From assembly GCA_903858635.1 (NCBI GenBank), contig CAIOJO010000557.1:1-54309 (forward strand): DNA of 54,309 nucleotides, in the 5' to 3' direction. The notes beneath the pieces are model-generated. The model saw nothing but the letters and a program-made list of their open reading frames with translations, had not been told where the DNA came from and did not search any database. Each line of letters starts with the position of its first letter. Within the stretch, counting starts at the first letter, position 1. Made by a program: the position numbers and the translations under genes. Below, one piece after another: positions 1-54,309 of the stretch. The stretch comes from an uncultured Telmatospirillum sp. (GTDB lineage: Bacteria; Pseudomonadota; Alphaproteobacteria; Rhodospirillales; Magnetospirillaceae).

Positions 1-123
1 CGCTTGTCGCGCAATGCCGATATGACGTGGAGCTCGCCCATCTCTTCGTCTTTCCTTGGTGGTGGAATGACAAGATTTTAACCGATGGCGGGCGGCGACG
101 GTACGCAGCCGTGGTGGCGGCTG

Positions 124-1572
124 CTACATAATGCCGGTCAATTGTGTTGTGCTGACCGACAGTGTCGCGCCGCTATCAATCAGAACGATGTGAGCGAGCT
201 TACCCGCCGCCACCAGGCTCTGCAGAGCGTCAATGTTGCCGCGCACATTCGCCGCCCAATCGAAGACGTCCACTGACGCCACATGGGCTTGCGTCGCGAC
301 GCTGGCCGCATTAGCGGCGCTCGTGCCGGCGACCGACAAGTTGTAGCCGCTCGAAATCTTCCCGAGTGCGGAGGCGTCGCTCGTCAACGCCGACACCCCC
401 ACCGTCAACGTCGGCGTGCCGCTATCCGTCAAGACAATGCTCGAAAGATCGTGCGCCGCTGCCGCGCTCTGCAGAACATCCATCTTGAGCGACACATTGG
501 CTGCGCTGTCGGTCACGGCGACCGGAGAGGTAAGCAGACCGTTTTGAAATACCTGGGCAAAATTCGCCGCGGTCATGGAGGAAACGAGAGACGACCCATT
601 CAAAGTGAGCTGGAACGGCGCAGAGACCCCGTTATGCGTGCCGATGCCGACGACCTGGTCATTGTCATTGATACTGTTCGCGTCGGTCAGCACCCAGCCC
701 GAATTGGCCGGCAACAGGCCGTTGAGGTCGATGATGGTGCCGTTCTGCCAAAGGACCGCATGGTAGAGGGAAGAACTCCCGACTTCGCCGACGATGATCC
801 CGGCGGAATTGATCGATTGGGCCTTGCTGTAACTGTAGCCTGCCAGCGTCCCCAGATCGGCCATGCGGCCGTTCTGCCACAGAAAGGCGTGTGTAACGCC
901 GCTCGCCGTGGTGTTGTAGCCGACCACCTGGCCTTGATTGTTGATGGCGTCCGCGTAACTGGCCGATCCCGCCGAGAGCACACCAAGATCCGTCATGGTG
1001 CCGTTCTGCCAGAGGAACGCATGGTTGATATTGCCGTAGGTCAGAGAATGACCCACCACCTGGCCGGAATTGTTGATGGCATAGGCGGCGCTGGTGGCCA
1101 CGCCGGCCGCGGGGGTGATGGCTCCAGGCAGGGCGCCCAGATTGGTCATTATGCCGTTCTGCCAAAGGAAAGCTTCGTCCACGCCGCTGCTGGTGTCGCC
1201 ATCACCAACCACTTGGCCTTGGTCATTCACGGCGGTGGCTTCGGACATGATCCCGCCGAGGGTTCCGAGGTCGATCGCCGCCCCGTCCTGCCACAAGACG
1301 GCATGCGAACTGGTGGACGGACCCCAGCATCCGCCGACGATCAGCCCATTGTCATTGATGCCGAGTGCTACACCGAAGGTATCGCCGGATATGTTCCACA
1401 GGGCACTGATCAAACCGCCCTGCCACGAGTCTGCTTCGAAGACAAAGGCACCAGACAGGTAGTATCCTGAAGCACCAGTCACCTGGCCAGAACTGTTTAT
1501 AACTTCAGGAATACTAGCAGCTCCTGTCGATGGCAATGCGAGGGCTGTTATACTGGCAATCGTGAAAGACAT
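124..1572 (-). CDS. HAF-repeat protein with C-terminal 'DSAANV' repeats, probable surface/secreted protein
   Basis: 482 aa. Five repeats of the type HAxLWQ(D/N)G followed by a hydrophobic 'xDLGxL' strand and 'INxxGQVVG' occupy roughly residues 75-330, the pattern of the HAF (beta-propeller-like) repeat family. The last 130 residues carry two copies of a different repeat, D-x-AANV followed by 'LQS' and 'IVL(T/I)DSG', as found in large secreted alphaproteobacterial proteins. The N-terminus is hydrophobic but has no basic n-region, so a classical signal peptide is doubtful. An in-frame TGA lies eight codons upstream of the ATG, so the start cannot extend far. The function is unknown; an extracellular role is inferred from the repeats. 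No gene partner is visible. Confidence 0.75.
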   Translation of the reverse strand: MSFTIASITALALPSTGAASIPEVINSSGQVTGASGYYLSGAFVFEADSWQGGLISALWNISGDTFGVALGINDNGLIVGGCWGPSTSSHAVLWQDGAAIDLGTLGGIMSEATAVNDQGQVVGDGDTSSGVDEAFLWQNGIMTNLGALPGAITPAAGVATSAAYAINNSGQVVGHSLTYGNINHAFLWQNGTMTDLGVLSAGSASYADAINNQGQVVGYNTTASGVTHAFLWQNGRMADLGTLAGYSYSKAQSINSAGIIVGEVGSSSLYHAVLWQNGTIIDLNGLLPANSGWVLTDANSINDNDQVVGIGTHNGVSAPFQLTLNGSSLVSSMTAANFAQVFQNGLLTSPVAVTDSAANVSLKMDVLQSAAAAHDLSSIVLTDSGTPTLTVGVSALTSDASALGKISSGYNLSVAGTSAANAASVATQAHVASVDVFDWAANVRGNIDALQSLVAAGKLAHIVLIDSGATLSVSTTQLTGIM

Positions 1573-2334
1573 GGCGATAGCTTTTCTTTCAGATCAGAAC
1601 AAATACCTTGATCGCCGGCAAAGCCGGCTCGAGTCGGGGAAAAGGCGATACAAGCTCGGGCAGGCAAGTCCCGTGTCGCACGCTTCACGCCGCGGTGCCT
1701 GACTGTCCGGCATACCCCCCCGGTTGCCGTAGTCCGAAGTCAGATACACTCATACGATAATGTTTCTCGTTTTACAAATATAGCCGAAGGGCATACATGC
1801 AATTATACTGTCAATATTTAGTATTGTTAAAATATGAAAATTTAGGGAAAAGGAGGTGCTGCGTCTCGCCTATTTCAGCGAGATCACCATTTCGGCGCAG
1901 AACCACTCAAGAGAACTTTTTATATTACGTTGCAGCGCCAGCGTTTGAGGCATGTTCTGACGATAAAAAGCGAGATCGGCAATTTCACCGTCGGCGTGTA
2001 GTCGGCAGGCCAGCCCCTCATCCTCTCCACTTTGTGGAGTAAGAGCGTTCATATAATCGAAAGATTTTTTTCCCTGCACTATATTTAGTAAAATTTTACG
2101 GAGATAGAGCGGCGGCATGTTTGGCGGCATCCCCGGAGATGGGGTGGTTCGTCGCACAGGGCACCGGCAAGGAGAGCTTTCGCCATAGGGGGCTGCTCTT
2201 GGCCGCCTCCGGCGGTCCGGCTCGGCCAATTCGCCCTGGGGTTTGCGGCTTTCCCTCGCCTCCACCACCAAACGGCGCTCCCCCGCCGGCTTCTCCCGCT
2301 TCCACGACGGCGCATCGTTACGGGGAAGCGCCGG
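1573..2334. other. Long non-coding stretch with an AT-rich core
   Basis: No convincing gene fills these 760 bases. Positions 1740-2110 are markedly AT-rich (runs such as taaaatatgaaaattt near 1829) compared with the GC-rich surroundings. Positions 2110-2334 are GC-rich, with open frames that look random. The stretch separates the HAF-repeat gene from the 3' end of the GH15 gene and may hold the promoter of the HAF gene near 1600-1800. One small ORF is listed separately. Confidence 0.5.
1870..2052 (-). CDS. Possible small hypothetical protein (60 aa) in AT-rich DNA
   Basis: An ATG at 2052 opens a 60-codon frame with a mixed acidic/hydrophobic composition (starts MNALTPQSGEDEG, ends AEMVISLK) that reads more like a protein than the neighbouring frames. 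There is only a weak purine-rich stretch upstream (GGGAAAAAAA), the codon use is lower in GC3 than the flanking genes, and I recognise no family. It could equally be chance in AT-rich DNA. Confidence 0.2.
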   Translation of the reverse strand: MNALTPQSGEDEGLACRLHADGEIADLAFYRQNMPQTLALQRNIKSSLEWFCAEMVISLK

Positions 2335-4147
2335 CTATGAAGCCACTGGCGTGTGGGGGGACATGCGCTGCTTCGCCGGTCCGCCGCTACGGGTGAGGTT
2401 ATGCGCGGTATTGACCAGCGTGACGTGGGAAAAGGCCTGCGGGAAATTTCCGAGGAAGCGCTTGGCACGCGGGTCGTACTCCTCGGAGAGAAGGCCAACA
2501 TCGTTTCGCAAAGAGATCAATCTCTCGAAAAGGCGGCGCGCATCCTCGCGCCGGCCCAACAACACGAGATTGTCGGCAAGCCAGAAACTGCAGGCGAGGA
2601 AAGCGCCTTCGCCGGCCGGCAGGCCATCGCTGATCACGCTCGTATCGTAGCGCAGGACGAGACCGTCCACCGTCAGGTGACGCTCGATCGACTCGACGGT
2701 GCTCCGCACGCGTGGATCACTTGGCGGCAGGAATCCGACGAGCGGCATAAGCAGAATGCTGGCGTCGAGATGTTTCGAGCCGTATGACTGGACGAAGGCG
2801 CCGATTTCGGGGTTGAAGCCGTTACGGCAGACCTCCGCGTGGATCTGATTGCGCAAGGCCTTCCAATGGTCGAGAGGGCCCTCGAGCCCGAACTGTTCAG
2901 CGCTCTTGACGGCGCGATCGACGGCCACCCAGGCCATCACCTTTGAATAGGTGAACTGCCGCGGTTCGCCGCGATTTTCCCAAATGCCCCGGTCAGGCTT
3001 GTCCCAAATCGTTTCGAGATGATCGATGAGGGGCTCGCTGAAGCGCCCAGCCGGTCTCGCTCGCGGCCAGCTTGCCGCTGCGCCCTTGGTGCAGCGCATC
3101 CATGACTTCGCCATAGATGTCGAGTTGCAACTGCTCGAAAGCGGCGTTGCCGATCCGTACCGGTTTGGAATTTTCGTAGCCAGGCAGCCACGGCACCTCC
3201 CATTCGGTAAGGCGCCGCTCGCCGGCGATTCCGTACATGATTTGCACTTGTGCGGGCACACCGGCGACGGCGCGATGCAGCCACGCACGCCACGCCTGTG
3301 CTTCCTTGTAGTAGCCGCCATTCATCAGTGCCAGCAGCGTAAAGGTCGCATCGCGCAGCCAGCAAAGCCGATAATCCCAGTTGCGTTTGCCGCCGACCTG
3401 CTCCGGCAATGAGGTCGTCGTCGCCGCGACGATGCCCCCAGTGGGGCTGTAGGTCAGCGCTTTCAGCGTGATGAGGGAGCGACGCACGGCTTCGGACCAT
3501 TCCCCGGTCTCCGCGCACCGGCTTGCCCAGACCCGCCAGAATGCCTCGGTGTCGGCCAGTGCGGCTGCCGCATCGACCGGGCGGGGTGGCGGCAAGTGTG
3601 AGGCCACATAAGTGAGAACGAACGGGACCGTCTGTCCGGCGGCAACGGTGAACTCGCCAACCGTGGTGAGATCTTCGCCCCGCAGCGATACCGGAGTGCG
3701 CAAGACGACCATGTCAGGTCCGGCGATTGCGCAAAGCGTGCCGTCCTCAAGGCGCGTGACCCACGGCACCAACGAGCCATAATCGAAGCGGATGATCAGT
3801 TCGGTCCGCATGGCCACCTGCCCCCGCCTACCGATCACCATCCGAATAACGTCGGAGGCCTTGCCGCGCGGCGGCATGAAGTCGATGACGGTGACTGCGC
3901 CATCCGTCGTCTCGATATCCGTCTCAAGGATTAGCGTGTCGTCCCGGTAGCGCCGCGTGCGGCGCGCCGACGCATCAGACGGAGCGATGAGCCAGCGACC
4001 GTGCTCAGGACGACCGAGGAGTGCGGCAAAGCACGCGCCGCTGTCGAAACGCGGCCAGCACAGCCAATCGATGGAGCCGTCGCGCGCCACCAGGGCTGCC
4101 GTCTCGCAGTCGCCGAGCAGGGCATAATCCTCGATCTTGCAAGCCAT
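2335..4147 (-). pseudogene. GH15 glucoamylase/trehalase-like gene, single-base frameshift
   Basis: Two overlapping frames together give about 603 aa, the usual length of bacterial GH15 proteins that hydrolyse alpha-glucosidic substrates (maltooligosaccharide or trehalose type). The 5' frame starts at ATG 4147 (MACKIEDYALLGD) and shows DGSIDWLCWPRFDSG, then RNWDYRLCWLRDATF, then WLPGYENSKPVRIGNAA. It breaks after ETGWALQRA. The second frame resumes at once with LIDHLETIWDKPD and continues to the family-typical end FPQAFSHVTLVNTAHNL. Removing one base from the GGGG run at 3030-3033 (CCCC in the coding strand) restores one frame. No other lesion is visible, so this is either a recent mutation or a sequencing error. 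An ATG at 4183 gives a 12-residue extension with no family support. Confidence 0.85.
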
Positions 4148-4426
4148 GGGGACGCCTGGACGACGGGCCAATCCGTCTTGCAATAGATGGGCATTCCGGC
4201 AGCCGGCGGTCCAAGAATCGATTGGCTTCGAGCTCCTGATTCCGGCCTATCCCGACAGGGGCCGTTGACGGATGCCTCCGGCCGACCGTGGGCGCCCCAC
4301 CAGACTGCGTCTTCGTCTCGATGCCGCAGAGATTGCCCCGTCGGTTCGTTTGAGGTTGGCCTCTTGTCGCCAGGCAGTTCGCCTCACTATTTGTGACGAC
4401 GAGAGGGGAACGGAGCGTACACCAGG

Positions 4427-4888
4427 ATGGCGTCCAGGAGGCAGGCCGTGGCCGAAACGGTGAGACAGGCGCTGGAAGATCCGATCAGCAACGTCTTGGA
4501 CCGCGACAGCGCGGTAAAAACGGCCGATTTCCTACTCTATTCGTCGTGGACGACGATCGCGCGGCGCCCTGGCAGCGAGATCTCGTGGACGCTGAACTGG
4601 CCGTACGAACCTTCGGTGGGCGACACCCTGGGGGCCGATATTCCCGATGTTTTCCCGGCGCAACGCTTCGCGCTACAGCCCGGGGCCAGCGAAATGAGTA
4701 GCCCGGTCTTGATATCGCTCGACAGTGCCGTGTCAGGCGCGGGCGGTTTGTGGCCGCGAGAAGGGAGGAACGGAAGGGCGACGTCACAACCTGGTACCGC
4801 TGCTGCGGCTCAATCCGCCGAAGCGGCAAGGGTCTTCGCCGGATGGGTACTCTACGTATGGAGGGCAACGACGGAGGAGAAGGGATAA
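4427..4888 (+). pseudogene. Fragment resembling quinol nitric oxide reductase (qNOR) N-terminal region
   Basis: The frame has strong GC3 bias, as expected of coding DNA, and about 45 residues read like the qNOR segment between the periplasmic domain and the first catalytic helices: ADFLLYSSWTTIARRPG followed by SWTLNWPYEPSVGDT (compare the family pattern FFFWxxWxxxxxRPG...YTNNWPxEPLVGNxPT). After about residue 70 the similarity stops and no membrane helices follow, although real qNOR is about 750 aa with many helices. It is therefore best read as a remnant. The family assignment is from memory of the motif and is moderately uncertain; an unrelated hypothetical protein cannot be excluded. Confidence 0.4.
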
Positions 4889-4894
4889 AACGGT

Positions 4895-6781
4895 ATGACG
4901 ACAGATCGTCATCGGCGGCAAGGTCGGAGGCCCGCTGCCCTGCCGGTGTCCCTGCATTTTGCAGATGGCAGGCGCGCCTGTTCGGGCCCAGGCCGCATCA
5001 TCGACACCCTTCGCCAAGCCTTGATCGTGCTCGACGAGAAGCTGTGCGTGATTTCTGCTAACTGCGCCTTCTACCACGCCTTCGCCCTCGTACCGGAGGA
5101 GACGGTTGGCCTGCACCTCGTTGAAGTCGGCGACCACCGCCTGGATGTGCCGGCACTCCGCAGCTTCCTCAATCTGTGCGGAACCGCCGACGCGGCCATA
5201 GAGGATTATGAGATGGAGATCGAACTGCCGGCACTCGGCAGTCGGATGTTGCTGCTGAATGCCCAGAAGATTCGCGAAGACCCTGAGGCAAACTGCGAGA
5301 TTGTGGTGACGATCGACGACGTCACCGAGCGCAGGCGTGTGGAGACGGCATTGAAAGCCGCCAAATGGCACGCAGAACGCGCCAATCTCAGCAAATCGCG
5401 CTTCCTTGCTGCCGCCAGCCATGACTTACGGCAACGACTGCAGACTCTCAGCCTAATGCGGGAAATCTTGGCGAAGAAGATCAAGGACAATAAGGACGAA
5501 GAGGCATTGCAGCTGGTCACCCACATCAGCGAGACGGCGGGCGCTCTTTCGGGCGAGTTGGAGACGCTCACCGACATTAACCAGCTAGAGGCTGGGATCG
5601 TGCACCCGGAAAAGGTCAATTTCCCGATCAACAACTTGCTTGAGCAGTTGAGGATCGAGTTCGCCGACCATGCGCAGGCGCATGGTCTCCTCTGGCATGT
5701 GGCCCCGTGCCGGCTGAGCGCTTGGAGCGATCCGCGACTACTCGCGCAGATGTTTCGCAACCTGCTCTCGAACGTGCTGAAAAACATGGAGCGGGGTAAA
5801 ATCTTGCTCGGTTGTCGGCAGCACGGCGACAGGCTGCGCATCGAGGTATGGCATACCGGGGGCGGTATTTCCGAGGGGCAACTGCAGGCCATCTTTGGAA
5901 ATTCACATCAGATAGACAATGCCGGCTGCGAGTGTGGCCTCGGCCTCGCGATCGCAAGGCGTCTCGGGGATCTACTGGGGCATGCCCTCATCGCCCGCTC
6001 TCGCCCGGACTCGGGATCGGTCTACGCCATCGAGGTGCCACGCACCAAGCCCGTCAGGGCAACGGAATTGACGCACTTGGCCCAGTCCCTTCTCACCGAG
6101 CCGCGGCAACCGCCAGTGCAGGCGGGCTCGCCGCTGCGGGCCCAATCGAGAGGCGATATACTGCAGCCAACCATCTTCGTGGTTGACGACGAAGTGTCGG
6201 TGCGCGAGGCAATGCGCGGGTTGCTTCAGGAAGAAGGATGGCTGGTCGAGGTCTATCCGAGCGCCGAGGCGTTCCTCGAGGCCGATCACCCTGGCCGCTT
6301 GGGATGCCTCGTGGTCGATGCCCGGATGCCACGCATGGGTGGGGTCGAACTCCTGGAGCGACTCAAGACCGAGGACGGCGGGCTGCCGGCCATCATGATT
6401 ACCGGCCATGGCAACATCCGACTGGCAGTTCGCGCGATGAAGGCCGGTGCCATGGCTTTCTTAGAAAAGCCGGTTCAATTCGATGAACTGATCGTCAACA
6501 TCGAGCGGGCCCTGGAACTGACGAGGAATTCCGTCGCGCTTTCGTCCTTGCGCAAGGAGGCTGCGAGGCGGATCGCCGAGATGACCCCGCGCGAGCGTCA
6601 GGTGGTCGAAATGGTCGTCGAAGGCAATCCGAACAAACAGATCGCTTACGTGCTCGGCATCAGCCAAAGGACCGTCGAGACCCATCGCGCCACCGCTATG
6701 AAGAAGATCGGCGCACGGACAATTTCCGAGCTGATCCATATGACAATCTCTGCAGCACGCCACGACGTTGGCTTGAAGTAA
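4895..6781 (+). CDS. Hybrid sensor histidine kinase fused to FixJ-type REC-LuxR response regulator
   Basis: 628 aa, apparently cytosolic (no membrane helix). A PAS-like region lies at about residues 33-145. The HisKA motif AASHDLRQ has phospho-accepting His176. The HATPase region has the N box LLSNVLKN (about 291) and the G2 box GLGLAIARRL (about 348). A receiver domain from about 426 has acidic VVDDE, phospho-acceptor D476 (VVDARMP) and the K of LEKPVQ. A LuxR/FixJ HTH ends the protein (TPRERQVVEMVVEG...QRTVETHRA, about 575-620). Kinase and DNA-binding output sit on one chain, whereas FixL/FixJ are normally two proteins. Oddities: the G1 box reads WHTGGGI, with His where Asp normally contacts adenine, and RQRLQTL replaces the usual RQPLQ. 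A clear SD, GGAGGAGAAGG, precedes ATG 4895. It probably controls neighbouring carbohydrate/stress genes (inference). Confidence 0.9.
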   Translation: MTTDRHRRQGRRPAALPVSLHFADGRRACSGPGRIIDTLRQALIVLDEKLCVISANCAFYHAFALVPEETVGLHLVEVGDHRLDVPALRSFLNLCGTADAAIEDYEMEIELPALGSRMLLLNAQKIREDPEANCEIVVTIDDVTERRRVETALKAAKWHAERANLSKSRFLAAASHDLRQRLQTLSLMREILAKKIKDNKDEEALQLVTHISETAGALSGELETLTDINQLEAGIVHPEKVNFPINNLLEQLRIEFADHAQAHGLLWHVAPCRLSAWSDPRLLAQMFRNLLSNVLKNMERGKILLGCRQHGDRLRIEVWHTGGGISEGQLQAIFGNSHQIDNAGCECGLGLAIARRLGDLLGHALIARSRPDSGSVYAIEVPRTKPVRATELTHLAQSLLTEPRQPPVQAGSPLRAQSRGDILQPTIFVVDDEVSVREAMRGLLQEEGWLVEVYPSAEAFLEADHPGRLGCLVVDARMPRMGGVELLERLKTEDGGLPAIMITGHGNIRLAVRAMKAGAMAFLEKPVQFDELIVNIERALELTRNSVALSSLRKEAARRIAEMTPRERQVVEMVVEGNPNKQIAYVLGISQRTVETHRATAMKKIGARTISELIHMTISAARHDVGLK

Positions 6782-6816
6782 GAGGTGGCGAAAAACCTGT
6801 GCGACAGCCCCAGGCG

Positions 6817-6879
6817 ATGCCGACGATCTTCACGATAGGCCATTCAACGCGCATGATCGCCGACCCCGCTCCGCTCTGA
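6817..6879 (+). pseudogene. 5' remnant of a DUF488-type gene
   Basis: ATG at 6817 gives MPTIFTIGHSTR and then loses resemblance, stopping at TGA 6877-6879. M-x-T-I-F-T-I-G-H-S-T-R is the hallmark N-terminus of DUF488 proteins, which are about 120-180 aa. Only about 14 family residues survive, so this is a decayed stub left between the kinase gene and the PRC-barrel gene. Confidence 0.5.
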
Positions 6880-6884
6880 GATAT

Positions 6885-6903
6885 CTCCGTAGTTTCCGAG
6901 TCT
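6885..6903 (+). promoter_or_regulatory. 19-bp element, copy 1 (upstream of PRC-barrel/tkt)
   Basis: CTCCGTAGTTTCCGAGTCT, identical to the minus-strand sequence at 19726-19744. It lies 212 bp upstream of ATG 7115 and reads in the direction of that gene. The matching copy has the same orientation relative to the PPP operon, which argues for a control site rather than a transposon end. Confidence 0.5.
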
Positions 6904-7114
6904 ACCGCCGTTATCCCCGCTCGCTAAGATCGGAGCCGTTGACTCAGGAAAATTGGTCCGATGCTGAACTTACCGTTAGCGATTCACGTGTGGCACTGAC
7001 CCGGATCCCACCTGCGCACGGTGTGGCGGATCCGTGCACCAAGCCACCGCTGCCCATGCCAGGTCAGAGAGTTGCATTCAATCAGCCAGCCATATCGGCG
7101 TAGAGGAGTGAGCC

Positions 7115-7900
7115 ATGTTGTGGAAAGCGTCGACGATCAATGGCTATGCCGTCGAGGCGAGCGATGGTCGGCTCGGGACCGTCAGCGACTTGCTGTTTGA
7201 GGACGAGGGCTGGGCCATTCGATGGCTGGTCGTCGACACCGGCAGTTGGCTCCCTGGCCGCAAAGTTCTTCTGCCGCTTTCGGCCTTGGGGCAACCCGAT
7301 CAGGCCCTGCGCCAGTTTCCCGTCACCCTGACCATGCAACAGGTCAAGGACAGCCCGGATGTCGACACGGATCGGCCTGTGTCACGGCAGGTCGAGGCCC
7401 ATGTCTACGATCACTACGGTTGGGATCCCTATTGGGGTGGCAGCTTCATCCCAATGAGCAACGCCATGGCGATGCCCTTCGTTGCGCCGCTTCATCTATC
7501 GGGGTCAACGCCGCGTGACCCGGTCAGCGCCGATACTCAGCCCAACGAGGGCGCCCCCCATCTCCGCAGCATCGCAGCTGTCTCCGGGTACCATATCCAG
7601 GCCACCGATGGGGAGATCGGTCATGTCGAGGACTTTCTCGTGGATGATGCCGGCTGGAGCATCCGTTACATCACCGTGGATACCAGAAACTGGTGGCCGG
7701 GCGAGAGGGTCTTGATCTCACCGCGCTCGGTCCGAGAAATCGATTGGGCGGGCAGGCTGATCCATCTCGACATCGATCGCCAGAAGGTGAAAGGCAGTCC
7801 GTCGTACCATCCGTCCAGCACCGTAGACGGAGTCTACGAGGAAAAATTCCAGTCGTATTACGCGGCATTAGGAGCGTCGCTAATTAAGGATAAGGAATAA
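7115..7900 (+). CDS. Protein with two PRC-barrel domains
   Basis: 261 aa. Two homologous PRC-barrel domains, at about residues 3-85 and 160-240, each have the pattern GYxxxATDGxxGxVxDxLxxDxGWxIRxxxVDTxxWxPGxxVLxxP. They are joined by a linker rich in Trp, Pro, Met and His ([11 protein letters not shown]). There is no signal peptide or membrane helix. PRC-barrel proteins act in RNA processing (RimM), photosynthetic reaction centres and many stress-associated proteins; the role here is unknown. An SD, GAGGAG, precedes the ATG. Transketolase follows after 56 bp on the same strand, so the two may be co-transcribed. Confidence 0.85.
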
Positions 7901-7956
7901 CGGCGGCACGGCCTCTGCAACCCAGATGGCATGCTTCCGAGCCAAGGAGAAATCGG

Positions 7957-10026
7957 ATGAAGGCAGCAACGCCTCCCGACCCTGCATTGGATAATGAGTG
8001 TATCAACACTCTGCGCTTCCTCTCGGTGGACGCCGTGCAAAAGGCCGATAGCGGGCATCCGGGAATGCCGATGGGCGCTGCGCCGATGGCGTATGTGCTG
8101 TGGTCCCGGTTCCTCAAGCACAATCCGGCCAACCCTGGATGGTTCGACCGTGATCGCTTCGTGCTCTCTCCAGGGCACGGATCGATGTTGCTGTATAGTT
8201 TGCTTCACCTCACCGGTTACGAACTGCCTCTCGGACAAATCAAGAAATTTCGCGAATGGGGCAGCATGACGCCGGGCCACCCCGAGCGTGGCGTCACCCC
8301 AGGCGTCGAGATGACCACCGGGCCGCTCGGTCAAGGTTTCGGCAACGGTGTGGGTCTGGCGATGGCCGAGGCACATCTGGCCGCCTGTTACAATCGCCTC
8401 AACTTCGAGATCGTCGATCATTTCACATACGGGATCGTCAGCGACGGCGATCTGATGGAAGGCGTCTCCTCGGAGGCTGCATCCCTGGCCGGCCATTTGA
8501 AGCTCGGCAAGTTGATCTACCTCTATGACGACAACCATGTGACGCTGTCGGCCGGAACCGATCTCACCTTCACCGAGGATCGCGCGCGCCGCTTCGAGGC
8601 CTATGGCTGGCACATCCAGTCGATCGCAGACGGCACTGACCTGGTGGCTATCGACAGGGCGCTGCGCGCGGCGCGCGGCGAAACGGAACGCCCGTCGCTG
8701 ATTCTGGTGCGCACCCACATTGGTTACGGTTCGCCCGACAAACAGGACAGTTTTGAATCACACGGATCGCCGCTGGGGGTCGAGGAGGTCCGGCTGACCA
8801 AGGAGAAGTTGGGCTGGCCGGCCGAGCCGCCATTTTATATCCCAGAGCCGGCGCGCCACCATTTTGGCGAGGCTATCGAGCGGGGAACGTTGGCCGAGAC
8901 GGAGTGGAGCGACAAATTCTCAACCTACGCCCAGGCGTTTCCAGATCTGGCCAAAAGTTTTCAACAGGTCATGCGCGGCGAATTGCCCGATGGATGGGAT
9001 CGGGACATTCCCGTCTTCCCCGCTGATGCAAAAGGCCTGGCGACCCGCGTCGCGGCGGGGAAGGTAATGAATGCCGCGGCTTCTCGCTTGCCGGCATTGA
9101 TCGGCGGCTCGGCGGATCTGAATCCGTCGACCCATACTGCACTCTCGGGACTGGGAGATTTTGAGCCAATCGGAATGAACCTATGCGACAAGCAAGGCGC
9201 GGTGGATGGTGTCTGGGGCTATGCCGGTCGCAATCTTTACTTTGGCGTACGCGAGCATGGCATGGGGGCGATCCTGAACGGTTTGGCTGCGCATGGCGGA
9301 GCGGTGCCGTTTGGCGCGACATTTCTTGTTTTCTCCGATTACATGCGGCCGCCGATCCGCCTCGCCGCCCTGATGGGACTGCACGTGATCTATGTCTTCA
9401 CCCATGACAGCATCGCCCTGGGACAGGACGGATCCACCCATCAACCGGTCGAGCAACTCGCCAACCTGCGTGCGATTCCCGGCCTCACGGTCATTCGGCC
9501 GGGCGATGCCAATGAGACGGCCGTCGCTTGGCGCGTCGCACTAGAAGCGGAAGACCATCCTGTTGCATTGGTTCTGACGCGTCAGAATGTGCCGACGCTC
9601 GATCGCACTCAATTTGCCCCGGCGGACGGTTTGCGCCATGGCGCATATGTCTTGGCCGATGCGCCGAACGGCAAGCCGGACGCCATCCTGATAGGAAGCG
9701 GTTCCGAGGTCGATCTGATCATCGCCGCCCGACGCAAACTGCAAGACCACGGCATCAAGGTGCGCGTTGTCTCCATGCCCAGCTGGGAATTGTTCGACGC
9801 CCAACCGCAGAATTACCGCGACCAAGTCTTGTTACCGTCAATACATCCGCGACTTTCCGTCGAAGCGGGAGTTTCGCAGGGTTGGCATCGCTACGTCGGA
9901 GATCACGGTGCCGTCCTCAGCGTAGAGCGCTTCGGTGCATCGGCTCCGGGCGATGTGGTGATGCGCGAATATGGCTTTACCGTCGAAAATATATGCAAAC
10001 GAGTTCTGACCCTGCTGCATTCATGA
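7957..10026 (+). CDS. tkt: Transketolase
   Basis: 689 aa, full length for the family. This thiamine-diphosphate enzyme moves two-carbon units between xylulose-5-P and ribose-5-P or erythrose-4-P in the cytosol. Seen: the N-terminal pyrophosphate-binding domain with [13 protein letters not shown] and [10 protein letters not shown]; the cofactor motif [13 protein letters not shown] ending in YDDN; the pyrimidine domain with GVREHGMGA and [12 protein letters not shown]; and the C-terminal domain with SGSEVDLI. A strong SD, AAGGAG, lies 8 bases before the ATG. It ends 196 bp from the convergent 3' end of the PPP operon, whose enzymes supply and use its substrates. With Tal, Rpe and RpiA it completes the non-oxidative branch. 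Confidence 0.97.
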
Positions 10027-10071
10027 ATGCGAACGCGTCTGGGGCAGACTTCTCGAAGGCCATGGATCCCC

Positions 10072-10236
10072 TCACATCGGAGCTGTGGCGCCAGGAGCGC
10101 CGGCGAAGACCCAGACGTCGAGCGCGAAAGAACGGAGCACCGCCATCGCCTCGCGCGCGGCCTCCGGCGCGAGGAGACGTTGCTCGAGAATGGTCAGGTC
10201 AGGCATCACCAGCGTGCTGCCGTTATAGGCGCCCAA
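10072..10236 (-). pseudogene. Internal fragment of a Cof-type HAD phosphatase
   Basis: Directly after the ROK kinase stop, in another frame, about 52 residues read AYNGSTLVMPDLTILEQRLL and then EAAREAMAVLRSFALDVWVFAG. This matches the cap-domain segment of Cof-type HAD phosphatases and resembles the intact HAD gene of the same operon ([20 protein letters not shown] ... [11 protein letters not shown]). The catalytic DxDGT motif and the C-terminal GDMxND motif are absent. It looks like a leftover of a second HAD gene, truncated at both ends. Confidence 0.55.
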
Positions 10237-10981
10237 CCGCCCAGACACCTTCGTCCCACAAGTGGATGCCGCCCGTGATGCCCGTGTCATTGGAGGCGAT
10301 GCGGACGTTCTCCGGCAGATCGACCACGATGTTGGCAGCGTTGCCCCCACCGAGATACAGCATGTCGTAATGCAACAGCGAATAGACGATCTCGATCGTA
10401 TGAAGGACGCGACGGTTCCACTTCTTAAGGCTATGAGCGAGGCGGGCGTCGTTGCCGATGTAGTCGTTGTAGGTGCCGCCTTTGTGGATCGGATGCTGCG
10501 CGAGTTCGAGATGCGGCGCGAGAGCACCGTTGTCGAATATTGCGCTGCCGACGCCCGTGCCGAGCGTGAGCACCACTTCGAGCCCATGTCCGGCAACGAT
10601 CCCCAGGCCCTGGACCTCGGCGTCATTGAGCAGGCGGGCCGGCTTGCCGAAGCGCCGCGACACGGCTGCTTCCAGCGGGTAGTCGGACCATGCCTTGGCA
10701 TTGAAATGGGGCGCCGTGATGACGCGGCCGTCGCGGATCACGCCGGGAAAACCGATGGAAATGCGGTCAAAAGGAGAGAGAGGTGTGGTCAAATCTGCGA
10801 TCGCCCGCAATAGGATCCGAGGCCGGCAAGGATAAGGGGTGGCCACGCGGACCCGCTCCACAAGCATCCGCCCAGCGCCATCGAGAACCGACGCCTTGAC
10901 TCCCGTGCCACCAATATCGATCGCTAAGGTCCGGGGTTCGTTTGAGGACGCTGATGCCGGTTCGCGGTGTGTGTCTTTCAT
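10223..10981 (-). CDS. ROK-family sugar kinase, glucokinase/polyphosphate glucokinase-like
   Basis: 252 aa from ATG 10981, which overlaps the rpiA stop (ATGA), so it is the last gene of the PPP operon. Seen: the phosphate-1 loop LAIDIGGTGVKASVLD near the N-terminus, the catalytic Asp in RLLNDAEVQGLG, the phosphate-2 loop LTLGTGVGSAIF, and a family-like end NDTGITGGIHLW. The usual ROK zinc site (CxCGxxGC) is missing, as in polyphosphate-type and related alphaproteobacterial ROK kinases. The expected role is to phosphorylate glucose to glucose-6-P, feeding Zwf. Whether the donor is ATP or polyphosphate cannot be read from the sequence. A canonical Glk is also encoded at 44351-45298. Confidence 0.8.
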   Translation of the reverse strand: MKDTHREPASASSNEPRTLAIDIGGTGVKASVLDGAGRMLVERVRVATPYPCRPRILLRAIADLTTPLSPFDRISIGFPGVIRDGRVITAPHFNAKAWSDYPLEAAVSRRFGKPARLLNDAEVQGLGIVAGHGLEVVLTLGTGVGSAIFDNGALAPHLELAQHPIHKGGTYNDYIGNDARLAHSLKKWNRRVLHTIEIVYSLLHYDMLYLGGGNAANIVVDLPENVRIASNDTGITGGIHLWDEGVWAVGRL

Positions 10982-11676
10982 GGCTCGATCACTTCCACAC
11001 CACTCGAGCGACCGACGACGACCTTGGACGCCAGGCCGAGGAAAAGTCCGCTCTCGACAACGCCGATGATGGCCGAGAGCCTGGCTTCCAGCGCCGCCGG
11101 ATGCGGTATCTCGGCGATCGCGCAATCGACGATGAAGTTGCCGCCGTCCGTCGTGAATGGTCTATCTCCGGCCAAGCGCAACCGCGGCCCACAGCCACTC
11201 GCCGTCAGACGGTCGAGCACGATCTGCCAACCGAACGAGACGATCTCAACGGGCAGCGGCGTAGATCCCCCCAGACGGTCCACCAGCTTCGTCTCATCGA
11301 TTACGACGATCATCCGATCGCTGGCACCAGCCACCATCTTTTCGCGCAGCAACGCACCACCGAGCCCCTTGATTAGGTTGAGCGTGCGGCGCTCCACCTG
11401 GTCGGCGCCGTCGATTGCGACATCGATGCGTCGATGCTCGGCGAAGCTGGTGAGCGGCACTCCGAGCCGGCGCGCCAAAGCCGCCGTCGTCTCGGAGGTG
11501 GGGATCCCGACGACGCGCAAGCCCTCTGCGATGCGCGCTGCCAGGGCTTCGACCGCGAAGGCGGCGGTGGAGCCGCTGCCGAGCCCGAGCACCATCCCAT
11601 CTTCAACCTCCGAGACGGCCCGCTCGGCCGCGGCGCGCTTGAGCGCATCACGCTCCCAGGGCAACGGCCGGGTCAT
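10978..11676 (-). CDS. rpiA: Ribose-5-phosphate isomerase A
   Basis: 232 aa. It interconverts ribulose-5-P and ribose-5-P. Family motifs: GLGSGSTAAF near residue 31, GIPTSETT, DVAIDGADQV, then LIKGLGGALLREKMVA, and the C-terminal GGNFIVDC. ATG 11676 overlaps the pgl stop by four bases (ATGA), and the 3' end overlaps the ROK kinase start the same way, so expression is probably translationally coupled. Confidence 0.96.
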   Translation of the reverse strand: MTRPLPWERDALKRAAAERAVSEVEDGMVLGLGSGSTAAFAVEALAARIAEGLRVVGIPTSETTAALARRLGVPLTSFAEHRRIDVAIDGADQVERRTLNLIKGLGGALLREKMVAGASDRMIVVIDETKLVDRLGGSTPLPVEIVSFGWQIVLDRLTASGCGPRLRLAGDRPFTTDGGNFIVDCAIAEIPHPAALEARLSAIIGVVESGLFLGLASKVVVGRSSGVEVIEP

Positions 11677-12410
11677 GGCGGGTCTTCCGGCGCGGCGGCG
11701 CGGTCAAGGAAGAAGCGCAGCCTGCCAACCGGACGCAGGCGCGCCGCCGGCAGCTCGCGGTCGCCGCGGAACAGCCGCTCGACCACCGCCCGCTTGCCTG
11801 GTCCCGCGACCAGGAAGGCTGCCTCGTTGCAGCTTTCGAGTGCCGGATAGGTGAGCGTGATCCGCGGCTCCGGGGTGGCGCCGATAACCGCTCCGACCCA
11901 GCGCTGATGCTCCTCGAGGATCGCCGTCCCGGGGAAGAGCGAGGCGGTGTGGCCTTCCGGCCCCAAGCCCAACAAGACAACATCGAAGAGCGGCCGCTCC
12001 GGATTCAGCACGGGCGCGCCGTAAAACGCCTTCAACGCACGCTCATAAGCCGCGGCAGCGGCATCCGGAGCCATGCCTTCGGTCGGGACGGGATGGATGT
12101 TGGCGCCAGGAACCGGCACCTGCGACAGCAGCGCTTGGCGCGCCATACGGTAATTGCTCTCGGGATCATCATGGGGCACGAAGCGCTCATCGCCCCAGAA
12201 CCAGTGCGTTCGAGACCAGGGAAAGGTGTCGCGATAGGGCGGCCTGGCCAGGAGTTGATAAAGCCGCCCCGGGGTCGAGCCGCCGGACAGGGCGACGGTA
12301 AAACCGCCCTCCTTCGTTGTCGCCATTTCGAGCATCCATTCCGCACCCCGGCGCGCCAGGGCCTCGGGATCAGCCAGGATCTCTAGTCTGGCCTCGGACG
12401 GACTCATCAT
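11673..12410 (-). CDS. pgl: 6-phosphogluconolactonase (DevB type)
   Basis: 245 aa. It hydrolyses 6-phosphogluconolactone made by Zwf to 6-phosphogluconate. Seen: FTVALSGGSTPGRLY (sugar-phosphate loop), HWFWGDERFVPHDDPESNY, and VVLLGLGPEGHTASLFPGT, all diagnostic of the SOL/DevB lactonase family. The ATG overlaps the rpe stop by one base (TGATG) and the stop overlaps the rpiA start by four bases. Confidence 0.95.
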   Translation of the reverse strand: MMSPSEARLEILADPEALARRGAEWMLEMATTKEGGFTVALSGGSTPGRLYQLLARPPYRDTFPWSRTHWFWGDERFVPHDDPESNYRMARQALLSQVPVPGANIHPVPTEGMAPDAAAAAYERALKAFYGAPVLNPERPLFDVVLLGLGPEGHTASLFPGTAILEEHQRWVGAVIGATPEPRITLTYPALESCNEAAFLVAGPGKRAVVERLFRGDRELPAARLRPVGRLRFFLDRAAAPEDPP

Positions 12411-13132
12411 CAGCGCGCCTTTCTGGCCGACGGTCGGCGGGACTCGCGGATAGAGGCAATTGCGGCAGCGTAATCGGCCGATCCAAATATCGCACTGCCG
12501 GCGACGATGGCGTTCGCACCTGCTTCGATCGCCTGTCCGGCGCTTTCACAGTTCTGTCCGCCGTCGACCTCGACGACCGGACTGAGACCGCGCGCATCGC
12601 AAAGCCGCCGCAATCGGCGGATCTTGGGCAACATCTCCGGCAGGAACTTCTGGCCGCCGAAGCCGGGGTTGACGGTCATGACGAGAACGACGTCGCAGAG
12701 ATGAAGGACATATTCAATCAGTTCGGTCGGGCTCGCCGGATCGAGCACCACCCCGGCCTTCTTGCCGAGGTCGTGGATTTGCGAGAGGACACGATGGAGA
12801 TGGACCGTCGCGGACGGCTCGGCCTGGACGAGGAGATGATCGGCGCCGGCCTTGGCGAAGTTAGCGAGATAGCGCTCCGGCTCGACGATCATCAGATGCA
12901 CATTGAGCGGCTTCTGCGTGTGGCGTCGCACCGCTTCAACAACCACCGGCCCGATGGTTATATTCGGCACGAAGCGACCGTCCATAACGTCGACATGGAT
13001 CCAGTCTGCTCCCGCCGCATCAACCGCTCGAACCTCCTCGGCGAGACGCCCGAAATCCGCTGACAAGATCGACGCTGCAATGATAATCGGCCTTTGTAGC
13101 GCAATACTGCCCATGGCTGCCCCGGGGGTCAT
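12410..13132 (-). CDS. rpe: Ribulose-phosphate 3-epimerase
   Basis: 240 aa TIM-barrel enzyme converting ribulose-5-P to xylulose-5-P. Motifs: [31 protein letters not shown] with the catalytic Asp and metal ligand, [18 protein letters not shown], and EVDGGQN. ATG 13132 overlaps the HAD gene stop by four bases; an alternative ATG six codons downstream (13114) fits the family N-terminus equally well. Same operon as the other PPP genes. Confidence 0.96.
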
Positions 13133-13953
13133 GCGGCGACTGACCGCAAAATGAACTTCCGCACCGCTTTGGCGAATCCCTCGTTCTCATTGCTGTCGGT
13201 CACGGCGCTCGCCTGCGCCTTTACCTCGTCGCTGGAGTTACCCATGGCGATCGAAAAGCCGCTCTTGCCGAACATGAGAAGGTCGTTCGGCATGTCCCCC
13301 ATGGTGGCGATCTGCGCGGGCGGGATGTTCAGAAGCTTCGACAGGGTGGCCAAGACCGTTCCCTTATTGGCTTGCGGGTGGGTCACATCGAGATAGTACG
13401 GCTGCGAACGTGCCGCGCTCGCCTTCCCACCCAGGGTCTTCTGCGCTGCCTTCTCGCAGGCAGCGACCAGGTCGAGATCGTCGGAGATGCCAACGATCTT
13501 CACCGCCTGCGCCAGGTGCGCGTCTGTGAACGACGCCACGACCTTGGCATCGAACTTCACCGTCCATGCCTCGCGTGCCACATGCGGTGCGCCCTGATCA
13601 CGGATCAACCACTCCTTTTCGGTGTAGACCCAGGCGTCCAGCCCGCGTTCCAGGATTAGCTGTACGGTCTGCTTTGCCGTTGCGGGATCGAGCGTGTGGC
13701 TCTCGATCACAGAGAGGTCGGGATTGACGAACACTCCGCCGTTGAAGCCGGCGATGGCGCCCTGCAGAGCGAGAGGCTCGATCAGCATGCTCATGCCGCG
13801 CGGCGGGCGGCCGCTGGTGATGGCGAGGACAATGCCGGCGTGGTGCAGGTCGCGGGCCGCTGCCTTCGCCGCCTCGGTCAGCACCTTATCGCCGGTAAGC
13901 AGCGTGCCATCCACGTCCGCCAGCAGAAGGCGGATGCCGCGTTGCCCGCTCAC
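13129..13953 (-). CDS. Cof-type HAD-IIB phosphatase
   Basis: About 274 aa. The catalytic motif [11 protein letters not shown] lies near the N-terminus, motif II is [11 protein letters not shown], and the C-terminal [10 protein letters not shown] has the Mg-binding acidic residues. A cap domain with [13 protein letters not shown] lies between. Such enzymes dephosphorylate sugar phosphates or other small phosphates; the substrate is unknown, but its place between zwf and rpe suggests a sugar phosphate. I chose GTG 13953 because it overlaps the zwf stop as GTGA, the junction style of this operon, and sits six residues before the catalytic motif. A TTG at 13989 would add 12 residues. A decayed relative lies at 10072-10236. 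Confidence 0.88.
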
Positions 13954-15563
13954 GGCTTCCGATCCGACGACGGACCTGCCGGCCGCCAAGCCCGATCGCC
14001 ACCGCCTGCCAGCAACGCCTCGGCCGCCTTCGGACCGTCGCTTCCCGACTCGTAGTCGGGGAAGTCCGCCTTCTCCGCCGCCCAGGCATCGAGCACCGGC
14101 TGCACGATGCGCCAGGTCTGCTCCACCATGTCTGCCCGCATGAACAGCGTCGGGTCACCGATCATGACGTCATAGATCAGCGTCTCGTAGCCGACATTGG
14201 CCTCCTTCGGGAACCAATCGTAATAGTGGAAGTCCATTTTCACGGCGGCGAGCTCCACCACCGGCCCCGGTCGCTTGACCTCGAATTGCAGCGAGATCCC
14301 CTCGTCCGGCGCGATGCGCAGGACCAGCCAATTCGGCCGCAGGGCTTCGACGGGCGTGTCCTGGAATGCCGCGTAGGGCGCCTGCTTGAAGCGGATGGCG
14401 ATCTCCGTATTCCGAGCCGACATGTGCTTGCCGGTACGGAAGTAGAAAGGCACACCAGCCCAGCGCCAATTATCGATCTCGAGCTCCATGGCGACATAGG
14501 TCTCGATGTTCGAATCGGGCGCCACATTGGGCTCGTCCCGGTAGGCCTTCACCTTCTTGCCCTGTACCGTGCCGGACCCGTACTGGCCGCGCACTGCCCG
14601 CGCCGGCTTGACGGGGGGCATCGCGGCGAACAACTCGGTCTTCTTCGTGCGGATCGAAGCGGCATCGAAGCCCGTGGGCGGCTCCATGGCCACCATCGAA
14701 AGCAATGTGAACACGTGATTCGGGACCATGTCGCGCAACGCCCCGGTCGCTTCGTAGAACTTGCCGCGCTCCTCCACGCCCAGCGTCTCCGCCACGGTGA
14801 TCTGCACGTGATCGATCCGGTCACGGTTCCAGATCGGTTCGAATAACCCATTGGCGAAACGGAATGCCATTATGCTCTGGACCGTATCTTTTCCTAAAAA
14901 GTGATCGATCCTGAAGATTTGCTCCTCGTGCAGCGTGCGCAGGATGGAAGCGTTCAATTCGCGCGCCGAGTCCAGGCTATGGCCGAATGGCTTCTCAATT
15001 ACGACGCGGCGCCAGAACCGAGCTTCCCTGTTGCTGTCGCCGCTCTGAGCGGTGAGCTTCGCCTTGCCAAGTTGCTCCACCACGGTGCCAAAGAACCGGC
15101 CGGCGACACCGAGGTAGAAGATTGCGTTGCCCTGGGTGCCATGGGCCTTTCCGGCCTCGTCAAGAGCGCCGCGAAGCTTCTCGTACAACTCGGGCCTCGT
15201 TAGGTCGCCCTGGACATACGACATTCTCTCCGCAAGCCGCTTCCACGCAGCCTCGTCAATATGGTCGATATCGAACTCGGTGGCGGCGTTGCCGACAGCG
15301 CTTTTCAGCATGCCGTAAAGGTGGTCGCGCCAGCTTTCCACGGTTTCCGCCGCCAGATCCGCGCCGATCAATGCGAACTTCTCGGGCAGCACCTTGGTGC
15401 GCGCAAGGTTGTAGAGCGCCGGTATCAGCAGACGCTTGGTCATGTCACCGCCGGCACCAAAGATCACCATGGCGCAGGGATCGGCCGGGCCGGGTTGGAG
15501 CCGCGGCGGGAAATGGAACACCTTCGCGGTCTCAGGTACCCGGATCGGCTGGTTGTCGGGCAT
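13950..15563 (-). CDS. zwf: Glucose-6-phosphate 1-dehydrogenase
   Basis: 537 aa from ATG 15563 (MPDNQPIRV). It oxidises glucose-6-P to 6-phosphogluconolactone, the entry step of the oxidative PPP. Seen: the coenzyme loop VIFGAGGDMTKRLLIPALYN, the EKPFGHSLDSA stretch, and the active-site motif RIDHFLGKDTVQ followed by FRFANGLFEPIWNR. The active-site motif has KD where KE is commoner, a conservative change. The ORF could open earlier, but that would run deep into gnd; ATG 15563 lies five bases past the gnd stop. The stop overlaps the GTG start of the HAD gene. Confidence 0.96.
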   Translation of the reverse strand: MPDNQPIRVPETAKVFHFPPRLQPGPADPCAMVIFGAGGDMTKRLLIPALYNLARTKVLPEKFALIGADLAAETVESWRDHLYGMLKSAVGNAATEFDIDHIDEAAWKRLAERMSYVQGDLTRPELYEKLRGALDEAGKAHGTQGNAIFYLGVAGRFFGTVVEQLGKAKLTAQSGDSNREARFWRRVVIEKPFGHSLDSARELNASILRTLHEEQIFRIDHFLGKDTVQSIMAFRFANGLFEPIWNRDRIDHVQITVAETLGVEERGKFYEATGALRDMVPNHVFTLLSMVAMEPPTGFDAASIRTKKTELFAAMPPVKPARAVRGQYGSGTVQGKKVKAYRDEPNVAPDSNIETYVAMELEIDNWRWAGVPFYFRTGKHMSARNTEIAIRFKQAPYAAFQDTPVEALRPNWLVLRIAPDEGISLQFEVKRPGPVVELAAVKMDFHYYDWFPKEANVGYETLIYDVMIGDPTLFMRADMVEQTWRIVQPVLDAWAAEKADFPDYESGSDGPKAAEALLAGGGDRAWRPAGPSSDRKP

Positions 15564-15567
15564 GGCC

Positions 15568-16614
15568 CTACCCTGCGGCGTGCTGCGGTGCCGAATGACC
15601 CTGCGATTGTTCCGACTTTGGTTCGGGGTCAATGGGCTCGTTACCCTCGATGTGCCCGCCAAAGCCGAAGCGCATGGCCGAGAGCATCTTTTCTCCGAAG
15701 GTGTGCTCCTGCCGCGAGCGGAACCGGGCGTAGAGCGCCGAAGAGAGCACGTCCGCCGGGACCGCTTCCTCGATCGCCGCCTCCACGGTCCAGCGACCCT
15801 CGCCGGAATCCTGAACGAAGCCGGAGAAATCCTTCAGCTGCGGATCCTTCGCCAGCGCGGCGGCACCGAGATCGAGCAGCCAGGATGAAATCACGCTGCC
15901 CCGGCGCCAAACCTCGGCGATATCCGGCATGTTCAGGGCGAAACGCTCATCCTCGGGCAGATCCTTCGAATCCTTGTTCCGCAGGATGTCGAAGCCTTCG
16001 GCGTAGGCCTGCATCAATCCGTACTCGATGCCGTTATGCACCATCTTGACGAAGTGCCCGGCGCCGGACGGGCCGGCGTGAATGTAGCCGCGTTCGGCGC
16101 GGGAATCGCCGTCCTTACGGCCCGCTGTGCGCGGGATATCACCCAGGCCGGGAGCGAGTGCCGCGAAGATCGGATCGAGGCGATCCACAGCCTCCTTTGG
16201 GCCGCCGATCATCATGCAATAGCCGCGTTCGATGCCCCAGACGCCGCCCGACGTGCCGCAATCGAGATAGCGGATGCGCCTCTCGGCCAATTTCTTGGCC
16301 CGGCGGATGTCGTCCTTGTAGAAGGAATTGCCGCCGTCGATGATGATGTCATCCGGCTCCAGCAGGCCGCCGAGATGCTCCACCGTCTCTTCGGTGATCC
16401 GGCCGGCGGGCAGCATCACCCAAACGGCGCGCGGCTTTTCGTCGAGCACCTGCACCAACTCCGCCATCGACCCGGCGGCTGTGGCGCCGTCCTTCGCCAA
16501 CGCCTCGCGTGCGGTGGCATTGGTGTCGAACACCATACAGTGGTGTCCCGCCTTCATCAGGCGGCGGGAGATATTGCCGCCCATGCGGCCGAGGCCGATC
16601 ACGCCGATCTGCAT
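15568..16614 (-). CDS. gnd: 6-phosphogluconate dehydrogenase, decarboxylating (short GndA/YqeC type)
   Basis: 348 aa from ATG 16614, with the SD AAGGAG ten bases upstream. It oxidatively decarboxylates 6-phosphogluconate to ribulose-5-P. Seen: the Rossmann loop [19 protein letters not shown], the substrate motif [23 protein letters not shown], and the catalytic [19 protein letters not shown]. The length matches the short class of about 300-350 aa, not the 470-aa enteric type. After the second beta strand the sequence is VFDTN; an acidic residue there usually favours NAD+ over NADP+ (inference). It lies 25 bp downstream of the tal/pgi fusion. Confidence 0.95.
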
Positions 16615-16639
16615 TTGCGTCACTCCTTGAGAAGTGCGG

Positions 16640-19480
16640 CTACTGGAGCGCTGAATCCATCGCGCGAGCCAGCGCAACCAGCCCCGCGTCGACATCGTGG
16701 AGGTGGACACGAAGCGCGCGGCGACCGCGCTCCACCAGCGCGTCGAGGTCGCCACTGGCCTGCGCCGCCTTTACCACGCCGAAGCTGTAAGAATGGCCGG
16801 GGACGTCGATATCGGTCAGGTCGTCGCAAGTGATCTGCAGGAATACGCCGGAATTAGGCCCGCCCTTGTATGCTTGCCCGGTCGAATGCTGGAAGCGGGG
16901 TCCGAAGCCGAGGCAGGTGGCGGCATGGGTCCGGTCGCGGATGCGCGCGCGCATCGCAGTCAGCGCCTGCGTGTTTCCTTCGTTTCGCGCTATGTAAGCC
17001 AGCAGCGCCACGTAGTCGCCCGCCTCGGTGCCGGCGTGCGCGCGGCCGAAATGGCTCTTCAGATAGCCGGACAGGGTGTTGTGCCGACCGAGCTCGGCGG
17101 CGTTGCGTGGATCGGCATAGAGGGCCAGGCCATTCTCGCGGAACACCGGCTCCTCCTGCGGCAGCCGGTGCGACGTCTCGTATTGCTCGGTCAGCGCGCT
17201 GGTCTTGTCCTTGCTCGCCTCGACGTCGGGCTGGTCGAACGGGTCGATGCCGATGATCGCGCCGGCCACGGCGGTGGCGATCTCCCAGCGGAAGAACTCC
17301 TGGCCGATGTGCCAGATGTCCTTCACCCTGATTCGGGCAACCGGATGGCCGGCCCGCTCCAGCGCTGCCACTGCCTCCCGTTGCGCCGGATCGCCCTGCC
17401 CCTCCAGCTCCAGATAGGCGAAAAATCGGTCACTGCCGTAGCGTTCGGGTGTGGCGAGCGGCTCTCCGGCCAGCGGGATCAGCCCGCGCCCGTGCTTGCC
17501 GGTGCTCTCCGCCAGCAGTTGCTCCAGCCAAGCACCGAAATCGGCGATCCCCGGCGAGAGGATGATCGTCACTTTGTCGCGGCCGAAGCGCGTTGCCGCC
17601 ACCCCCATGGCGACGCCGAGCTGTATGCCCGGATTCTCCGCCGGCGGCACGTCCTGGCCGCAGGCTCGTTCCATCGGCTGCGTCGTTTCGAGCAGGCGCT
17701 TGACGTCGACGCCCATCGCCGCCGCCGGCACCAAGCCGAACTTCGACAGCACGGAGTAACGGCCGCCGATCGAGGGCAGGCCATGGAAGATATGGGCGAA
17801 GTGCAGCTGCTTGGCTCGCCGTTCCAGTGACGAACCGGGATCGGTCACCGCAACGAAGTGTTCGCCGGCCTTATCCACTCCTCGCACCGCGCCGACGCGA
17901 TCAAGGAAATATTCCATGAAAATGTTCGGCTCCAGCGTGCTGCCGGATTTGGATGAGACGATAAAAAGCGTCTTACCGAGATCGACCGCCTGTTCGATCG
18001 CCTTGATCTGTGCGGGATCCGTGCTGTCCAGCATGTGGAAGCGCGGCCAGCCGGACTGCCGTCCGAAGGTCTCGCCGAACACTTCCGGCCCCAGGCTCGA
18101 CCCACCCATCCCCAGCAGGACGATGTCGGCGAATCCACGCTCCTTCACGTCCTGCGCAAAGGCGTGCAGCCGGTCAACATCGGCCAACTCCTGCTCGACG
18201 ATGCGTAGCCAGCCGACCCACTCATCCTCGTCCGTCGCGGCCCATAATGACTTGTCCCCGCGCCAAAGGCTTCGAATGCGCCCGCCCCTGCGCCAGACCT
18301 CGAGCTCTGCCTCGAAGGCCAACTTCATCCCTGGGGAACCCGGCCGGACCTCCTGGCTGGCCTGCTCGCCCTCCAGCAGCCTGCGGCGCCGCCGCGCGAT
18401 GGCGCCGAACAGCTTGTCGAAAGCGTCCGCGAACTGTTGCACCCCCTCCTTGACCAACGCCTCGGTGGCCTCCTTCAATGAGACACCCTGCTCTTCCATT
18501 TCGGCGAGCATCGCGCCGGCGCCCGCCACGTCTTGCTCTATGGCGTCGGCCGTCACCTGACCGTGTTTGCGGAACGCATCCATGGTGGCGGGCGGGATGG
18601 TATCTACCGTGTCGCGACCAATGAGCGCCTCGACATACATCGTGTCCTTGTAGGTCGGATTCTTGGCGCTGGTCGAAGCCCAGAGCAGACGTTGCGTCTT
18701 CGCGCCCGATGCGGCCAGAAGCTGCCAGCGCTGGCCGGAGAACAGCGCCTTGTAGCGGACGTAGGCGAGCTTGGCATTGGCGATCGCCACCTTGCCCCGG
18801 AACCGATCCGCCACACGATTATCACCGAGGACGTCCAGCCGTTTGTCGATGGCCGTGTCGATCCGGCTGACGAAGAAGCTGGCGACGCTGCCGATCTTGG
18901 AGACGTCGCCACCGGCTCGAGCCAGGTCCTCGAGCCCGGAGATATAGGCTTCGACTACCTGCTCGTAGACGCTCACCGAGAAGAGCAAGGTGATGTTGAC
19001 GTTCAGGCCGTGACCGGTCAGCTGCCGAATCGCCGGAATGCCGGCCGGGGTCGCCGGCACCTTCACCATCAGATTGGGACGCGCCACCGCGCCCCACAGC
19101 CGCAACGCCTCGACCACCGTGGCTGCCGTGTCGTTGGCCAGGTAGGGCGAGCACTCCAGGCTGATATAGCCGTCCCGGCGCTGCGTCTGCTCGTAGACCG
19201 GACGCAACTCGTCGGCAGCGCCACGGATATCAGCGATCGCCAAATGCTCGTAGATCGCGGCGACGCTGTGGTCGGCCTGCGCTTGGAACTCCTTCAGCGC
19301 ATCTGCGTATTCGTCTGTCTCGCCGATCGCTTTCTCGAAAATCGAGGGGTTCGAGGTGACGCCCTTCAGCCCGTCGCGCTGGATGAGCCTGCGCAACTCG
19401 CCCGTCTCGATCAGGCTTCGCTTCAGATAATCCAGCCAGGGCGATTGGCCGCAGGTTTCGAGCTGGGCCAGTGAATTCAT
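16640..19480 (-). CDS. Bifunctional transaldolase / glucose-6-phosphate isomerase
   Basis: 946 aa fusion. Residues about 1-370 are transaldolase: [13 protein letters not shown], the Schiff-base lysine in [12 protein letters not shown], then [15 protein letters not shown]. Residues about 385-946 are phosphoglucose isomerase: [43 protein letters not shown], and the C-terminal Q-x-K-ring region near [18 protein letters not shown]. Such fusions are known in several alphaproteobacteria and link the non-oxidative PPP to F6P/G6P exchange, so carbon can recycle to Zwf. SD AGGAGG lies eight bases before ATG 19480. The start overlaps the end of a 34-codon ORF (ATGA). First large gene of the PPP operon. 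Confidence 0.95.
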
Positions 19481-19581
19481 CTCGTCGGCCTCCTAGGCTT
19501 GGCGATCTGCTCCTTGGCCGCAACGACTCCATTCTCCGGCGCAAAGCCGGGGGCCTCTTCGGCGCGAGCTCGATCCAGCAT
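19477..19581 (-). CDS. Possible small ORF (34 aa) translationally coupled to the tal/pgi fusion
   Basis: ATG 19581 is preceded by a perfect SD, GGAGGAAGAC, and its TGA overlaps the ATG of the tal/pgi gene (ATGA). The peptide (MLDRARAEEAPGFAPENGVV..., ending KPRRPTR) matches no family I know. It could be a coupling leader, a genuine micro-protein, or the tail of a lost upstream gene, since the same frame stays open for another 12 codons upstream. Confidence 0.4.
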   Translation of the reverse strand: MLDRARAEEAPGFAPENGVVAAKEQIAKPRRPTR

Positions 19582-20084
19582 GTCTTCCTCCGTGAGGCCG
19601 ATCGCACCGCCTACTCACCAGAACGGGCGCGCGATTTGCGCCGCCATGTCCGCTTCTGCTTATCGGCAGAGCGTGTCCGTTCGACATCCACGTCTCTAGA
19701 ATAACGCCGGCAGTGTCAGTCGAGCAGACTCGGAAACTACGGAGACGATCGAACGAACGGACGACGCGGCCGTCGGGCGGCGGTTTCGTTTGGCGGTCGG
19801 CCCCACACCAGGGCACGCGCCAGATGGTCGCGATCCCGGACGTGAACCATGAGACGCTGCCCAAGACCCTCTCAGGGACCAACACACCAGCACCGTGACG
19901 CTTGATCGGCCGGATCTGTCCCGACGCCCACGGACGGAGCAACTTCAGGGCGGCTGGTCGAGGACATCGAGGCGATTCTTGACCCCGTTTCAGCCCACAG
20001 AAAAACGCTCCGGTGCGTGTTCTCAATATGGTTTGCGACCAAATGGACCGCGATCAAGAGAATTTACCTGGGCCAGAAACGGAC
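19582..20084. other. Leader/promoter region of the PPP operon
   Basis: About 500 bases with no credible gene. It holds the second 19-bp element at 19726-19744 and a possible minus-strand -10-like TTATTCT about 25-30 bases beyond it. The part from 19760 to 20084 shows nothing I can assign. Confidence 0.4.
19726..19744 (-). promoter_or_regulatory. 19-bp element, copy 2 (upstream of the PPP operon)
   Basis: On the minus strand this reads CTCCGTAGTTTCCGAGTCT, identical to 6885-6903. It lies about 145 bp upstream of the small ORF and 246 bp upstream of tal/pgi, in the same direction as those genes. Confidence 0.5.
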
Positions 20085-20112
20085 GAAGCCCCCAGGTTTC
20101 CCTGGGGGCTTC
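20085..20112 (-). terminator. Strong hairpin just downstream of tRNA-Val
   Basis: A perfect 12-bp stem (GAAGCCCCCAGG with its complement) closes a four-base loop. On the minus strand it begins three bases after the encoded CCA of the tRNA. The following sequence (GTCCGTTTCTG) is only weakly T-rich, so it may act as a terminator or a processing/stability stem. Confidence 0.75.
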
Positions 20113-20114
20113 GG

Positions 20115-20189
20115 TGGTGGGCGCTACAGGGATTGAACCTGTGACCCCTACCATGTCAAGGTAGTGCTCTCCCGCTGAGCTAAGCGCCC
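20115..20189 (-). tRNA. tRNA-Val (anticodon GAC)
   Basis: On the minus strand the sequence begins GGGCGCTTAGCTCAGC and ends with complementary GCGCCC, an A discriminator and an encoded CCA. The anticodon stem CTACC/GGTAG closes the loop TTGACAT, giving anticodon GAC, which reads the valine codon GTC. The T-loop GGTTCAATCC is present. It sits at the boundary between the PPP block and the rest of the window; tRNA genes are frequent integration sites, but I found no second copy of its 3' end. Confidence 0.95.
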
Positions 20190-20331
20190 GTATGGGGGGC
20201 CGAACCCCCGTAAGGGATGCGGTTTTAGCCTCAACCGGAGACCTTTGCAACCCCCAAAAGCGGCCCCGCGGCAGCGTCTGTGACACACCGGCGGGGATGA
20301 CATCAGACGCCAATTGCACTAAACCCATTAC

Positions 20332-21216
20332 ATGGACGCCGCATTGCCCGAGGACCGGCTGGAGCCGGTGCTGCACATAGAAGCGCCTGCCGAGCTGCGC
20401 CTGCCGCTGGTCTTCGCCTCGCCGCATAGCGGCGCGCGCTATCCGCTCGAGTTCCTCGCCCAATCGGCCCTCGATCCGCAAAACCTGCGCCGCTCCGAGG
20501 ATTCCTTCGTCGACGAATTGTTCGCCGAGGCGCCCCATCAGGGCGCGCCATTGATCAAGGCGCTGTTTCCCCGGGCCTATCTGGACCCCAACCGCGAGGC
20601 CTATGAACTCGACCCGGCGATGTTCGACGGCCCCCTGCCCGACTTCGTCAACAGCCGCTCGCCACGCGTCTCGGCCGGCCTCGGCACCATCGCCCGACTG
20701 GTGGCGACGGGGGCCGAAATCTATCGCCGCAAGCTGTCCTTCGCCGAGGTCGAACGCCGCATCGAGCACCTTTACCGGCCCTATCACGCGGCGCTGAACC
20801 GCCTGATCGAGGATGCCGTCGGCCATTTCGGCTATTGCATCCTGGTGGACTGCCATTCGATGCCCTCGGTGGGCGGCCCCACCGACCGCGACAACGGCGC
20901 CTCGCGGGTCGACGTGGTGCTGGGCGACTGTTTCGGCACCTCCTGCGCCCCGGCCGTGACCCATGCCGCCGAGATCGCCCTGCGCCAGATGGGATACCGG
21001 GTGGTCCGCAACAGCCCCTATGCCGGAGGCTACACCACGCGCCATTACGGCGCCCCGAAGAAGGGCCGCCACAGCCTGCAGATCGAATTGAACCGGCGGC
21101 TCTACATGGACGAACGGACCCATATGAAGCGACCCGGCTTCGAACAGTTGCGGCGCCAGCTCGGCACCCTGGTGGCGGCCCTGGCCCAGGTCCCGGCCAG
21201 CGAACTGAAACCATGA
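20332..21216 (+). CDS. N-formylglutamate amidohydrolase family protein
   Basis: 294 aa. The family hydrolyses N-formylglutamate in histidine degradation (HutG-type) or related N-acyl amino acids. Seen: LVFASPHSGARYP at the N-terminus, then ILVDCHSMPS and DVVLGDCFGTSC, and RNSPYAGGYTTRHYG before HSLQIELNRRLYMDE. No obvious SD precedes ATG 20332. The stop overlaps the GNAT gene start (ATGA), so the two form an operon. There are no hut genes nearby, so the exact substrate is open. Confidence 0.88.
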   Translation: MDAALPEDRLEPVLHIEAPAELRLPLVFASPHSGARYPLEFLAQSALDPQNLRRSEDSFVDELFAEAPHQGAPLIKALFPRAYLDPNREAYELDPAMFDGPLPDFVNSRSPRVSAGLGTIARLVATGAEIYRRKLSFAEVERRIEHLYRPYHAALNRLIEDAVGHFGYCILVDCHSMPSVGGPTDRDNGASRVDVVLGDCFGTSCAPAVTHAAEIALRQMGYRVVRNSPYAGGYTTRHYGAPKKGRHSLQIELNRRLYMDERTHMKRPGFEQLRRQLGTLVAALAQVPASELKP

Positions 21217-21779
21217 CGGCGGCCTCGCTGCCGGTCACCATCCGCGACGCGACGGCGGCGGACATGGCCGCCGTACAGGCCATCTATGCCCATTACGTGA
21301 CCAGGAGCGCCGCCTCGTTCGAGGAAGAACCGCCCACCGTCGGCGAGATGCGGCACCGCTTCGAGACCAACCGGCAACGCGGCCTGCCCTATCTGGTGGC
21401 CGAGGCCGACGGCGAAGTGGTCGGCTATACCTATGCCGGGCCCTTCCGCACCCGCTCGGCCTATCGCTACACCATCGAGGATTCCATCTACGTCGCCCCG
21501 ACCGTGGTCGGCCGCGGCATCGGTATCGCCTTGTTGCGCAGCCTGATCGAGCGCTGCACGGCCTTGGGCTACCGCCAGATGATCGGCATCATCGGCGATT
21601 CGGCCAATCAGGCGTCGATCGCCCTGCATCGCAGATTGGGATTTCGTCAGGAAGGGGTGTTGCGCGGCGTCGGGCTGAAATTCGGCCGCTGGATCGATGT
21701 GGTGATCATGCACCGGCCGCTGGGCGAGGCCAATACCGGCCTGCCTGCCGGCGATCCGCCGGGGCCGCCGCCCGGCTGA
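21213..21779 (+). CDS. GNAT N-acetyltransferase, phosphinothricin acetyltransferase-like
   Basis: 188 aa from ATG 21213, overlapping the previous stop by four bases. The pattern TIRDATAADMAAVQAIYAHY, then FEEEPPTVGEMRHRF, then the acetyl-CoA loop VGRGIGIALLRSLIE, then ASIALHRRLGFRQEG and a GRWIDVV end, is typical of the Pat/Bar subfamily, which acetylates phosphinothricin, methionine sulfoximine or similar amino acids. The last 15 residues are Gly/Pro-rich and probably disordered. Housekeeping detoxification is more likely than dedicated antibiotic resistance. Confidence 0.88.
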   Translation: MTAASLPVTIRDATAADMAAVQAIYAHYVTRSAASFEEEPPTVGEMRHRFETNRQRGLPYLVAEADGEVVGYTYAGPFRTRSAYRYTIEDSIYVAPTVVGRGIGIALLRSLIERCTALGYRQMIGIIGDSANQASIALHRRLGFRQEGVLRGVGLKFGRWIDVVIMHRPLGEANTGLPAGDPPGPPPG

Positions 21780-21793
21780 CGGGTTCGCTGGCC

Positions 21794-21966
21794 CGGTGCC
21801 ACATTGCCAGCTTCGCTGGCACACCGGCAGGGACGCCGGTGCCACTAGGAGCGGGAGGCACCCGGAACGAGGCGCGAGCCTCGTGACTGGCCCATTGAGG
21901 GCCCGCGAAGCTTTAGCGGAGCGAGCCAAGCCGGCGGCTGCCGGCGCCCGGCGCCTGAGGGGCAAA
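21794..21966 (+). repeat. REP-like intergenic repeat, copy A
   Basis: About 170 bases that closely match 46048-46199 in the same orientation and, over the 3' 100 bases, 39871-39972 in the opposite orientation. The sequence is built from nested GC-rich inverted repeats (CCGGCAGGGACGCCGG and GCCGGCGGCTGCCGGC). It follows the GNAT gene. Confidence 0.75.
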
Positions 21967-22011
21967 TTATAAAGAGGAGGACGAGATGCCTCGTCCTCCT
22001 CCCTCACCAAC

Positions 22012-22206
22012 TCAGAGCGGGACGCAGGTCTCGTCGACCGGGCAGACCGCCGCGCATTGCGGCGAATCATGGGTACCCTGGCATTCGGTGCACTTGTCGG
22101 GATCGATGGCGAAGACGTCGCCCGAAGCCGAGATCGCATTGTTGGGGCATTCGAATTCGCAAGCGCCGCAGGCGGTGCAATTTGCGGCAATGATCTGATA
22201 GGCCAT
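22012..22206 (-). CDS. 2[4Fe-4S] ferredoxin, FdxN/nif-associated type
   Basis: 64 aa from ATG 22206 ([14 protein letters not shown]). Two cluster motifs: [12 protein letters not shown], and C-TE-C with a loop containing QGTHDSPQ before C-AAV-CP, the spacing seen in ferredoxins encoded near nitrogen-fixation genes. It would carry low-potential electrons in the cytosol. It stands alone here. An FNR/FixK-like box lies 228 bp upstream. An upstream in-frame extension is possible but has no family support. Confidence 0.9.
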
Positions 22207-22433
22207 GATGAACTCCCATACTGCCGCAGGGACCCGGCCGGCGCTACGCCGCATCCCCACGCTCCGGCCCCAAATCTTGCCAGCCGAAGAATTTCCACGA
22301 GTGCGGGAGTCTGCCCGATCACAACGATCGAACGGTCGGAAAGAGGGGCCCCCGCTGGGGTCGGGAGTTTAGCCGAACGGCGAACAGGCTGTCCAGGCTC
22401 TCCGGGTGAAGAAAATCGGACGAAAATCGGCCG

Positions 22434-22447
22434 TTGACTTGGATCAA
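22434..22447. promoter_or_regulatory. FNR/FixK-like box
   Basis: TTGACTTGGATCAA differs from the FNR/FixK consensus TTGAT-N4-ATCAA at one of ten conserved positions. It overlaps the 3' end of the GntR gene and lies 228 bp upstream of the ferredoxin start. It could give oxygen control of the ferredoxin from a distant promoter, or be chance. Confidence 0.35.
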
Positions 22448-23160
22448 CCGGCCGCCTCTTTGGCCAACAGCGGGTAGATTGCCGAACGGAACAAGGTGAT
22501 ATTCTCGAAGGCCGCGTAACTGTGTTCGCGCACCAGGGCTTCGGCGCGCGCGCCGTCGCCGCTGACCAGCGCCTTGACGATCAGCCCATGCTGCATATGG
22601 GCCATCAGCAGGATGTCGTACTGGCGCCGCGTCATCACCGGGTCGGTGATGTCGTCGAGGAAGGCCTTGGCCGAGGAAAACGGCACCTGATCGTTGATGC
22701 GCAGGGCATGGATCAGCGGCCGGTTCTCCGATCCGCCGACGATCAGATCGTGGAAGCGTTCGTTGAGGGTCGCCCAGGCCACCCCGTCCCCAGGCACCAG
22801 ACGCCCCTTGCCGACCACCCGCTGACCATCGGCCAGGCAGGCCCGCAGGCCCGCCTCGGCTTCCGGCGAGATACCACGCTGGGCCAGCAGCCGCGCCGCC
22901 ATCCCTTCGAGGGCGCCGCGCACCTCGATGGCGTCATGAATGTCCTTGATGGTGAACTCGCGGACCACGAAGCCGCGACCGTTGGAACTGGGCACCACCA
23001 GCCCTTCGCGCGCCAGAACGCCCAAGGCGTAGCGCACCGGCGTCCGCGATACGCCGAGATGGTCCGCCACCGGAATCTCGGCCACCCGCTCGCCCGGCCG
23101 CAACAGGCCGGACAGGATCATTTCGCGGAGCTTGAGGACGATCTGGTTCTGCTGGGACAT
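22444..23160 (-). CDS. GntR-family (FCD) transcriptional regulator
   Basis: 238 aa from ATG 23160. The N-terminal winged HTH (LREMILSGLLRPGERVAEIPVADHLGVSRTPVRYAL...LAREGLV) is followed by an all-helical FCD ligand domain with the metal-binding pattern (ERFHDLIV near 130 and a later H-x-x-H region). It is the third gene of the Rieske oxygenase operon, two bases after the reductase stop. It probably represses this operon, autogenously, through the palindrome ATTGTATACAAT at 25283-25294 (inference). Confidence 0.9.
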   Translation of the reverse strand: MSQQNQIVLKLREMILSGLLRPGERVAEIPVADHLGVSRTPVRYALGVLAREGLVVPSSNGRGFVVREFTIKDIHDAIEVRGALEGMAARLLAQRGISPEAEAGLRACLADGQRVVGKGRLVPGDGVAWATLNERFHDLIVGGSENRPLIHALRINDQVPFSSAKAFLDDITDPVMTRRQYDILLMAHMQHGLIVKALVSGDGARAEALVREHSYAAFENITLFRSAIYPLLAKEAAG

Positions 23161-23162
23161 TG

Positions 23163-24137
23163 TCACAGCGGCCGGTAGCCGGTGCGGATGGTGACGCTGC
23201 CGCCGGCCACCCGCGAGACGCAGGCGCAGAGTTGCCGCCCCTCGGCCTTCTGCCCCTCGCTCAAGAACACATCGCGATGGTCCAACTCCCCCTCGCAGGC
23301 CACTACGTCGACATTGCACAGCCCGCACTCGCCGCGCCGGCAATCGGACAGCACCTCGACCCCGGCGGCGTCGAGGGCGTCCAGCATGGTCTGATTGGCC
23401 TCGACGCGGATTTCGCGGCCGAGATCGGGGACCCGGACGATGAAGGGCTGGGCCGCACGGTGACCGGAATTGCCGAAGGTCTCGAAACGCAGCCGTTCGG
23501 CCGGCCGCCCCGCCGCCCGCCAGCCGGCGAGCGCCGCTTCCAGCATCCCCATGGGGCCGCAGACATAGGCCTCGCCGTTGTCGGGCAGTGGGGCGAAGGC
23601 GGCGGCCATATCGATCAGGCCACCCTCCTCCTCGACCACCAGTTCGAGCCGGTTGCCCAGTCTGGTGGCCAGGGCGTCGCCGAAGGGAGCGTCGCTGCGG
23701 CTGCGCACCCCGTAGAGCAGGCGGAACGGCGCCTCGGCATCGGCCAGCGCCATGGCCATGGCGTGGATCGGGGTAATGCCGATGCCCCCGGCGATCAGCA
23801 GATAGGCACTGCCGCCGCCCTTCAGCGGAAAGGCGTTGCGCGGCGCCGAGACGGCGAGCGCATCGCCTTCCCGCAGGTCCCACATGAAGATCGAGCCGCC
23901 TCGGCTGTGTGGCATCCGGCGGACGGCGATGCGATAGCAACCGTCCTCGGGCCGGCCGAGCAGCGAATAGTGCCGCCGGTCCGGGCGGCCGTTGATGCAC
24001 ACTTGCACCGCGATGTGGCTGCCCGGGGTGAACGGCAGGATGCCGTCGGCGGGCAGGATTTCCAGCGAGCGCACGGTGGGCGTGAGGTCGCGGACGGCGA
24101 CCACCGTCGCCGGTTGCAGCAAGGCTTCGTCGGCCAT
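23163..24137 (-). CDS. Oxygenase reductase, vanillate O-demethylase VanB-like (FMN/NAD/2Fe-2S)
   Basis: 324 aa. Domain order: flavin-binding barrel ([11 protein letters not shown], then RRHYSLLG), NAD-binding domain ([15 protein letters not shown], then [10 protein letters not shown]), and C-terminal plant-type [2Fe-2S] ferredoxin with CRRGECGLC and a later Cys in LCACVSR. This is the one-protein reductase of class IA Rieske oxygenases such as VanAB. It passes electrons from NAD(P)H to the partner oxygenase encoded 19 bp upstream. Confidence 0.92.
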
Positions 24138-24156
24138 GGTTCGTTTCCCTCGAAGG

Positions 24157-25209
24157 TTATTCTGCGGCCAGGCGCGACCGCGGCCGCTCCGCCTCGACCA
24201 TTTGCTGGATCAGGCGCCGCGCCCACAGCGAACCGGCGTCGATGTTGAGATTGTTGAAGCCGCGATGCGGATTGCGCTCGATGCCCTTCTGCTGCGCCGC
24301 GAACATCAGTTCGTCTTCACCGAACACCCGGGTGATGGCGTCGCGGATCTCGTTGGTCAGGCGCTGTTCGCCAAGCCGATAGCCGCGGCAGAAGTTCCAG
24401 AAATAATGGGTGGTGGATTCGGTCTCGGGAGTCATCGTGTTCAGCACGAAGCCGTTGACGCCGGCACCGCGGTCACCCTCGGGCGCACCGGTGCCGACCG
24501 GGGCCACGCCGACATCGATGGTCACCGTCCCGGGTGGCTCGAAGCGGATGATCTGCCAGCGGTCCACCTTGCCCGGCTTGCCCAGTTGCGAGGCCCAGAA
24601 CGGCGGCGGATCGATGTTCTTCATCCAGCGGGTGATATAGGCGTAACGCTCGTTATGGGTCGACTCGAAGGCCGCTTCGGCGATGGCGTCATTGCCCAGG
24701 CTGGAGCCGTGGACGAAGGTCTCGTGGGTCAGGTCCATCAGGTTGTCGACCACCAGCCGGTAATTGCATTTGGCGTGGATGGTGCGGCCATCGCCGGCCC
24801 AGGCCGGATCGTCGTTCCAATGCAGGTCCGGGACCCGCGACGGGTCGGCCAGCGCCGGGTCGCCCATCCATAGCCAGATATGGCGGTGGCGCTCGACCAC
24901 CGGAAAGGAACGGACGCAGGCGGAGGGATTCAGCGTCTCCTGCGACGGCATGCGAACGCAGCGGCCATCCCCGTTGAACACCAGCCCGTGATAACCGCAG
25001 ACCACATTGTCGCCGTCCAGGCGGCCCATCGACAGCGGTGCCTGGCGGTGCCAGCAAGCATCCTCGAGGGCCGCCACGCTGCCGTCGCGGCGCCGGTACA
25101 GGACCACCGCCGTATCGCAGATGGTTCGCGCCAACAAGGTCTTGCCGATATCGGTATCCCACGCCGCCGCGTACCAGGCATTGAGGGGATAGGAGCGTGT
25201 TTCGGACAT
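24157..25209 (-). CDS. Rieske non-heme iron oxygenase, VanA/dicamba demethylase-like
   Basis: 350 aa from ATG 25209 (MSETRSYPLNAWYAAAW). The N-terminal Rieske [2Fe-2S] site is CWH...CGYHG, spanning about residues 48-70. The mononuclear iron site is DLTHETFVH with an upstream Asn/Asp pair (VVDNLMD). Size and start resemble vanillate demethylase VanA, which removes O-methyl groups from aromatic acids as formaldehyde. The actual substrate is unknown. It is first gene of the oxygenase-reductase-GntR operon. Confidence 0.9.
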   Translation of the reverse strand: MSETRSYPLNAWYAAAWDTDIGKTLLARTICDTAVVLYRRRDGSVAALEDACWHRQAPLSMGRLDGDNVVCGYHGLVFNGDGRCVRMPSQETLNPSACVRSFPVVERHRHIWLWMGDPALADPSRVPDLHWNDDPAWAGDGRTIHAKCNYRLVVDNLMDLTHETFVHGSSLGNDAIAEAAFESTHNERYAYITRWMKNIDPPPFWASQLGKPGKVDRWQIIRFEPPGTVTIDVGVAPVGTGAPEGDRGAGVNGFVLNTMTPETESTTHYFWNFCRGYRLGEQRLTNEIRDAITRVFGEDELMFAAQQKGIERNPHRGFNNLNIDAGSLWARRLIQQMVEAERPRSRLAAE

Positions 25210-25282
25210 CCATGGTCTCCCGCACAAAGTACGATTCTTGCCGGCCAGCACGGCCGTTGAGGAGAATATGGGAGCAGGGCCC

Positions 25283-25294
25283 ATTGTATACAAT
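25283..25294. promoter_or_regulatory. Palindromic operator, probable GntR site
   Basis: ATTGTATACAAT is a perfect 12-bp palindrome of the TTGTATACAA type bound by FCD-family GntR regulators. It lies 74 bp upstream of the Rieske oxygenase start, whose operon encodes such a regulator. Confidence 0.6.
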
Positions 25295-25589
25295 AGCAGG
25301 AGCATTACGCACATATCCCGCCATATGGCCGAATATGCCACATCTAATGTATCCATTCACCGCGGATTTCTAGGGGTATTCCGAGGGCTCAAGCGATCTG
25401 CCCTTTCGGCTTAGTGCTTCCGCCAGATTGACCGCCGGGCGCCGTATGGATACGAGCTAGTGGAGAGCCGTCGCGCGCTGAACCTTGAGCACAGGCGAGA
25501 ACGATGGCCGCAAGGTGACGGGGCCAAAGCCCAGGTTTAGGGAGGAAAAGATCCGAAGGATCGACCGGTCGTCGCCTGACCTCGCTGCA

Positions 25590-25619
25590 AAAAGGCCGCC
25601 CCTCGCGGGGCGGCCTTTT
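25590..25619. terminator. Bidirectional intrinsic terminator
   Basis: The stem GGCCGCCCC / GGGGCGGCC with loop TCGC is extended by flanking AAAA/TTTT pairs. T-runs follow on both strands (TTTTCCTTT on plus, TTTTTGC on minus). On the minus strand it ends transcription coming from the M24 gene at 25832. Confidence 0.85.
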
Positions 25620-25683
25620 CCTTTGGCGGTGGTGACCTGGATTTCTTAAGGGGGCGGGCGGGGAGAGCCTGTGAAATAATTGT

Positions 25684-25795
25684 TTTTCAGTGGCACCGGC
25701 GTCCCTGCCGGTGTCCGCCGTGGAGCGGCGGAAACGCTGGTCTTCCGGCTCCGCCGGAACACCGGCACGGAGGCCGGTGCCACTAACTTTTTTCA
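25684..25795. repeat. REP-like inverted pair, copy D
   Basis: A 26-base module beginning AGTGGCACCGGCGTCCC is followed, after about 60 bases of smaller hairpins, by its near-exact inverse ending GGCCGGTGCCACT. The same module occurs in copies A and B. It could fold as a long cruciform. Confidence 0.7.
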
Positions 25796-25831
25796 CAGCC
25801 TCGGGACGCCCGCCCCACTGAACGCCTTTAT

Positions 25832-27034
25832 TCAGCCGATCTCGATGAGCATTTCCGGGAAGGCGTGGAGGCGTGCGACCACCCCCTGCTCGCCGATCTG
25901 GTAGTTGTCGCAAATGGTGCTGAAGATCCCCTGCGAGACCACCGTCGGGTGGCAGGTGATGTTCATGCCCTTCTGGATCGGCATCGGTTCGTCGTTTCGC
26001 ACCAGCGGACGCTCCACCAGGTCGTAGCCTTGGCCGTGGCAGTAGAGCCTTTGTTCTTCGGCCTTGCCGTGGCTGCGCAGCAGCGCGTTATGGGCATCCC
26101 AGATGCTCTTGCACGAGGCTCCCGGGATCAACCGGTCGAGGGTGGCTTGGCGGGCCTCCAGCAGCAGGTCGAATTCGTCCTTCATCTCCTGGCTGGCCTT
26201 GCCGAACACGCAGGTGCGGCTGATCTCGGTGTAGAACCCGCCGGGTCCGTTGCTTTCGATCAGCAGGGTGAACATGTCGCCGGGTTTCAGGACGCGGTTC
26301 TGCAGATGGCGATTGCCCCAATAGGAGGGCTGTCCCGGCGTATGCGAGCAGCACAGGAACAGCCCCTGTTCGCCGCCGTGATCGAGGACGTAATGTTCGG
26401 CCACCGCGGCGATCTCGATCTCGCGCTTGCCGGGCTTCGCCGCCTTCATGGCGGCGTCCATGGCCGCATCCTGCATCAGGGCGGTGCGCCGGATATGGAC
26501 CCATTCCTCGTCGCTCTTCGGCACCTTGATCTGGTCGACCATGTCGCTGGCGTCGACGAAATTCGACTGCGACAGCTTGCCGCCCCGCAGCGCATCGACG
26601 AAGGACACCGGAAGGGTGCCCCGTCCGACCAGGCCGATGGTCTTCCCGGCATAGGGCAGAAGGGCCTGTTCGGCCAGTCCGGCATCGTATTCCAGGGTGT
26701 AATGGGCACTGACGAAATAGGGCGCGCCGAGAATCCGCTTCACGCCGCGGCGGATGCCATCGCCCTCGATCGGCAGTTGCTGATCCTCGCCGAACTTCGA
26801 CTGGATGATCACCGTCATGCGGTCGTCGCGGGGAAAGATGACGGTCCCGGGGTAGCCATGGGTGGCCGGGACATCGGTGAAATACTTCACATAGCCGCCC
26901 ATGAAGTCGTTGTTGTTCTGCATGACGAGCACATCGATCCGCCGCTCGTCCATCGCCGCACGGACGGCGGCCCAGCGCCTTTCCAGCTCGGTGGTGGCAA
27001 TCGGATGGTGCACCCGCTCGGAATGATTGGTCAT
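25832..27034 (-). CDS. Creatinase-like M24 (pita-bread) family protein, metal ligands not conserved
   Basis: 400 aa from ATG 27034, SD GGGGAGAACCG. The N-terminal creatinase domain (about 15-165, with MQNNNDFMGGYVKYFTD) is followed by the pita-bread domain. M24 dipeptidases need Asp, Asp, His, Glu, Glu for two metals. Here the positions read E260 (LLIESN), E270 (YTEISRT), H333 (CHGQGYD), H362 (NITCHPT, instead of an ITIEP-type Glu) and a changed final site near C375-D376. The metal centre is therefore probably absent or altered, as in creatinase, which hydrolyses without metal. Last gene of the six-gene molybdoenzyme operon. A peptidase label would be misleading; the substrate is unknown. Confidence 0.85.
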   Translation of the reverse strand: MTNHSERVHHPIATTELERRWAAVRAAMDERRIDVLVMQNNNDFMGGYVKYFTDVPATHGYPGTVIFPRDDRMTVIIQSKFGEDQQLPIEGDGIRRGVKRILGAPYFVSAHYTLEYDAGLAEQALLPYAGKTIGLVGRGTLPVSFVDALRGGKLSQSNFVDASDMVDQIKVPKSDEEWVHIRRTALMQDAAMDAAMKAAKPGKREIEIAAVAEHYVLDHGGEQGLFLCCSHTPGQPSYWGNRHLQNRVLKPGDMFTLLIESNGPGGFYTEISRTCVFGKASQEMKDEFDLLLEARQATLDRLIPGASCKSIWDAHNALLRSHGKAEEQRLYCHGQGYDLVERPLVRNDEPMPIQKGMNITCHPTVVSQGIFSTICDNYQIGEQGVVARLHAFPEMLIEIG

Positions 27035-27081
27035 CGGTTCTCCCCTTCTTGGGCCGGCGGCCGGCCCCACTCAAGTTGTTG

Positions 27082-28035
27082 TCAGCGCTCGACCAGATTG
27101 ACCATGGCTTGCACCTCGTCGGCCAGGAAGCAGCGCAGGTTATGCGCGATGATGGGCATCGCATCGTCAACGTAACGATTGTACATGCCGCCGGTATGGC
27201 CGGTTACCACCACGTTCTTCATCTCCCAGAACGAATGATCGGCCGGCAAAGGTTCGGCGGCGAACACATCGAGCGCCGCGCCGGCGATTTCGCTCCGGCG
27301 CAACGCCTCGATCAGAGCATCCTCGTCGACCACGCCGCCACGCGCCAGGTTGATCAGATAGCTGGACGGCTTCATGGCGGCCAGGACCTGTCGGTCGACG
27401 GTGTTTCGGGTGTCCTCGGAAAAAGGCACCAGAACCACCAGGAAATCGGCCTCGGCCGCCACCGCCAGCAATTGGTCGCGGCCCGCGACGCGGTCGAACC
27501 CGGGAAGCGGGCGCGGCGTCGAGGTAATGCCCAGCACCCGCATGCCGAGCGCCTTGCAGCGCGGCGCCAGGGCCTCGGCAATGACGCCGACGCCGAAGAT
27601 GACGACGGTGGAGCGGTCGAGCAGTCGTGACGGCCACCGTTCCCAGGCATGCCGATCGTGGGCCCGCACTGCCCGCGGCAGGTCGCGGCTCAAGGCCAGC
27701 ATGGCCGTCAGCGCGGCCTCGGACATGGCGGCGCCATGGATACCCCGCATGCCGGTGACCAACACATCGCCGCGCAGCGACGGTAGATCGCTGATGCCGT
27801 CGGTGCCGGCGCCGAGCGATTGAATCCATTTGAGGCGAGGCGCCTCCTTGACCAGGCGGTCCGAGGTCATGGTACCGAAGGTCAGCAGGATCTCGGCCGT
27901 GGCGAGGTAGGGGTCGGCCTTGCTGTGGTGGTCGACCACATTGACCACCACCTCGGGAAACAGGGTCTCGATGCTTGTCTTGTACTTGTTCCGGACCTCC
28001 GGCGCATGGGTCAGAACCAGCAGCAGTTCGGTCAT
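27082..28035 (-). CDS. D-2-hydroxyacid dehydrogenase family protein
   Basis: 317 aa from ATG 28035; a TTG two codons earlier overlaps the previous stop but is less likely. Rossmann region VVIFGVGVIAEALAPRCKALG, then the family signature LINLARGGVVDEDALIEAL with the catalytic Arg (ARGG), Glu (FAAEPLP) and His (TGHTGG). The usual GxGxxG ends in GVGVIAEA, an unusual A for the third Gly. It reduces a 2-oxoacid or oxidises a D-2-hydroxyacid with NAD(P)H. Two bases downstream of the membrane anchor gene. Confidence 0.9.
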   Translation of the reverse strand: MTELLLVLTHAPEVRNKYKTSIETLFPEVVVNVVDHHSKADPYLATAEILLTFGTMTSDRLVKEAPRLKWIQSLGAGTDGISDLPSLRGDVLVTGMRGIHGAAMSEAALTAMLALSRDLPRAVRAHDRHAWERWPSRLLDRSTVVIFGVGVIAEALAPRCKALGMRVLGITSTPRPLPGFDRVAGRDQLLAVAAEADFLVVLVPFSEDTRNTVDRQVLAAMKPSSYLINLARGGVVDEDALIEALRRSEIAGAALDVFAAEPLPADHSFWEMKNVVVTGHTGGMYNRYVDDAMPIIAHNLRCFLADEVQAMVNLVER

Positions 28036-28037
28036 CG

Positions 28038-28943
28038 TCAACCCGCCGTTTGCGGAATGCGGCGCAACGGCAGGTAGACGCCGGCCCGCACCGTCGACAG
28101 CTTGACGAAGAAGTCACCAGCCGCCGAGGCCAGCCCGATCAGGGCCATGGTGGTGGCGGAGATCGCACTCGGCAGGGCGATCAGCAGCACCGGCACCAGC
28201 AGACCGAGGGCAAGGGTACCGCCATAGAACAGCAGAGCCAGCCGGCCGGCCAGGATGTCGTGCACCGAGCGGCGCGCCGCCTGATTGCCGCCGGTCACCG
28301 CGCCGTACAGTTCGAGCCCGAAGAACAAGCAGACCAAGACGGTGATGCCCAGCCACAGTTGCAGCAGCCCATCGCCCGGCACCACGCCCGTCGCCGCCGA
28401 TATGACCAGCAATGCGGCAATGCCGCCGCGGAACGCATAGGCGATGTAGAGGGCGGGATGCAGCGGCGAATGCCAGAAAGGGATCCCCTTCGAGGCGGTA
28501 TAGCAGAACCCCATATAGCCGATGATGATCACCGTGCCGACGGCGGCCAGTCCCTGAGCGCACAGCGCCAGGACCAGCCATGGTCCGCCCAGCCCGAGAA
28601 AGCCGATGGCAAGGCACCCCCCCGAGCCGACCAGGAACAGGCTCAAGCCGACGAAGCCGCGCGAAATCCATGAGGTGCGGAAATGCCGGATCATCTTGAA
28701 GGCCCGCATCGGCTTGCCGAGGAAGGCCAGATGGACCAGCGCTCCCAGGGCGCCGAGGACGAAGGCCACCGCCAGGCCGACAGTCACATGATAGAGCGAC
28801 GACATCACCCAGGTGCCGCCAGCCACGCCGACCAGGAAATGGCCGACCACCAGCAAGATGCCCTTGCCTTCGCCCCATTCGCGCTGCGGCCGGTAGTCGC
28901 TGCGCATATCGGCGATCAGCTGATCGTATCTTTGGCTGCTCAT
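28038..28943 (-). CDS. NrfD/DmsC-like membrane anchor of molybdoenzyme
   Basis: 301 aa, about eight predicted hydrophobic helices (for example GILLVVGHFLVGVAGG, WLVLALCAQGLAAVG, LLVPVLLIALP). It resembles DmsC/PsrC-type anchors that exchange electrons between the quinone pool and an FeS subunit in the inner membrane. It follows the FeS gene by seven bases. Confidence 0.85.
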   Translation of the reverse strand: MSSQRYDQLIADMRSDYRPQREWGEGKGILLVVGHFLVGVAGGTWVMSSLYHVTVGLAVAFVLGALGALVHLAFLGKPMRAFKMIRHFRTSWISRGFVGLSLFLVGSGGCLAIGFLGLGGPWLVLALCAQGLAAVGTVIIIGYMGFCYTASKGIPFWHSPLHPALYIAYAFRGGIAALLVISAATGVVPGDGLLQLWLGITVLVCLFFGLELYGAVTGGNQAARRSVHDILAGRLALLFYGGTLALGLLVPVLLIALPSAISATTMALIGLASAAGDFFVKLSTVRAGVYLPLRRIPQTAG

Positions 28944-28950
28944 ATTCGCC

Positions 28951-29556
28951 TCACGGTGCCAGGTAATAGACGTTGGGGCTGGTCCCGGCTTCCGGATGCA
29001 GGGTGAACCCGCCGCGGTCCTTGATCAGGCGGGACACAGTGCTGTTGGGATCATCGAGATCGCCGAACGTGCGCGCCGTGGTCGGGCAATTGGCCACGCA
29101 GGCCGGCAGTTTGCCTTCGGCCAGGCGGGGCGTGCAGAAATTGCATTTCATCACCACCCCGGTGTCGTGCCGGGCGCTGCGCGCCAGCTCGTAGGGGGTG
29201 GGGCCGGCGTCGCCGAAATACCAGTTCCGCTCGGCGTTGAAATAACGGTTGTTGTACGGGCAGGCCATCATGCAGGCGCGGCAGCCGACGCATTTGTCAT
29301 GGTCGATGTCGACGATCCCGCCCTCGCAGTAATGGCTGGCCTCGGTCGGGCAGACATCGACGCAGGGCGCGTCGGTGCAGTGGTTGCACAGCACCGGCAG
29401 GAACATCTGGCGCACCGAGGGATACTTGCCTTCCTCGTGCTTCAGCAGGCGAGCGAAGAAGACGCCCGGCGGCGTGCCATGTTCGGCTTTGCAGGACAGT
29501 TGGCAGCCGTAGCAGCCGATGCATCGTTTGAGGTCGATCACCATCCCCAGTCTCAT
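28951..29556 (-). CDS. Four-cluster [4Fe-4S] electron-transfer subunit, DmsB-like
   Basis: 201 aa from ATG 29556. Four cysteine groups, as in DmsB/PsrB/NrfC: CIGCYGCQLSC, CNHCTDAPCVDVCP, CVGCRACMMACP, and CNFCTPRLAEGKLPACVANCP. No Tat or Sec signal. The ATG overlaps the catalytic-subunit stop (ATGA), so the two are coupled. It relays electrons between the molybdenum subunit and the NrfD-like anchor. Confidence 0.93.
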   Translation of the reverse strand: MRLGMVIDLKRCIGCYGCQLSCKAEHGTPPGVFFARLLKHEEGKYPSVRQMFLPVLCNHCTDAPCVDVCPTEASHYCEGGIVDIDHDKCVGCRACMMACPYNNRYFNAERNWYFGDAGPTPYELARSARHDTGVVMKCNFCTPRLAEGKLPACVANCPTTARTFGDLDDPNSTVSRLIKDRGGFTLHPEAGTSPNVYYLAP

Positions 29557-32150
29557 GGCTTGGCCCCCAGCTTGGTCACCTTGACCTTGACGCAGAGATC
29601 GAGGTTCTGGTTGACCGGACTCGAATGGTCCCAGTCGACTTCCAGCAGTTCGTTGAAGAAGACGCCCTTGCCCTTGGCGATCGGCATACCGTCGCCCCAA
29701 TGCCCGGCCAGGGCGGCGATCCCCAGACCTTCGGGATGAATGGCCTCGGTCAGGCACAGCCGGCCCGTCACCTTGCGGCCGCCTTCGGTCTCGATATCGA
29801 CCACATCGCCATGCGCCAGACCGCGGGACAGCGCGGTGTCCTTGTGGATGGCCACCGTATAGGAATAGGGGTCGAGCCTGGCCGCTTCGTCCAGCCAGGG
29901 ATTTTCCATGGTGAAGCTGTTGGTGTGGATGATGTCGCGATAATAGAAGGCGAAATAGTCGAAGCCCTTATGCTCGCATTGGTGCGACGGACAGGGCAGG
30001 AAGTCGGGCAAGGGTTCGTAGTATTCGCGCGGGATGGAAACCCCGCGCGGCTCGGCGATGGCGGCGATCTTGTCGCCCGCCACCTTGAGGAATTCCCAAT
30101 AGATCGGCACCCGCACGTCTTCGAAGGCGCGCCAATAGACCTCTTCCGGTTTCTTCGGCCATTTGATGACGCCGTGCTGCTTGAACCAGTCGAGCCCCCG
30201 CTCGGCGCCGAAATTGCACTTCAGTTCGGCATCGCAGACCTCGTCCCAGCTGTAGCGGCGATCGGGGGCCAGGCGATAGGGCGGGGCCAGGTTGATCGAG
30301 GCGTTCAGCGCCGCATTGAAGTCGGGGGTCATGCCGATCCGCTCGGCCAGGTCCAGCAGGACCTCGCTGTGGCGCCGTTGCTCGCCCTGCGGCTGGTCGG
30401 CCGGCTGGCGAATCGACCAGCACCATTCCCCCATGCCGCCCGGCAGGTTGAAGATGAACGGAAAGTTCGAGCGCGAATCGGTCGACTGCAAATAGTCGCA
30501 GTCGGGCAGGACGATATCGCAGAAGTCGGAGAACTCGGTCAGGTACAGGTCGATCGAGGCGATGAACTTGTACTTCTTCAGCGACTCGGCGACGGTCTGG
30601 CTGGTGCCGACGCTCATCATGATGTTGCAGCCGAAATTGAGCAGCGCCTCGGGCCGATAGGGAACCGAGAAGGTCTGCCACAGTTCTTCCTGGTCGCTCG
30701 AGGTGAGGAAGGGCGAAGTCATTCCCATGACGAACAGATCCTGCAGCCCGAGATTGGTCGGCAGCCGCGGCTCGGCGATCGGATAAGGGTAGTGGTAGCC
30801 CATCCACATGCCGGTCACCATCAGCCCGTCCGGCCCAGCCTTCGGCACATAGCGCAGACGCCCGGTTTCGGGGAAGCCGTGGCTGGCCGGATTGAAACCG
30901 AGACAGCTGCCGGCCACGTCGGCGGCGCCGACCATTTGGTTCAGCAGGTCGACCGCCAGGAAGTTGTAGACCGAATTCATATGCCCCTGGGCGCCGCGGA
31001 AGGCGATGGCGGCGACCGGCCGATACGGCACGGTCACGCCGTCGATCACGATGGTGCTGCCGACCCGCGCCTCGCGGCCGAATTCACCGCCCAAGCGACG
31101 GATATCGGCGGCAGGAACGGTGGTGATCTTCTCGGCCTGTTCCGGCGTGAACTTGCGCAGATGCTCCTTCAGAATGACAAAGGAGGGACGGCAAGGCACG
31201 CCATCGACCTGATAATTGCCCTCCAAGGCCATGTCTTCCGCCGGCACCGCCGTGTAGGGAAGCGCCACGCCCTTCTTTTCGTCCCACACCAGCGGCTCCT
31301 TGGTCGCCGGATCGCGCAGGTAAAGCTGATCGGGACCGATCAGATAGGGACCGTTGGTCTTGGCCTTCAGATAAGGGGCATCGAAGATCCCCAACTCGTT
31401 GACCATCACATTGCACATGGCGAGCGCCAGCGCCGCGTCGGTGCCGACCCGCAAAGGCACCCACTCGGTGGCCTTGGCGGCGGCGAAGTTGCACATCGGG
31501 TCGACCACCACCATGCGCATGCCGCGGGCCCGGGCGTCGGCCGCCAGCCCCATGTTGGAGCAGGATGCGTGGCCGGCCGAATGGCCCTTCGAGGCGCCGA
31601 AATAGACGGCGTAATTGCAGTATTCGAAGTCGGGAACCACCGACCACGAGGCATGCATGATGCCGCTGATCAGATGAGCGCCGTTGCCGCAGTGCAAGCC
31701 ACCCCCGGCCACCGAGAAGTTGGGCGTGCCGAAACCGGCCGAAAAGGCCTGGAAGGGAACCCGGCTGGCGGTGACGGTGGTGGTGCGCATCACCGTCAGT
31801 TTGCGCGGATCCTCGTCGCGAATCCGCTTCAGCTCGCGGGCGACAGTGTCCAGGGCCTCGTCCCACGAGATTTCCTTCCACCCCGGATCGACGCCGATGC
31901 CCTTCACCGGGTTGGTGCGCTTCAAGGGTTTGGTCAGCCGATGCGGGTCGTAATGGGTCATGATGCCGCTGACCCCCTTGCCGCACAGCTTACCCTTGCC
32001 GACCACGCTGTCCGGATTGCCCTCGATCTTGATCACCGTGCCGTCGACCCGGTGGGCGAGAATCGAACAGGTGCCGTAGCAAAGGGCGCAGGACGAAGCG
32101 AGCCACGCATCGTCGGCGGCCGCAGCCGGCTTTTTCTTCAGCAAGCTCAT
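29553..32150 (-). CDS. Molybdopterin oxidoreductase, DMSO-reductase superfamily catalytic subunit
   Basis: 865 aa. The N-terminal [4Fe-4S] site is C21-x2-C24-x3-C28...C56 (CALCYGTC, KLCGKG). The bis-MGD core follows (WKEISWDEALD near 91, VVVDPMCNFAAAKATEWVPL near 215, and LVVGT-equivalent LRVGTDAALALAM), with the C-terminal cap near 750-865. Cys154 in GGLHCGNGAH sits where PsrA/PhsA-like enzymes place the Mo-ligating Cys (inference). The first 20 residues (MSLLKKKPAAAADDAW) have no twin-Arg motif, so the enzyme probably works on the cytoplasmic side, unlike DmsA. It has an FeS cluster, which the transhydroxylase large subunit lacks. Substrate unknown. SD GAGGAG; follows the MoaD-like gene by 12 bp. 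Confidence 0.92.
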   Translation of the reverse strand: MSLLKKKPAAAADDAWLASSCALCYGTCSILAHRVDGTVIKIEGNPDSVVGKGKLCGKGVSGIMTHYDPHRLTKPLKRTNPVKGIGVDPGWKEISWDEALDTVARELKRIRDEDPRKLTVMRTTTVTASRVPFQAFSAGFGTPNFSVAGGGLHCGNGAHLISGIMHASWSVVPDFEYCNYAVYFGASKGHSAGHASCSNMGLAADARARGMRMVVVDPMCNFAAAKATEWVPLRVGTDAALALAMCNVMVNELGIFDAPYLKAKTNGPYLIGPDQLYLRDPATKEPLVWDEKKGVALPYTAVPAEDMALEGNYQVDGVPCRPSFVILKEHLRKFTPEQAEKITTVPAADIRRLGGEFGREARVGSTIVIDGVTVPYRPVAAIAFRGAQGHMNSVYNFLAVDLLNQMVGAADVAGSCLGFNPASHGFPETGRLRYVPKAGPDGLMVTGMWMGYHYPYPIAEPRLPTNLGLQDLFVMGMTSPFLTSSDQEELWQTFSVPYRPEALLNFGCNIMMSVGTSQTVAESLKKYKFIASIDLYLTEFSDFCDIVLPDCDYLQSTDSRSNFPFIFNLPGGMGEWCWSIRQPADQPQGEQRRHSEVLLDLAERIGMTPDFNAALNASINLAPPYRLAPDRRYSWDEVCDAELKCNFGAERGLDWFKQHGVIKWPKKPEEVYWRAFEDVRVPIYWEFLKVAGDKIAAIAEPRGVSIPREYYEPLPDFLPCPSHQCEHKGFDYFAFYYRDIIHTNSFTMENPWLDEAARLDPYSYTVAIHKDTALSRGLAHGDVVDIETEGGRKVTGRLCLTEAIHPEGLGIAALAGHWGDGMPIAKGKGVFFNELLEVDWDHSSPVNQNLDLCVKVKVTKLGAKP

Positions 32151-32162
32151 CGTTTTAGCTCC

Positions 32163-32594
32163 TCAGCCGCCTTCCGACGACGTTAGTACGATCAGTTCAA
32201 GGTTCCGGGGGCCACGAGCGGGATCGATGATGTCGTCGACCTCCACCGGGAAGCCGTCCAGGAATAGCCTGCAACAGCCGTAGATCTGGCCGTTGTCCTG
32301 CATCACCAGTTCGCGGAAAGCGGGGCCGAAGCGCTCGACCATCATGGCCATCAGGCTGCGCAAACTGGTGGGGGCATCGAGGGGAACGGTAAAGCTGCGG
32401 CAGGCGGCCACCGGAGCCAGTCCGCCGAACAGCCAGACCTTCAGCAGCGGCGGGCCGTCGGCGTCCATCTCGTCGAGCGGCGGCGGCTCGACGATCGCCG
32501 CCTGGGCAGGCGGCACCGATGCCCGACCGTCGCGGCGGGAACGCCACAAGACGGCAAGCCGGTGCGCCAATCGTGGCGCCCATGCAGCGATCAT
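32163..32594 (-). CDS. MoaD/ThiS-like ubiquitin-fold sulfur carrier with N-terminal extension
   Basis: 143 aa from ATG 32594, chosen because the SD AAGGGAGG lies just upstream; an ATG at 32621 lies inside an operator and has no SD. Residues 51-143 form the beta-grasp fold (LKVWLFGGLA, FRELVMQDNG, LFLDGFPVEVDDIID) and end in the free di-glycine SSEGG, the feature adenylated and thiocarboxylated in MoaD, ThiS and relatives. The first 50 residues are basic then Pro/acid-rich and not found in ordinary MoaD (about 80 aa). First gene of the molybdoenzyme operon, it may supply sulfur for a dedicated molybdopterin. Confidence 0.75.
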   Translation of the reverse strand: MIAAWAPRLAHRLAVLWRSRRDGRASVPPAQAAIVEPPPLDEMDADGPPLLKVWLFGGLAPVAACRSFTVPLDAPTSLRSLMAMMVERFGPAFRELVMQDNGQIYGCCRLFLDGFPVEVDDIIDPARGPRNLELIVLTSSEGG

Positions 32595-32612
32595 CCGCTC
32601 AACCTCCCTTAT

Positions 32613-32629
32613 GTTCAACATTATTGAAC
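32613..32629. promoter_or_regulatory. 17-bp palindromic operator, proximal copy
   Basis: GTTCAA-CATTA-TTGAAC, perfect six-base arms. Its centre is about 27 bp before the MoaD-like start. The reverse complement recurs exactly at 32779-32795. Confidence 0.65.
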
Positions 32630-32778
32630 TTATTTTTTATTATTGTACTGACTTGCCCCTTGCGAAACAAGGGCATTCGATCGGGATCTGGCCGGGATCC
32701 GAACAAAATCTGTCATTGTGAAGGGGAGGCTACCCGCTCTACCCCGGAATGTCCCTGGCCACAATTTTCCGGCTTGTA

Positions 32779-32801
32779 GTTCAATAATGTTGAACATGTT
32801 C
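32779..32801. promoter_or_regulatory. 17-bp palindromic operator, distal copy, plus overlapping GAACATGTTC
   Basis: GTTCAA-TAATG-TTGAAC at 32779-32795 is the exact reverse complement of the proximal copy. Its right arm overlaps a perfect 10-bp palindrome, GAACATGTTC, at 32792-32801. Two sites 166 bp apart allow looping by a dimeric/tetrameric regulator; the IclR protein encoded at 33594-34367 is the nearest candidate. Confidence 0.6.
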
Positions 32802-32934
32802 GATAATATCCTTGTTGGGGCAACACGGGCCTGATACATTTGACCGCTTGAGATGGTCAGAATTGGCCTGCTTATTCTCCACCGCGGGTCCGGGCCTCTT
32901 TGTGGCGGCGTCTTTGTCGGCAGCGGCGTCGAAC

Positions 32935-33382
32935 TTCGAGATACGGCGCATACTGCGTCCTGACGATGGCCTTCGCCATGGCCAGCGTCTTCATCGCCCT
33001 GATCGGCCTGGTCGGCGCCACCATGTGGATGTTGGCCGGCATCATCTTTTGCGCCGGCTTCTGCGTGGTTGGCGGCCAGTGCGCCGCCAATGCCCATGCG
33101 GGATCGTTCTACCCGACCGCATCCCGCTCTACAGGCGTGGGTTGGGCTCTCGGGATGGGGCGCGTCGGCTCGGTGATCGGGCCGCTGCTGGGCGGTGTCC
33201 TGATGTCGTTGAACCTGCCGATGTCAACCCTGTTCTACATCGCCACCATCCCCGGCCTCTGCGCCGCAACGGCCATCTTCATGATGGGCAGGGCCAGCCG
33301 CCGCAACGTCGAGGCCGCAACGGATGTCGGAGAGTTGGGGCTGGCCGGGATGTCCATGAGCAGCCCGCCGGTGGAGGCATGA
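32935..33382 (+). pseudogene. C-terminal half of an MFS transporter (aromatic acid:H+ symporter type)
   Basis: The frame carries about 145 residues with the final hydrophobic helices of an MFS protein: VLTMAFAMASVFIALIG, AGFCVVGGQCAANAHAGSFYP, the AAHS-like motif RSTGVGWALGMGRVGSVIGPLLGG, and a last helix before a Ser/Pro-rich tail. The N-terminal 250 residues expected upstream are missing; the DNA there is the operator region. It is therefore a 5'-truncated remnant. Its family imports aromatic acids, a clue to what the cluster once handled. Confidence 0.75.
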
Positions 33383-33443
33383 CGCTTCGCCCGATTCTTC
33401 CGAAAGCCCGCGAGAGTATGTGAATAGACCGGATCACCCTTCT

Positions 33444-33526
33444 CGTCATTCCCGCGGAAGCGGGAATCCATTAGCGGCTCCGTAATCGAGCTGTCGACAT
33501 GGACCCCCGCCTTCGCGGGGGTGACG
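33444..33526. repeat. REP-like element with CATTCCCGC...GCGGGAAT arms
   Basis: Begins CGTCATTCCCGCGGAAGCGG and ends CCCCCGCCTTCGCGGGGGTG plus ACG; the two halves form separate hairpins and are mutually inverted. This is the widespread proteobacterial 'CGTCATTCCCGC' type of extragenic repeat. It lies between the MFS remnant and the IclR gene. Confidence 0.75.
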
Positions 33527-33593
33527 AAGGTGATTCCGTCAGAATGCACAATGCCCTAGGAAAAGGGTTGGCCTGGTTCCTGTTCCAGCGCTC

Positions 33594-34367
33594 TCAGCCG
33601 TGCCAACCAAGCCGGCGCGACAACTCTTGTGAGACCCGCTTCAATTCCTGGACGTTCATGCCCTCAGGCCGGCCCACGATGGTCACGGCCGCCTTCAATT
33701 GGCCCTCGTGGTCGAACACCGGAGCCGACACGGCGACAAAATTGGGAATGCTCACCACATGGCCGTGCGCCACGCCGGCCAGCCGAATATCGATGATCAT
33801 CTGCTCGAGCTCGAAATCGGCGGGAAGACTGTCCCCCGCGTCCGCACTGGCCGCTCCCAGCACCGCCATCCATTTCTCGCGCGGGAGATAAGCCAGGAAG
33901 ATGCGCCCGGTCGCCGTCCCCAAGAGGCTCATCACCGATCCGATTCGCACCTCATAGACCGAGTCGCGACGCCCCTCGATCGTCGCGACGACGATCGCCC
34001 CCTTTTCGCTCCACACCGACAGCACCACGGTCTCACCGACCGCCTGGCTGAGTTCGGCCAGGGCGTTACGGGCCAGTTTGAGGAAATCCACCCGGGTCAG
34101 GGCCACCAGGCCCAATTGCAGGGCGGTTTCGCCGAGATCGTAAAGGCCGGTCGCGCCGTCTTGGCTGACCAAGCCGGTACGCAGCAGGCTGACCAGATAG
34201 CCATGCGCCATGCTGCGCGGCATGCCGACCTTGGCGGCGATGTCGACCAGGCGCAAGGCGCCGTCGGCGGCGACCAGGGCCTGCAGGATATGCCCGGCCT
34301 TCTCGACCGACTTGATGCCGGCGCCGGCGGGCGGTTGGCCGGTGCGGCGGTTGGTCCTAACGTTCAT
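33594..34367 (-). CDS. IclR-family transcriptional regulator
   Basis: 257 aa. The N-terminal winged HTH spans about residues 18-80 (IKSVEKAGHILQALVAADGALRLVDIAAKVGMPRSMAHGYL). The IclR effector domain has LSVWSEKGAIVVATIEG, TATGRIFLAYLP, and a C-terminal AAVTIVGRPE. It lies 60 bp downstream of tctA on the same strand. It may control the Tct transporter and/or the molybdoenzyme operon, whose palindromes are nearby (inference). Confidence 0.92.
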   Translation of the reverse strand: MNVRTNRRTGQPPAGAGIKSVEKAGHILQALVAADGALRLVDIAAKVGMPRSMAHGYLVSLLRTGLVSQDGATGLYDLGETALQLGLVALTRVDFLKLARNALAELSQAVGETVVLSVWSEKGAIVVATIEGRRDSVYEVRIGSVMSLLGTATGRIFLAYLPREKWMAVLGAASADAGDSLPADFELEQMIIDIRLAGVAHGHVVSIPNFVAVSAPVFDHEGQLKAAVTIVGRPEGMNVQELKRVSQELSRRLGWHG

Positions 34368-34427
34368 CAGCCCTTTATGGCCGAGCCCGCCACCAATGTC
34401 GATTCTCGACCTCCTATCGACCCGCCG

Positions 34428-35933
34428 TCAATGGCGGGCCGCCACCGCACCGAGGCGCCGCCGCCGCGCCGCCGGACTGGCGAAGATGAACAACAGGGCG
34501 ATCGAGGCCAGCAGGATCGCCAGGCTGATCGGGCGGGTGACGAAGGTGCTGATATCGCCGCGCGCCAGCAGCAGGGCACGGCGAAAATTCTCCTCGAGCA
34601 CCGGCGACAGGATGAAGCCCAGCACCAGCGGTGCCGGCGGGCAACGCAGCTTGAGCAGGACCAGGCCGATCAGTCCGATGAAGGCGGACATGACCACGTC
34701 CTCATACGAACTCGAAACGCTGTAGATGCCGATGCAACAGCAGATCAGCACCACCGGATAGAGGAAGCGGTAGGGAACGGCCAACAGCCGGATCCAGATG
34801 CCGACCAGCGGCAGGTTCAGCACCAGCAGCATCAGATTGCCGATCCACATGCTGGCGATGACGCCCCAGAACAGGTCCGAATGCTTGGTGATCAATTCCG
34901 GACCGGCGGCGATGCCCTGGACGGTCAGGGCGGCCAGCATCAGGGCATTGGCCGGGCCGGCCGGAATGCCGAGCGTCATCATCGGGATGAAATGGGTGAA
35001 CGCCGCCGCGTTATTGGACGATTCGGGCCCGGCCACGCCCTCGATGGCGCCATGGCCGAAGCGGCTGGGATCCTTCGCCAGCTTCTTCTCCATGCTGTAG
35101 GAAGCGAACGAGGCGACCAGCGGTCCGGTGCCGGGAAAGATGCCGATGATCGAGCCGAGACCGGTGCCGCGCAGGATCGGCTTCCACGACTCGGCCAGGT
35201 CCTTCCGGGTCGGCAACAGGCTGGTCACCTTGGCCGCAGCCAGCGAATGCTCCTCCTTGCGGCCCAGCTGCCAGATGATGTTGGCGTAGGCGAACAGGCC
35301 GACCGCCAAGGCGACGAAGCTGATGCCGTCGGCGATGTTGCGCACGCCGAAGGTGTAGCGCAGGACCCCGCTGTCGAGATCGGTGCCGACGGTTCCCAGG
35401 AACAGGCCCAGCACGGCCATCGAGATGGTGGTCAAGGTCGAGGTGCTGGAGATCACCGACACCGCCACCAGGGCCAGGATGATCATCGCGGCATATTCGG
35501 CCGAGCCGAAGCTGAGGGCGGCCTTCGCCAGGATCGGCGAGAAGAAGGCGATCACCACCACGCTGACGCAGCCGGCGAAGAACGAGCCGAGGGCCGAAAT
35601 GCACAGGGCGGGACCGGCCCGGCCCTGGCGGGCCATGGGATGGCCGTCGAGACAGATCACCACCGAGGTCGGCTCGCCGGGCATATTGAGCATGATGGCG
35701 GTGGTCGAGCCGGCATGGTGGGCGCCGTAATAGATGCCGGCCAACATGATCATCGAGGCCACCGCCGGCATCTTGAAGGTGATCGGCAGCAGCATGGCGA
35801 TGGTGGTGATCGGGCCGAGACCGGGCAGGACCCCGACCAGCGTGCCCAAGGTCGCCCCGATCCAGCAGTACATGATGTTGGTCGGCGACAGGGCGACGTC
35901 GAAGCCCATTGCCAGATTATTGAAAACGTCCAT
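34428..35933 (-). CDS. tctA: Tripartite tricarboxylate transporter, large membrane subunit TctA
   Basis: 501 aa from ATG 35933. About 12 membrane segments. Motifs: GVLPGLGPITTIAMLLPITF, GIYYGAHHAGSTTAIMLNMPGEP, and IGIFPGTGPLVASFASY, as in TctA/TTT proteins. It forms the solute channel with TctB and receives substrate from TctC. The ORF opens earlier, but that part lies in the tctB end and has no family match. Confidence 0.95.
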   Translation of the reverse strand: MDVFNNLAMGFDVALSPTNIMYCWIGATLGTLVGVLPGLGPITTIAMLLPITFKMPAVASMIMLAGIYYGAHHAGSTTAIMLNMPGEPTSVVICLDGHPMARQGRAGPALCISALGSFFAGCVSVVVIAFFSPILAKAALSFGSAEYAAMIILALVAVSVISSTSTLTTISMAVLGLFLGTVGTDLDSGVLRYTFGVRNIADGISFVALAVGLFAYANIIWQLGRKEEHSLAAAKVTSLLPTRKDLAESWKPILRGTGLGSIIGIFPGTGPLVASFASYSMEKKLAKDPSRFGHGAIEGVAGPESSNNAAAFTHFIPMMTLGIPAGPANALMLAALTVQGIAAGPELITKHSDLFWGVIASMWIGNLMLLVLNLPLVGIWIRLLAVPYRFLYPVVLICCCIGIYSVSSSYEDVVMSAFIGLIGLVLLKLRCPPAPLVLGFILSPVLEENFRRALLLARGDISTFVTRPISLAILLASIALLFIFASPAARRRRLGAVAARH

Positions 35934-35952
35934 GACTTGCCGGAACCCCTTC

Positions 35953-36408
35953 TCAATCGACCGGAAACAGGGTGAACGACAAGCCCAACCCATAGACGAA
36001 CACACCCGCTCCGAAGGCTGCCAACACGACACTGAGGATGGCGGTTTCGACGATGCGAAGCCGCCCTCGGTGGCCCAGGCAGGCGATCCAGGTGGAAACG
36101 ATGATCGCCAGAACCAGGCCGATGCGGTCGACCGTCAGGCCGAAGGTCAGCACGCTGGCCCCGATGCACAGGATGGCACGCCAGGAAACCTGCGAATCAT
36201 CGGGCGCCAAGGCATTGGGGGCGGCGGTCACCAGATGGCCGGCCCCCAACAACATCAGCACGATGCCGAGCAGCAAGGGAAAGCCGCCGGGGCCGACCCG
36301 GGTCGGGCTGCCCAGGGCATAACGTTGCCCAAAAATCACCGCGAACGCCCCAAACGCCGCAAAGATCAACCCGGCAGCAATCCGCCGCCAATCCCGTGGT
36401 CGTGTCAC
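35953..36408 (-). CDS. tctB: Tripartite tricarboxylate transporter, small membrane subunit TctB
   Basis: 151 aa with GTG start at 36408 and four predicted membrane helices (AAGLIFAAFGAFAVIFGQRY, FPLLLGIVLMLLGAGHLV, RIGLVLAIIVSTWIACLG, VETAILSVVLAAFGAGVFVYG), the TctB layout. It lies 19 bp before tctA and 72 bp after tctC. Confidence 0.9.
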   Translation of the reverse strand: MTRPRDWRRIAAGLIFAAFGAFAVIFGQRYALGSPTRVGPGGFPLLLGIVLMLLGAGHLVTAAPNALAPDDSQVSWRAILCIGASVLTFGLTVDRIGLVLAIIVSTWIACLGHRGRLRIVETAILSVVLAAFGAGVFVYGLGLSFTLFPVD

Positions 36409-36480
36409 CAGCCGCCTCCCCGTCGCCTATCCGCCCTGCCCCGCCGCGCCGCCCCCGAACCTAAAGGCGCGGCCGGCCGA

Positions 36481-37485
36481 TCATTGCTCGACCCTGACAT
36501 GCGCCGCATGGGCGATTTCCACCGCCGTCCGCAGATCCCGGTCGATGATCTGGCCGAACTCCTCGGCCGCCATGCCACTCGGCTCGACGGCGAGATTTTT
36601 CAACTTGTCGGAAACCTCGGGCGAGGTGATGGCTTCCCTGGCTGCCGCCTGAAGCTTGGCGACGATGCCGGGCGGGGTGCCCTTGGGGGCGAAAATGCCG
36701 CTCCAGATCTGGAAATAGGCGTCGTTGACGCCGGCCTCGGCCATGGTCGGAACGTCGGGAAAATCGGCCAGGCGGTGGTCGCCGGTCACCGCCAGACCGC
36801 GGATCTGGCCGCTGGTCAATTGGCCGGCGACCGGCGGCGTATCGGCGATGGTACACAGCACCTCGCCCGAGATCACCGCCATCACCGAATCGCCGCTGCC
36901 CTTGTAGGCGACCATTTCCATCGGCGCGCCGGTCCGCAGCTTGAACAATTCGGTGGCCAGCTGGAAGGTCACCGACGAACTGGCGTAATTGGACTTTTCG
37001 GGATGGGCCTTGGTATAGGCCACCATGTCCGCCACCGTCTTGATCGGCGACTTGGCCGAGACCACCAGCATCAGCGGAAAATGCGCGATCTGGGTGAGCG
37101 GAACGAAATCGCGTTTGCTATCGTAGGGCAAGGTCGCGTAGACCGCCGGATTGATCACCATCGCACCCGACGCGCCGATCAGCAGGGTATAGCCGTCGGG
37201 CTTGGCCTTGGCGACGAAGTCGGTGGCGATGATCGAGCCGGCCCCCGGCTTGTTGTCGACCAGCACCGGTTGCTTGAGGATCTCCGACATCTTTTGCGCG
37301 GTGATGCGGGCAAAGGTGTCATTGCCGCCGCCGGCGCTGAAGCCGACCACCAGATGAACCGGCCGCGCCGGGTAGGACGTCGCCGGATCGCTATCGGCCC
37401 GGGCCGGAGCAGCCGCCCACAGACCCGACACCCCGAGAATCAGCGCAACATGCAACGCGCCGCGCAGTACTAGCCGCAAGGCCAT
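36481..37485 (-). CDS. tctC: TctC/Bug-type periplasmic substrate-binding protein
   Basis: 334 aa. Sec signal peptide of about 30 residues ending near WAAAPARAD. Mature Bug fold with YPARPVHLVVGFSAGGGNDTFARI, PVLVDNKPGAGSIIATDFVAKAKPDGYTLL, and LAVTGDHRLADFPDVPTMAEAG, all family hallmarks. It binds a carboxylate ligand for TctAB; the ligand is unknown. SD GGGGAGG precedes ATG 37485. A tandem 9-bp repeat lies about 20-40 bp upstream. Confidence 0.95.
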   Translation of the reverse strand: MALRLVLRGALHVALILGVSGLWAAAPARADSDPATSYPARPVHLVVGFSAGGGNDTFARITAQKMSEILKQPVLVDNKPGAGSIIATDFVAKAKPDGYTLLIGASGAMVINPAVYATLPYDSKRDFVPLTQIAHFPLMLVVSAKSPIKTVADMVAYTKAHPEKSNYASSSVTFQLATELFKLRTGAPMEMVAYKGSGDSVMAVISGEVLCTIADTPPVAGQLTSGQIRGLAVTGDHRLADFPDVPTMAEAGVNDAYFQIWSGIFAPKGTPPGIVAKLQAAAREAITSPEVSDKLKNLAVEPSGMAAEEFGQIIDRDLRTAVEIAHAAHVRVEQ

Positions 37486-37831
37486 TGGATACCTCCCCTT
37501 TAATGCACTCTTTTCACTCTTTTGCAGGAGCCTAACAGACCGCCGCCGCCGTTGACAAGGCAGGTCAAATCTACTTCAGGAATTAGGTCATACCTTTCTT
37601 CGCCACTGCAGCAAGAGCGAAGCTGCGGCGATGGCCCGAATCGGCTGCCGCTCCGAGCTGTTCTATCCAGCATAAGTTATTGATTGATCAGAATAATCGG
37701 CCGGATATCCGCGCCGCGGGGCGGGACACCATAGCCTTCGGGCGGAATACGGGTAAGGATCGGCACCGCCTGCCGCAATCGCCGCCCGCACCGCCGCGTG
37801 CAACCATCGGCTGCCGGTTAAGGAGCTGATT
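37486..37831. other. Intergenic region upstream of tctC
   Basis: Contains the tctC SD and promoter area and a direct repeat of CACTCTTTT twice in a row at 37506-37523, a possible regulator site. The rest, to 37831, shows no gene. Confidence 0.4.
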
Positions 37832-37865
37832 CCAAAAGAAAAGGGGCCCTGGTTACCCAGGGCCC
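37832..37865 (-). terminator. Intrinsic terminator of the sRNA candidate
   Basis: The stem GGGCCCTGG/CCAGGGCCC, loop of four, is followed on the minus strand by CTTTTCTTTT. Confidence 0.8.
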
Positions 37866-37933
37866 AAGTTTAGGGAGGAAACGTCCAAGAAAGGCAGACA
37901 ATGAACTGTCGAAGACCGTCCGATTGCTGCAGT
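37832..37933 (-). ncRNA. Candidate small RNA (about 100 nt) with anti-Shine-Dalgarno motif
   Basis: On the minus strand a near-ideal promoter, TTGCAA (37961-37966), 17-bp spacer, TATATT (37938-37943), predicts a start near 37931-37933. The transcript would contain TTTCCTCCCTAAAC, whose CCUCCC can pair with ribosome-binding sites, and end at a strong terminator at 37832-37865. No ORF is present. A TTGCTGCAGTGCAA sequence at 37924-37937 overlaps the start and resembles the TGC/GCA-rich operators of PhaR-type regulators (weak inference). Alphaproteobacterial CU-rich anti-SD sRNAs have this architecture. Confidence 0.55.
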
Positions 37934-37937
37934 GCAA

Positions 37938-37966
37938 AATATATTCGGGCCCCCGCAGCCTTGCAA
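37938..37966 (-). promoter_or_regulatory. Sigma70-type promoter of the sRNA candidate
   Basis: -35 TTGCAA, 17-bp spacer, -10 TATATT on the minus strand. Confidence 0.5.
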
Positions 37967-38119
37967 GAAAAAAAATGTGCAAAAGTAGTAATACCGCCCG
38001 CTTTCCGCGCAGATCCGCCAATCTGCGCCACCACAGGAGGCCATGCAATAAACGCATGCCAAAAATGGCACGAGATTCGCATGGTTTGGGCCAGACCTTG
38101 GCTGAGGAGCAAACGGCTT

Positions 38120-38929
38120 ATGTGGCGGCTGTGGACTTGTGCAGTGCTGGCGACCTTCTTGGCGCTGCCGCCGTCGGCGGCGCGGGCCCTGGACGACAGC
38201 ATGGCCTGCGGCGCCGAGACGGCCCGTCAGGAGAAGCTGCAGGCCATTCCCGACCGGCTTCTGCATGCCATCTCTTTGGCCGAATCCGGCCGTTGGGATG
38301 CCGACCATCGGGCAAGTTTTGCCTGGCCGTGGACGGTGATGGCCGAAGGTGAAGGGCGCTTTTTGCCGAACAAGGCGGCCGCCATCGCCGAAGTCAAAGG
38401 GCTGCAGGCACGCGGCGTGCGCAATATCGATGTCGGCTGTATGCAGGTCAATCTGCAGGCCCATCCCGACGCTTTCGCCTCGCTCGACGAAGCCTTCGAG
38501 CCGGCCACCAACGTCGCCTATGCCGGCCGCTTCCTGATGGGGCTCTATGACAGCACCCAGAACTGGCCGACGGCTGCGGCCTATTACCACTCGCAGACGC
38601 CGGAATTGGCCCTTCCCTACAAGACCCGCCTGATGGCCATCTGGGAGCAGAGCAAGCGGCGGTCCGACGATCGCCCACAATTGGCCGCACTGCAGTCCGC
38701 CTCGCCGCCTCCGCTCGGCCTGTTGATTGCCGTCGCGGCGCGTCAGGAGACAGCGGACGGCCCTGCCGCCGCCCCGGTCAAGCCGCCGGCAGGCCTCGGC
38801 GCGACCAAGGCGGCCGCCCTGGCGCGCAGCGAAAGCGAGCGGATCGAAGCCAAGCGGATTGCCGACGCCTACCGCCAGGCGAGGCTCGAGGAATACCGGA
38901 TGCGCAAAGCGCAAATGGGTCATAGCTAG
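38120..38929 (+). CDS. Secreted lytic transglycosylase (SLT)-like protein
   Basis: 269 aa from ATG 38120, SD GAGGAG ten bases upstream. A signal peptide (MWRLWTCAVLATFLALPP..., cut near AARA-LDD) leads to an SLT-like domain at about residues 40-185: LLHAISLAESGRWD with the presumed catalytic Glu, VGCMQVNLQAHPDAF, NVAYAGRFLMGLYD. The C-terminal 90 residues are Ala/Pro- and Arg/Glu-rich and end in a charged helix. It would cleave peptidoglycan in the periplasm. An upstream ATG (38081) would give a poorer signal peptide. Confidence 0.85.
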   Translation: MWRLWTCAVLATFLALPPSAARALDDSMACGAETARQEKLQAIPDRLLHAISLAESGRWDADHRASFAWPWTVMAEGEGRFLPNKAAAIAEVKGLQARGVRNIDVGCMQVNLQAHPDAFASLDEAFEPATNVAYAGRFLMGLYDSTQNWPTAAAYYHSQTPELALPYKTRLMAIWEQSKRRSDDRPQLAALQSASPPPLGLLIAVAARQETADGPAAAPVKPPAGLGATKAAALARSESERIEAKRIADAYRQARLEEYRMRKAQMGHS

Positions 38930-39054
38930 ACGCGGTCTGGGTCCGAAGCACCAGTCTTTCATTGCCTTTCAGCCCAATCTGGGGGCGTACCGCTCCCTCT
39001 GCGACGCTTCCGCGCGTCTTGCACGGGGCAAACGCAAGTCACACCTGAACGGTG

Positions 39055-39855
39055 ATGACCAACTCTTCCGCAAAAGCCATGACCTCTTCCGCAAAAGCCA
39101 TGACCGCATCAACCTCGCTGCCCCTGCCACAGGCCAACTGGTCGTGGTTCCTCGACCTGGACGGCACCATTCTCGACATCGCCGCGACGCCCACCGCGGT
39201 GGTCGTCCCCGAAGGACTGGTGGCCACCTTGAGCGCCCTGCGCAGTGCCGCGCACGGCGCCCTGGCCGTGGTCAGTGGCCGCCCGGTGCAACAGGTTCGC
39301 TCGCTGCTCGAACCGTTGCGCCCGGCGGCAGCCGGCTTGCACGGCCTGGAGCTGGTGACGCCGGACGGGTTGCGGCATGGCGCCAAGAAACCGCTGCCGC
39401 CGGTGGGCAACCTGCGGCGCAACCTGCAGGAGACGGTCAGCGTCATCCCCGGCGTCGAGTTCGAGAACAAGGGCGCCACCCTGGCGATCCACTATCGTCA
39501 GGTTCCCGAGGCCGCACCCCAATTGCGGCGTCTGGTCAAGATCGCCGTCGCCAAGAGTCGCGGCTTCGAAATGCTGGAAGGAAAGATGGTGTTCGAGATC
39601 CGCCCGACCGGCATCCACAAGGGCACGGCGATCCGCGAATTCATGAGCATCGCCCCGTTTTGCGGTCGGGTGCCGGTGTTTGCCGGCGATGACCAAACCG
39701 ACGAGGATGCGTTCCAGGTGGTGGCCGAAGCCGGTGGCATCACCTTGCATGTCGGCGAAAACGATGACACCACGGCAGAATGGCGCATCGAGTCACCCGC
39801 CGCGTTGCGTCTCTGGCTGGCCGAAGCGGCGGAAGCCCTGAAGCGGAGGATGTAG
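39055..39855 (+). CDS. otsB: Trehalose-6-phosphate phosphatase
   Basis: 266 aa from ATG 39055. HAD-type enzyme removing phosphate from trehalose-6-P. Motifs: FLDLDGTILDIA, VVSGRP, the lysine-containing middle region, and FAGDDQTDEDAFQ. The first 16 residues come from a 21-bp tandem duplication (SSAKAMT twice), so translation may in fact begin at either of two later ATG codons (39079, 39100). Its partner OtsA is encoded 3 kb away in another operon, an unusual separation. Confidence 0.92.
   Translation: MTNSSAKAMTSSAKAMTASTSLPLPQANWSWFLDLDGTILDIAATPTAVVVPEGLVATLSALRSAAHGALAVVSGRPVQQVRSLLEPLRPAAAGLHGLELVTPDGLRHGAKKPLPPVGNLRRNLQETVSVIPGVEFENKGATLAIHYRQVPEAAPQLRRLVKIAVAKSRGFEMLEGKMVFEIRPTGIHKGTAIREFMSIAPFCGRVPVFAGDDQTDEDAFQVVAEAGGITLHVGENDDTTAEWRIESPAALRLWLAEAAEALKRRM
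39063..39104 (+). repeat. 21-bp exact tandem duplication at the otsB 5' end
   Basis: Two identical units start CTCTTCCGCAAAAGCC and each carries an ATG in frame with otsB. Confidence 0.85.
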
Positions 39856-39870
39856 AAGACGTATTCGCGA

Positions 39871-39972
39871 GTCCCTCAGGCGCCGGGCGCCGGCATCCGC
39901 CGGCTTGGCTCCTCCGCTGACGCTCCGGCGCGCTCAACGCGCTAGTCACCAGGCTAACGCCTGGTTCCGGCC
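39871..39972 (-). repeat. REP-like repeat, copy C (inverted)
   Basis: On the minus strand it matches the last 100 bases of copies A and B, including AGCCAAGCCGGCGGATGCCG and CGCCCGGCGCCTGAGG. It lies between otsB and glgC, whose 3' ends converge here. Confidence 0.75.
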
Positions 39973-39973
39973 C

Positions 39974-41266
39974 CTACCCGTCCAGGGCTTCCAGCTTGCC
40001 CCGGGTGATCAGGGTGATGCCGCCCCGGGTGCGGTGGAACCGTTTGGCATCCAGCAAGGGATCCTGGCCCACCACCAATCCGGGCGGCACCACGCAACCG
40101 GTATCGACGATGGCACGACGGATCCGGGCATGGCGGCCGATATCGACATCCGGCAGCAGCACCGAGTCCTCGATCTGGGCAAAGGAATTGACCCGGACAT
40201 TGGTGAACAGCATCGAGCGGCGGACCACCGCGCCCGAGATGACGCAGCCCCCGGAGACCAGTGAGTCGACCGCCATGCCGCGGCGGTCGTCGGCGTCGAA
40301 GACGAATTTCGCCGGCGGGCTCTGCGCCTGATCGGTCCAGATCGGCCAATCCTGATCATAGAGGTTGAGGGCCGGGGTGACCCGGCACAGGTCCACATTG
40401 GATTCCCAATAGGCGTCGATGGTCCCCACATCGCGCCAATAGGCTTCCTCGGCACCGCCGTCCATCACGCAGGAATTCTGGAAACGGTGGGCATAGAGCC
40501 GGGCCCTGCCGACCAGCGAGGGGATGAGATTCTTGCCGAAGTCGTGATCCGACCCGGCGACCCGCGAATCATGCTCGAGCAGGTCATAAAGGAAGTCGGC
40601 ATTGAAGATGTAGATGCCCATGCTGGCCAGGGCCATGCCGGGCAATCCGGGAACCGGGTCGGGCTGGGCCGGCTTCTCGGCGAAACGCAGCACGCGCCCC
40701 TCATCGTCGACGCTCATCACGCCGAAACCGGTCGCCTTGGCCAGCGGAACCTCGATACAGGCCACCGACACGTCGGCCCGGTTGGCCAAGTGATTGGCCA
40801 GCATCTTGCCGTAGTCCATCTTGTAGACGTGATCGCCGGCCAGGATCAGCACGTGATCCGGCGCATGGCTGCGGATGATGTCGAGATTCTGGTAAACCGC
40901 GTCGGCCGGTCCCCGATACCAGTTCTCGTCGCGACCGCGCTGCTGGGCCGGCCACAGTTCGATGAACTCGTTGAATTCGCCCCGCAGGAAGCCCCAGCCC
41001 CGTTGGATGTGCTGGATCAGGCTGTGCGCCTTGTATTGCGTCAGCACGCCGATCCGGCGAATTCCCGAATTGATGCAATTCGACAAGGTGAAATCGACGA
41101 TCCGGAACTTGCCGCCGAAGGGTATGGCCGGCTTGGCATGCCAATCGGTCAAGGCACCGAGGCGGGCACCACGCCCCCCCGCCAGAACCAGGGCCAGAGT
41201 CCGGCGCAGCCGCTGCGGGATGTCGCCGCCCGGCCCCAGCGCCCCCTTCTCCACCGAATAGGCCAT
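39974..41266 (-). CDS. glgC: Glucose-1-phosphate adenylyltransferase
   Basis: 430 aa. It makes ADP-glucose for glycogen. Seen: ALVLAGGRGARLGALTDWHAKPAIPFGGKFRIVDF (nucleotide site), WYRGPADAVYQN, ILAGDHVYKMDYGKML, and the C-terminal left-handed helix region. ATG 41266 diverges from glgA across 166 bp, so both may share a control region. Confidence 0.96.
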   Translation of the reverse strand: MAYSVEKGALGPGGDIPQRLRRTLALVLAGGRGARLGALTDWHAKPAIPFGGKFRIVDFTLSNCINSGIRRIGVLTQYKAHSLIQHIQRGWGFLRGEFNEFIELWPAQQRGRDENWYRGPADAVYQNLDIIRSHAPDHVLILAGDHVYKMDYGKMLANHLANRADVSVACIEVPLAKATGFGVMSVDDEGRVLRFAEKPAQPDPVPGLPGMALASMGIYIFNADFLYDLLEHDSRVAGSDHDFGKNLIPSLVGRARLYAHRFQNSCVMDGGAEEAYWRDVGTIDAYWESNVDLCRVTPALNLYDQDWPIWTDQAQSPPAKFVFDADDRRGMAVDSLVSGGCVISGAVVRRSMLFTNVRVNSFAQIEDSVLLPDVDIGRHARIRRAIVDTGCVVPPGLVVGQDPLLDAKRFHRTRGGITLITRGKLEALDG

Positions 41267-41432
41267 CGCAGTTCATCCTGGGGCGATCGAGAAACCTCGT
41301 CTAAACTTTGCATAGACTTGCGGCGAGCTCAAGCTGTCAGCCATTCAAGACGGATCAGCTTTCAGGCTATTTCTTTTTCAACCTCTCCCGTTCGGCCAGG
41401 CTGGCTTGCAGGGAGGATTCAGGGGATTCGGC

Positions 41433-42920
41433 ATGAGGCTGCTCTTCGCGTCGTCGGAGATCTATCCGCTGGCCAAGACCGGCGGATTGGCCGATGTCGC
41501 GGCGTCGCTGCCGGCCGCTCTGGGGCGCCGCGGGGTCGATGTCCGACTGCTGATGCCGGCCTATGCCGGCGTCGCCGTCGCCGCCGAAGCAAAAGCGGTG
41601 GCCCGGCTTGGCAACCCGTTCGGACTTGGCGACAGCCTGCTGCTGGAAGGACACCATCCGGACAGCGGCAACAAATTATGGCTGCTCGACCACCCCATCC
41701 TCTTCAACCGCGCCGGCGGCCCTTACCAGGACGCGGCGGGGGCCGACTGGCCCGACAACGACATGCGATTTGCCCTGCTGGCGTGGACGGCGGCCCGCTT
41801 GTGTCGCGCCGAAAGCCCGATGGCCTGGAAGCCCAACCTGCTGCATCTCAACGACTGGCAGACCGGCCTTGCCGCGGCCTATCTGCGGGCCTGGGGCGGG
41901 GCCCGGCCGGGTGTCGTCTTTACCATCCACAACATGGCCTATCAGGGGAACTTTGCCGCCGAACGCGTCCCGCAGCTCGGCTTCCCCTGGTCTTTCTATA
42001 CCATGCAGGGGTTCGAGTTCTGGGGGCGGCTGTCCTGCCTCAAGGCCGGACTGGTCTTCGCCGACAAGTTGACGACGGTCAGCCCGACCTATGCCGGCGA
42101 GATCCAGACCCCATCCTTCGGCTTCGGCATGGATGGCGTCCTCGCCGGGCGGGCCAAAGACCTGTCGGGGATTCTGAACGGGGCCGACTACAAGGTATGG
42201 GATCCGGCGATCGACCCCCATCTGCCGCAACGCTACGGCCCGGACCAACTGGTCGACGGCAAAGCCGCCAACAAGGCGGCGGTGCAGTCGGACCTCGGTC
42301 TCGATACGAACCCCGCCGCACCGCTGCTGGTGGTGATCAGCCGCCTGTCCGACCAGAAAGGGATGGACCTCCTGCTCGCCGTCATGCCGGCGGTCCTGCG
42401 AAGCGGCGCCCAACTGGCCCTGTTGGGCAGCGGCGACAAGGGGCTCGAGGATGCTTTCAGCGCCCTGGCCGCGGCCCGCCCCGGCCAGGTGGCTGTGCAT
42501 ATCGGCTACTCGGAAGGGCTCGCCCACCGGCTGCAGGCCGGCGGCGACCTGCTGCTCATGCCGTCACGCTTCGAGCCCTGCGGACTGAGCCAGATCTACG
42601 CCCTGCGCTACGGCACCCTGCCGGTGGTCCATGGCACCGGCGGGCTGGCCGATACCGTGGTCGATGCCACCTTCGATGCGCTGCTCAATCGCACCGCCAC
42701 GGGCTTCGTCTTCGATCAGCCGACCGCCAGCGCCTTCCAATGGTGCATCGAACGCGCCGTCGGCTTCTTCCGCAGCGGCGAGCACTGGCGGCCGCTGCAG
42801 CGGCAGGCCATGCAACAGGACTTCGGCTGGGACCAGGCGGCAGCTCGCTACCTCGATTTGTACCGGTCGCTCCGACCAAATGGAGCGCCTGCAAAAAGCA
42901 GGCGAAAGGCCCACCTATAG
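41433..42920 (+). CDS. glgA: Glycogen synthase (ADP-glucose)
   Basis: 495 aa, GT5. The N-terminal ADP-glucose lysine motif is FASSEIYPLAKTGGLADV; later HLNDWQTGLAA, IHNMAYQGNF, and the C-terminal RFEPCGLSQIYALRYGTLPVVHGTGGLADTV with the catalytic Glu. ATG 41433 follows AGGGGATTCGGC. First gene of the run glgA-otsA-glk-methyltransferase. Confidence 0.96.
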   Translation: MRLLFASSEIYPLAKTGGLADVAASLPAALGRRGVDVRLLMPAYAGVAVAAEAKAVARLGNPFGLGDSLLLEGHHPDSGNKLWLLDHPILFNRAGGPYQDAAGADWPDNDMRFALLAWTAARLCRAESPMAWKPNLLHLNDWQTGLAAAYLRAWGGARPGVVFTIHNMAYQGNFAAERVPQLGFPWSFYTMQGFEFWGRLSCLKAGLVFADKLTTVSPTYAGEIQTPSFGFGMDGVLAGRAKDLSGILNGADYKVWDPAIDPHLPQRYGPDQLVDGKAANKAAVQSDLGLDTNPAAPLLVVISRLSDQKGMDLLLAVMPAVLRSGAQLALLGSGDKGLEDAFSALAAARPGQVAVHIGYSEGLAHRLQAGGDLLLMPSRFEPCGLSQIYALRYGTLPVVHGTGGLADTVVDATFDALLNRTATGFVFDQPTASAFQWCIERAVGFFRSGEHWRPLQRQAMQQDFGWDQAAARYLDLYRSLRPNGAPAKSRRKAHL

Positions 42921-42954
42921 CTCGCCGGCAGGGAGGCCGGGCGAGGAGGCGACC

Positions 42955-44343
42955 TTGCGGCGACTGGTCGTGGTGTCCAATCGGGTGGCTTTGCCCGATG
43001 AAGGCGCGGCGCGCGCCGGCGGGTTGGCGGTGGCGCTCCAGGAAGCGCTTCAGCAAAATGGCGGCCTGTGGTTCGGCTGGAGCGGCCGCATCACCCCGCA
43101 ATCCTCCGACAGCCCGCATATCCGCCAATTCGGGCAGGTGACCTTCGCCACCTTGGATTTGTCGCGCAAGGATCACGCCGAATATTACAACGGCTACGCC
43201 AATCGCAGCTTATGGCCGGTCTTTCATTACCGGATCGACCTGGCCGACTTTACGCGTGAGAACTACCAGGGCTATCTGCGGGTCAATACCCTGTTCGCCG
43301 AAAAGCTGCGGCCTTTGTTGCGGGACGAGGACGAGATCTGGGTCCACGACTATCACCTGATCCCGCTCGGCGAAGAACTGCGACGCCTCGGCATTCGTCA
43401 GCGCCTTGGATTCTTCCTGCATACGCCGTTCCCCGCCATGGAAGTCCTGGTCGTCCTGCCCAGTGCCAGCCGCATCGTCCGCTCCCTCGCCGCCTATGAC
43501 GTGGTGGGTTTCCAGACAGCGGCCGACCTGCGGGCGTTCCACGACCACGTCACCCTCGAATCGGCCGGCGAGGTGTTGTCCAATGGACTGGTGCGGGGGT
43601 TCGGCCGGACCCTGAAGGCCGACGTCTTTCCCATCGGCATCGATGTCGGGCCGATGGTGGCGGCCGCCGAGTCGGCGCACCGTTTGGCCTCGACTCGTCG
43701 CCTGCGGCGGAATTTCAGCGAATGCAAGCTGATGATCGGGGTCGACCGGCTGGATTACTCGAAAGGCCTGCCGGAACGCTTCAAGTCCTTCGAACGCTTC
43801 CTGGAGAAATATCCGGCCTGGCGCGGCAAGGTCAGCCTGATGCAGATCGCCCCGTCGTCACGCGCCGACGTTCCCGAATACATGCAGATCCGGCGACAGC
43901 TGGAAGCCGAGGCGGGCCATATCAATGGCCGATTTGCCGAGTTCGACTGGACGCCGCTGCATTACCTGAATTCGAGTTACCAGCGGCAGACCCTGGCCGG
44001 CTTCTACCGCTTCAGCCAGATCGGCGTGGTGTCGCCATTGCGCGATGGCATGAATCTTGTCGCCAAGGAGTATGTCGCGGCGCAGAATGGCGAAGACCCT
44101 GGCGTGCTGGTGCTGTCGCGCTTTGCCGGGGCGGCGCGCGAGCTGACCAGCGCCCTGCAGATCAACCCCTACGACCTCGAGGGGGTGGCCGATGCCCTGG
44201 CGCGGGCGCTCGACATGCCGATCGAGGAGCGGCGAGACCGATGGCAGGACCTGATGAGCGCGGTCCGCACCGGTTCCCTCGACCACTGGCGCGACAGCTT
44301 CCTGAAGGCCCTCACCGAGGCGCCCTATACCGTCGAGACATGA
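42955..44343 (+). CDS. otsA: Trehalose-6-phosphate synthase
   Basis: 462 aa, GT20. It makes trehalose-6-P from UDP-glucose and glucose-6-P. Seen: RRLVVVSNRVALP at the start, GGLAVAL, WFGWSG, WVHDYHLIPL, FFLHTPFPAMEVL, GVDRLDYSKGLPERF, and SPLRDGMNLVAKEYVA. I chose TTG 42955 because GAGGAGG lies six bases upstream and the protein then starts exactly like the family; ATG 42880 would overlap glgA and add 25 unmatched residues. Located between glgA and glk. Confidence 0.94.
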   Translation: MRRLVVVSNRVALPDEGAARAGGLAVALQEALQQNGGLWFGWSGRITPQSSDSPHIRQFGQVTFATLDLSRKDHAEYYNGYANRSLWPVFHYRIDLADFTRENYQGYLRVNTLFAEKLRPLLRDEDEIWVHDYHLIPLGEELRRLGIRQRLGFFLHTPFPAMEVLVVLPSASRIVRSLAAYDVVGFQTAADLRAFHDHVTLESAGEVLSNGLVRGFGRTLKADVFPIGIDVGPMVAAAESAHRLASTRRLRRNFSECKLMIGVDRLDYSKGLPERFKSFERFLEKYPAWRGKVSLMQIAPSSRADVPEYMQIRRQLEAEAGHINGRFAEFDWTPLHYLNSSYQRQTLAGFYRFSQIGVVSPLRDGMNLVAKEYVAAQNGEDPGVLVLSRFAGAARELTSALQINPYDLEGVADALARALDMPIEERRDRWQDLMSAVRTGSLDHWRDSFLKALTEAPYTVET

Positions 44344-44350
44344 ACTCCCG

Positions 44351-45298
44351 ATGACCGCACCTGGTTTAATCGCCGACATTGGCGGCACCAACGCCCGCTT
44401 CGCCCTGGTTTCGCCGGGATCGCTGCACGCCCTGCAACCGCTGGTTCTGTCCTGCGCCGACTTTCCCGACCCGGTTGCCGCGGCACGCTGCTACCTGGAC
44501 CGCATCCGGCCCGCCGAGGCACCGCGCCGCGCCGCCTTCGCCGTGGCCTCCCCGGTCTGCGGCGACCGGGTGGAAATGACCAATCACGTCTGGCGCTTCT
44601 CCATACAATCGGTGCGCGACCAGCTCGACCTCGATCGTCTGGACGTGGTCAACGATTTCACCGCCGTCGCCTTGGCGGTGCCGCTCCTGGGCGATGCCGA
44701 CCGCGTCGCCGTCGGCGGTGGGGCAGCCGACCCGGCCTGTCCCGTCGCCGTGCTCGGACCCGGCACCGGCCTTGGCGTCTCGGCCCTGGTTCCGACCGGC
44801 GCCGGCTGGCACCCGATCGCCACCGAAGGCGGCCACGTCACCATGGCGGCGGCCGACGACCGCGAGGCCCAGGTGCTCGGCTGGCTACGGACCCGACAGG
44901 ACCATGTGTCGGCCGAGCGCGTCCTGTCGGGACCCGGATTGGTCAATCTGCACACCGCGCTGCGCGCTCTGTCCGGCCTTCCCCCCGAAGCGGTCACCCC
45001 CAGCGAGCTGACCCGCCGCGCCGCCGGCGGCGACCGGCTCGCCGGCGAAGTGCTCGACATGTTCTTCGCCATGCTGGGAACGGTGGCCGGCAATCTTGCC
45101 CTGACGCTGGGCGCCCGGGGCGGGGTGGTGATCGCCGGAGGCATCATTCCCCAGGTCCTGCCCGCCTTTCTGGCCTCCGGTTTCCGTCGCCGCTTCGAAG
45201 ACAAGGGACGTTTTTGCACCTATCTGCAGGCCGTTCCGGTGCATGTTGCGGTCCACGCCTACCCGGCATTCCTCGGCTTGGCCGGTTTGGTGGCCTGA
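44351..45298 (+). CDS. glk: Glucokinase (Glk family)
   Basis: 315 aa. ATP-dependent glucose phosphorylation. Motifs: LIADIGGTNARFALV, then VNDFTAVALAVPLL with the catalytic Asp, LGPGTGLGVSALVP, EGGHVTMAA, and GGIIPQVLPAF. It starts seven bases after otsA. With the ROK kinase at 10223-10981 the window has two unrelated glucose kinases. Confidence 0.95.
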   Translation: MTAPGLIADIGGTNARFALVSPGSLHALQPLVLSCADFPDPVAAARCYLDRIRPAEAPRRAAFAVASPVCGDRVEMTNHVWRFSIQSVRDQLDLDRLDVVNDFTAVALAVPLLGDADRVAVGGGAADPACPVAVLGPGTGLGVSALVPTGAGWHPIATEGGHVTMAAADDREAQVLGWLRTRQDHVSAERVLSGPGLVNLHTALRALSGLPPEAVTPSELTRRAAGGDRLAGEVLDMFFAMLGTVAGNLALTLGARGGVVIAGGIIPQVLPAFLASGFRRRFEDKGRFCTYLQAVPVHVAVHAYPAFLGLAGLVA

Positions 45299-45337
45299 CC
45301 TTTCCGGATCCAAGATCGGCGCAACTGCGAGGTGACC

Positions 45338-46027
45338 ATGGTCGTTTACAAGAAGAATTCGGATGTCCTGCAAGAGAGCGTCGCACTCGAGGGCAAGCTG
45401 GTGCTCGACATCGGCTGCGGCGATGGTGCCCTGGCCCGCTTGATGGCCGGACAAGGGGCCCATGTCATCGGCATCGAAACCAGCCCGGTGCAACTGGCCA
45501 AGGCCCGCGCCACGCCGCGGGTCGCCGACGAGGCGTTCTGCCTGGGATCGGCCCAGGCCCTGCCGATGACCGACGGCATGGCCGACGTCGTGGTCTTCTC
45601 CAACAGCCTGCATCATGTGCCGGTCGCGTTCCAGCCCCAGGCCCTGGCCGAAGCGGCCCGCGTCCTGAAGCCGGGCGGCACGCTATTCATCGCCGAACCG
45701 CTGGCCGAGGGTCCGCATTTCGACATGACCCGTATCGTCGAAGACGAGACGGTGGTCCGCACCAAAGCGCTCGAGGCCATTCACGCGGCCGACCGATGGG
45801 GGCTGGAGGCGGTAAGCGAACAGGTCCACATCTCGGCCAACAGCTTTCCCGATTTCGAGGCCCTGCGGCAAAGGCAGATCGCCGTCGACGCCGAACGCGC
45901 CGCCATCGTCGCGGCGCGCCAGGACGAACTGCGCGCCGCCTTCGAACGGCTTGGGCAACGAACCGACAAGGGATGGCTGTTCGATCAGCCGATGCGAATC
46001 AACCTGCTGCGCAAGCGCGCCTCGTAG
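45338..46027 (+). CDS. Class I SAM-dependent methyltransferase
   Basis: 229 aa from ATG 45338 (SD GAGGTG). SAM-binding motif VLDIGCGDGALARLMA, the acidic strand end IGIETS, the LPMTDGMADVVVFSNSLHHV motif and LKPGGTLFIAEP identify a methyltransferase of the UbiE/type-11 group. Substrate unknown. Last gene of the glgA-otsA-glk run, 39 bp after glk. Confidence 0.9.
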   Translation: MVVYKKNSDVLQESVALEGKLVLDIGCGDGALARLMAGQGAHVIGIETSPVQLAKARATPRVADEAFCLGSAQALPMTDGMADVVVFSNSLHHVPVAFQPQALAEAARVLKPGGTLFIAEPLAEGPHFDMTRIVEDETVVRTKALEAIHAADRWGLEAVSEQVHISANSFPDFEALRQRQIAVDAERAAIVAARQDELRAAFERLGQRTDKGWLFDQPMRINLLRKRAS

Positions 46028-46047
46028 GCGGCACGGGAACAGGGTCC

Positions 46048-46199
46048 CGGCGCCACTTTGCCAGCTTCGCTGACACACCGGCAGGGACGCCGGTGCCACT
46101 GGAGCGAGGCGGAGCCTCGTGACGAGCGCGTTGAGCGCGCCGAAGCGTAAGCGGAGGAGCCAAGCCGGCGGATGCCGGCGCCCGGCGCTTGAGGGACAA
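46048..46199 (+). repeat. REP-like repeat, copy B
   Basis: Near-identical to copy A (21794-21966), with a short internal deletion. It lies between the methyltransferase and the convergent GGDEF gene. Confidence 0.75.
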
Positions 46200-46208
46200 T
46201 CAAAGAAA

Positions 46209-47327
46209 CTACCCCCCCATCTCCTCGCCGTCGGGCAGGACGACGCGGTCCTTGCCCTTCTGCTTGGCCTCGTACATGCGGTGATCCGCCTTCTCGACCA
46301 TTTCGAGCCAAGTGCTGGCGCAATCGGAGATCCGTTCGGAGACGCCGATGCTGGCGGTAAGACGGGTCCCGTCCGGGCGTTTGCCCAGCCCGCCGTCGCG
46401 CAGCCGATGCAGGGCCATGCGGGCGCCCGTAGTGTCGGTGTTGGCCAGCGCCACGACGAATTCCTCGCCGCCCCAGCGGACCAGCAGGTCGACCCGGCGC
46501 AGGATGCGGCGCAAGGCGGCCGATGCCTGGCGCAGCGCATCGTCACCGTCCTCATGGCCGAACCGATCGTTGATCGATTTGAAGTCGTCGAGGTCGATGA
46601 ACAACAGGACCAGCGGCATCCGGTTGCGATGCGCCAGATCGAATTGCAGCTCGAGCAATTCCTCCCCCACACGCCGCGTATAGGCCCTGGTCAATCCGTC
46701 ATGCGAGGCCTGGCTCACCAGCTGCGTCATGAAATGCAGTTGGCTCATCCCGGCCAGCGTCGCCACCACGCAAAGCAGCGCCAGCAACCACATGGCCCCC
46801 AGATGGGACTCGAAGGGCATGACATGGTAGCCGATGGTCGCGATGGCCAGATTGGCCACCAGAAGCGGTACCGAAAGGCAGGCCCCCTCGAAGGCGGTGA
46901 TCGGAAACATCGACAGCCCCGCCACCATGACGAAGGGCAGGAAGGCATAGCCGGCGGCGATGGTTTGCTGCAGCTGGCCGGTGATGTCGAAGTTGGCCAG
47001 CAAGGGTTGGCTGACCACGAAGAAGACGCTGGGAGTGATCAACAGGCCGGTCAATGCCCAGCGGGCCGAACGCATGCTGCGATTGCCGCGGGTGGCCAGG
47101 AACAGCACCGCGAAGGCGATCGCCGCGGCAATGCGCAGCATGGTGAAGGCGGCCCCCAATCGCGACGGGAACACGTAGATGTCGATGGGAATCCACAGCG
47201 GCGTCAACAGGGCGAACAGGGCGGCGACCAGGCGCACCCGTGAGATGATCACCAGCGCCCGGCGGCGCTGCACCAGCGTCGGCAAACTGCCCGGTAAAAT
47301 GAGAGGATAGATCGGGTCGAACAACAT
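46209..47327 (-). CDS. Membrane-anchored diguanylate cyclase (GGDEF)
   Basis: 372 aa. About six hydrophobic helices in the first 190 residues, then a GGDEF domain: SHDGLTRAYTRRV, FIDLDDFKSINDRFGHEDGD, and the active-site RWGGEEFVV. The product-inhibition site RxxD (RRVD) lies five residues before GGEEF. All residues needed for c-di-GMP synthesis are present. The membrane part resembles no sensor I can name. It stands alone, convergent with the methyltransferase. Confidence 0.93.
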   Translation of the reverse strand: MLFDPIYPLILPGSLPTLVQRRRALVIISRVRLVAALFALLTPLWIPIDIYVFPSRLGAAFTMLRIAAAIAFAVLFLATRGNRSMRSARWALTGLLITPSVFFVVSQPLLANFDITGQLQQTIAAGYAFLPFVMVAGLSMFPITAFEGACLSVPLLVANLAIATIGYHVMPFESHLGAMWLLALLCVVATLAGMSQLHFMTQLVSQASHDGLTRAYTRRVGEELLELQFDLAHRNRMPLVLLFIDLDDFKSINDRFGHEDGDDALRQASAALRRILRRVDLLVRWGGEEFVVALANTDTTGARMALHRLRDGGLGKRPDGTRLTASIGVSERISDCASTWLEMVEKADHRMYEAKQKGKDRVVLPDGEEMGG

Positions 47328-47504
47328 GGAATCGAGCAGCCAGCCTCAAAAACACTCTTGTTAGTCGAACTCGACCCCAGGAGACCGCTCGTTGGTTGTC
47401 GGACTCACTATCCAGAACGAGGCTTCGCCGGCTTGGACTGCAGCATCGCAAATGAAGTCTGCGGCACGATAGGTGGACTGCTTCCAAGGTGCAAGACAAA
47501 GCTA

Positions 47505-50500
47505 TCAGTAATCCTTCTTCCAACTGATGCCGACGCCGCCGCCCGCATCCTCGCCGACTTGCGTGTCCACGGCGAAACCACCCCCCAGTTCCAGCTCGAC
47601 GCTGAGGCGGCCGCCGGTTGTTCCCTGGTCGACGCGAAGGAAAGTGCGGGAATTGAGGTATTTCCCGGCCGACAGGGCGGGGCCGATACTGCGGCCGGCG
47701 GCCGAGGCCTGTTGTTGCCCGGCGATCGGCACCGCCGAGGTGCCGGGGGGGCCCGACGGCGGCACGGCGGGCAGGCCGGGAGCCGTGAGCGTGTCGGTGG
47801 CACCGCCTCCGGCTTCGAGCACGTCGAGACCGAGCACATCACGCAGTTTTCCCAGCGGATCGAAACCGCCGCCGCCGATCTGACCGGCGGCGGCGCGGGC
47901 CAAGGTCAATTGCTGGGTCACCGAAAGCTGACTGGCATCGCTGCCGAAGATCAGTCGTGCCAGCACCTCGTCCTGGGGCACCGGCGGATCGGAGGTGAAT
48001 TCGAAACTCGGCTTGTCCGCCGTCCCGGTCACATGCACCTGCGCGGTCAGACCCTGCGACTGTCCCTGGGCGATGACGTCGACCCGCGGGTCGGGCGGAT
48101 GTCCACCGTCGAAGGTAATGCCGCCTTGGCTGAGGGTGAGGCGTTGGCCGAACAGGTCGTAGGTGCCGCGCACTGCGGTCAGCTGGCCTTGCACCTCGAC
48201 CCGGTTGATGCTGCCCGCCAAGGCGAGCTGCCCATTCCATTCGGAATCGAGGCCGCGCCCGTGCAGTTTCACTCCTTTCAGGGTCGCCTGCACCGCAAGC
48301 CCCAGTTCGAACGGCAGGTCGGCCGCCTCGGCAGGCCTCGCCCGCGCTTCGCCGGGCGGAAGATTGATCTCCGTTACGTCCAAGGTGACGACACGGGCCG
48401 GCATGGTCTGGCCGATGTCGACATCGGCCCCGTCGACCGTCAGGGTGCCCGACAGTTCGCCGCGCCCGTCCGCCCCTTCGAGCCGGATTGTCCCACTGGC
48501 ATTGCCGCGCACCAGGTCGAGATCGGCGAGCCGCAGTTCGGTCAGGGTCGCCGAAGCGTGGAACGGGGGAAGATCGGCGGCCCCTTCGGCGGTGAACCGC
48601 CCCTTGGCGCCGTCGCCCCCGGCGGCCTGGAAGACGATGTGGCGGGTATCGTGGGCGGTGGCACTCAGAGTGATGCCCGACAGGGCGGTGCCGGTTCCGA
48701 AATTACGGTAGGTCCCCTGGCTCACCTTGATTCTGGCATCGATGGCCGGCTGGCCGACGGTGCCGCCGGCCGTCGCCTCCAGCTCCACTTGACCGCCGAC
48801 GCTCTCATCACCCGACGGGACCAGCTCGGACAAGCGGGCGAGATCGCCGTGCCCTTCGAGACGCGCCGACAGCGGCCCCTCGCCAAGGCCGAGGCCATCT
48901 TGCCCGATGCGCAGCGGCAACTCGGTCCGGCCACGGAATTGCGAACCGTGCAATCCGGCCGCCTCGAAGCTGGCGCGCAGCCGCTGGCCGTCCCACTCGA
49001 CCTTGGCCGTGGCGTCGACACCGGCATGGTGGCCCCCGATATCCAATTGGTGCCCTTCGATTTGCGCCGACAGCCTGGGCTGCCTCCTGGTCCCGCCAAG
49101 CACCAATTGACCGGCCGCGGTGCCGCTCGGCGCCCACTCGGGCAGGATCGGCGACAGCAGATCGACCGGCAGCCCGGCGAAGGCCAAGTGGCCGTCGATA
49201 CGGTCGCCGGCCAAGCTCCCCGAGGTCTCTACTTGGCCGCCCGCATAGGCGAGGCGGGTCGGCGCCAGCCGGAGCCGGGTCGGCTCCACCGATAGCTGGG
49301 TCGGCTCGATCAGGCGCAGCCGTTCCTTGCCCAGCGTCATGGTCAGGGCGGTCAGCCTGTAGCGGCCCGCCTGCGGCGATGCCCGCCCTTCGGCGGCCAG
49401 CGCCAGGGACGGACCATCGGCCACGGCCGTCAGTCCGACCTCACGGAGGTCGCCGGTCGCCTCGAGGCGCAGGCGATCGAGCTTCAGGCGGGAATTGCCG
49501 AGCCGGTTCAGGCTGACACTGGCTTGGCCGAGCGGCCGCGCCAACAGATCGCTCACCCGGGCCTGGCCGGCGAACCGGGCGGCAATCAACTCGCCAAAGG
49601 ACAGATTGCTGCCCGTCAGGTCGAGCTTTGCCTCCTGACCATGTCCCGGTCGCAAGGCGAGGACGAAACGGGCCGTCCCGTCGACGGCCGGCCCCTTGAC
49701 CAGTTTCGACCACCGGGCGAGATGGTTTACCTGGCCCTCGAGTTGCCCGTCGACGGCATGCCGTCGACGGTCCCAGACGAGACGTCCGGTCGCGCCGTCG
49801 CCACCGGACCGGATCACCAATTGGTCGAGACGCGGCGCCGCTCCCCAGGCGAAACCCGCGCTCCCCTCGAAATCCTCCCCCAGGGCGGACAGCTGGATCC
49901 GCGCATGGCCCAGCGGATCTCCGGCCAGATGGTCGGCGGCGGCGAACAGACTGGCGGTAACCGGTCGTTCCCGCAGGGTTCCGGTGGCGTCGGCGCTAAA
50001 GCTCAGCAGCGGATCGTTGCTCGGCCCCAACAGCATGCCCTCGGCATGGACCGGGCCGCGGTAGAAGCCGTCGCTCAGCTCCGCCGCCTCGGCGAGGTCG
50101 AGGCGCAGCCCCGTCAACCAGGCCCGCTGCAACAAACCACCGGCCGTCGCCGTGGCGCCGTCGCCGTCGATGCGCAGCCGGAACAGTCCCGGCCGGAAAC
50201 CATCGCCGAAAGCGGCGGCGACACCGACCCGCGGCGCCGACCCGACCAGACGATCGATCGCGGCGATGCCGCTGGACAGCGCTCGCGGGTGAATGCTGGC
50301 GGTCACCTTAGGGCGGCGCCATGAGCCCGACAGCTCGCCGTCCAGCCGGGCCTGGCCCTTGGCCGAGGGCAGCAACAAAGAGAGGTCGGGGAGATCGGCC
50401 GCCACATGCATCCGCACCGTCTCCCCCCATGCCTCCAGCCGGCCAAAGGCGGTCGCCCGGCCATGTTCGGTGGCGAGACGCAGATAGCCGAGCGAAACCT

Positions 50501-51182
50501 CACCGCTCGCCGCATCCAGGGACCCGGCCAAGGCCCAGTCGACCGAGCGCAGGACGGAGGGGTCCGGCAGGTCGCGTAGCGCACCGTTGCCAACCACGAA
50601 GATGGACGAACCGCGTCCCTGCACCGAAAGCCGCGCCTCGCCACGGGTGCCGGCGGCGGTGCCGGCAAGGACCACGCCCAGGCGCAGCTGCCCCCCGGCC
50701 AATTCGCCGGTGGCCGAGACCCGCCCGGCCATGCCCGCACCAACCACCTCCGATGCCACCCGCAGGGATTCCACCGACAGCTCGTCGAGATGCAGCGACA
50801 ACGGCAGGCGAGGAATGCCGGGCACCGCGGATGGGCTGGCCGATCGTTCCGGCGGCCGCCGCAGCTCGATGCCGGCGACCCTGACCCGCCGCAGATGGAC
50901 TCGCCCATGCCACAGCGCCGCCGGCCTCCACTCGACCTGCAGGCCCGAAGCGACCAGCCAAGTCCCCTGCGCGTCTTCCAGGCCGAGTTGATCGACCCGC
51001 AGATCGAGCGGCCAAACCACGCGCAGACCCTCGACCCGTACCGCCGTCGCCGCGGCCACCCGTTCGATCAACCAGCGCTGGACCGCAGGCGACTGCAAGG
51101 CACCGAGCAGGGCGCCGAGCAGCGCCACCGGCAGCAACAGCAGGGTCACCAGCCAGGGGATCAGACGAGGGTGCAGAGCCAT
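47505..51182 (-). CDS. tamB: TamB, translocation and assembly module inner-membrane protein
   Basis: 1225 aa from ATG 51182. An N-terminal membrane anchor (PRLIPWLVTLLLLPVALLGA) is followed by long repetitive beta-rich sequence and the conserved C-terminal domain (VRGTYDLFGQRLTLSQGGITFDG, then PDPRVDVIA, VTGTADKPSFEFTSDPPVPQDEVLARLIFG, ending SWKKDY). It spans the periplasm and acts with TamA in outer-membrane protein or lipid transport. TTG 51239 is an alternative start with a weak SD. Directly downstream of tamA. Confidence 0.93.
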   Translation of the reverse strand: MALHPRLIPWLVTLLLLPVALLGALLGALQSPAVQRWLIERVAAATAVRVEGLRVVWPLDLRVDQLGLEDAQGTWLVASGLQVEWRPAALWHGRVHLRRVRVAGIELRRPPERSASPSAVPGIPRLPLSLHLDELSVESLRVASEVVGAGMAGRVSATGELAGGQLRLGVVLAGTAAGTRGEARLSVQGRGSSIFVVGNGALRDLPDPSVLRSVDWALAGSLDAASGEVSLGYLRLATEHGRATAFGRLEAWGETVRMHVAADLPDLSLLLPSAKGQARLDGELSGSWRRPKVTASIHPRALSSGIAAIDRLVGSAPRVGVAAAFGDGFRPGLFRLRIDGDGATATAGGLLQRAWLTGLRLDLAEAAELSDGFYRGPVHAEGMLLGPSNDPLLSFSADATGTLRERPVTASLFAAADHLAGDPLGHARIQLSALGEDFEGSAGFAWGAAPRLDQLVIRSGGDGATGRLVWDRRRHAVDGQLEGQVNHLARWSKLVKGPAVDGTARFVLALRPGHGQEAKLDLTGSNLSFGELIAARFAGQARVSDLLARPLGQASVSLNRLGNSRLKLDRLRLEATGDLREVGLTAVADGPSLALAAEGRASPQAGRYRLTALTMTLGKERLRLIEPTQLSVEPTRLRLAPTRLAYAGGQVETSGSLAGDRIDGHLAFAGLPVDLLSPILPEWAPSGTAAGQLVLGGTRRQPRLSAQIEGHQLDIGGHHAGVDATAKVEWDGQRLRASFEAAGLHGSQFRGRTELPLRIGQDGLGLGEGPLSARLEGHGDLARLSELVPSGDESVGGQVELEATAGGTVGQPAIDARIKVSQGTYRNFGTGTALSGITLSATAHDTRHIVFQAAGGDGAKGRFTAEGAADLPPFHASATLTELRLADLDLVRGNASGTIRLEGADGRGELSGTLTVDGADVDIGQTMPARVVTLDVTEINLPPGEARARPAEAADLPFELGLAVQATLKGVKLHGRGLDSEWNGQLALAGSINRVEVQGQLTAVRGTYDLFGQRLTLSQGGITFDGGHPPDPRVDVIAQGQSQGLTAQVHVTGTADKPSFEFTSDPPVPQDEVLARLIFGSDASQLSVTQQLTLARAAAGQIGGGGFDPLGKLRDVLGLDVLEAGGGATDTLTAPGLPAVPPSGPPGTSAVPIAGQQQASAAGRSIGPALSAGKYLNSRTFLRVDQGTTGGRLSVELELGGGFAVDTQVGEDAGGGVGISWKKDY

Positions 51183-51249
51183 GCCCCGAATGTGGCGCCG
51201 CCGCCCGGCCGGCACAGCTGCCCTTTCGAGCAAACACAAAGGCTAACCC

Positions 51250-53007
51250 TCAGAAGGCCTGGCCCAGGCTGACATAGATCTCGTAGGAGTCGTCGATGCC
51301 GGCCCGACGGTGCAGCGGCACGGCGAAGTCCAGCCGCAATGGGGCAAACGACGTGTAGTAGCGCAGCCCCAACCCGGTCCCCAGGAACAGGCGCTGGGCG
51401 AATTGCGGCCGCGGCGTCGAATAGACATTGGCGCCCTCGAAGAACGGAGCCACGCCGAACGAGTCGGTCACCTTCAGGCGCAATTCGCCGCCGAAGCCGA
51501 GCAGCGAGCGGCCGCCCGCCGGCTGCCCCTGGCTGTTGAGCGGTCCGGCATAGCGCAGCCGGTAACCGCGCACCGAACCGCCGCCGCCGGCATAGAATCG
51601 CTTGTCGGCCGGCAGATCGATGGTCTTCGAGTCGAGATAGCTGCCCAGGTCGCCCCACAACGCAAGGATGGTCCGCGGATCGTCGAGCAGGGTGAAATGT
51701 TCGGTCTGATGCATTTCCAGCCGGGTGAATTGGCGATGCGCGTCGGTGACCTCGAGATAGGGTCGGACCTCGAAAGTGGTGACGCCGCCGGTGGTCGGGT
51801 CGAGGATGCTGTCGGTGGTGTCGCGACGCGCCGTCGCCGGCACCGAGGCCAGATCGAAGGCCTGGGCCGGAGTGCCGCCCTGGTGATCGGTGTCATGCTC
51901 CAAAGCCAGCGCCGCCGACAGAGTCCACACCGGCGAGACACGCCAGCCGACGCCGCTGGAAATCGTTTCCGTGCGGGAATAAAAGGCCTCGCTGTTCAGT
52001 TGCTCGTAGCTGAGATCGCCCAGCAGATCTTTGTCGCGGCCGAAATAGTCGGGGGCGCGGTAATCGGCCAGGGCGAGATAGCGCGGCCGGCTGGCCAATC
52101 CCGTCAGGCGCAGCCGCTCGGCCGCGCCGAACAGGTTGCGGTCCTCCCAGAAACTCTGCGCGCCCGGGCCTTCGGCAGTGGAATAGACCAGCCCCGCCCC
52201 CACCGACCGGCCCGGCCGCTCGGCCAGTTCGACCACCACCGGAAGCAGACCTTGTTCGTCCAATTCCTGCCCGATGGCGAGGTGAATGGTGCGAAACTGC
52301 CCGGATTCGGACAGGGCCTTGCGCAACGCTTCGATCTTCGCCGGATCGAACGGATCGCCGGGCCGCCAGGGAACACGATTGCGTACCCAGTCGGGATCGA
52401 CCCCGGTCAGGCCGCCAATGGTCGGCGCGGCGAAGCGGCAAAACGGCCCCGCATCGATGCGCTCGGTCACCCGCATGCCATGGCTGGCATGGTCGACCAC
52501 CACCTGTCGGGCCACGACCTTGGCCAAGGGATGCGACCGGGCGGCCAAGCGGCGCAGCAGCTCGCCTTCCGCCTTCACCACATCGGCCGCCACCGCCGGC
52601 CCGCCGAGTTCCAGCCCGACCTCGGCCGGACCGATGCCGGACTCCGGTTCGACCGACCACGACTCCAGCCGAGTCGGTGGCCCGAGCTCGACCCGCAGCG
52701 TCACCTTGGCCGGCGCCGCCTGCTCGTCGATGGCAATCGCCACCTTGCCGTCATAATAGCCACGCGAGCGCAAGACCTCGTCGACGCGGTCCTGATCCTC
52801 GTCGGCGCGCCGCCGCAGGGCGATGATGCCCGGCGGCGGGCGTTCGGCCAGGGAAAACAGACGCGATGCGTCCTTGATGTCGGCGACCAGGCCCTCGTCC
52901 TCGACACCGACCAGATCCACCGCATAGGGAATGGCACGGTCTTCGGCGCGCGAGCCGGTGGCCGGCAGCAGGAACAGCGACAGGGCAAGGACAAGCAGGC
53001 GAAGCAT
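51250..53007 (-). CDS. tamA: TamA, Omp85-family outer-membrane protein
   Basis: 585 aa. Signal peptide of about 21 residues (LLVLALSLFLLPATGSRA-ED), three POTRA domains to about 270, then a 16-strand barrel with the Omp85 motif GGGSVRGYRLRY and a C-terminal strand ending in Phe (YVSLGQAF), the usual BAM signal. Partner of TamB, which follows after 67 bp. Confidence 0.94.
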   Translation of the reverse strand: MLRLLVLALSLFLLPATGSRAEDRAIPYAVDLVGVEDEGLVADIKDASRLFSLAERPPPGIIALRRRADEDQDRVDEVLRSRGYYDGKVAIAIDEQAAPAKVTLRVELGPPTRLESWSVEPESGIGPAEVGLELGGPAVAADVVKAEGELLRRLAARSHPLAKVVARQVVVDHASHGMRVTERIDAGPFCRFAAPTIGGLTGVDPDWVRNRVPWRPGDPFDPAKIEALRKALSESGQFRTIHLAIGQELDEQGLLPVVVELAERPGRSVGAGLVYSTAEGPGAQSFWEDRNLFGAAERLRLTGLASRPRYLALADYRAPDYFGRDKDLLGDLSYEQLNSEAFYSRTETISSGVGWRVSPVWTLSAALALEHDTDHQGGTPAQAFDLASVPATARRDTTDSILDPTTGGVTTFEVRPYLEVTDAHRQFTRLEMHQTEHFTLLDDPRTILALWGDLGSYLDSKTIDLPADKRFYAGGGGSVRGYRLRYAGPLNSQGQPAGGRSLLGFGGELRLKVTDSFGVAPFFEGANVYSTPRPQFAQRLFLGTGLGLRYYTSFAPLRLDFAVPLHRRAGIDDSYEIYVSLGQAF

Positions 53008-53076
53008 CGCCTCAGTCTAAGCGAAGGCTCGCCATCCTCCGCCCCTGCCGGCCGACCGATGCCGTTTGGCAGGCAG

Positions 53077-54276
53077 CTAGCCTTTCGGCGGAGGCTCGGC
53101 CGTCCACCGCATGGGGCATTCGCCGGCATGGCCGTCGCGGACGTCCTTGGCCAGCAGGCCGCGCAGTTCGTTCACCATGTGCTCGCGCGCATCCTGCACC
53201 ACTTGCCGGACGAAATAGGTCTGCACCGGAAACTGGTTGGTATCGAAATGGAAGCTTCCCCGGGTTGACGGGAAGTCGACCCGCCGCAAGGCGCCGCGCA
53301 GGGCATCGTCGTCGTTGATCTTCTTGTCCGCCGCTCTGATCGCGGCATCCAGCAGCATGGCCGCGTCATAGCCCTCGGCCGCGAAGAACGACGCCGACCG
53401 ACCGTATTCGCTCTCGAAATCCGACATCAGGCGCCGGTTGGCCGGCGCGTCCAGGTCCTCGCTCCACGGGCCGATGCTGAAGGCGTCGAGCGACGCCTGG
53501 CCGACCGCCGCGAGCAGGCTCTGGTCGAGGGTGGTGGGCGGGCCGAACAGCGGCATCTCCTTCTTCACCCCCGATGCGGCCGATTGCAGGAGGAAATCCA
53601 CCGCCATGCCGCCGGTGTACAGAAGATAGACCCCATCCGGCGCCAACTTGCGCAAGCGGTTCAATTCCTTGCTGTAATCCATATCGCCGCGGCGGCTGGC
53701 AATCTCCGTCACCTGCCCTTTGAAGCTACGCCGCAACGCCGCCACCGCATCGCGTTCCCCCGCGGTGTCGGGCCCGACCACGGCCAGGTTGCGGTACCCC
53801 TGCGCCTGCAGATATTGCCCCGCCAGGTCATGCATGGTCTCGGCCAGACCCGACAACGAAAAGAGGTAGGGGCTGCACTCCTTGCCGGCCAAGGCCGGAG
53901 CCGGCGCATTGAGGTTGAGCACGAAGGTTCGTCCGCCGGTGGCCGCCGGCACCACCGCGGCGCCGATACGCGGATCGGTCGACAGCAGCAGAACCTGCAC
54001 CCGCTCGCTTTGCAGCAGATGCTGCACCGCTTGCATCGCCGCCGCCGGATCGTGGCGGTCGTTGAGCACGGTGAGGGCGAATTCGACCCCGCCGAGGCGC
54101 CCCCCCAGATGCTTGACCGCCAGTTGGAAGCCGTCCAGCTGGTCCTGCGCCATATTGGCCTGGGCCCCGCTCAGGGTGCCGAGAAACCCGATATTGAGGT
54201 CGGCGGCAAAGGCGGGGGTCGACCAGGTCAGCAAGACCGCCAAGCCACACCGGACTCGCTTCGCCAGCCCCCTCAC
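53077..54276 (-). CDS. Periplasmic ligand-binding protein, branched-chain amino-acid ABC transporter (LivK) type
   Basis: 399 aa. A short Sec-like signal (GLAVLLTWSTPAFA-AD) is followed by the type I periplasmic-binding fold: NIGFLGTLSGAQANMAQDQLDGFQLAVKHLGG, NLNAPAPAL, LAVVGPDTAGERDAVAALRRSF, and FFAAEGYDAAMLLDAAIRAAD. No permease or ATPase is in view. The GTG start at 54276 lies inside a repeat (CCCTCACCC), and the frame stays open to the right edge, so the true start may lie beyond the window. Confidence 0.85.
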   Translation of the reverse strand: MRGLAKRVRCGLAVLLTWSTPAFAADLNIGFLGTLSGAQANMAQDQLDGFQLAVKHLGGRLGGVEFALTVLNDRHDPAAAMQAVQHLLQSERVQVLLLSTDPRIGAAVVPAATGGRTFVLNLNAPAPALAGKECSPYLFSLSGLAETMHDLAGQYLQAQGYRNLAVVGPDTAGERDAVAALRRSFKGQVTEIASRRGDMDYSKELNRLRKLAPDGVYLLYTGGMAVDFLLQSAASGVKKEMPLFGPPTTLDQSLLAAVGQASLDAFSIGPWSEDLDAPANRRLMSDFESEYGRSASFFAAEGYDAAMLLDAAIRAADKKINDDDALRGALRRVDFPSTRGSFHFDTNQFPVQTYFVRQVVQDAREHMVNELRGLLAKDVRDGHAGECPMRWTAEPPPKG

Positions 54277-54280
54277 CCAA

Positions 54281-54306
54281 CCCTCTCCCCCTGAAGGGGG
54301 CGAGGG
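54281..54306. repeat. CCCTCTCCCC-type hairpin repeat at the right edge
   Basis: CCCTCTCCCCCTGAAGGGGG plus CGAGGG forms a hairpin with near-complementary arms. This is the common alphaproteobacterial intergenic 'CCCTCACCCAACCCTCTCCCC' element; it may continue beyond the window. Confidence 0.6.
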
Positions 54307-54309
54307 CTC

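Follow-up and report, generated by a model that had tools for sequence, protein, structure and literature searches.

The six co-directional genes examined here form two modules, a four-gene molybdoenzyme core and a dehydrogenase-M24 pair. The MoaD-like, Mo catalytic, FeS and NrfD genes are the core of an uncharacterised clade, apparently cytosol-facing and quinone-linked. This unstudied enzyme family probably catalyses an oxygen-independent oxidation of organic acids. The window, that is, the whole stretch of DNA analysed (54,309 nucleotides), is one entire contig of a genome with an estimated contamination of 3.57%. Our literature search found no paper on this operon, which is not proof that none exists.

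Gene content of the window and its two modules

As described in the initial annotation, the minus strand carries the six genes as uninterrupted ORFs in a single direction (25832-32594), and the successive gaps are 12, -4, 7, about 2 and 47 bp (Table 1). A longer version of the carrier ORF begins at 32621; the start at ATG 32594 was favoured, since GGAGG stands 8 nt ahead of that ATG.

Table 1. Positions of the features discussed in the text
Feature	Position	Strand	Basis
Rieske oxygenase-like and reductase-like genes, adjacent	23163-25356	-	NCBIfam matches all below cut-off
M24 (creatinase/prolidase fold) protein	25832-27034	-	PF00557 above cut-off
D-2-hydroxyacid dehydrogenase family protein	27082-28041	-	PF02826 above cut-off; alternative ATG at 28035
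NrfD-type membrane anchor	28038-28943	-	PF03916 above cut-off; eight hydrophobic segments
FeS electron-transfer subunit	28951-29556	-	Fer4 families above cut-off; ArrB/DsrO/TtrB-like below equivalog cut-offs
Mo/W-bisPGD catalytic subunit, 865 aa	29553-32150	-	PF00384, PF04879 and PF01568, each above cut-off
MoaD/SAMP1-fold small carrier, C-terminal Gly-Gly	32163-32594	-	Translation, AlphaFold, Foldseek
GTTCAA-N5-TTGAAC palindrome, candidate operator copy 1	32613-32629	.	Motif scan
GTTCAA-N5-TTGAAC palindrome, candidate operator copy 2	32779-32795	.	Motif scan
IclR-family regulator	33594-34367	-	PcaR/PcaU/PobR model 88.9 bits, below cut-off 284.75

The gene content, orientation, probable cytosolic side and MoaD fold given in the initial annotation stood, whereas its single conserved six-gene operon did not. 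Among the 43 long catalytic genes of the clade (those shorter than 600 aa were excluded), the complete six-gene order was found only in the window (1/43), and all four core parts were kept in order at 13. Of the 18 other genomes that have a close M24 gene, 14 carry the dehydrogenase-M24 pair, and the 14 stretches fetched around the pair showed no clade Mo gene.

These counts speak for an explanation in which two unrelated modules came together fortuitously on transferred DNA, the dehydrogenase and M24 protein being unconnected with the Mo enzyme. The four same-genus genomes in our sample point the same way: they contained no close catalytic relative (no match above 33% identity), and therefore the window may have been transferred recently or may be a stray contig. 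In the search for close relatives on plasmids, 326 records matched, every one below 60% identity. Within one family, no association was supported, as 19 genomes among the matches listed included five with both modules, two with the Mo module only and eight with the pair only. However, both modules lie about 4 kb apart on one betaproteobacterial contig (L167, where the contig ends within the M24 gene), another Mo enzyme precedes the pair in L205, and the last two gaps in the window are about 2 and 47 bp. Furthermore, both modules co-occurred in 6 of 12 clade genomes versus 9 of 285 others in the order sample (Fisher p 4e-6, uncorrected for kinship). We regard joining by chance as rather unlikely. 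The refuting condition set earlier, a lack of co-conservation of the dehydrogenase and M24 genes with the catalytic gene, is thus half borne out, the pair being an independent module.

The dehydrogenase carries, in addition to the PF02826 domain, ARG, AEPLP and GHTGG stretches, which we take to contain the Arg/Glu/His catalytic residues. Its second-best solved match is phenylpyruvate reductase. The canonical metal ligands of M24 metallopeptidases are D-D-H-E-E. At these sites, the M24 protein retains the His, has Glu for the second Asp and His for the first Glu, and lacks the others; this pattern is conserved in the pair family. The conserved M24 protein is probably not a metallopeptidase, and the operon would give it a setting if the PadBCD-like reading set out below is right.

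Cellular side of the complex and the small carrier

No twin-arginine motif was detected in the catalytic subunit by a pattern scan (not a dedicated signal-peptide predictor), and only 20 residues precede its first cluster cysteine. The signal motif was also absent from the FeS subunit, and a pattern scan of 22 clade rows found a Tat motif in none, the start of L055 being misplaced. The cluster cysteines of the catalytic subunit are at positions 21, 24, 28 and 56, and the conserved Cys154 presumably occupies the place where the metal ligand is expected. The NrfD assignment agreed with the PF03916 match and with the eight segments of the anchor in a hydropathy scan. The active site probably faces the cytosol, as had been proposed from the missing twin-arginine signal, and the pattern scan agrees for both the window and the clade rows. 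The accompanying remark on the usual export of Dms/Psr-type enzymes fails to consider the cytosolic relatives SoeA and bSreA, which are listed as cytoplasmic, SoeA with a Cys ligand (excerpt of PMC10100899), and PadBCD, which acts on a CoA ester (excerpt of PMC5109826).

No Pfam or NCBIfam model matched the carrier at E 0.001. Its AlphaFold model, made from an alignment of seven sequences, has a mean pLDDT of 76, with 71 of its 152 residues reaching at least 90. Foldseek with this model matched SAMP1 (3po0, E 9.3e-7) and MoaD (1fm0, E 1.3e-4). The carrier is predicted to have the MoaD/SAMP beta-grasp fold, which bears out the private MoaD of the earlier reading. The protein ends in Gly-Gly, as expected of MoaD/ThiS/SAMP sulfur carriers. 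In the clade, a small carrier lies directly upstream of 23 of the 43 long catalytic genes; the C-terminus is Gly-Gly in 18 of these and Ala-Gly in five, the carriers having been picked by homology alone. The carrier might serve the maturation of this one Mo enzyme, and, if the PadBCD-like reading is right, the operon would give a setting to MoaD-like carriers tied to single catalytic subunits. AorABCDE differs from the window complex in its FAD subunit, NAD acceptor and lack of an NrfD anchor, and its catalytic subunit belongs to another catalytic family. It is similar in that this W-enzyme operon of aromatic catabolism also contains MoaD-like maturation genes (excerpt of PMC6365974).

Position of the clade among related enzymes

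We analysed 46 loci, hand-chosen as non-redundant, and two trees. In the second tree, ten rows were removed, three were added and L055 was trimmed at its misplaced start. The references were PadB (L158), one PhsA, a SoeA assigned by context (L229, beside xsc) and a pyrogallol-type protein (L205); characterised RhL, DbhL, ArrA, bSreA and catechol dehydroxylases were not among them. Within this set, the catalytic subunit belongs to no clade of known substrate. L128 (Enteroscipio) was dropped as a catechol dehydroxylase reference, its best matches among solved structures being PsrA and ArrA.

In both trees, the clade and PadB belong to one wide group, and PhsA is outside that group. Canonical PadB is outside the clade, grouping with L069 from the window's own genome and with others. 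PadB and the window catalytic subunit share only 30-33% identity; the tree and the identity reject the candidate that the window enzyme is PadB itself. The pyrogallol-type reference is distant from the clade in both trees.

The best PDB sequence matches of the catalytic subunit are polysulfide/thiosulfate reductase (135 bits), arsenate reductase (112) and then acetylene hydratase (88), and polysulfide/thiosulfate and arsenate reductases are likewise its best fold matches. From these matches, the enzyme could be a sulfur- or metalloid-oxyanion redox enzyme, similar to SoeABC, PsrABC or ArrAB, merely set in catabolic surroundings. PsrABC, PhsABC and ArrAB, which are exported and act on inorganic substrates, include the nearest solved structures and have a similar FeS subunit; however, the window enzyme has no twin-arginine motif and the single PhsA reference is outside the clade. 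SoeABC and bSreA resemble the window complex as cytosol-facing three-subunit complexes with a Cys ligand (excerpt of PMC10100899). In contrast, the context-assigned SoeA is also outside the clade (support is 90-91 for the deep branches of PhsA and SoeA), and its annotated anchor is of the DmsC type. Moreover, no sulfur gene was present among the annotated recurrent neighbour clusters (about half of 23), and one genome has up to nine clade matches, four of them partial, which suits substrate diversification. An oxyanion substrate is very improbable.

Gene neighbourhoods and the proposed reaction

The catabolic setting claimed earlier was recovered around the Mo genes of the relatives. Neighbours were counted at 45 of the 46 loci, the catalytic gene of L184 having escaped gene calling. 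Enrichment was calculated for the 38 loci from genomes with whole-genome counts, the families and distances being picked after looking. A same-strand thiamine-diphosphate enzyme gene was found at a distance of up to 3 kb at five places (L044, L055, L108, L167 and L183) versus 0.44 expected, and UbiD within 1 kb of six clade genes versus 0.98 expected. Since UbiD genes are numerous (5 to 59 copies per genome in 17 of 19 genomes, two in the remaining two), UbiD within 8 kb is weakened as evidence and close adjacency alone was kept. Other neighbours were AMP-ligase (5 loci), Amidohydro_2 (6), HpaB (4) and LigB (3), with one representative of each confirmed by Pfam. The thiamine-diphosphate and UbiD neighbours suggest catabolism of activated, probably aromatic, acids via a 2-oxo acid.

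We tentatively favour, while holding it short of probable, a reading in which the products of the four upstream genes form a membrane-bound complex that faces the cytosol and works like PadBCD. A Mo- or W-bisPGD dehydrogenase/hydroxylase would oxidise the carbon adjoining an activated carbonyl, with water as the oxygen source. The substrate would probably be an aromatic or related acid, perhaps as the CoA ester. The quinone pool would receive the electrons at the NrfD anchor by way of the FeS subunit. The product, a 2-oxo acid, would be passed to the adjoining module, which in several relatives is a thiamine-diphosphate enzyme and in the window an NAD(P)-linked 2-hydroxyacid dehydrogenase. After the dehydrogenase, the M24 protein would catalyse a hydrolytic or lyase step with no dinuclear metal site of the usual type. 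The genes present, their predicted folds, the missing Tat motif, the conservation and the neighbourhoods are observations, whereas the type of reaction, substrate, succession of steps, direction in which electrons flow and metal are inferred.

Several observations argue for the PadBCD-like reading. PadBCD has the same Mo catalytic, FeS and membrane anchor parts without a Tat signal, and its cytosolic CoA-ester substrate yields a 2-oxo acid handled by neighbouring genes; the clade shares the wide group with PadB and lacks the Tat motif, and aorABCDE also has MoaD-like genes. In the PadB wide group, 2-oxo-acid oxidoreductase genes adjoin Mo genes in L158 and L116 (PadI above the NCBIfam cut-off in both, PadG and PadH also in L116); identity points to the same arrangement in L068 and L069. 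Inside the clade, L176 has a PadG-like match (41% over 355 aa) beside tandem Mo genes. The neighbouring catabolic families and the phenylpyruvate reductase match of the dehydrogenase point in the same direction. Against this, PadB is outside the clade and the window's own genome has another pad-type cluster (L069). The operon contains no CoA ligase, thiamine-diphosphate genes are missing at most loci (eight have one anywhere in the stretch), and the enrichment was defined post hoc. The window NrfD protein did not match the L158 anchor at E 1e-5, an upstream carrier scan found no MoaD-like gene before L158 PadB, and none of PadE, PadG, PadH, PadI and PadJ was matched in the window at E 1e-20. 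In the stretches examined, PadG/H/I were seen at L116 and L068 but not at L119, L124 and L169.

The UbiD, HpaB and LigB neighbours suit ring hydroxylation or dehydroxylation equally. The enzyme could hydroxylate or dehydroxylate the aromatic ring of phenolic acids in the manner of resorcinol hydroxylase, pyrogallol transhydroxylase or catechol dehydroxylase; decarboxylation and ring cleavage would be left to UbiD, HpaB, LigB and amidohydrolase. UbiD is within 1 kb in seven loci, and L041, L044, L047 and L053 have clusters of HpaB, LigB and amidohydrolase genes. G204 has a pyrogallol-hydroxytransferase-type catalytic gene (935.9 bits to 4v4c) with an FeS gene, followed about 1 kb downstream on that strand by the dehydrogenase-M24 pair, an arrangement that repeats the window order with another Mo enzyme. 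However, the clade is far from this G204 protein, and pyrogallol-phloroglucinol transhydroxylase, which shares phenol substrates, has no NrfD anchor. Catechol dehydroxylases are reported to be nearest acetylene hydratase (excerpt of PMC7028382), whereas PsrA and ArrA outrank it for the window enzyme, in a comparison where characterised dehydroxylases were absent from the trees. Ring chemistry also leaves the 2-oxo-acid enzymes unexplained, and we consider it somewhat unlikely.

The superfamily uses the same architecture in both directions, and the complex could be a reductase of anaerobic respiration, moving electrons from quinol to an organic acceptor. Oxygenase-type genes are close by, of the Rieske-like kind in the window and of the HpaB and LigB kinds in relatives, and the context suggests no acceptor; reduction is improbable. 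The Rieske-like and reductase-like genes are probably a separate unit, although they may be linked to the operon.

Returning to oxidation, it is quite possible, if not yet probable, that this large uncharacterised Mo/W family is a swappable oxygen-independent alpha-oxidation/hydroxylation platform of mostly uncultured UbiD-rich bacteria. Many catalytic subunits would have their own MoaD-like carrier and several would apparently share one anchor per genome, and the window copy would be coupled to a hydroxyacid dehydrogenase and an M24 class departed from metallopeptidase chemistry. If so, quinone-coupled, water-dependent oxidation of organic acids is broad-scale in bacteria that also carry oxygenase-type genes. 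The cultured Aromatoleum toluclasticum MF63 carries two clade copies (71% identity), and therefore the substrate question is directly testable.

A shared operator was rejected, as the GTTCAA-N5-TTGAAC motif with up to one mismatch had no match outside the window in 738 kb of clade loci. In the window, the palindrome occurs twice versus 0.07 expected. IclR-type genes are close to 10 clade loci, and the IclR-family regulator of the window may be linked to the operon.

The operon and its two modules

Six ORFs, all co-directional on the minus strand and separated by gaps of 12, -4, 7, about 2 and 47 bp, encode the products named in the initial annotation, as borne out by Pfam, NCBIfam and the predicted fold of the small first protein. 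The family models recognised a Mo catalytic subunit, an ArrB/DsrO/TtrB-like FeS subunit, an NrfD-type anchor, a 2-hydroxyacid dehydrogenase and an M24 protein, and none of the proteins reached the NCBIfam cut-off for any named enzyme. The small first protein matched no Pfam or NCBIfam model; its predicted structure possesses a MoaD/SAMP1 beta-grasp fold. The anchor has eight hydrophobic segments, and the catalytic subunit has 20 residues ahead of its first cluster cysteine. In line with the reported lack of a twin-arginine signal, no such motif was found in the catalytic or FeS subunit.

Coordinates of the features (window positions unless a contig is named)
Feature	Coordinates	Strand	Remarks
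Six-gene operon	25832-32594	minus	
Catalytic subunit gene	29553..32150	minus	865 aa
Inverted arms, perfect 20 bp	32611-32630 and 32778-32797		147 nt apart, just upstream of operon
Inverted-repeat-like sequence	25500-25830		by eye; between M24 and Rieske-like genes
L068, own-genome locus	C512, 247-17409		

Forty-six loci were picked as non-redundant (called catalytic gene at least 54% identical in 45), and gene order was counted for 43 catalytic genes of at least 600 aa, 33 of which have sufficient flank on both sides. A MoaD-like gene stands directly upstream of the catalytic gene in 23 of the 43, an FeS gene downstream in 15, and an NrfD gene accompanies it in 16; all four were found in order in 13. 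The carriers end in Gly-Gly (18/23) or Ala-Gly (5/23), and locus L176 has two tandem catalytic genes with one carrier apiece. Since numerous clade catalytic genes have no FeS or anchor genes beside them, several catalytic copies may use one common membrane module. The core of this first module is real and conserved, and its enzyme is uncharacterised as far as the searches show.

The second module is the dehydrogenase-M24 pair. A close M24 relative was detected in 19 of 297 genomes (own genome counted), and in 14 of the 18 others it is immediately preceded by a co-directional dehydrogenase gene, as is the case in the window. The sequence retrieved around those 14 pairs, some of it on short contigs, holds no gene labelled as a clade Mo gene. 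The M24 protein keeps the prolidase-site histidine and lacks most of the other metal ligands of that site. Because of this lack, and because the replaced pattern is itself conserved across the pair family, the protein is probably not a metallopeptidase.

Among the 43 catalytic genes, both modules form a single unit in the window alone. At L079/L167, about 4 kb separates the catalytic gene from an M24 gene (cut by the contig end) and a dehydrogenase gene upstream of it; TctC-type and SDR-like genes occupy the interval, and a thiamine-diphosphate enzyme follows the catalytic gene. At L205, a pyrogallol-hydroxytransferase-type Mo gene and an FeS gene are followed about 1 kb later by the pair, all on one strand. 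The pair was present in 6 of the 12 genomes with the Mo clade versus 9 of the 285 others (p 4e-6, uncorrected for kinship); within a single family (19 genomes among those listed), five had both, two the Mo gene only and eight the pair only, which does not support an association. Thus, of the operon first read as one pathway, the core module is conserved, but the six-gene arrangement is a local fusion of two modules in the loci examined.

Each upstream arm contains the palindrome GTTCAA-N5-TTGAAC, which was not found in the other clade loci. Since the inverted-repeat-like stretch parts the Rieske-like gene pair from the M24 gene, it suggests that the Rieske-like genes are a separate transcription unit.

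Place and distribution of the catalytic subunit

Two maximum-likelihood trees were built by short searches with SH-aLRT support only (71 rows, LG; 64 rows, LG+C20 mixture). The target clade, which includes the window's protein, has 22 rows in the former (support 95) and 18 to 19 rows in the latter (support 99 and 94), where a wider uncharacterised group of 42 rows (support 99) encloses it. PadB of Aromatoleum toluclasticum (L158), with PadE-, PadG-, PadH- and PadJ-like neighbours and PadI over its cut-off, falls outside the target clade. A five-row lineage in which PadG/H/I adjoin L116 and L068, SoeA of L229 (assigned by its position beside xsc) and E. coli PhsA are also outside. Their exact places are unsure, given the support of 90 to 95 for the deepest branches among them and the presence of several long rows. 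The idea of an undescribed enzyme holds to this extent, that PhsA and the pad- and SoeA-type references lie outside the target clade, which has no characterised member among the references.

The nearest solved structures by sequence were polysulfide/thiosulfate reductase, arsenate reductase and acetylene hydratase; by predicted fold, arsenate reductase ranked first and acetylene hydratase tenth. A superfamily survey describes SoeA and bSreA as cytoplasmic and their lineage as a substantial, unappreciated radiation (PMC10100899); neither PadB nor phenylacetyl was found in its main text.

Matches of at least 55% identity occur in 12 of 297 sampled genomes of the window's order, own genome included. 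In the order of A. toluclasticum, 3 of 399 genomes, itself among them, pass E 1e-200. Rhodospirillaceae, groundwater Betaproteobacteria, Deltaproteobacteria, Tectomicrobia and others are among the best 80 matches. The betaproteobacterium of L079 has nine matches of at least 63% identity (four partial), the genome of L073 seven of at least 68% (four of them partial and one interrupted by two in-frame stops), one Tectomicrobia genome three, and A. toluclasticum two (71%); partial matches at contig ends are possibly fragments of one gene.

Neighbouring genes and a candidate function

Within 8 kb, with Pfam names taken from one representative per cluster, recurrent neighbours were TctC-type binding proteins (11 loci), IclR (10), UbiD (10), Amidohydro_2 (6), AMP-ligases (5), HpaB (4), LigB (3) and aldehyde dehydrogenase (3). 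Thiamine-diphosphate enzymes were near clade genes in six loci by cluster and in eight when the stretches were searched more widely. When 38 loci were compared with genome-wide counts, same-strand thiamine-diphosphate genes within 3 kb (5 observed, 0.44 expected, p 9e-5) and UbiD within 1 kb (6 observed, 0.98 expected, p 5e-4) were enriched, with p-values that are optimistic because families and distances were picked after inspection.

Among the wider relatives, the partners of L158, L116, L068 and L069 are 2-oxo-acid oxidoreductase genes; inside the target clade, a PadG-like match adjoins the tandem Mo genes of L176. The Pad pathway comprises PadJ, PadBCD and PadEFGHI (PMC5109826). The best candidate explanation is a complex that would work like PadBCD (phenylacetyl-CoA:acceptor oxidoreductase), the product of which would be a 2-oxo acid, as this would tie together the oxidoreductase partners, the thiamine-diphosphate enzymes and the window's 2-hydroxyacid dehydrogenase. 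As with the window's carrier, MoaD-like maturation genes stand in the operon of a tungsten enzyme, aorABCDE (PMC6365974). By this analogy, tungsten is a live option for the window's enzyme.

Two other loci of the own genome carry pad-like genes. In L068, a single stretch combines XDH-type Mo hydroxylase genes with a cyclase-family gene (66% to its L116 counterpart; L119 and L124 comparable in part), a PadBCD-like Mo complex and PadI/H/G/E-like genes. This locus is a candidate anaerobic indole route through oxindole, isatin, isatinate and anthraniloyl-CoA; in anoxic indole degradation, oxindole, isatin and anthranilate have been reported (PMC6221969). L069 (contig C84), where PadD-, PadE-, PadG- and PadH-like genes follow one of two divergent Mo genes, is probably the genome's own phenylacetate pad cluster. 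Very large UbiD families were observed in four genomes, with 59 (G303), 41 (G301), 28 (G189) and 25 (G138) matches.
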